Virus record (IMG/VR): IMGVR_UViG_3300044941_000314
Coordinates: 1-26,111 of that record
DNA from: a virus
Length of the DNA stretch: 26,111 nucleotides
Reading direction: 5' to 3' (one strand)
Every line of letters begins with the position of its first letter. Positions within the stretch are counted from its first letter, which is position 1. The notes under the pieces were generated by a model, which saw only the letters and a list, made by a program, of their open reading frames with translations, did not search any database and was not told the DNA's origin. This document shows positions 1 to 26,111 of this stretch, piece after piece. The translations under genes were made by a program, and so were the position numbers.

Positions 1-397
1 CCCATTCGTCCACGCAAGATTTTGCCCCCTGCCCGTAGCTGTTAAATTTGGCTGGGGAATTATCGTAGTATTCGGCTTGAACGTGCTGGCAGAGGAGTCT
101 TTCAGCTCCGTTGCTGGTATCGATGACGAGGGTTTTGAATTCGTGATCGGCTTTAAGAACCTGATCGACACAGCTCATAAGCTGTCTCCAGCTTTTGCAA
201 TCCTCGGGGAAGTGTGCCGTTTCCCCGACCCGTTTGGCATCGATCAATTCAAGAAGCCCCGTTTCGCCTTCCGTCATAATAAAGACCGGGTCTTTGGCAA
301 AAGCCCCGAGCGAGGATTTCCCCCAGCCTTCGGGGGCATAAAAGTAAATACGGGGGGGCAGGCTTTCAGTCGTTCTTACGACATTTAGCGGTGGCAT
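1..397 (-). CDS. Phage RecA-like/AAA_24 ATPase, Sak4-like (3' part cut by window edge)
   Basis: About 132 residues are visible, running off the left edge without a stop. Near residues 22-29 there is a Walker A motif (APEGWGKS), and near residue 90 a Walker B strand (TLVIDTSN). This arrangement matches phage nucleotide-binding proteins of the AAA_24 type, which include Sak4-like recombinases that help single-strand annealing. The ATG has an upstream GGAG about 9 bases away, and it overlaps the stop region of the upstream 51-aa ORF by 13 bases, so translation is probably coupled. It belongs to the minus-strand early block. The family is inferred from the P-loop and spacing; the missing C-terminus would be needed to separate Sak4 from other phage P-loop proteins. 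Confidence 0.75.
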   Translation of the reverse strand, partial: MPPLNVVRTTESLPPRIYFYAPEGWGKSSLGAFAKDPVFIMTEGETGLLELIDAKRVGETAHFPEDCKSWRQLMSCVDQVLKADHEFKTLVIDTSNGAERLLCQHVQAEYYDNSPAKFNSYGQGAKSCVDEW

Positions 398-540
398 TTC
401 TTACTCCAAGAGTCAATAAAAAGGATGAGGGTTAAAAGCCCCAAGCCTATCAATCCTGAGATGGCAGAGGGGTTGCTGGTCTGGTGCTGGCAGGCGATGC
501 CCGTCAAGATTGCCAGCACTAAGGCTGCAATAAATCTCAT
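385..540 (-). CDS. Small membrane or exported peptide, 51 aa
   Basis: This short ORF begins MRFIAALVLAILTGIAC, a signal-peptide or membrane-like start. A second hydrophobic stretch follows near residues 27-42 (ISGLIGLGLLTLILFI), and the tail is charged (DSWSKKCHR). A GGAG lies about 10 bases before the ATG. Its stop overlaps the start of the downstream ATPase gene, a typical coupled phage arrangement. The Cys at residue 17 is not in a good lipobox (Gly at -3), so a lipoprotein is unlikely. No function is recognised; it could be a small inner-membrane protein with one or two segments. Confidence 0.55.
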   Translation of the reverse strand: MRFIAALVLAILTGIACQHQTSNPSAISGLIGLGLLTLILFIDSWSKKCHR

Positions 541-579
541 TTCAACTTTCTCCGATGTTGATTTCCCCTCTTGGGGAAA

Positions 580-650
580 GAATAGGCTGGGAATCGAACC
601 CAGATTTCCCCCTTGTTTCGGGGGCTTCGCTACCGTTGGAATACCTATTC
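580..650 (-). tRNA. tRNA-like gene with unusual anticodon loop (AAC if read as tRNA-Val)
   Basis: The minus strand folds as a complete 71-nt cloverleaf. It has a 7-bp acceptor stem (GAATAGG/CCTATTC), a 3-bp D stem with a loop containing GG, a perfect 5-bp anticodon stem (CCCCC/GGGGG), a 4-nt variable region, and a 5-bp T stem (CTGGG/CCCAG) with the canonical loop TTCGATT. No CCA is encoded. The anticodon loop reads GAAACAA, so position 33 is A rather than the near-universal U and the nominal anticodon is AAC. The T-arm and acceptor leave little doubt that it derives from a tRNA. Whether it decodes codons is doubtful. A promoter-like pair lies upstream at 733-761. Confidence 0.7.
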
Positions 651-654
651 AATA

Positions 655-725
655 GGGGTGGTGGATTCTTGCAGCCGTCCTTTGCTGAATCGATATCCCC
701 CGTAGCGTCCTTGCTTCGCCACCCC
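655..725 (-). other. Second 71-nt element with tRNA-like acceptor pairing (degenerate or unknown RNA)
   Basis: This element has the same length as the neighbouring tRNA-like gene and lies 4 nt from it. Its ends pair perfectly over 7 bp (GGGGTGG/CCACCCC). On the minus strand a possible D-like arm (CGAAGC/GCTACG, one mismatch) follows the acceptor. I cannot form a proper anticodon arm or T arm: the expected T loop reads TGCAAGA with a non-pairing stem. It could be a decayed tRNA, an unusual structured RNA, or chance pairing. The upstream promoter-like pair supports transcription as an RNA. Confidence 0.3.
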
Positions 726-732
726 TGATCTT

Positions 733-761
733 TGTTTAGTAAATCGGCGTTGTAGCGTCAA
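733..761 (-). promoter_or_regulatory. Putative sigma70-type promoter for the RNA genes and left early block
   Basis: Read on the minus strand, TTGACG (761-756) is followed by a 17-bp spacer and TAAACA (738-733). Predicted initiation is just before the 71-nt element at 725-655 and the tRNA-like gene. The -35 is close to consensus and the -10 is weaker. It would drive the RNAs, the 51-aa peptide and the ATPase. Confidence 0.4.
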
Positions 762-811
762 TACTAAAATCCGCTATTTAGAATTTTCCTCTTGGAAGGG
801 GCAGCGAAAGG

Positions 812-1543
812 TTAGTAAGATCGGATGAGACGGGTCACGGCTACAATGTTTCCGTTTTCCCTGATTGCCCCATCATTAGGCCCTGTTCCCGGGTAAAAAA
901 TATCAGATCGGCTGGCCCCAATCCTCGAAGCAACAATGGCTGAGACGATATAAACCTTTCCAGCTTCTGGGGCAGGAATTCCTTCGACCTCGCCGAAAGT
1001 TGTTCCTGCCCAAAAGAATCCTGTCAAAGCTGCCCCCGAGGTTGTGGCGACTCGTGCAACGATCCCAGACGGTTCAACGATGATCTTTTCTTCCCCCCAC
1101 AAGATCGTTATCTTGTGGGGGGTCAGATTGACCAGCTCATAATTTTGCGGAACAGGGGGCTTTGAAGCTTGGGCTTCCTTCACGAAAGCTTCAAGGTCAT
1201 CAAGGCGTTTTGCTTGATCGGGATACGATTGTTGCAAGATTTTACGGGCATTCTCAAGACTGACTTTCAGCCTAGCTCGCACTTCTTCCCAACTATTGCA
1301 ATCATCCCCCCAAGTCTTGTGCAGGGGAGAAAGCAATTCGATTGCCCGAACCCCTTCGCACAAAAGAAGTTTGTAATCAGTAAATGACCACTTTCCGTTT
1401 TTTGTGTATTGCTCGGATGATATCGCATACCACCCAGCTTCGTTGCTGCCCGTAAAGGCAAGTACCTCGTTTCCTTTGGCGAACCAAAGATGAGGACGAC
1501 GGTTGCCTGCTTGCAAACCGTTGTTGTAATTGTAAATTTCCAT
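812..1543 (-). CDS. Unknown protein with C-terminal NLTPH-type phage domain, 243 aa
   Basis: The C-terminal ~100 residues, starting NLTPHKITI, continue with PSGIVARV, then FGEVEGIP, VYIVSAIVA, PGTGPND and IVAVTRLI. This is the conserved pattern of a small uncharacterised domain that usually stands alone in phages and bacteria. Here it follows a ~140-residue N-terminal region, partly helical (residues ~85-130), that I do not recognise. I chose the ATG at 1543 rather than the in-frame ATG at 1561 because AGGAG lies 6 bases upstream of it. A 9-bp inverted repeat lies just upstream (1574-1605). Function is unknown. Confidence 0.8.
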   Translation of the reverse strand: MEIYNYNNGLQAGNRRPHLWFAKGNEVLAFTGSNEAGWYAISSEQYTKNGKWSFTDYKLLLCEGVRAIELLSPLHKTWGDDCNSWEEVRARLKVSLENARKILQQSYPDQAKRLDDLEAFVKEAQASKPPVPQNYELVNLTPHKITILWGEEKIIVEPSGIVARVATTSGAALTGFFWAGTTFGEVEGIPAPEAGKVYIVSAIVASRIGASRSDIFYPGTGPNDGAIRENGNIVAVTRLIRSY

Positions 1544-1573
1544 AACGCTCCTTTTTGTCATTTACTTACAATC

Positions 1574-1605
1574 TGGATAGTTCCCAAATGACAAAAAACT
1601 ATCCA
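1574..1605. promoter_or_regulatory. Inverted repeat upstream of the NLTPH gene
   Basis: TGGATAGTT (1574-1582) and AACTATCCA (1597-1605) form a perfect 9-bp inverted repeat with a 14-nt spacer, 31 bases before the chosen start of the 812-1543 gene. On the minus strand the T-run precedes the hairpin, so it is not an ordinary intrinsic terminator. It could be an operator or an mRNA leader hairpin. Confidence 0.45.
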
Positions 1606-1639
1606 AAAAAATAAAATCTTTAGGCTGGGCTTATCAAGA

Positions 1640-1858
1640 TTAGAAAGCTCGTCGATCCCCTACCCAGACTTCGACGATTCGGGGCCGATCCAAAGAATTC
1701 CCGTATTGAAGGGATTCAATTTGCATTAAGGCAAAGACTTTTTTGACCACCGAATCGTCGGTTTCATTCGGGTAAGGCCCCATGTTTACGAATCGGGCAG
1801 GGATACCGTTCTTGCTGTTCCATTCGGTTGTTACTAAAACTCTGACTGCAATGTTCAT
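1640..1858 (-). CDS. Hypothetical early protein, 72 aa
   Basis: This compact protein begins MNIAVRVLVTTEW, contains residues resembling a beta-alpha-beta fold (VVKKVFALMQIESL helix, then RIVEVWVGD strand), and ends in DRRAF. No family is recognised. It is the first gene after a strong-looking operator-bearing promoter, with GGAG 8 bases before the ATG. Its N-terminus and leader resemble those of the SWIM protein gene at 24267-24581 (both start MN-x-x-V-x-V), which suggests that leader plus start were duplicated. An AT-rich hairpin followed by a T-run at about 1611-1640 may end its transcript. Confidence 0.65.
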   Translation of the reverse strand: MNIAVRVLVTTEWNSKNGIPARFVNMGPYPNETDDSVVKKVFALMQIESLQYGNSLDRPRIVEVWVGDRRAF

Positions 1859-1860
1859 CT

Positions 1861-1953
1861 GTTTGTCTCCGTGTAGCGTAATTGCTATGTAAGTATCTTA
1901 TCCGCTATAGCGGATTATTACAAGTGAGATTCTGGGAATTATTGAGATTTATT
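1861..1953 (-). promoter_or_regulatory. Operator-promoter module A (palindrome in the -35/-10 spacer)
   Basis: The 16-bp perfect palindrome ATCCGCTATAGCGGAT lies at 1900-1915. On the minus strand it fills the spacer between TTGTAA (-35) and TAAGAT (-10), 17 bp apart. Between promoter and start codon is a second inverted repeat (TGTAGC, 6 nt, GCTATG; 1872-1889), then GGAG. Beyond the -35 an AT-rich block (GGGAATTATTGAGATTTATT on the plus strand) resembles an UP element. The whole module is repeated before the SWIM gene at 24587-24675. A repressor bound here would block RNA polymerase directly. Confidence 0.7.
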
Positions 1954-2060
1954 TTTGAAGGGAAAAGGGAAAGAAGGGGCAGGGGCAAGGGCAAGGGCTT
2001 TATTCGGCTGGGGCTTCTTCGGGCATCGGGCTTTTTATTTCTTCGGTTTGGCAGCAAGTC

Positions 2061-2098
2061 AAAAAAACCCCTGCAAGATTTTTAGGTCTTGCAGGGGT
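2061..2098 (-). terminator. Intrinsic terminator for minus-strand transcription
   Basis: A perfect 12-bp stem (2067-2078 with 2087-2098; ACCCCTGCAAGA/TCTTGCAGGGGT) has an 8-nt loop and is followed on the minus strand by seven T. I see no minus-strand gene of ordinary size upstream of it. It either ends a short RNA begun in the 2.1-2.7 kb region or insulates the left early genes. Confidence 0.7.
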
Positions 2099-2370
2099 AT
2101 CGGAGAAAATCGACCTTGCAGAAATGCGAGCTAGGTCATCCCCTTTTATACGAATTTTCGCAGGGCAGTAAAGACTGAATGTGTCTTCATTTTCTGATCC
2201 AATCAGGCACTACCATTTTGCCCCCTTTTTTGATCGATTTTTCTCCCCCTAAATCTTATCAAATTTTGGTCAAAATTCAAAGTATCGAATTTTCCGGCTG
2301 CTCCTAATTTAGGATAGCCTAATCTACCTAGATCTTTGCAGAATAAGACCTTACAAAATTGTAAATTTAC

Positions 2371-2378
2371 GCTATAGC
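2371..2378. promoter_or_regulatory. GCTATAGC operator-like palindrome in the control region
   Basis: The same 8-bp palindromic core found in the promoters at 1900-1915, 18631-18658 and 24623-24638 occurs here in the context TTACGCTATAGCTACG. On the minus strand it could sit in a 17-bp spacer between TTAAGT and TAAATT, both weak matches. A transcript from it would run toward the terminator at 2061-2098. Confidence 0.4.
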
Positions 2379-2390
2379 TACGGCTTACTT

Positions 2391-2401
2391 AATCTGACTT
2401 T
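2391..2401 (+). repeat. Exact 11-bp repeat AATCTGACTTT, copy 1
   Basis: Identical to 2484-2494 and, inverted, to 2700-2710. Three perfect copies within 320 bases of non-coding DNA suggest a protein-binding or origin iteron-like site. Confidence 0.5.
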
Positions 2402-2483
2402 ATTTGATTCGCTTGTCGAATTTAATCTAAGTGCTTGTGCTGCAAGGCTTTAGGTGGTACTATCTGGCAAATTTTACCTACTA

Positions 2484-2494
2484 AATCTGACTTT
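2484..2494 (+). repeat. Exact 11-bp repeat AATCTGACTTT, copy 2
   Basis: Direct copy of 2391-2401, lying just before the 9-bp hairpin at 2497-2521. Confidence 0.5.
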
Positions 2495-2699
2495 CGTAAA
2501 CCCTTATCCTACAAGGGTTTAGGTACTTAATTTGATTATTCAGACAATACCATATAAGTATTTTATTAAAGAAGGAGTTTTAAGAAATAGATAGTATACT
2601 TCATATATATCTATGGTTGTCGAATTAATCAATTTTAATATCTAAACCCTTGCAGGGTAAGAAGTTAGATAGCTCAATTTTATGCGAAAAAATGCGGAA

Positions 2700-2710
2700 A
2701 AAGTCAGATT
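2700..2710 (-). repeat. Exact 11-bp repeat AATCTGACTTT, inverted copy 3
   Basis: Reverse complement of the copies at 2391 and 2484, about 75 bases upstream of the ParB-like start codon. Confidence 0.5.
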
Positions 2711-2784
2711 TATTTAACCCCTTTGTCGATAATATGTTATGATCGATTTTTTGGGCTTTAATTTCTAGGGGGTTAAAATCGCTT

Positions 2785-3141
2785 ATGGCAGCCGATCATT
2801 TACAGGGGGTAGAAAGTCCAAATGACCACCCAAAATCGATTCTCGGGGCATCTGGTGCGAAGCTACGGCTTGAATATCGAAAAGCTTCTGAATTGGTCGA
2901 AAATCCTAAAAATTGGAGACGACACCCGCAAAGTCAGATCGACACCCTCGGCGATGTCATCTCGCAAGTAGGCTGGGCAGGGGCTTGTTTGCTTAACGAA
3001 AAAACGGGTAGGTTAATCGACGGGCACGCAAGGCAAAAAGTGGCCCTCCAAAATGGGGATGTTCCTATCCCTGTTTTGATCGGGTCGGCAAACAATTTAC
3101 CAGCACCCGAAAATTTGGCAAGACCCATCAAAATGTGTTAG
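2785..3141 (+). CDS. ParB-like N-terminal domain protein, truncated relic of a ParB-methyltransferase fusion
   Basis: Residues ~30-98 carry the ParB/Srx-like domain found in phage and plasmid proteins: ELVENPKNWRRHP, then QIDTLGDVISQVGW, the signature LIDGHARQKVA, and VPIPVLIG. In phages this domain commonly precedes a DNA (N4/N6) methyltransferase. After about residue 98 the reading frame leaves the family and stops. The DNA continues in another frame with a recognisable methyltransferase C-terminus (3078-3251). The product is therefore probably a free ParB-like domain with a short aberrant tail. The ATG has AGGGGG about 10 bases upstream. First gene of the plus-strand block. Confidence 0.75.
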   Translation: MAADHLQGVESPNDHPKSILGASGAKLRLEYRKASELVENPKNWRRHPQSQIDTLGDVISQVGWAGACLLNEKTGRLIDGHARQKVALQNGDVPIPVLIGSANNLPAPENLARPIKMC

Positions 3142-3251
3142 TATTTGTAAAGGGAGACGCTCGCAAGGCTGTCGAAGCTTTGGGGGAATGCGTTTTCGGG
3201 GAGCTGCCCGACCCCGACCAAGCCGAAGGAGAACCCGATGGGCAAGCCTAG
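3078..3251 (+). pseudogene. C-terminal remnant of a DNA methyltransferase, out of frame with the ParB-like domain
   Basis: In the frame beginning at 3078 the translation reads RVGKQFTSTRKFGKTHQNV, then LVFVKGDARKAVEALG, ending GEPDGQA and TAG. The THQNVLVFVKGD-RKA block is the usual C-terminal signature of ParB-linked phage DNA methyltransferases. No catalytic domain (DPPY/NPPY and SAM-binding motifs) lies between it and the ParB-like domain. An internal deletion of a few hundred base pairs ended out of frame, with its junction near 3070-3085. No start codon or ribosome site serves this fragment. Confidence 0.75.
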
Positions 3252-3663
3252 AAAGCTTTCGTCTCAATCCCCCCTGCTCAGGACAATAGTAAGAACGATT
3301 CCCCCATTGTCGGGGGATCAACTACGGGATAGCTCTACGGCTGCAGACGGGTCAGGGGCAGCCGGTTACGAAGCTGGGGAGCCTATTCAGCAAACACAAT
3401 TTATTTTTCGCATGGATGATAGTTTTGAGTCCGAGTCAAGCGATTGGGTTAGCCGAGCGGAATGGTTTAAAGACGGGTCAGCTATCGGAAGCCCCGGGCC
3501 TTGTGTTGTCGTGACCTACAAAGACAAACAAGGGGCTGAAACCGTATCGTGCCTTTATTCCGGTTTTACCAGATACCAGTGGCGTCTTTTTCTCGCTGCC
3601 CCTTCAAAAGGCAAATTTGTCCACCGTTGGCTATACGATAAACCTTACCGGAAAATAGGGTAA
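3238..3663 (+). CDS. KTSC-like domain protein, 141 aa
   Basis: The last ~75 residues resemble the KTSC fold: WVSRAEWF, VVVTYKDKQG, VSCLYSGFTRYQWRLFLAA, then the conserved APSKGKFVHRWLYDKPYRKI, comparable to the family's A-S-K-G-x-F-x-N-x-x-I-R-x-x-Y ending. The first ~60 residues are low-complexity and unrecognised. The ATG overlaps the stop of the methyltransferase remnant by 14 bases, so it was once coupled to that gene. The KTSC domain is of unknown role and is often found near phage or nucleic-acid genes. A start nearer residue 59 (MDDSF) is possible. Confidence 0.6.
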   Translation: MGKPRKLSSQSPLLRTIVRTIPPLSGDQLRDSSTAADGSGAAGYEAGEPIQQTQFIFRMDDSFESESSDWVSRAEWFKDGSAIGSPGPCVVVTYKDKQGAETVSCLYSGFTRYQWRLFLAAPSKGKFVHRWLYDKPYRKIG

Positions 3664-3685
3664 TTACTCTAAATAGTGTACAATT

Positions 3686-4078
3686 ATGACCCCCCTGAGT
3701 CGTGATCCCGAAAGAATCAAAAAAGCCCTTACAAAGTGCAAGGGTAATATCTCGCAGGCAGCCAAAGCCCTTGACGTAACCCGGGGCTGGCTGCACACGT
3801 TAATAAATCAATATCCCGAATGCTTAGAAATCGTCGAAGATGCCCGTCAGGAGCTTGTTGATCTTGCCGAGCTAAAGATGCACCAGTTTGTTCTAGAGGG
3901 ACAGCCGTGGGCTGTTTCGCTTACCCTTACGCATCTTGGGAAGAACCGGGGCTGGACGAAAGAAAAGGAAGAGAAAAAAGAATCTTTGGAGACCTTACTT
4001 GATCTCTTACCCCCCGAGCTTGCCGAACCAATTAGGGGATATATTGCTCGAAAGATTGCCGAGGCATCTGCTCAATAA
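3686..4078 (+). CDS. terS: Small terminase subunit-like HTH protein, 130 aa
   Basis: Residues ~8-45 form a Fis-type helix-turn-helix (KALTKCKGNISQAAKALDVT, then RGWLHTLINQYPEC). This is followed by the pattern VEDARQELVDLAELKMHQFVLEGQPWAVSLTLTHLGKNRGW, common in phage small terminases and related packaging-site binding proteins. It lies immediately before and overlaps the large terminase gene. No good Shine-Dalgarno is seen; a TACAAT sequence ends two bases before the ATG, so the true start or mRNA leader is uncertain. It could also be a HTH regulator, but position favours DNA recognition for packaging. Confidence 0.65.
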   Translation: MTPLSRDPERIKKALTKCKGNISQAAKALDVTRGWLHTLINQYPECLEIVEDARQELVDLAELKMHQFVLEGQPWAVSLTLTHLGKNRGWTKEKEEKKESLETLLDLLPPELAEPIRGYIARKIAEASAQ

Positions 4079-5507
4079 AATCGCAGCCGATTACAATACA
4101 AGCCCCCGACGATACCGCAAAAAGCCTTTTGAGTATGTCGCTGAGTATTGTGGTGTGATTTGGGATAAACAAAGGCAGATTATCCAGTCTTTTGAGACTG
4201 CCCCCCATCGCGTGCTTGTCCGATCAGGGCACAAGGTCGGCAAAAGTTGGCTGAACGCTGCCTTAATCACATACGCATACGAATGTTGTGGGCCTTGTCG
4301 CGTTATCGTCACTGCCCCTACCAAAGACACTTTGAAGGATACCCTTTTTGGGGAGCTGCGCAAGAACCGTCCGAATCTGCCCGGGCTAAAGCCAGTCAAT
4401 CCCGAGGCTTCAATGCGACCCGGCTGGGATATCATGGCAAGGGCCACCAATCGGGGGGAAGCCTTTCAGGGCAGGCACGGGGAGATCGTATACTTATTTT
4501 TCGACGAAGCTACGGGGATTCACCCGATTTATTTTGAAGCTGGGACTTCGATGCACACCGGCGTTCAAGACATGGGGTCTTGGGTATGCACATACAATCC
4601 CTTAGATATTACTTCATACGTATATTTCTTAGAGCAAACAGGGCTTTGGGATGTGATATCTATATCCCAGCTTGAACATCCGAACATCCAAGCTGAATTA
4701 AACGGGCTGGCCCCACCGTATCCTTCGGCTGTTCGGCTGAATCAAGTAATTACTTCGCTTGATGAGTACGGGACAAGGCTTTCGGATCGTGACCCAGAAT
4801 ATCCCAACGAAGTCGTTTTGACTTGGAAAGATGGGAGAAAAGTCCGGTGGCTGCCCGGGCCAATTGCAGACGCTCGGGTTCTAGGACGCTGGCCCCAAGA
4901 AGGGATAAATACCGTGTGGACAGAAAGCCTTTGGAATAGGGTAATGGGAATCCGTCGCGACGTCGATCCTAAATGGAAAGTTCAAATAGGGTGCGATGTT
5001 GCCAGATACGGGGATGATTCCACGACAATTTGGGTAAGGAAGGGAATCGCCTTTATGGAAGCTCACGAGATTAAAAAGGCCAGCACCAAGCAAATTGCCG
5101 ATATTCTGAAGAACCTTTGTTGGCAGTACAAAGCCGACAGAGATGAAAAACAGATTCCCGTTCTAATCGACGGAATTGGGGTCGGGGGTGGGGTCGTTGA
5201 CAATGCCGACGGCTTCAAATTTATTGACGTACAATCTTCAGCGAAACCTAGCCGAGAAGACTGTCATAATTTTCGATCCGAGCTTTGGATTGCCCCCCTT
5301 GAACATGCAAAAGAAGATTTGATAGACCTAAGCCGGATTCCTAAGAATATGCTCCATCGGCTTCGGAATGAATTATTAGGGGCCAGATATATCATCACCC
5401 CAGATAATAAATATCTGGTAGAATCTAAAGACCGTATGAAGGAAAGACTAAAACGCTCGCCTGATTATGCGGACGGCTTCAATCTAGCTTGTTATTGGGT
5501 GCATTAG
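4044..5507 (+). CDS. terL: Terminase large subunit (packaging ATPase-nuclease), 487 aa
   Basis: The N-terminal ATPase has the Walker A-like VRSGHKVGKSW (residues ~45-55), a conserved VTAPTKDTL, and Walker B with catalytic Glu in IVYLFFDEATG. The C-terminal RNase H-like nuclease has IGCDVARYGDDSTTIW, VLIDGIGVGGGVVDNADG and SPDYADGFNLA, supplying the acidic metal ligands. Length is typical. The frame is open upstream to an ATG at 3936, but that segment overlaps terS and looks non-native. I chose TTG at 4044, which has AGGGG 5 bases upstream. It translocates DNA into the prohead and cuts the concatemer. Confidence 0.93.
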   Translation: MLERLPRHLLNKIAADYNTSPRRYRKKPFEYVAEYCGVIWDKQRQIIQSFETAPHRVLVRSGHKVGKSWLNAALITYAYECCGPCRVIVTAPTKDTLKDTLFGELRKNRPNLPGLKPVNPEASMRPGWDIMARATNRGEAFQGRHGEIVYLFFDEATGIHPIYFEAGTSMHTGVQDMGSWVCTYNPLDITSYVYFLEQTGLWDVISISQLEHPNIQAELNGLAPPYPSAVRLNQVITSLDEYGTRLSDRDPEYPNEVVLTWKDGRKVRWLPGPIADARVLGRWPQEGINTVWTESLWNRVMGIRRDVDPKWKVQIGCDVARYGDDSTTIWVRKGIAFMEAHEIKKASTKQIADILKNLCWQYKADRDEKQIPVLIDGIGVGGGVVDNADGFKFIDVQSSAKPSREDCHNFRSELWIAPLEHAKEDLIDLSRIPKNMLHRLRNELLGARYIITPDNKYLVESKDRMKERLKRSPDYADGFNLACYWVH

Positions 5508-5508
5508 T

Positions 5509-7104
5509 ATGGTAACACAATCGACGCAGGCTCGGCAAATGACCGAAAAAGAATGGCAATCGCTGGTGGATGAGCGTTACCGGGAGTATGTGGCTAAACA
5601 GGGGGGCATCGATCCCCTTGTTACAGCTGTTCAGGAAGCAATGTTGGCTCTCAATGGGGTTGGGCAGGCAAATTACTGGTGGGGTGACCCGAGGGAAAAA
5701 ATATACGATAGTCAGAATAATATCTTACAAACGGCTTACCCTGCTACGCTGTCCCCCAATCGGGGCATGGGGGAAGACCTGCCCGTCCAGATCACCGAAA
5801 CAGAATTGATGTGGCTTCGGAACATTTCGAGGGTTCTTTGTGCCACAAACGAATATGCAGCCTCGGGGCTTGAAAACCGAATCAATTACATAATCGGGGA
5901 AGGGCTGCAATACAAAGTGAAGGCAATCGAAGGGGCTCCGAATCTGGGCAGCCTTGTCAGAGATGCCCAAGCCCTGATAGACCTTTTTTGCGAGATGGTC
6001 GATCTTTCTGACATCGAGGAAGAGTGGCAGGTTAGAAACGACATCGACGGGGAAAGCTTCCTTCGGCTTTTTCCACAATCTGACGGTTCAATGAAGGTAA
6101 GGTTTGTCGAACCGGAATGGGTGCGGTCGGTCAACGGGAATTCCCCCCAATGCTCATACGGGATCGAAACCGACCCTGATGATGTCCAAACCGTTCTACG
6201 ATATTGGGTCTGCCCCGACCCCTTTACAAACGCACCCCCCGAACCTATCGATCCTGCCTTTATTATGCACAGCAAAATTCGGGTCATGCGTTCGAGCAAA
6301 AGGGGCAGGCCCCTATTCTATCCCGTCTTCGCGAATCTAAAAAGGATCGAAGCCCTCGGCAAATCGATATCAGCTATCGCAGTGGCAAGAGCAAAAATTG
6401 CTATGATCCGAAGGTTAAAAAACGGAACCCAAAACGCTGGGAATATCCTAAAAGAAAAGGTCACAGCCGTAACTGCTACCGATCCTGTCACGAATCGGGA
6501 GCGGAATATCGAGGATTTCAAAGACGGTTCAATTGTAAACGCTAATGATTTGATCGACTATGAGTTCCCTTCTGCCAATATCTCGGCTGGTGAATTTATC
6601 GCAGTTTTCCAGCAAGAGCTTCGGGGGGTGGCAGCATCCCTAAATATGCCCGAATGGATGCTAACCTCCAATAGCGAGAATATGGGGGCTTACACATCTT
6701 CTTTGGTATCCGAAGCCCCGATGAACCGAAGTATAAAACGCTGGCAGAAAAGGGCAAAAAACTTTTTTGCACGCCGAAGGATAAACCCCAATATGTCCCT
6801 CCTTTGGCGATACCTTTGCCATTGTGCTGCCCTCGGGATGGTCGATCAAAAGTATTTTCGTTGGATCGAGATTGAAGCTACTTGCCCGTCACTGGAAACG
6901 CGAGATCTCGATAGACAGGCCAATCGCCACAAAACCTATTTTGATATTGGTGTGATGACAAAGCCCGAGATAAGGGCAGAAATTGGGCTTGATCCAAACG
7001 CAGTTTTCCAAAAAGCATTGGAGGGGCAGACCGAAAAAACCGATACCCAAAATGGTCAAGCTGGAGATGATTCGGGGGACGACCCTTTCGAGTCCGCCGA
7101 CTAA
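5509..7104 (+). CDS. Portal protein, 531 aa
   Basis: It starts one base after the large terminase stop and has the usual size for siphovirus portals. Visible pieces include VRNDIDGESFLRLFPQ and VRFVEPEWVR (wing region), RPLFYPVFANLKRIEALGKS, and the stem/crown-like FPSANISAGEFIAVFQQELR followed by AASLNMPEWMLTSNSENMGAY. These match lambda- or HK97-related portals in order. The C-terminus is acidic (GQAGDDSGDDPFESAD). The dodecameric ring sits at one capsid vertex, docks the terminase and later the tail. Terminase-portal-protease order supports the call. Confidence 0.9.
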   Translation: MVTQSTQARQMTEKEWQSLVDERYREYVAKQGGIDPLVTAVQEAMLALNGVGQANYWWGDPREKIYDSQNNILQTAYPATLSPNRGMGEDLPVQITETELMWLRNISRVLCATNEYAASGLENRINYIIGEGLQYKVKAIEGAPNLGSLVRDAQALIDLFCEMVDLSDIEEEWQVRNDIDGESFLRLFPQSDGSMKVRFVEPEWVRSVNGNSPQCSYGIETDPDDVQTVLRYWVCPDPFTNAPPEPIDPAFIMHSKIRVMRSSKRGRPLFYPVFANLKRIEALGKSISAIAVARAKIAMIRRLKNGTQNAGNILKEKVTAVTATDPVTNRERNIEDFKDGSIVNANDLIDYEFPSANISAGEFIAVFQQELRGVAASLNMPEWMLTSNSENMGAYTSSLVSEAPMNRSIKRWQKRAKNFFARRRINPNMSLLWRYLCHCAALGMVDQKYFRWIEIEATCPSLETRDLDRQANRHKTYFDIGVMTKPEIRAEIGLDPNAVFQKALEGQTEKTDTQNGQAGDDSGDDPFESAD

Positions 7105-7120
7105 AAAGGAACCCCCCGGG

Positions 7121-7167
7121 CTGGGGCAGCCAGTAAATGTGGCTTTGTTATTACTGGACTGCCCCAG
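7121..7167 (+). other. Strong RNA hairpin after the portal gene
   Basis: CTGGGGCAG plus CCAGTAA pair with TTACTGG plus CTGCCCCAG, giving a 16-bp stem with one bulged A and a 14-nt loop. No T-run follows, so it is more likely an mRNA stability or processing structure, or a factor-dependent stop, than an intrinsic terminator. It separates packaging genes from capsid genes. Confidence 0.6.
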
Positions 7168-7183
7168 ATATTGAAAACCTATC

Positions 7184-7217
7184 TTGACAATTCAGTGATT
7201 TTGGTAAAACTTAGAAT
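7184..7217 (+). promoter_or_regulatory. Possible promoter before the protease/capsid genes
   Basis: A perfect TTGACA (7184-7189) lies after the portal hairpin. The best TATAAT-like match, TAGAAT (7212-7217), is 22 bp away, which is too long; the spacing-correct hexamer is poor (AAACTT). It remains plausible that capsid genes are re-initiated here with an activator. Confidence 0.3.
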
Positions 7218-7250
7218 ATGCTCTCTAAGCTTCGTGAACGAATTCTAACT

Positions 7251-8159
7251 ATGTCTCCTTCCTTCCCGAAGGTCGATAGGGAGAAATGCGTAGTCGAAGG
7301 AGTAAAGATTCTCGGCACAACTGCCCGAGATGGCAGCCGAATCTATCCCCCCGATTTAATCAAAAGCTCTGCCCCCCGATTTGAGGGGAAGCCTTCCAAT
7401 ATCAACCACCAGATCGAAGGCCACCGTAAATTTGGGGATAGATTCGGCTGGATTACCGATGTCGTTGCCAAAGATGACGGCTTGTATGCTACCCTGCACT
7501 ACAATCCCCATATTGAAGGGGTCGAAGCTTTTCTCTGGTGGTGCGAGAATAACCCTAACGGGTGTGGCTTTTCAATTGATGCCTTGCTTCAATTCGATAG
7601 GCCCCCCAATCAGCCGGGTAGGGTCGTCCAAGAATTCATAGAGATTTTTTCTGTCGATTTGGTAGCTGATCCCAACACAACCGAGGGGATTACCGAATCT
7701 TTCAACCGAGGTAATTACATGGAACCGAAAGACGTTGTCGCTGGGCCTGCCCAAGAAGCCGAAGAAATTGTCGAAGCCGAAGTCCCGACCCTTTCGGAAC
7801 TTGTCGGGCAGATTATCGCAAAAGTCGCAGTCTCGTCAGAATACGACGAGATTGCCCGAAACAAGATCATCAAGACCTGTCAGGATCTTTTGACCTTAAT
7901 CAAAGGGGACGGGGCAGCTCCAACGGATACAAGCAACGAAGAGGAAGTAACACAAGAAAGCTTTAATGTGAAGCTACTCGAAACCCTTTCAAAGCTGAAC
8001 GATAAGATCGATAACGGCTTTGCCAGCCGAACGGTCGAAGGAAGCCCCAAGCCAGCCAATCCCCAGCCAAAAAGCTTGCCTCGAACCGATGCAATTGTTC
8101 CCCCTGCCCCTGCAAGCTATCCCACAGTCGATCAACTGTTCGGGGAAGCCCAAAAGTAA
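7251..8159 (+). CDS. Prohead maturation protease with scaffold-like C-terminus, ~302 aa
   Basis: The first ~165 residues resemble a herpesvirus/phage-type serine capsid protease: VVEGVKILGTTARDGSRIY, a conserved His in NINHQ, the Ser-bearing GCGFSI, and FSVDLVADPNTTEGI, like the 'SVDLV-DPA' end of such proteases. The remainder is acidic, helical and Pro-rich (ELVGQIIAKVAVSSEYDEIA and NVKLLETLSKLNDKID), as expected for a scaffold. ATG codons occur at 7218 and 7251; neither has a good ribosome site, and I prefer 7251 because residues before it add nothing conserved. It lies between portal and capsid, where the protease belongs. It would be autocleaved during head maturation. Confidence 0.75.
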   Translation: MSPSFPKVDREKCVVEGVKILGTTARDGSRIYPPDLIKSSAPRFEGKPSNINHQIEGHRKFGDRFGWITDVVAKDDGLYATLHYNPHIEGVEAFLWWCENNPNGCGFSIDALLQFDRPPNQPGRVVQEFIEIFSVDLVADPNTTEGITESFNRGNYMEPKDVVAGPAQEAEEIVEAEVPTLSELVGQIIAKVAVSSEYDEIARNKIIKTCQDLLTLIKGDGAAPTDTSNEEEVTQESFNVKLLETLSKLNDKIDNGFASRTVEGSPKPANPQPKSLPRTDAIVPPAPASYPTVDQLFGEAQK

Positions 8160-8211
8160 AATTTTTTGTCTGAAAGGTTCTTTGATTTAATAACTCTTCG
8201 AGGGTTCAATT

Positions 8212-8688
8212 GTGGCTAACAGAATTATCAGTAACCCATGGACATTTCCCGTCACGGTTCCTGTCGCTACGGCAAAAGCCGTATCTATGGGGGATCTCGT
8301 CGGGCTTTCTTCCAATACGCTGGTGAAAGCTTCGGACACGGCTTGGGACACTGATTTGGCAACTACGCAAACGAATTTTGCTGCCCTTTTCTTGGGCTTT
8401 TCCAACTGCGATAAGCTGGCAGATGTTGCCCGGGTTGTCGGGCAGCCGAACAACAACGAGATCACGGTGAACGTATCGGGCTGCATCGAATACGATGCAG
8501 CCCCCGGGACTTATACGATTGGGGCTTTTGTTGGACCAGCCAAGCAATCGGGTAACGCTTTGGAAGACCAAAAGGTCGTGCCTGTCGATTCCCTTACCAA
8601 AGCTATTGGTATCAGCCAGACCACTGGCACGAATCCCAGCAAGTGCGTCGTTTTGATCTTATCTAAGCTGATGCCAACCGCTCGCTGA
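8212..8688 (+). CDS. Probable capsid decoration (cement) protein, 158 aa
   Basis: This beta-rich protein follows the protease and precedes the major capsid gene, the normal place for head decoration proteins. It starts with GTG (GAGGG about 7 bases upstream) and reads MANRIISNPWTFPVTVPVAT, with later segments PGTYTIGAFVGPAKQSGN and KAIGISQTTG similar in style to DUF2190/cement-type proteins. No catalytic motif is visible. The function is assigned by position and composition, not by a diagnostic motif; a scaffold accessory protein is the alternative. Confidence 0.55.
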   Translation: MANRIISNPWTFPVTVPVATAKAVSMGDLVGLSSNTLVKASDTAWDTDLATTQTNFAALFLGFSNCDKLADVARVVGQPNNNEITVNVSGCIEYDAAPGTYTIGAFVGPAKQSGNALEDQKVVPVDSLTKAIGISQTTGTNPSKCVVLILSKLMPTAR

Positions 8689-8757
8689 TAAGATTGGGTA
8701 AGAATTTCCGAAAGGCAATAGTCTTGGCAGACCTTCAACCTTTGGGAGATTTGGAAT

Positions 8758-10029
8758 ATGTTTGTGAAAGATTCGGGTCGCACCATTGGTGAAAAGGTGC
8801 GAGAAGTAATGAAAAGGCCAGATATGCCTTTTCATATTAAGGTTGAAAGAACCGTCGAAGCCTTCAACAAAGGCAAATTCGAGAAGTCTTTTCAAGAAAT
8901 GTCTTTGGCAGGATTTGCTGAGGGGCTTCTGGGCTCCAATTGGCAGATGTACCTGTTGCAATTTTCGCACGGGGCCAACTCGGGGATGATGGATAAGAAC
9001 GGGCAGACCTATTGGGGGCGGGCGCAAGAATCGGTCGTCGGTATCGATCCCTCAGCCTTTACCAACATCACCGGGCAGCTCCTTGTCCGAGAAGTCAAAA
9101 AGGGATATGACGACCCCAGCTTTATCGGGGACAAGCTTGTCCGCACAATTCAAGAACCCTCTGTGGCTGCAATCCTCGGGGAATTGAAAGTTCCGGGGGT
9201 CAGCAAGGCGATTAACTTGCCCACCAAAGTTGGCCCCGGCACGGCTTATCCTCAAACGAAAATCGTTGAGGATTGGATCAACCTGCCAGCTATCGCAAAA
9301 TACGGGCAGATCCTCGCTATTACGATTGAAGCCCTTGTGCAAGACCGCACCGGGGGGGATCTCCAAAACCAAGCCATGACGATTGGTTACCAGCAAGGGC
9401 TTCGCAAGGAGCTTGAGATCCTGAACGCAGTGATGGGGCTTACCAACACCTACAATTGGAAGGGGACGAATTACAATACGTATCTAACCACTGGCAATTG
9501 GGTGAACAAACGGACGGGTGTATCTGTCACGCCGGGAAGCTGGAATAGTAACAACATCTTCAAACAGCAAATGCTTTTCTCGAAGATTCGAGACCCTTAC
9601 ACCAACAATGTAATCAACATTCCATTGTCGGAAATGCGTTTGCTTTACCCCCAACAAAGCGATTGGGCGTTCCGCTCGGCTTTGGATGTGACAAGCGTTT
9701 CAACGGGGCAAACAGCTACGTCTCCCTCGATTCGGTCGGAGGGACGAAACCCCTTGCAGGAGATCCCACCTGCATACACAAGCCCGTATATCTGGCAAAT
9801 TCTGACCGATGCTGGGTATACCGAAAGTCAAATTGAATCGATGTGGTGGCTGGGTATCTTCAACCGAGCGTTTGGATATCGGGAATGGTTCCCCGTGTCA
9901 TACTCATACGCACCGGCTGGGGCAGAAGCCGAGTTCCGTCAAGACATCGTTTACCAAGTGAAATGTCACGAAGCTGGGGTGTCGGTTGTTCTGGAACCTC
10001 GCTATACGTCTCAAAGTATCGATACCTAA
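8758..10029 (+). CDS. Major capsid protein, HK97-fold type, 423 aa
   Basis: Residues ~1-70 look like an alpha-helical N-arm (GEKVREVMKRPDMPFHIKVE). The core contains VEDWINLPAIAKYGQILAIT, EALVQDRTGGDLQNQAMTIG and GLRKELEILNAVMGLTN, the E-loop/P-domain style of phage capsid proteins. The C-terminus has GYREWFPVSYSYAPAGAEAEFRQDIVYQVKCHEAGVS. Length and position after protease and decoration genes fit. GGGAG lies 9 bases before the ATG. A strong terminator follows, as is common after this highly expressed gene. Fold assignment is by homology of arrangement, not by structure. Confidence 0.87.
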   Translation: MFVKDSGRTIGEKVREVMKRPDMPFHIKVERTVEAFNKGKFEKSFQEMSLAGFAEGLLGSNWQMYLLQFSHGANSGMMDKNGQTYWGRAQESVVGIDPSAFTNITGQLLVREVKKGYDDPSFIGDKLVRTIQEPSVAAILGELKVPGVSKAINLPTKVGPGTAYPQTKIVEDWINLPAIAKYGQILAITIEALVQDRTGGDLQNQAMTIGYQQGLRKELEILNAVMGLTNTYNWKGTNYNTYLTTGNWVNKRTGVSVTPGSWNSNNIFKQQMLFSKIRDPYTNNVINIPLSEMRLLYPQQSDWAFRSALDVTSVSTGQTATSPSIRSEGRNPLQEIPPAYTSPYIWQILTDAGYTESQIESMWWLGIFNRAFGYREWFPVSYSYAPAGAEAEFRQDIVYQVKCHEAGVSVVLEPRYTSQSIDT

Positions 10030-10057
10030 CAACACCGGGCAAACCCCGTAGTGAAAA

Positions 10058-10091
10058 GGGATAGGAACCGGTTCCTATCCCCCGTATTTTT
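10058..10091 (+). terminator. Intrinsic terminator after the major capsid gene
   Basis: A perfect 24-nt palindrome (GGGATAGGAACC followed by its complement, 10058-10081) is followed by TATTTTTA. It forms a 10-bp stem with a 4-nt loop. It probably sets a drop in expression from capsid to connector genes. Confidence 0.75.
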
Positions 10092-10117
10092 ACCACTAAC
10101 TAAATGAGAATTCAAAG

Positions 10118-10486
10118 ATGGAAACAAAGCCGATTCCTTTGGCCACTCCTGCCAAGCCAGCAAGCACGCTGCCTTTGGTGAAAACGGTTGTTATTCACCC
10201 CAACCACGAAAAAGAACCCTTTGTCTGCATGGCTGCCCATCAAGACGAAGCAATCAAAAAGGCAATGGAATACTACGGGATGAGATCGTCCCCGAACGTC
10301 TGGAAATGCTCCGAAGCTGGCCCCGATCTAAAATTCTCGACCCCAGCCGAGGAGAAGCTGGCCGAGGAATACGCTGCCAAGCTTGCAGCCGAAGCCCCAA
10401 CCAAAGTTGATTCTTCAACTGATTTCCCAAACCCTGAACCAGCGAAGCCGGGCAGCCTTAAAAGCCGATTAACCGAAACAAAGTAA
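10118..10486 (+). CDS. Hypothetical structural-region protein, 122 aa
   Basis: First gene after the capsid terminator. Pro/Ala-rich ends flank a folded-looking centre: VKTVVIHPNHEKEPFVCMAA, HQDEAIKKAMEYYGM, SSPNVWKC. The acidic helix EEKLAEEYAAKLAAEA follows, then a Pro-rich tail. Small proteins with such extensions at this position often join the head interior or vertex, but nothing diagnostic is visible. AGAATTCAAAG precedes the ATG, giving no strong ribosome site. Confidence 0.6.
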   Translation: METKPIPLATPAKPASTLPLVKTVVIHPNHEKEPFVCMAAHQDEAIKKAMEYYGMRSSPNVWKCSEAGPDLKFSTPAEEKLAEEYAAKLAAEAPTKVDSSTDFPNPEPAKPGSLKSRLTETK

Positions 10487-10520
10487 GCCGCCCCAGATAT
10501 CAGCCTAAAAAGGGTAGCAA

Positions 10521-10775
10521 ATGGCCGACGAATTGACGATAAAAGCGAAAGAATCCTACACGCTGGCCCTCGAAAGGCTTATCAATTTTCGCACGGAATT
10601 TGCCGATAAAGCTACCCCTATCGTTGATTTGCCAGACGGCTCAAGGATCGACTACGTAACATACGAGCAAATGTTAATGGATGCTGTCGATAAGGCAAAA
10701 AACGCCTATGTCGGCCAACTTCAAGTTGAAGCCATGACAGACCCCTTTGAGATTCTAACGGAGTTCAACGTATGA
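10521..10775 (+). CDS. Hypothetical small protein in the connector region, 84 aa
   Basis: It is mainly helical: KESYTLALERLINFRTEFAD, then DGSRIDYVTYEQMLMDAVDKAK. The phrase RIDYVTYEQM resembles small phage proteins with a helix-turn-strand that sit between capsid and neck genes. Its last codons overlap the next ATG by 4 bases (ATGA-type), so the four connector genes are translated as a coupled series. It could be a head-tail adaptor. Confidence 0.6.
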   Translation: MADELTIKAKESYTLALERLINFRTEFADKATPIVDLPDGSRIDYVTYEQMLMDAVDKAKNAYVGQLQVEAMTDPFEILTEFNV

Positions 10776-11107
10776 CGTTCATAAGTCCGATAGAAGAATT
10801 TCCAAAGTATCGGGAATTGATGGCCCCTTATTCGATTGGGCTTACCGTCTGGAATCGAGACGAAAACGAGGACTACTCTAATTCCTATACGATCATTGGT
10901 CAGAAATACAACGATCTAAGTAAGGGGATCATCTTTGGGCAGCCTTGCACGTTTTCGCTTTATAGCGATAGTGAAACGCAAGTTAAAGTAACAGTCGGGG
11001 ATCGAATTACGGACGGGACTGCGAATTACCAAGTCCTCGAAGTTACTTTCTTTTGGGGTAATTTGCTTGCTGTCTGCCAGACGATTCTGGAAAGGGCGAC
11101 GCTATGA
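10772..11107 (+). CDS. Probable head-closure/stopper protein, 111 aa
   Basis: The sequence is beta-rich (IGLTVWNRDENEDYSNSYTI, QVKVTVGDRITDGTANYQVLEVTFFWGNLLAVCQTIL). The 'VGDRITDGTANYQVLEV' segment has the pattern of a neck stopper protein, in which 'gDri..g...y.V..v' is common. It overlaps both neighbours by 4 bases. Position after the capsid and adaptor genes supports head closure, though the sequence alone is not decisive. Confidence 0.6.
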   Translation: MTFISPIEEFPKYRELMAPYSIGLTVWNRDENEDYSNSYTIIGQKYNDLSKGIIFGQPCTFSLYSDSETQVKVTVGDRITDGTANYQVLEVTFFWGNLLAVCQTILERATL

Positions 11108-11589
11108 GTATCCCAGCCGTCGCAAAGTCCAATCACGGTAAGATACTTGAGGGGCTTGCTGAAAAGATCAAAGAATTGATAGATGATCCTTCAAACGAAT
11201 TGCCCCCAGATACTGAGATAGTTATACGAAAATACCCTAGGTCTTTGCCAAGTGATAAGACTTATCCTTTAATAATGTTGACCTATGCAGGGGATGAGCT
11301 ACAAGATTTGAACTTTGAAGATTCGATCTTAGTATCTTATTCTTGCTTGATTATTATTCTAACGGCACAGGATGCGGATAAAGCTGGGGGGCCAACGGTG
11401 GATGTCCTGCCTTACATTAGGCAGCAAGTGCGATTTGCTTGTTATGGGAACATCCCCCAGATACCTTTTGTAGATTGGGATTATATCCCCAATCCAACGT
11501 TCGATCCTTCGCAGCTTGCAAATAATTGTGATTATTCGGCTTTGGGTTTTGTCTACAAAGTTACTGAATCCAGAAGGGGAACGATATGA
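11104..11589 (+). CDS. Probable tail completion/terminator-type protein, 161 aa
   Basis: An N-terminal helix (HGKILEGLAEKIKELIDDPS) is followed by strands with PLIMLTYAGDELQDLNFEDSI and SYSCLIIILTAQDADKAGG, and then LPYIRQQVRFACYG. An N-terminal helix packed on a sheet, with a central 'y...i.i' strand, is typical of phage tail terminators that cap the tail and bind the stopper. The order stopper-terminator-tail tube supports it. It overlaps the genes on both sides by 4 bases. Confidence 0.6.
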   Translation: MSIPAVAKSNHGKILEGLAEKIKELIDDPSNELPPDTEIVIRKYPRSLPSDKTYPLIMLTYAGDELQDLNFEDSILVSYSCLIIILTAQDADKAGGPTVDVLPYIRQQVRFACYGNIPQIPFVDWDYIPNPTFDPSQLANNCDYSALGFVYKVTESRRGTI

Positions 11590-12110
11590 GTATTTCGATC
11601 AAGCAATTTACCCAAAAGCTAACCCTTTCTTGGACGATTGCCGATGCCCTTGCTACCGGTAACGCTGCTAATCTGTCTTCAACGAAGTCAAAGTTTTCAA
11701 CGGCTTTTACCTTTGGTGTTGGCGACGGGCAGGTTGATACTTTGCACGAGCAAGTTATTACGCTTGCACCTTCGGCAAATACAACAATCGATCTTACAAC
11801 GCTTGCCGATATGATCACAGGGGATGCCTTCGCATTCGATGTTGTTAAGATGATTATCGTAACAATAGATACTGTTGCAGGGGTCACGGCTTCAAAGATC
11901 GTGATGGAGCCGGGGGCCAGCAACGGCTGGAAAGGATTCTGGGAAACGACTTCTTGGAAGCAATCGGTATGGGCAAACGGGGGATACATTGCCGTTAGTC
12001 CTCTTGCTGGGGTCGATGTCTCGAGCACGGAAAAGACCCTAAAATTTACGAACGCTGACAGTACAAACGCAGCTAAGATACGCTTATTTCTTGCAGGCAT
12101 CGCAGTCTAA
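11586..12110 (+). CDS. Unknown tail-region protein, beta-rich, 174 aa
   Basis: It reads MSISIKQFTQKLTLSWTIAD, followed by Ser/Thr/Ala-rich strands (SANTTIDLTTLADMITGDAFAF, VVKMIIVTIDTVAG) and a C-terminus resembling a secreted or virion beta-sandwich (STEKTLKFTNADSTNAAKIRLFLAGIAV). It lies immediately before the tail tube candidate. It may be a virion surface or tail-associated protein. No family recognised. Confidence 0.6.
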   Translation: MSISIKQFTQKLTLSWTIADALATGNAANLSSTKSKFSTAFTFGVGDGQVDTLHEQVITLAPSANTTIDLTTLADMITGDAFAFDVVKMIIVTIDTVAGVTASKIVMEPGASNGWKGFWETTSWKQSVWANGGYIAVSPLAGVDVSSTEKTLKFTNADSTNAAKIRLFLAGIAV

Positions 12111-12122
12111 AAAGGGGATATC

Positions 12123-12533
12123 ATGGCTGAACCATTATCGGGGAAATACGGTCGCGTTAATGCTGGGGGCGTGTCCCTAGAATTTGCAGGCGAATGGCGA
12201 ATATCCGAAAACGCCAATCTGCTCGAAACTACAAATTTCGAGAATGCGATTACAGCCGGGGGAAAGTCCCTTGTCCAAAAGATTGTTGGACTTACAGAAG
12301 TAACCGGAACCGTTTCTGGTCGCTTCTCGCTGGGGCAGATTCCCAGCGACGTCAATATTGTCATTGGAAATGATGCTGAGATCGAGCTTGATCTAATCGT
12401 CAAAAAACCAGATATCGGGATTACCGTATCGGTGGTTTTATCTAACTGCGAATTGGGCACGGTCATTACAGACGGGGCTAACTTCTCTTGGGGTTTCCAC
12501 GTCAATAGCATCGTTGCTGAGAATTGGAGCTAG
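12123..12533 (+). CDS. Probable major tail tube protein, 136 aa
   Basis: The sequence opens with PLSGKYGRVNAGGVSLEFAGEW, then NANLLETTNFEN, VVGLTEVTGTVSGRFSL-like strands, DAEIELDLIVKKPDIGITVS and NFSWGFHVNSIV. The 'G..v....v...W.i.e.....etTNFe..g.....gl...tg...g' pattern resembles small tail tube proteins of siphoviruses. It directly precedes the tail assembly chaperone pair and tape measure, the canonical position. The ATG has GGGGAT 7 bases upstream. Confidence 0.65.
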   Translation: MAEPLSGKYGRVNAGGVSLEFAGEWRISENANLLETTNFENAITAGGKSLVQKIVGLTEVTGTVSGRFSLGQIPSDVNIVIGNDAEIELDLIVKKPDIGITVSVVLSNCELGTVITDGANFSWGFHVNSIVAENWS

Positions 12534-12539
12534 AAATAA

Positions 12540-13040
12540 ATGATGGATCGAGCAACAGTCTTTGGCCCCCAATCGGGGCCTCATGAGATCGAATATCAGG
12601 GGAAGACGTACCACGTAAATTGGTTGACCCAAAAAAGCTACGCGGATATTGAAAAGCAAGTCCGAGCCGTATTTCGCAAGGAATACGTTGAGATGTCAAA
12701 AGGCTTTGACGATCCCAAAGAAAAGGCATCTTTCTTAGATCGGGCAATTGCTTCGCTGACAAGCCCCAGCTTCCTGCAAAAGCCCGAGGTTGAAGAGTTT
12801 TTGGCTTCCCCTGCCATGATGTATATTTACATTAGAACGCTCGTACCAGAGTTAAGAGAAGCTACCCAACAAGAAATTCAAATGTTCTTCCTTGAAGCTG
12901 GGGATGAGTTCAAAACCATAATTGACGGAATGCAAGCAGTCTGGAAGCAAGCCGAGCTTGAATTGATGACCCTTGAGAGCGAGGGCAATAAAGACCCAAA
13001 AGCAATCAGGGCAGTATTGAAAAAGCACGGCATATCCTAA
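12540..13040 (+). CDS. Tail assembly chaperone (gpG-like), 166 aa
   Basis: This soluble, helical protein (YADIEKQVRAVFRKEYVEMS, EVEEFLASPAMMYIYIRTLV, QEIQMFFLEAGDEFKTIIDG) has the size and position of siphovirus tail assembly chaperones, between tail tube and tape measure. These hold the tape measure while the tube polymerises. Near its end, codons TTG-AAA-AAG (13017-13025) offer a -1 slippery site, and the -1 frame is open to 13450. Function is by synteny plus the frameshift architecture; the sequence itself has no diagnostic motif. Confidence 0.7.
   Translation: MMDRATVFGPQSGPHEIEYQGKTYHVNWLTQKSYADIEKQVRAVFRKEYVEMSKGFDDPKEKASFLDRAIASLTSPSFLQKPEVEEFLASPAMMYIYIRTLVPELREATQQEIQMFFLEAGDEFKTIIDGMQAVWKQAELELMTLESEGNKDPKAIRAVLKKHGIS
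13019..13025 (+). other. Putative -1 programmed frameshift site
   Basis: The heptamer GAAAAAG, read as G-AAA-AAG in the zero frame, contains five A (13020-13024) and lies six codons before the zero-frame stop. It is a near-canonical X-XXY-YYZ site (G in place of A at the first base). Sliding back one base gives GCA-CGG-CAT and leads into the long -1 frame. Confidence 0.65.
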
Positions 13041-13450
13041 GCTACGAATGGATTGCCGAACAGCTTTTTATTTACTGTCCTAACTTGACCTTTGACGATA
13101 TTGCAGGCTGGTCAGACCAACAGGTTTGGATCAGATTGAGGGCAGCGATTAAGCTTGAACGATTGAAGGCAGGCAAGCCGATTACCCCCGTAACGGACGG
13201 GGAGAAGATGACGAGGGAAGAGGCTCAGAGCTATCTCAAGCAAGGGATAGCACGGCTGGGCTTGCAAGTGAAGCCCCGAAGGAAGCCCGGGGAAGTACCA
13301 CCACCACCGCAGAGGGAAGGCCCAGCCGAAACCCAACGCAGACGCAGACGCGAGGGGAAGAAAGACAATGGCAACGCCGATCAGCATGGCAGCAAGCCAA
13401 CTGGCATCCAAGTCCGTCGCAGGGCTCCAAACGGCAATGGACAAGCTTGA
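13025..13450 (+). CDS. Frameshift extension of the tail assembly chaperone (gpGT-like C-terminal part)
   Basis: In the -1 frame relative to the upstream chaperone, coding-like sequence begins before any start codon: ARHILSYEWIAEQLFIYC, then PNLTFDDIAGWSDQQVWIRL. The resulting fusion would be about 303 aa, as in lambda gpGT. A TTG at 13085 exists but lacks a ribosome site, and conserved-looking sequence lies upstream of it. The second half is disordered: PPPPQREG, then an Arg cluster (QRRRRREGKK). It overlaps the tape measure gene by 83 bases. The extension should bind the tape measure. Confidence 0.7.
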   Translation, partial: ARHILSYEWIAEQLFIYCPNLTFDDIAGWSDQQVWIRLRAAIKLERLKAGKPITPVTDGEKMTREEAQSYLKQGIARLGLQVKPRRKPGEVPPPPQREGPAETQRRRRREGKKDNGNADQHGSKPTGIQVRRRAPNGNGQA

Positions 13451-14846
13451 TCCTCAAAAGCTGATCGATAAGCTCAATGAGCTTGGGGATTCTATTCTCA
13501 AATTATCCAAGTCCGCTACGGCTGCAATCGGGGCAATTGATGCCAGCATTGGAAAGTTTGTGCAGCTTGCTTCCCCAGCCGTCTACAATCGCTTTGCCCT
13601 AGCTGCAAAAGACTTTCAAGCCGTATTCGGTAAGATACTTGTTCCTGTTCTTGCCGATGTCACAAAAACAATTCGGGGGCTGGCCGATGCCCTTCTCAAT
13701 GCTTCCCCGATCCTGAAAGCAACCGTCCAGTCGATTGCAGATTTTTCGGTAAAGGCTTCAATCCTTGCAGGAAAGCTCGGATCGATTGTCGCTTTGCTGG
13801 GGGGTAAGCTGATCACAGTTTTGGGGCCAGTCTTAGAGCTTCTGGATAAGCTGGTTACCCAAGCCTTCGACCCAATGATGAAAGTCGTAGCAAGCTTGCA
13901 AGGGTCTTTGGGATCGGTCGTCAATGCTCTTGTATCGATGGCAGAAAAGCTCCTGCCCCTTTTCCTAAGCCTTGCCCAGAATGGGCTTGCCAACATAGTC
14001 CAGCAAATTGAGCAACTTTCTAAATTTGCAATCCAGCTTTACACAGCATTGGAGCCTGTCCAAAAGGCTTTCCTCTTGATTATCGAGGTGTTTCAATCCG
14101 TTCAATCGGTCATTACTGACCTACTTGGGGCAGCCTTGTCTTTGGTAGGTATTGCATTGAAGCCTATCGGCTTTTTTTTGAAGATACTTCTTGCCCCCTT
14201 TCATGTCTTGGGAAAGATTATCCAATTCTTGCTAAAGCCTTTGAATCTTGCTTTGCAAGCATTTACGAAAGTCTTTGACGTTCTTACGTCTGTCTTTGGA
14301 ATACTTGACCCGATTGCCAATTTATTCGATAGCCTTTTTGCTTCGGTCGGGGAAGCCTTGAAAGGGATCGTAGAAACGATGGGGGGATTCTGGGGGGCAA
14401 TCGGCAAGATATTCAAGTCGCTGGGGCAGGCCCTGATAAAGCTTACTCCAATTACTCCAATTATCGAAAGGATATTTAACGCTATCATTTCCTTTGTGAA
14501 AATGATCGGCGATGTAGTTGACTGGATTGGAAGGAAGGTTCAGAATCTTCTGGATAAATTACCCAATATCGGCGGTTCTTCCTCGGGCAAGTCTTCTTCG
14601 GCTTTCTTCCCGATTGGGGGGGCTTCTTCGGTAGGGGCAGCCAGCAATCAAGCCAGCTACACTAGTTTTTACGATCTGGGGCAAAAAGCTCGCCAAATGT
14701 CGGCATCGGCAAGCGAAAGCCCAGAGACAAGGGAACTTGTCAAGTTGAATACTAACCTCAAAGCGATATTTGATAAAGTCTTCAATCTGGAAAAAGATAC
14801 TCAAGCAAGCACCAAACTTTCGCAAATACCAACGGGTAACTACTAA
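13368..14846 (+). CDS. Tape measure protein, 492 aa
   Basis: A long helical, Ala/Leu-rich protein with repeated hydrophobic segments (ILAGKLGSIVALLGGKLITVLG, LLGAALSLVGIALKPIGFFL, KPLNLALQAFTKVFDVLTSV) and no catalytic domain. The Ser/Gly-rich stretch near residues 403-425 precedes a helical tail. Position after the chaperone frameshift pair is diagnostic. At roughly 0.15 nm per residue it would set a tail of about 70 nm, a short siphovirus tail; that length is inference. AGGGG precedes the ATG by 10 bases. The hydrophobic segments may help DNA cross the membrane. Confidence 0.85.
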   Translation: MATPISMAASQLASKSVAGLQTAMDKLDPQKLIDKLNELGDSILKLSKSATAAIGAIDASIGKFVQLASPAVYNRFALAAKDFQAVFGKILVPVLADVTKTIRGLADALLNASPILKATVQSIADFSVKASILAGKLGSIVALLGGKLITVLGPVLELLDKLVTQAFDPMMKVVASLQGSLGSVVNALVSMAEKLLPLFLSLAQNGLANIVQQIEQLSKFAIQLYTALEPVQKAFLLIIEVFQSVQSVITDLLGAALSLVGIALKPIGFFLKILLAPFHVLGKIIQFLLKPLNLALQAFTKVFDVLTSVFGILDPIANLFDSLFASVGEALKGIVETMGGFWGAIGKIFKSLGQALIKLTPITPIIERIFNAIISFVKMIGDVVDWIGRKVQNLLDKLPNIGGSSSGKSSSAFFPIGGASSVGAASNQASYTSFYDLGQKARQMSASASESPETRELVKLNTNLKAIFDKVFNLEKDTQASTKLSQIPTGNY

Positions 14847-15841
14847 TGGCTTTAGATATTCAGCTCCCCGATTTCGCTATTCAAGAATTGGTCGAGAAGG
14901 TTGCCGATCAATCTCCGGGCACGGTTTCAATCTCCCTTGATGGGGCAGATTCAAACATGGTCTACCAGCTACCGTGGGAAAAAAGATACGATGCAACGAT
15001 CTTTATTCTTGGTGCAGCTTGGGTAGATCGTCCGTCAGGCGCTACTCCCGTTCTTCGACGGCTGATACCTTTACGACACCCAAGCTACCCGAATTTGTAC
15101 GCTCGTAAGCTGTCTTACACTGGCAAGAAATGGACTGGCAAAGAATCGAACGGCGAAAATCTTCCTGAATGGAAAAGGCAAGATGAAACGTCTAAGTACT
15201 CTATCGCAGATTTTAACGTCGAATTTTCCCCGCTATACTTCAAAGTCTATACAGACGATGAGGTATATAACCCAGAAACAGGCGAATACGAGGAATGGGA
15301 AAGATTTTGCAGGCTGTACTATCAGCCTGCCCCCGATCTCATTACCATCGAAAACGGGTCATTCAAATGGGCAGAAGGACCAAAGACCGGCCAAGATTTC
15401 CCTGCAAATATAAGCTATCCAGAACGGAAAGCCGATATAACATTCAAATGGTTATTCGTGCCACAAGAATACACGCACGATTCAAACGATATCCCTGTAA
15501 AGATCGAGGCTTGTATTGGAAAGCTGAATAGTCTTACAACCTTTGGAAGGGCAGCCGGTACTTTGCTTTTAGATTCGGTCGAATTTGAGCCGGTCACGAT
15601 CCCCCTTGTGACCGATGATTGGCAAGCATATTTTGCCAATCATATCACCCTTAAATTTAAGTTTTTCGATCCCCCGAACGGTGACCCCGGCTCATCTATT
15701 CGGGGGCATAATCTGCTGCCAGATCGGGGGGCAGATAATACTTGGTCTTATTATTATGCAACTAATGATGGGACGATGACTGGCAAACCTTTGTATGATA
15801 GTACGGACTTTTATGAGATGTTTCGTTATTGGGGGGCTTAA
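14846..15841 (+). CDS. Unknown tail-tip or distal tail protein, 331 aa
   Basis: It starts one base into the tape measure stop. It is largely beta-structured with many Tyr and Trp: YPNLYARKLSYTGKKWTGKE, then EEWERFCRLYYQPAPDLITI, KADITFKWLFVPQEY and EPVTIPLVTDDWQAYF. The Asp-rich insertions (YTDDEVYNPETGEYEEW) may bind cations. Genes right after the tape measure usually encode distal tail or baseplate hub proteins, which this could be, but I recognise no family motif. Confidence 0.65.
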   Translation: MALDIQLPDFAIQELVEKVADQSPGTVSISLDGADSNMVYQLPWEKRYDATIFILGAAWVDRPSGATPVLRRLIPLRHPSYPNLYARKLSYTGKKWTGKESNGENLPEWKRQDETSKYSIADFNVEFSPLYFKVYTDDEVYNPETGEYEEWERFCRLYYQPAPDLITIENGSFKWAEGPKTGQDFPANISYPERKADITFKWLFVPQEYTHDSNDIPVKIEACIGKLNSLTTFGRAAGTLLLDSVEFEPVTIPLVTDDWQAYFANHITLKFKFFDPPNGDPGSSIRGHNLLPDRGADNTWSYYYATNDGTMTGKPLYDSTDFYEMFRYWGA

Positions 15842-15843
15842 TT

Positions 15844-17754
15844 GTGCCTATCAATATCCCACCGGGGCCTTTATCTGCAAATACGGCTGCAAGACTATCT
15901 AGTCTTTTGAACAAGCTGGAACCGATTGCTGGGCTAAAATTTTCTGCCCCCCTTTCGATTTCTCGCTCAGGGGGCTTCCCCCTTGTTAATGCCGATGCCT
16001 TGCAAGATTCTGGGAACGGGGCAGGGATTACCGTTGAGGACACTTACGGGGCCAGCTTCTCGGGGATTGATACCCTTTTGCTGAATTATAGCGAAGTAAC
16101 AAACCCTTCGGCTGGCACGGCTGAGATTACCCCTGTCCTTGCCAGCGACACCAGCCGGGGAGATATTAGCTTTGATCCATACGAATGGGATTTACAAAAG
16201 CTGGGGCAGGGGACAAAAGTTGCGGACGGCTTTGGGATAGCGAACACCGAAGCCGACAAAGATATTTTCCAGATATCAGGGGCACCCGGGGCTTCGGGGC
16301 CTTTTAGCATACCGGGGGTAAACGGGGGCAAATGCGTTTATTTGGGGAGAAGGAACGTCGGGGGCACTTTCCCCGACTTTGATGGTTATACTTACCCTGC
16401 CCTTAAATGTAATATCGACACGTACTGGTATCGAGAAGGGGCAGCATTTGGGGATACCCCCGTTAGTGCAGGGGTGAGTGATCTAGTCCGCATTCGGGCA
16501 GGATCAACTGCAACAGGGGTATCGAGGGCCTTCACTTTTGCCCACCAATACCAGCATCCTGTTTTCGGGACTTATGCATATTGTGATAGTCTGATCTCAG
16601 CCGTCAGGCCGATAGCTGATGGGTATTGGATCGGATTTCCAACGATGCCAACAACTTTGGACGGGTATATCCTCGGGGCCAACGGGTATATTCAAGCGAA
16701 GATTAAATATCTAGTCGGGGACGGGATTGCAACGGTCGAAGGGGCCACCGGAACCGATTCTGTTGGCAATCACTTTACGGGTGGGATCGTTGACACGATT
16801 GGATCGGGGGGCAGCTTTCAAACGGGGATCCAATGGCAGGACGAAGGAAGTAATCTCGGGACATCGGGGACAGTAAACACGGTCGATTTTGTAGGCTCCG
16901 GCTTTACGGCGGAGCGATCAGGAAACAAAGTAACCGTGACTGGAACGGCTGCCCCTATCGATGCCCAATTCCTTTGCCTTGCTCTGAATGGTACTTTGAC
17001 CCAAGAAAGACAACTGGCCCTTGAATCTGGGGTATTAACGGGAACCGACGGGGGGGCTGGGGGGAATTACACGATCTCAATTAATTCGGGGGGCATCGGG
17101 ACGGGCAAGCTGGCTAACAATTCTGTAACCTTTGCCAAGTTCCAACAACTATCAGGGCAACGATTGGTTGGCAACTCAACGGGATCGACTGCAAACGCAC
17201 AAGAAATTTCTCTTGGCACAGGGCTTTCTTGGTCTGGAACGAGCATAGTTTGGGCAGGCACAACGGGAGCAAATGCAACCCTGATTGATGGGTCTACCGT
17301 CTCGGCAGGAGTTATAACCTCGGCAGGGACAGGGCTTACAAAAGTCGAGGCTGTTCTTGCTGCACCTGCTCTTGTAGATATTGGACTTGCTTACACCGTG
17401 ACTGGTCTGACCTTCAATATCGGGAGCAACGGAACGTATGAATTTAACGGCAAGCTTCGTGTTTTTATGACCGGCGGTGGGGCTGGAGCTAATCGGATGG
17501 CTGGTGCAATTTTTAAAAACGGAGTCGTGGTAACAGGGAGCCAAGCGGCGCATGAGGCTTATTTTGGGGCGGCGTATGATTATTTCGGCACAACTCTTCC
17601 CTTGCATTGCCAGACGCTTGCTTGTTTATCTGGTGATGTTATTACAGTTCAAGCTTTTTGGGCTAATATATTTGGGGCTGGCTTGCTAGGTGCTCAAGTT
17701 GTGTCGGATGTGAATGGATATACTGAATTAACAGCAACAAGGATTGCTAATTAG
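15844..17754 (+). CDS. Tail fibre / receptor-binding protein candidate, 636 aa
   Basis: It is Gly/Thr/Ser-rich, typical of extended fibres, with 'GAGITVEDTYGASFSGIDTL' near residues 60-80 and repeated beta motifs (GTVNTVDFVGSGFTAERSGN, GIGTGKLANNSVTFAKFQQL). The last ~125 residues look like a C1q/TNF-like trimeric jelly roll: YTVTGLTFNIGSNGTYEFNG, LRVFMTGGGAGANRMAGAIF, and SGDVITVQAFW near the end. I chose GTG at 15844, three bases after the previous stop with a G6 run upstream; TTG at 15829 is an alternative. It probably trimerises and contacts the host. Proposed from composition and position. Confidence 0.65.
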   Translation: MPINIPPGPLSANTAARLSSLLNKLEPIAGLKFSAPLSISRSGGFPLVNADALQDSGNGAGITVEDTYGASFSGIDTLLLNYSEVTNPSAGTAEITPVLASDTSRGDISFDPYEWDLQKLGQGTKVADGFGIANTEADKDIFQISGAPGASGPFSIPGVNGGKCVYLGRRNVGGTFPDFDGYTYPALKCNIDTYWYREGAAFGDTPVSAGVSDLVRIRAGSTATGVSRAFTFAHQYQHPVFGTYAYCDSLISAVRPIADGYWIGFPTMPTTLDGYILGANGYIQAKIKYLVGDGIATVEGATGTDSVGNHFTGGIVDTIGSGGSFQTGIQWQDEGSNLGTSGTVNTVDFVGSGFTAERSGNKVTVTGTAAPIDAQFLCLALNGTLTQERQLALESGVLTGTDGGAGGNYTISINSGGIGTGKLANNSVTFAKFQQLSGQRLVGNSTGSTANAQEISLGTGLSWSGTSIVWAGTTGANATLIDGSTVSAGVITSAGTGLTKVEAVLAAPALVDIGLAYTVTGLTFNIGSNGTYEFNGKLRVFMTGGGAGANRMAGAIFKNGVVVTGSQAAHEAYFGAAYDYFGTTLPLHCQTLACLSGDVITVQAFWANIFGAGLLGAQVVSDVNGYTELTATRIAN

Positions 17755-17766
17755 GAGTGTCAAAGC

Positions 17767-18345
17767 GTGGATGAATTAAAAAAGGCTTTCGAGCCAGTCA
17801 AACAAAACTTTGAGGATGGCATTGCATCCTTGAATGCCATCGTCGGCAAGATCAATGCCAAGATGGCCGAGATATCTTCCAACGAAAGTGAGGTGGCTTC
17901 CCTTACGGGGCAAGTTTCAAAGCTCAAAAAAGAATTGGAGCAAATATCCAAACAACGGGATGAGATGCGTCAGGGGCTTATCAATGCCCAGAACGATCTC
18001 GCAGACGGGGCACGCCGGGCAGCTTCCCAACGGGAAGAACTAGAGGCTCGATGCAAAGCCGATATCGAGAAGGTGCTGGCAGAAAACGAACGGATCAAAA
18101 AAGAATCGGATGAGATCAAGAAGGCAAGCGATGCTATTCTCGCTGAGAATATGACCCTCAAGCAAATGTATGAGGATTATAAAAATCATCCTGCGGTTGT
18201 AGCTGCAAGGATCAAAAAGCAACAGGAATATCTTGAAAGCCTGCGAAAGGATGCGAAGGAAAAAGAAGCCTTAATCCTTGCGGAAATTGAAAAGTTAAAG
18301 AAACAAGATCAATCTTCCAATGAATCGGGAAGCCCTGTTTCGTGA
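17767..18345 (+). CDS. Coiled-coil protein of the late operon, 192 aa
   Basis: GTG start with GGAG about 10 bases upstream. Almost the whole protein is predicted coiled coil: VASLTGQVSKLKKELEQISK (residues ~42-62), REELEARCKADIEKVLAENE, IKKESDEIKKASDAILAENM, and LESLRKDAKEKEALILAEIE. The Lys/Glu-rich heptads end in a Ser-rich tail. Last gene of the tail cluster, 15 bases from the convergent XRE gene. It may be a tail or virion-associated rod, or a chaperone; no family is recognised. Confidence 0.65.
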   Translation: MDELKKAFEPVKQNFEDGIASLNAIVGKINAKMAEISSNESEVASLTGQVSKLKKELEQISKQRDEMRQGLINAQNDLADGARRAASQREELEARCKADIEKVLAENERIKKESDEIKKASDAILAENMTLKQMYEDYKNHPAVVAARIKKQQEYLESLRKDAKEKEALILAEIEKLKKQDQSSNESGSPVS

Positions 18346-18360
18346 GGGGTAGCCATCGGC

Positions 18361-18585
18361 TTACTTCTCCTTCTTTGGGCTTGTCAAGCTGATAGCTTTG
18401 CCCAAGACGGCTGCCAGAATTTCGGCTTTTTCAAGGGTCAGCCTTTTCTCCCCTTTGATAAATTCGGCAAGGAAGGTTCGGCTGATGCCTTCCTTGCCAT
18501 CGATCTTAGACTTATTCGATAATTTGGTTATGCTCATGCCCGACTGAGCTACCAGCAAACGAAGGTCTTTAGAAATACTACTCAT
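18361..18585 (-). CDS. XRE/Cro-type HTH regulator, 74 aa
   Basis: A single helix-turn-helix fills the protein: DLRLLVAQSGMSITKLSNKS, then ISRTFLAEFIKGEKRLTLEKAEILAAVLG. The SITKLSNKS and ISRTFLAEF parts are the turn and recognition helix of Cro/CI-like proteins. GGAG precedes the ATG by about 11 bases. It is transcribed divergently from the matrixin cassette, with back-to-back promoters between them. The palindrome GCTATAGC lies in its own promoter spacer and recurs in two early promoters, which makes it the best candidate to bind this site. Autoregulation is inferred. Confidence 0.8.
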   Translation of the reverse strand: MSSISKDLRLLVAQSGMSITKLSNKSKIDGKEGISRTFLAEFIKGEKRLTLEKAEILAAVLGKAISLTSPKKEK

Positions 18586-18630
18586 AACCGTTACAACTCC
18601 TCAAGTTAGATAGAAAAAGGGCTTAGTTTA

Positions 18631-18658
18631 AGTATAGCTATAGCGTCTTTCTTGTCAA
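18631..18658 (-). promoter_or_regulatory. Promoter of the XRE gene with GCTATAGC operator
   Basis: On the minus strand, consensus TTGACA (18658-18653), 16-bp spacer, and TATACT (18636-18631). The spacer holds GCTATAGC (18637-18644), part of TATAGCTATA. Its -35 overlaps the -35 of the divergent plus-strand promoter. Confidence 0.75.
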
Positions 18659-18680
18659 CTGAGAAGCAATAAAGTACGAT
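18652..18680 (+). promoter_or_regulatory. Divergent promoter for the matrixin/haem cassette
   Basis: TTGTCA (18652-18657), 17-bp spacer and TACGAT (18675-18680) lie 36 bases before the matrixin ATG. The -35 overlaps the -35 of the opposing XRE promoter almost completely (TTGTCAA is nearly its own complement), so the two promoters compete. Confidence 0.65.
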
Positions 18681-18715
18681 TCCAAAAGAACTGAATAATC
18701 CGAAGAGAAGAATTT

Positions 18716-19669
18716 ATGTCAGATGCACAAAGCCCCAAAGATGCCCCCGTTCCTGCCCCTGCCCCTGCAATCGGGTCGGGGGGCTGGTTCACTGAAGCCC
18801 AAAAGAGTAAGCTGGTCGCTATCCTGATATTCTTTCTCGGGGCTCTGGCCCTTTTGATCCTACAATGGCTTCGCAAGGAAGCTGGCCTAAATCAAGAAAC
18901 CCCCACTCCCCAGCCACCAGCTTTGGTGGCTGAAAAACCTGCCCCTCAAGCCCTTGTCGAGGATGATATCCCCCTTTACTTTTGCGGGGATCGTCCACGG
19001 CTGCAAGATAATTTCCGAGCGAAGCGATTCCCAACCGATAAGATCACGTGGTCTATTGATCCTTCGGGATATGTTGGCAGATTGAAGCCCGAGGATATTA
19101 TTCAAGCTTTCGAGATTGCTTGGCAGACTTGGAGACGCTGGCTAAATATCGAACCCGTGAATGTTGGAAGCTGGGTCGCTGGGGCAGACGGGAAACAGGT
19201 CTGGAAGCCCAACGAGGCTAAAGCTTTGGTGCGGTCTCGGTTTGGGGTATTGATGCGAGAAGATGGCCGACCCGATGGCCCCCGCAACATTCTGGCTTAT
19301 TCTGAATTGTCAGACGGAACGCTTGTTGCAAAAGAACAATTGTATGACAATGCCGAGAATTGGGGTATAGCAGAGAACCCCCCGGCTTCGATGATAGAAA
19401 TGGTGCGGGTCGCTGCCCATGAGATCGGGCACGCTCTGGGGCTCGAGCACGATCACGTCGGCACAGGGGCTCTGATGGAACCGACGTATTCTCGCAACGT
19501 CCGCTTCCCCACCAGCCGAGACGCTAGTAGGATGTACCAGCTTGGATATAAGCCTCGTGACGACAAGGCCAATCCTTCTAAGCCCATTCTCATTTCGGTA
19601 ACAGCCGATGCGGAAAAACTAATTGATGCCCTGCGTCAGGCTGGGTATGCTATTGAGATAAAGAAATGA
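18716..19669 (+). CDS. Membrane-anchored matrixin-type zinc metalloprotease, 317 aa
   Basis: The catalytic signature HEIGHALGLEHD (residues ~237-248) is the HExxHxxGxxHD motif of peptidase family M10A, and GALMEPTYS after it supplies the Met-turn. N-terminal to it are VIITWSIDPSGYVG-like strands and IIQAFEIAWQTWRRW, as in matrixins. Residues ~36-53 (VAILIFFLGALALLILQW) form a single membrane anchor after a short Pro-rich N-terminus, so the enzyme is probably a type II membrane protein facing outside the cytoplasm. A short Pro-rich linker joins anchor and domain. No propeptide cysteine switch is seen. It starts a cassette with its own promoter. Confidence 0.85.
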   Translation: MSDAQSPKDAPVPAPAPAIGSGGWFTEAQKSKLVAILIFFLGALALLILQWLRKEAGLNQETPTPQPPALVAEKPAPQALVEDDIPLYFCGDRPRLQDNFRAKRFPTDKITWSIDPSGYVGRLKPEDIIQAFEIAWQTWRRWLNIEPVNVGSWVAGADGKQVWKPNEAKALVRSRFGVLMREDGRPDGPRNILAYSELSDGTLVAKEQLYDNAENWGIAENPPASMIEMVRVAAHEIGHALGLEHDHVGTGALMEPTYSRNVRFPTSRDASRMYQLGYKPRDDKANPSKPILISVTADAEKLIDALRQAGYAIEIKK

Positions 19670-19794
19670 TCGAAAGGTTAAAGATTGGGCTGGCAGCCGT
19701 AGAACCTTTGGCTAAATGGCTCACCCTTATAATCGCTATTCTATTCGTTGCATTTCTGTTAGATAATCTAAGGTTCCCAAAAAGAAAAAGGTAA
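19666..19794 (+). CDS. 42-aa membrane peptide, possibly holin-like
   Basis: The ATG overlaps the matrixin stop by 4 bases (ATGA), so the peptide is coupled to the protease. It has an amphipathic start (MIERLKIGLAAVEPLAKW), one hydrophobic segment (LTLIIAILFVAFLL) and a strongly basic C-terminus (FPKRKR). The stop is 4 bases before the next ATG. Such a small single-span peptide beside a membrane protease could be a holin, a protease partner, or an assembly factor. Its function is unknown. Confidence 0.6.
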   Translation: MIERLKIGLAAVEPLAKWLTLIIAILFVAFLLDNLRFPKRKR

Positions 19795-19798
19795 AAAT

Positions 19799-21577
19799 AT
19801 GTTTTCGGCTTTGGCCTTATCGTATGTATTGGCTGCCCCAATTGATAAAGACGCTCAGATCATCTCCCCAGCTTTGGTGGTTGTGGAAGTTGCCAAAGAT
19901 ATCGTCCGGCTTGTTGACAATCGAATTTATCGACCCGAAGAGATCCCTTTTCAGATTTGGTTTTCTTTTCATACTTTGCCCCCAGCTGATCGGGCAGACT
20001 TCCAAAGGATTTTTACCTTTTGGCTTAATCATCTTTCGGCAAGCCCCAGAATAGTAAGGCTTGAATACTTACAAGATAATTTAATAGGTCGGCTTGATGT
20101 TCGGGACGCTCCGAATTGGACACGCACGGGCTGGCAGATTGTCGGGAATCGCGACTATCTTTTTCGAGAACCGAATATCCCACACCTTGTTACCCAATTT
20201 GTTCGAGATTTCACAGGGGTAAAGCAAGATAAGGAAACGCTGGCAGCCGGAGTAATTTTGAACGCTTGGCAGTTCTTTAGAGATACGATTGAATCCAATC
20301 GGGTGGGCAGCTATTACGATATCCTTTATGGGAAGCAAAGACACCCAGACGGGATTGTTCTGCCCCCTTCGGGGATCAGCCGACCCGCAAAGATTGAGCG
20401 AAAAGTAGTTTCTTGGGAAGGGGGGAAGTGGAAGGACGGGAAGGAATACCCAGCCGGTTCGTTTACTTATTACAAAGATATTGTGATTGAACCAGCCGTC
20501 GAAGCAAGCCCTTTTCCCCGAGTGATCCCCAGCGAAAAAAAAGGCGATGCGAATTTCCCAGCGACTGGTAAAGACTTCGAGACGATTTGGGGGGCAGACG
20601 TTTCAGCCGAAGCCCTGAAAAAGCTGGGGGTCGATCCTCGGGTTGGGGGCATCGCATTAGGCAAGCTTGACGGGGATGGGGCAGGAAGCTTTGTTGCCCT
20701 TCGCACAAGGGCAATTCGGGTAACTCCTTCGGCTTACGGGAATGTCAGCCGTACCTTTGACGTTTTCCGCTCGCAAGGCGATAAAGATCATCGTCGAAGA
20801 TTTGGGCAAATATCAAAAGGTGAGATCGGGGCAGACGGTTCGGAAATTCTCGCTACCTTGCCGAACGGGGCACAGGCTGGGCTTCTCTGTAATGACAAAG
20901 ATGAACGGGTCGAGCTTGCCCCCTCTGACCTTGCCCAAGTCGATAGCAAGATTGATAAATTTGCAGACGTTAGAACGCATATGTCTTGCATCGTCTGCCA
21001 TGCCCCGATGGGTGGATTTATCCCCTTCAACGAGCAAGTAAAGGCAGCTTTGGAAGCTGGGATAAAGCTCGAAGCCCAAGACGATGACCCTGCAAAGCAA
21101 AGGGAGAAAGCCCGAAAGGTTGAAGAGTTTTATCTTGATTGGGAATACAAAATAAAGGGGTGGCAGGCCCCTTACCTTCGCTTCATTGAGCAAACTACGT
21201 TCGATCCAGTGACAAAAAAATCTTGGACACCAGCCGAAACGGTTGTCAGATTTCAAAAGTACAGAGATCAATATGATAGACCTTTGAAAATTGACGATGC
21301 TTGCCGAGAATTGGGGGTAAGCCCTGCCCAGCTTCGGATAGCAATTTTGGCAAAGAAGCCTGTCGAGATTGGCCCTAACGAATTGGTCGTCGGTCGGTCG
21401 ATATCCCGTGACTCTTGGGAATCGTCGGAGCAAGGGGGAGTCGCACGGGAATGCTATTTGCTCCTTGATGCTTGCAAAGAGCATGAAGAACGGGTAAAAT
21501 TATTACTCAAAGATGGGCTGATCGAAGAAGCCATTAACGAGTTTAAAAAGCAATTACTCGGGGAGAAGAAAAAGTGA
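19799..21577 (+). CDS. Exported protein with one CxxCH haem-c site, planctomycete type, 592 aa
   Basis: It begins with a short signal-like stretch (MFSALALSYVLAAP). The haem-binding motif CIVCH lies near residue 397, preceded by PNGAQAGLLCNDKDERVELA and followed by APMGGFIPFNEQV. I recognise this arrangement ('PNG...y.l.n..g.R...AP..., SCM.CHa.G.i') from large planctomycete proteins annotated as cytochrome c domain proteins. Residues ~1-200 and the last ~150 are unrecognised. It would attach haem covalently outside the cytoplasm using host maturation proteins. The next gene, a clearer cytochrome, overlaps by 4 bases. The second axial ligand is not obvious. Confidence 0.75.
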   Translation: MFSALALSYVLAAPIDKDAQIISPALVVVEVAKDIVRLVDNRIYRPEEIPFQIWFSFHTLPPADRADFQRIFTFWLNHLSASPRIVRLEYLQDNLIGRLDVRDAPNWTRTGWQIVGNRDYLFREPNIPHLVTQFVRDFTGVKQDKETLAAGVILNAWQFFRDTIESNRVGSYYDILYGKQRHPDGIVLPPSGISRPAKIERKVVSWEGGKWKDGKEYPAGSFTYYKDIVIEPAVEASPFPRVIPSEKKGDANFPATGKDFETIWGADVSAEALKKLGVDPRVGGIALGKLDGDGAGSFVALRTRAIRVTPSAYGNVSRTFDVFRSQGDKDHRRRFGQISKGEIGADGSEILATLPNGAQAGLLCNDKDERVELAPSDLAQVDSKIDKFADVRTHMSCIVCHAPMGGFIPFNEQVKAALEAGIKLEAQDDDPAKQREKARKVEEFYLDWEYKIKGWQAPYLRFIEQTTFDPVTKKSWTPAETVVRFQKYRDQYDRPLKIDDACRELGVSPAQLRIAILAKKPVEIGPNELVVGRSISRDSWESSEQGGVARECYLLLDACKEHEERVKLLLKDGLIEEAINEFKKQLLGEKKK

Positions 21578-22176
21578 AACTATTTGCAGCCTTCGGGCTT
21601 CTGGCTTTTTTCGGGGCTTTGATGCTCCCCGAAGCCCACTCCGATTGTCGTAGGGTAATCGTCGGGGGGCAAACTTACGCTGCCCCCGTATATGCTGCTC
21701 CGATCTACCACCAAGCCCATGAAAACATTGTACTTGTGCCAAAGGCATTTCTGGTGCAGACCCGTAGCGACTACGCTGCGGGAATCGGTGACGAGATTCG
21801 GCAGAAGCAATTTGCCAAAGATGTCGCCGACGAGCTTTACCGGATGATCCAAGAAGCCCAGCGATATCAAGCCCCTCCCCAGACAGGGGGGCAGACCAGA
21901 CCACCCGTAGATGTAACTCCGAATCCTGCCCAGCCTTTGAAAGCCGAAGGGGTTACCATCAAGGATGTTCTGGCAAAAAATTGTGTATCCTGTCACGGGA
22001 AGGGTGGGAATCTGCCCCTACTGACTGGGGACCCCGACAAGATCGACTACTTAATTCGGGGGGATATCCTGAATGCAGTCGTCGAAGGCAGAATGCCCAA
22101 AAACAAGCCTGCCTTAACGCAGGAGGAACTTAACGTCGTTCACGCTTGGCAGGATCGAAGAAAAGCGAAAAAGTGA
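21574..22176 (+). CDS. Exported monohaem c-type cytochrome, 200 aa
   Basis: A clear signal peptide (MKLFAAFGLLAFFGALMLPEAHS) is followed by a Tyr/Ala/Pro-rich region (YAAPVYAAPIYHQAH), a charged linker, and a class I cytochrome c domain. This has the haem motif CVSCHG near residue 137 and a likely axial Met in GRMPKNKPALTQEEL, then the closing helix ELNVVHAWQDRRK. Length is normal for a signal plus linker plus cytochrome. It is coupled to the upstream haem protein. It should carry electrons in the periplasm or bind haem on the cell surface; the partner is unknown. Confidence 0.85.
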   Translation: MKLFAAFGLLAFFGALMLPEAHSDCRRVIVGGQTYAAPVYAAPIYHQAHENIVLVPKAFLVQTRSDYAAGIGDEIRQKQFAKDVADELYRMIQEAQRYQAPPQTGGQTRPPVDVTPNPAQPLKAEGVTIKDVLAKNCVSCHGKGGNLPLLTGDPDKIDYLIRGDILNAVVEGRMPKNKPALTQEELNVVHAWQDRRKAKK

Positions 22177-22204
22177 TTGTATCGGGCAGATTCTTTGAGA
22201 TAAT
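22177..22204 (+). promoter_or_regulatory. Promoter for the secreted protein gene
   Basis: TTGTAT (22177-22182), 16-bp spacer, GATAAT (22199-22204), starting one base after the cytochrome stop. The predicted leader of about 60 bases ends in AAAGGAG before the ATG. Confidence 0.6.
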
Positions 22205-22271
22205 ATCTTTTTCGCTGTCAGATCGGGCGTAAAGCTACGTTACCCTTCTGTCTTTCTTCAAAGGAGATTTT

Positions 22272-22757
22272 ATGCGATTTTCTGCAATTCTGACCGCTCT
22301 GGGCCTTTTGGCTTTCGGGGCTGGCAATTCCTTCGCTGGGGATTGTTTGCGTATCAATCCTTCGGCTGGGGCAGCTTTCACCACAGGGGCTTACTCGCAA
22401 GGCTTTTCTGGGGGCTGCTCTGGGGCCTACACAGACGCACCTACCCAGACCCTTGAGATTCGCGGATTCTCGACGGGATCGGCTTACGTTGCCCCCCAAC
22501 CGATTGTTTTGCGGGAAGTTGCACCCGCTCCGGCTTATCATCAAGGGCAGGCAATCGTTGTGCGACAGTTCAACGCGGGTCATGCTTACGGTGCCCAACA
22601 ACCGGTGATTCTGCAACAACGAGCACAACCCGTAATTGTTCGTCGTCAAGTTGTCGTTGCACGACAACAAGGACAAGCACAACAGGGGGTAGTTGGATTA
22701 CTTCGAGTCGCTGCCAATACCGTCGCTGGTGTCGCTGGTGCTCTCATCGGTCGATAG
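22272..22757 (+). CDS. Exported Gln/Ala/Val-rich low-complexity protein, 161 aa
   Basis: Signal peptide MRFSAILTALGLLAFGAGNSFA, then a Gly/Ser-rich region (CSGAYTDAPTQTLEIRGFST) and repeated phrases such as YVAPQPIVLREVAPAPAYHQ, GHAYGAQQPVILQQRAQPVI and VRRQVVVARQQGQAQQG. The hydrophobic C-terminus (VVGLLRVAANTVAGVAGALIGR) may sit in a membrane. Similar secreted proteins are common in Planctomycetes and share the Y-A-P style with the upstream cytochrome. Its DNA becomes less like the rest of the phage toward the 3' end, and a second copy of the C-terminal tail lies at 23960-24022. AAAGGAG precedes the ATG by 7 bases. No function known. Confidence 0.7.
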   Translation: MRFSAILTALGLLAFGAGNSFAGDCLRINPSAGAAFTTGAYSQGFSGGCSGAYTDAPTQTLEIRGFSTGSAYVAPQPIVLREVAPAPAYHQGQAIVVRQFNAGHAYGAQQPVILQQRAQPVIVRRQVVVARQQGQAQQGVVGLLRVAANTVAGVAGALIGR

Positions 22758-22843
22758 GTTTGGATCGCCCCCTTTGTATTCCCTGATTCTGACACTTTCA
22801 AATCCTGTTTGGAAATCACGTCCACCACACACTAAGACTTTCA

Positions 22844-23035
22844 TCAGATACCCCCTCCGTCAGCAAGTTCACAGGGGACGGGTGTCGCGTTCTTCTTCTC
22901 GATGCGTCTTTCTTCGATCAGGTTGAACACGTCGGCGATCATCAGTGTGGGATAGATCACCACAAGGAACGGTATCGCCAGCACGATTGCAGCGATAGCG
23001 AACGGGGCAAGGACGATCAGTTTCAAGAGTTTCAC
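22844..23035 (-). CDS. Small membrane protein, 63 aa
   Basis: GTG start with a perfect GGAGG 7 bases upstream. Residues ~5-33 are hydrophobic (LIVLAPFAIAAIVLAIPFLV, VIYPTLMIADV), enough for one long or two short membrane spans. The tail is charged (EERRIEKKN) and ends PCELADGGGI. Third gene of the minus-strand operon after the Gly-repeat protein. Not recognised; could anchor or partner that protein. Confidence 0.65.
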   Translation of the reverse strand: MKLLKLIVLAPFAIAAIVLAIPFLVVIYPTLMIADVFNLIEERRIEKKNATPVPCELADGGGI

Positions 23036-23077
23036 TGTTTGGCCTCCACTTGCTTGATGGTCATTTGTGCGATGTTG

Positions 23078-23755
23078 CTACTCTGCGTGTTTCGCAGTTC
23101 TCAAATATCGCTCCGCCGTTGCCGATGGCTTGATGATTGTGCAAGCGTCAAGAACACACACAAGATCGTCCGAAGGTCGAGATAACCTATCATTCTCGCC
23201 CTCAATAGAAGAGACATCGATCAAGGTAAGTCGATGCACAGAGTTACTCCATTGATGAATGATGCGAGCATTTTTCAACCAAACCTCTCGGCCATTGTGG
23301 TACTGATATTCTCCGCACAGGCAGCCTGATTCCCGCGACCGCACAACAACATAATCCCCCTCAGCAAAAGACATATAAGGCTCCTCAAAATAATGATTTA
23401 ACTTTGTAAATCCCCCATACCCATACCCAGACCCAGATCCAGACCCAGACCCAGACCCAGACCCATCCCCATACCCAGACCCAGACCCAGACCCAGACCC
23501 AGACCCAGACCCAGACCCAGACCCATACCCATACCCAGACCCAGACCCATACCCATACCCATACCCAGACCCAGACCCATCCCCATACCCATACCCATCC
23601 CCATACCCAGACCCATACCATCGGAGAGGTCGAGCAGGCGGAAGAATACCCTCCCTGCGAAGCCAATCCTCGGCGATGAAATAACCTCTCTCCCCGCACC
23701 AATCGGCGGCAATTAACGGACGATGCAACAACAAACGCAGGTCTTCAGGTATCAT
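23078..23755 (-). CDS. Gly-Ser/Tyr/Asp repeat protein with DUF6948-like C-terminus, ~225 aa
   Basis: After ~47 ordinary residues (PEDLRLLLHRPLIAADWCGE) there is a ~68-residue run of dipeptides GS, GY and GD, then a C-terminal domain with FAEGDYVVVRSRESGCLCGE, EVWLKNARIIHQWSNSVHRL and CVLDACTIIKPSA. This resembles DUF6948, where 'VVVRTy.aGv..G.l....g.eV.L..Ar....W' and 'i.Ii' are typical; many members come from Planctomycetes. I chose ATG at 23755, which has AAAGG about 8 bases upstream; GTG at 23800 is possible. The alternative frames of the repeat, long but low-complexity, are not genes. The repeat may form a flexible linker or phase-variable length. Confidence 0.7.
   Translation of the reverse strand: MIPEDLRLLLHRPLIAADWCGERGYFIAEDWLRREGILPPARPLRWYGSGYGDGYGYGDGSGSGYGYGYGSGSGYGYGSGSGSGSGSGSGSGSGYGDGSGSGSGSGSGSGYGYGGFTKLNHYFEEPYMSFAEGDYVVVRSRESGCLCGEYQYHNGREVWLKNARIIHQWSNSVHRLTLIDVSSIEGENDRLSRPSDDLVCVLDACTIIKPSATAERYLRTAKHAE
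23414..23619 (-). repeat. Imperfect hexanucleotide repeat, about 34 units
   Basis: The plus strand repeats CCCATA, CCCAGA and CCCATC units almost without interruption; on the coding minus strand these give GY, GS and GD dipeptides. Units are in frame, so slippage would change length by two residues without frameshift. This makes it a possible source of length variation. Confidence 0.9.
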
Positions 23756-23771
23756 GCAATTACCTTTTGAA

Positions 23772-23879
23772 TCAGATTGTTCCATTCCCGAAAGCATCAC
23801 GAACCCGCTTTCCTACCGGCATTCCCGCACGGGCGAGAAAGGGCTTTTCGTCGGTGTTCGGTTTCTCCGTTGCGTTCAT
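23772..23879 (-). CDS. Small ORF leading the inserted operon, 35 aa
   Basis: ATG with AGGT 5 bases upstream, 16 bases before the start of the Gly-repeat gene. The sequence MNATEKPNTDEKPFLARAGM continues PVGKRVRDAFGNGTI and is hydrophilic. It is the first ORF downstream of the promoter and three half-site operator. It could be a leader peptide or a small DNA-binding protein, or simply the leader. Confidence 0.45.
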   Translation of the reverse strand: MNATEKPNTDEKPFLARAGMPVGKRVRDAFGNGTI

Positions 23880-23895
23880 GGTTTACCTGTGCTAT

Positions 23896-23955
23896 AGTTA
23901 CTGGTAACTAAGTTACTCGACAACCAAAATATACAGTTCTTAGGAATTCTGTCAA
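23896..23955 (-). promoter_or_regulatory. Promoter and three half-site operator of the inserted operon
   Basis: On the minus strand, consensus TTGACA (23955-23950), 16-bp spacer, and TATATT (23933-23928). Downstream, the plus strand reads AGTTAC-TG-GTAACT-A-AGTTACT (23896-23917), i.e. two inverted and one direct copy of AGTTAC. GCTATAG (23891-23897) abuts it. The operator lies between promoter and start codon. Confidence 0.65.
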
Positions 23956-23959
23956 CTAG

Positions 23960-24022
23960 GTGGTTGGGGCAGCTCTGCGAACGGTCGGTAATGTCGCTGG
24001 GGCAGTGATTGGAAGGCCATAG
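23960..24022 (+). pseudogene. C-terminal remnant of a paralogue of the 22272-22757 protein
   Basis: A 20-codon open stretch reads VVGAALRTVGNVAGAVIGRP then TAG. It closely resembles the end of the secreted protein (VVGLLRVAANTVAGVAGALIGR). A TAG lies directly before it, so it is not expressed. It marks the right edge of the minus-strand insert and suggests that the original phage gene was split or replaced. Confidence 0.75.
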
Positions 24023-24024
24023 CC

Positions 24025-24053
24025 TTGACGGACAAAACAAAAGGTAGTAAGCT
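24025..24053 (+). promoter_or_regulatory. Weak promoter for a possible small RNA
   Basis: TTGACG (24025-24030), 17-bp spacer and TAAGCT (24048-24053). The -10 lies in a perfect 7-bp hairpin AAGGTAG-TAAG-CTACCTT (24041-24058), which could be an operator. Confidence 0.35.
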
Positions 24054-24058
24054 ACCTT

Positions 24059-24182
24059 AGCCAAGATTGTTGCGAGGGTAGGGGGTTGATCGAAAGTGAG
24101 ATGCCCCTACCCTGATTCAATTTTTGCAAGCTGGATAGACTAGGGGTTAGGGGATCGGGCTTTTACCCCCGATCCCTTTTTT
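24059..24182 (+). ncRNA. Candidate small RNA or 3' untranslated region with two hairpins
   Basis: No ORF is convincing here. The stretch contains a 10-bp hairpin (24075-24084 with 24104-24113, 19-nt loop) followed by AATTTTT, then the terminator at 24151-24182. With the upstream promoter-like pair it could make a ~120-nt RNA. It might instead be the end of the late operon transcript. Confidence 0.35.
24151..24182 (+). terminator. Strong intrinsic terminator
   Basis: Perfect 9-bp GC-rich stem GGGATCGGG/CCCGATCCC with an 8-nt loop, then six T. It ends plus-strand transcription ahead of the convergent minus-strand early genes. Confidence 0.85.
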
Positions 24183-24266
24183 ATTGGGCAGGGCTTTGGG
24201 GGGAAGGGAATTTAAGAAGACTTGTCAGAAAGGGCCTTTATCTGCGATTCTTTTTTCAATCCCAAA

Positions 24267-24581
24267 TTAGATTTCCCCTTTGATGCAAGCGATGGTTAAA
24301 ACATCGGCATGTTTGCAGCGTTTGTGGTTCCGGAATCCTTCGCATGTGCAGGAAGGCTGCAAGCCGACCCGAACCTCGTATACCTTACCCTTGGGGGCAA
24401 AAAGGACGAAAGCCCGACCTTCCTCGAAGCTGCAAGGCTTCTCTTCAATCGGGTATACCTTATCTTCAATTTCGACCGAATACTCTTGCCCGTATTCCCG
24501 GAGGTCAAGGATGTAATAGCTAATTGTTTTTTCCACTTTTTTGCCCTTGCTGACCCGATTGACTTTTACTGTTGCGTTCAT
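24267..24581 (-). CDS. SWIM-type zinc-finger protein, 104 aa
   Basis: Near the C-terminus, PSCTCEGFRNHKRCKHADVL has the CxC...CxH pattern of SWIM zinc fingers, which bind DNA or protein. The first ~70 residues are beta-rich (KTISYYILDLREYGQEYSVE, RAFVLFAPKGKVYEVRVGLQ). Small SWIM proteins of this size occur in phage early regions. It has the same operator-bearing promoter module as the 1640-1858 gene, with GGAG 8 bases before the ATG. An early regulated function in replication or DNA handling is inferred. Confidence 0.75.
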   Translation of the reverse strand: MNATVKVNRVSKGKKVEKTISYYILDLREYGQEYSVEIEDKVYPIEEKPCSFEEGRAFVLFAPKGKVYEVRVGLQPSCTCEGFRNHKRCKHADVLTIACIKGEI

Positions 24582-24586
24582 GTGTT

Positions 24587-24675
24587 TGTCTCCGTATAGC
24601 GTAATTGCTATACCTTTACAATATCCGCTATAGCGGATAGTGGCAACTCGGATTGTGGGAATTATTGAGATTTAT
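24587..24675 (-). promoter_or_regulatory. Operator-promoter module B (copy of module A)
   Basis: The palindrome ATCCGCTATAGCGGAT recurs at 24623-24638, exactly in the 17-bp spacer between TTGCCA (-35) and TATTGT (-10) on the minus strand. The second inverted repeat TATAGC-N6-GCTATA (24595-24612) is perfect here. The distal AT-rich block GGGAATTATTGAGATTTATT is identical to that in module A at 1861-1953. Confidence 0.75.
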
Positions 24676-24915
24676 TCAGGGGGCTGGGCAGGGGGCAACC
24701 GTATTGGTCTTCAGCTTTTCAACATAAGCTTTCAGGGTAGTAACGGCTTCGTCGGCTGACCCAAAGATATATTCTGTCGTTGCTAAGATTCTGTACCTAT
24801 CAGCGACCCCCAAACAAATGATGCCCATGTATTTGCCAGCTTCATTAGGCCCAGCCTCGGTAAAATGGATATCGTCTCGGTGTACGATCATCCAAGCCGT
24901 TTTCTTGCTTATCAT
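24676..24915 (-). CDS. Hypothetical early protein, 79 aa
   Basis: MISKKTAWMIVHRDDIHFTE, then GKYMGIICLGVADRYRILAT, and a C-terminal helix (ADEAVTTLKAYVEKLKTN). Likely a small alpha/beta protein. The ATG overlaps the upstream stop by 4 bases (ATGA). The stop lies inside the operator module of the SWIM gene, showing tight packing. No family recognised. Confidence 0.6.
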   Translation of the reverse strand: MISKKTAWMIVHRDDIHFTEAGPNEAGKYMGIICLGVADRYRILATTEYIFGSADEAVTTLKAYVEKLKTNTVAPCPAP

Positions 24916-25280
24916 TTATTCTCCAAAGGGGCTTCTGGGATCAGGGGTTCCACATCCAAAGCCGGGGGCAAGAAAGGATCGTGGTTTTCGGGGTCGTTCT
25001 TTTCTGCCCCTTCTTCGGCAATCGTCAGCAAAAGGGCAAGGTCACAAATGATATCAGCGATAAGGGTTTTTGCATTCAAGACGTTTCCAGTCTTGGCCCA
25101 ATTTATAAGCCTTACAAGATTCGGCGAAGCCTTGCCCAGCCAAGTTTCGTAAAGGTCTTTCCCTTCGATCTTTGAGCAAGTTTGCAACAATTCTAGCGGT
25201 TCCATTTCCGTGCAATTTAGCATTAAAAGCCAACGATCAGATGCCACTTTTGCAAGCCAATCAATTTTGGTAATACTCAT
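24912..25280 (-). CDS. Hypothetical early protein, 122 aa
   Basis: It is mostly helical: WLAKVASDRWLLMLNCTEME, KDLYETWLGKASPNLVRLIN, and TLIADIICDLALLLTIAEEG, with an acidic Pro-rich tail (EPLIPEAPLENK). It overlaps the DUF1064 gene start by 4 bases and is coupled to the 79-aa protein downstream. The size and acidic tail would suit a single-strand or replication accessory factor, but there is no motif to say so. Confidence 0.6.
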   Translation of the reverse strand: MSITKIDWLAKVASDRWLLMLNCTEMEPLELLQTCSKIEGKDLYETWLGKASPNLVRLINWAKTGNVLNAKTLIADIICDLALLLTIAEEGAEKNDPENHDPFLPPALDVEPLIPEAPLENK

Positions 25281-25780
25281 CCTTTCATCGTCTCCTTAAT
25301 CGTATGCCCGTATAAGGCTTTTAGTAATTTCTTTCGGATAATATAGTCACGCTGGGCAGCCGTGATGGGGCTTTTGTAGTCTTCCACGACGTAGATTTCT
25401 TGCCCTTCGCTGTCAATCTCGTAGTAAGCAAAATCGGCAGTGTATAGGCTGATTAAATGCCCATTGACTAGCAAAGGAAATTTGACTTGCCTTTCAAGCC
25501 CCCGAATCTTCCCGAGGGCTTGCAGTCGAAGAAGGGTAATCCAACGATCTCGCTCCCCCTGCGAGTCGAAACGCAAACCGTCCCAATGAACTACCCGATT
25601 GTTAAATTTTTGTTTTCTGGGCTTCTTTGCCCCCTGACTGGCAGAAGGTAAGGTAGGAATAGATCGGGGGGCAGGCGAAGGGGAAAGGGCATCGATTCGG
25701 GCTTTACTGATTGTCAGCCGATCCCCCATCTTCTCGATCAGCTCCGATATCTGGGTTTCCGTCAGATTGATTGTTGGCAC
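25277..25780 (-). CDS. DUF1064 phage endonuclease-like protein, ~167 aa
   Basis: The core reads VHWDGLRFDSQGERDRWITL, LRLQALGKIRGLERQVKFPL, YTADFAYYEIDSEGQEIYVV and VEDYKSPITAAQRDYIIRKK. The FDSxxER, ADFxY and VEDYKS motifs are those of DUF1064, a phage PD-(D/E)xK-like nuclease family with acidic residues and Lys in D-F-Y...E-D-Y-K. I chose GTG at 25780, which has GGAGG 7 bases upstream; TTG at 25807 is weaker. The first ~70 residues are disordered. It sits among replication genes, so branched-DNA processing is probable. Confidence 0.8.
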   Translation of the reverse strand: MPTINLTETQISELIEKMGDRLTISKARIDALSPSPAPRSIPTLPSASQGAKKPRKQKFNNRVVHWDGLRFDSQGERDRWITLLRLQALGKIRGLERQVKFPLLVNGHLISLYTADFAYYEIDSEGQEIYVVEDYKSPITAAQRDYIIRKKLLKALYGHTIKETMKG

Positions 25781-25816
25781 TTGTGGCCCTCCTAGTGAAA
25801 GCGTCAATCTAAATAT

Positions 25817-26111
25817 CTAGGATTCTTGCTTTTCAGGATGGACGTGATACTCGGGGAGCGGGGGCCTGCCCAATCCCGTAAAGGGTCGATCCACTGCCCG
25901 AAGCCAATTTAGCTTGCAAAGGTAATTCAAAGGCCCATTCAGCTTTTCAATCGACGAAAAACGCTTGTTCCTGCAAAGGCTTGCCCAAGCCTCAGCACGG
26001 GTAAAAGTCCAACGCTTCCCGTTGATAATCCATCGCCACACAGCTTCGACATCGGGGATACGGCTGTCCATATGCCCTATTCCAATTACCTTAGCCGCAT
26101 GTTTGCGAAAG
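25817..26111 (-). CDS. C-terminal part of a DUF3987-type primase/helicase (5' part cut by window edge)
   Basis: The minus-strand frame is open upstream of the internal ATG (26071) to the window edge, reading RKHAAKVIGIGHMDSRIPDV without a stop. The visible ~98 residues, AEAWASLCRNKRFSSIEKLN, LNYLCKLNWLRAVDRP and the ending GLGRPPLPEYHVHP, match the C-terminal winged-helix-like tail of DUF3987 primase/helicase proteins, where '...GRPPSP.Y.VHP' is typical. The short reading from 26071 would be an incomplete protein. The enzyme would supply replicative priming or unwinding for the phage. Confidence 0.7.
   Translation of the reverse strand, partial: FRKHAAKVIGIGHMDSRIPDVEAVWRWIINGKRWTFTRAEAWASLCRNKRFSSIEKLNGPLNYLCKLNWLRAVDRPFTGLGRPPLPEYHVHPEKQES

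Follow-up and report, generated by a model that had tools for sequence, protein, structure and literature searches.

A conserved cassette of two putative c-type haem proteins with protease neighbours in small and huge phages

Background

What would a tailed phage do with two exported proteins that each carry a CxxCH haem-attachment motif? The question is raised by a 26,111 bp IMG/VR record (the window), for which a first-pass annotation proposed two distinct c-type haem proteins that redirect periplasmic electron transfer late in infection. To our knowledge, the phage redox genes known so far have cytoplasmic or photosynthetic roles. A search of the full text of open-licence PubMed Central papers turned up no account of c-type cytochromes of phages in a cassette such as this one, nor do cytochromes come up in the main text of the huge-phage paper (PMC7162821). 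Our analysis suggests that phages have a redox module, so far undescribed, that acts in the host envelope late in infection. With slightly better than even confidence, we read the cassette as encoding an exported pair of c-type haem proteins with a redox function, which acts on the host envelope at that stage.

Results and discussion

The phage genome and its late operon

Two further records, G001 (32,242 bp) and the permuted G002 (27,311 bp), are near-identical to the window. The portal-to-cytochrome distances in both directions sum to ~32.2 kb, so G001 is close to a whole, circularly permuted genome. The tailed-phage setting given in the annotation was borne out, as terminase, portal, major capsid and tape measure were all found. 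In the protein scans of G001 and G006, a tape-measure hit to an 'endolysin' PHROG (4.8e-6) ranks below seven tape-measure PHROGs and was not taken as an endolysin. The matrixin protease and the DUF3987 helicase had their matches on various bacterial plasmids, which did not point to a host.

The late operon runs from the tail fibre through a coiled-coil protein, a matrixin protease and a 42-aa transmembrane peptide to the 592-aa, 200-aa and 161-aa proteins (Table 1). Coding regions overlap between protease and peptide and again between the two CxxCH genes, where the GTG start of the 200-aa gene lies 4 bases inside the end of its neighbour. The cassette thus forms the end of the late operon, after the tail fibre; in G006, a second phage of similar size, it immediately precedes the terminase genes. 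The matrixin protease (HEIGHALGLEHD) has a hydrophobic segment at its N-terminus and a homologue at the same position in G006 (54% identity). The 42-aa peptide is holin-like by size only, and G006 has a 41-aa hydrophobic single-segment ORF in the same place. A homologue of the 161-aa protein (38% identical) is likewise found there, and in the huge phages a low-complexity secreted-type ORF occupies the corresponding position. This third cassette gene aligns to G001 over only 226 of 483 bases, while neighbouring genes are ~95-99% identical, and judged from these alignments it seems to vary fast. Elsewhere in the window, one minus-strand gene encodes long Gly-Tyr/Gly-Ser dipeptide repeats followed by a DUF6948 domain, and a gene of G001 that is not part of the late operon codes for a secreted Cys/Pro-rich protein of 142 aa.

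Table 1. Positions of the genes and loci discussed in the text
Feature	Sequence	Coordinates	Strand	Evidence or remark
Membrane-anchored matrixin-type Zn metalloprotease, 317 aa	window	18716..19669	+	Pfam Peptidase_M10 8e-15, above cut-off
Single-TM peptide, 42 aa	window	19666..19794	+	ORF scan; start overlaps protease stop (ATGA)
Large mono-CxxCH protein, 592 aa	window	19799..21577	+	CIVCH 397-401, invariant C397/C400/H401
Predicted exported mono-haem cytochrome c, 200 aa	window	21574..22176	+	Pfam Cytochrome_CBB3; CVSCH 137-141, Met174
Low-complexity V/A/Y/Q-rich protein, cassette gene 3, 161 aa	window	22272..22757	+	Signal-peptide-like N-terminus
Dipeptide-repeat protein with DUF6948 domain	window	23078-23800	-	
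Cys/Pro-rich protein, 142 aa	L013 (in G001)	11916-12344	-	
Secreted-type protein, ~250 aa	L022	4660-5427		Upstream of the huge-phage cassette; also equivalents
Large-family paralogue	L068	3093-4289	-	C[VI]ACH
Large-family paralogue	L069	3305-4453	+	C[VI]ACH
Large-family paralogue	L070	3225-4403	-	C[VI]ACH
Large-family paralogue	L078	4001-5188	+	C[VI]ACH
Neorhizobium plasmid cluster	L056	2654-9596		

Two CxxCH proteins, one of them in an undescribed family

Both ORFs and their motifs are exactly as annotated: 592 aa with CIVCH, and 200 aa with CVSCH followed by GRMPKNKP (residues 172-179). In composition-preserving shuffles, the chance of a CxxCH is 0.0007 for the larger protein and 0.0012 for the smaller. 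Identity between the window and G006 at codon positions 1/2/3 is 0.65/0.74/0.37 for the large gene and 0.56/0.64/0.41 for the small one; this concentration of changes at third positions indicates that both are selected coding genes.

The small protein passes the Pfam Cytochrome_CBB3 model (3.4e-7, 30.9 bits versus a cut-off of 27). CxxCH is present in 14 of 14 relatives, each with a later Met-Pro ~36-50 residues past the first Cys, and a scan with this family recovered relatives only in the three closest phages. Judged by motif and profile, it is a mono-haem class-I-type cytochrome c, in which His and Met would be the haem ligands and which would serve as an electron shuttle.

A profile search against cytochrome c families, proposed in the annotation as a check, thus succeeded for the small protein and gave no family for the large one, which has no match in Pfam, PHROGs or NCBIfam. 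By these comparisons it is a member of an undescribed family, one without a match in the libraries searched. The context of its motif had been called planctomycete-style. A reading of the protein as a member of the planctomycete PSCyt family was rejected: the window proteins have no PSCyt1 (PF07635) match at E 1, and the model matches only a Neorhizobium fusion protein (see below), in that protein's own cytochrome domain. We assembled 18 large-family sequences (14 phage orthologues, 3 paralogues and 1 bacterial protein), some only 16-25% identical, and C397, C400 and H401 are invariant in all of them. Also conserved are S297, V299, G314, N356, G357 and G406, together with R304 (17 of 18) and E349 (16 of 18, with Q in the other two). 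Apart from the His of the CxxCH, no His or Met is conserved across the set. Given that only the proximal His is kept, the haem iron of the large protein may have an open coordination site.

Could the CxxCH hold a metal or a disulfide instead of haem, at least in the large protein? The missing family match and the lack of confident predicted structure around residues 374-428 would agree with this, but the motif is kept without exception in a predicted exported protein whose relatives can be as little as 16% identical, and the Neorhizobium protein fuses the large domain to three canonical cytochrome c domains. We therefore consider this alternative quite improbable. Covalent c-type haem on both proteins is likely, given the Pfam match of the small protein and the conservation in the large family, and the same sequence evidence gives good support to the annotation of two different c-type haem proteins in a tailed phage.

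Signal peptides had been claimed for both. By inspection, most large-family relatives begin with ordinary-looking ones, but the N-terminus of the 592-aa protein in the window (MFSALALSYVLAAP) is short and without a basic n-region. Both proteins look exported; Sec would secrete them, and the host cytochrome c maturation system would supply the haem. The large protein would be the partner of the small one, with a single c-haem bound by the proximal His and no conserved distal His/Met; its probable ligand or substrate is a small molecule, for example O2, H2O2 or NO.

Structure prediction and the P460 question

The model of the 592-aa protein has a mean pLDDT of 57, with residues 374-428 in the region that lacks confident structure. 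The top VIA-align row for this low-confidence model is a beta-sheet cytochrome c', 7ead (Z 4.1, rmsd 3.9, 96 residues, model 265-456 versus chain 1-128), a score within noise, as the unrelated p32 reaches 3.8. Foldseek found no significant match, and the better model of a relative, L031 (pLDDT 74), returned only noise from Foldseek and VIA-align, without repeating the 7ead resemblance. Twelve large-family members have no match to PF16694 or any other Pfam family at E 10. An hhalign comparison of the large family with a P460 alignment (2je2, the NsP460 entry and plasmid sequences) found nothing similar beyond CxxCH. The profile comparison thus led us to reject membership of the P460/c'-beta sequence family, within which published sequence similarity is itself very low (PMC11928373), and the modelled resemblance is a weak lead rather than membership.

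These results bear on a role in gas or peroxide handling, in which the C-terminal half of the large protein would hold a five-coordinate haem of the P460/c'-beta kind that binds NO or H2O2 of the dying host and is re-reduced by the small protein. A P460/c'-beta-like strand order had been predicted before the structure search brought 7ead to the top, and the large family conserves no distal His/Met, yet keeps R304 and E349 almost throughout. However, the tie with p32, the failure of the better model to give any match, and the hhalign and PF16694 results make this specific proposal unlikely, and we retain the more general reading of an exported haem redox pair.

The cassette recurs in otherwise unrelated phages

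The order large, small, low-complexity is kept in G006 (31.8 kb) and on smaller contigs, as well as in the huge or large-contig phages G007 (187 kb), G008 (341 kb), G011 (343 kb), G013 (254 kb) and LR756511 (595 kb). Divergent large/small pairs, again with the small cytochrome directly downstream, are present in G014 and G015. Between the window phage and G006, the large proteins are 57% and the small proteins 48% identical. Outside the cassette, what the two phages have in common is limited to a DUF1064-like gene and a weak similarity of tape measure and tail fibre; terminase, portal and capsid are not shared. Conversely, G005 has terminase, portal and capsid in common with the window, and no CxxCH gene lies in the part of G005 examined. 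IMG/VR fragments may be incomplete. Taken together, G005 and G006 indicate that the cassette moves between unrelated phages, and from its gene content and order it is a transferable multi-gene unit across otherwise unrelated phages of 32 kb to 595 kb. The first reading of the window had two haem proteins; the comparison shows that they belong to a conserved set of several genes, with proteases nearby, that unrelated and even huge phages have in common.

In G007, G008 and LR756511, a second, shorter large-family gene lies beside a gene for a secreted-type C39-like protease; L078 repeats this pairing, and L079 is a further large-family member. No small cytochrome adjoins the huge-phage paralogue, hence the large protein may in some cases do without the small one. 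Upstream of the huge-phage cassette is a gene for a ~250-aa secreted-type protein with no Pfam match.

In the window phage, in G006 and in the huge phages, the gene after the pair encodes a low-complexity secreted protein. This might suggest cross-linking: the large protein would work like a peroxidase, and oxidation of aromatic residues in the Tyr/Phe-rich low-complexity protein would build or dismantle a protein layer in the envelope. We regard this as highly unlikely, since no peroxidase family match was found and the huge-phage low-complexity proteins seem to contain more Phe, Val and Asn than Tyr.

A bacterial protein fuses the two domains

A profile of the large domain matched a 1157-aa c-type cytochrome of Neorhizobium petrolearium, WP_227705619.1 (E 3e-29). 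Here, the large domain, including a CFDCH, sits behind three cytochrome c domains, the third of CBB3 type with a GNRMP motif, and the C-terminus is marginally DUF4384-like. A cellular homologue exists in Neorhizobium; for an auxiliary metabolic gene of a phage, such a homologue would have a metabolic role. Scans across GTDB gave no relative, but the patterns used were narrow, so this does not imply absence from cells. That domains encoded by adjacent phage genes are fused in one bacterial polypeptide argues, at the level of sequence, that the phage pair works together and exchanges electrons. The fusion also makes the proposed periplasmic electron transfer plausible; the direction of the electrons, like the open coordination site, is inferred.

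The Neorhizobium gene lies in a plasmid cluster with genes for a caspase, an OmpA protein and a ferric-reductase-like NAD/FAD protein. This oxidoreductase neighbour, like the similarity of the small cytochrome to ordinary cbb3-type carriers, would suit a pair of respiratory auxiliary genes that feeds or drains the periplasmic chain of the host and sustains its energy metabolism, with no part in the envelope or lysis. Against this, the phage cassette closes the late operon in the company of proteases and low-complexity secreted proteins, and the proteins scanned from the window and G001 include no further recognisable respiratory component. We find a purely respiratory role doubtful.

A possible late role in the envelope

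A protease is encoded close to most of the cassettes, and these neighbours are of four kinds: matrixin, papain C1, C39-like (beside the paralogue) and astacin-like, the last 4.4 kb upstream in G014. Papain-like proteases are absent in G010 and G011. No known endolysin or peptidoglycan hydrolase was recognised among the proteins scanned from the near-complete G001 or from G006, which does not imply that these phages lack one. A late envelope role is suggested by three features together: protease neighbours from four families, the terminal place of the cassette in the late operon, and the failure of these scans to recognise an endolysin. We rate this role, taken alone and judged from gene context, at about one in three. 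The haem pair would act with the membrane-anchored or secreted protease, the small hydrophobic peptide and the low-complexity secreted protein, and its target would be the host envelope late in infection, through remodelling, lysis or exclusion. A more specific and improbable version is haem-dependent envelope breaking, in which the protease and the redox pair open an envelope that ordinary holin-endolysin lysis does not, as a module exchanged between small and huge phages.

If the preferred reading of an exported redox pair is true, phages from 32 kb to 595 kb share an exported haem-c module that depends on haem attachment by the host outside the cytoplasm. In the fused bacterial relative, the question of which proteins exchange electrons would be accessible to direct test.

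Comparison with known systems

Similar to phage holin-endolysin cassettes, the genes described here follow the tail fibre and include a small single-TM peptide and a lytic-type enzyme, here a protease. Unlike those cassettes, no peptidoglycan hydrolase was recognised and two haem proteins are present; we know of no lysis cassette that contains two haem proteins. The large protein may resemble P460/c'-beta proteins (PF16694) in having predicted beta strands before a near-terminal CxxCH, and like them it has no conserved distal His/Met, but it is ~4x longer, and profile similarity is limited to the CxxCH. In the Neorhizobium protein, the domains of the pair form a single polypeptide whose neighbours are the caspase, OmpA and ferric-reductase-like genes instead of phage genes. 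The small protein is like class I/cbb3-type cytochromes c (PF13442), with which it shares one CxxCH, a later axial-type Met in GRMP, predicted export and a score above the Pfam cut-off; to this, the phage version adds a low-complexity N-terminal half of ~110 residues and a place in a phage operon.
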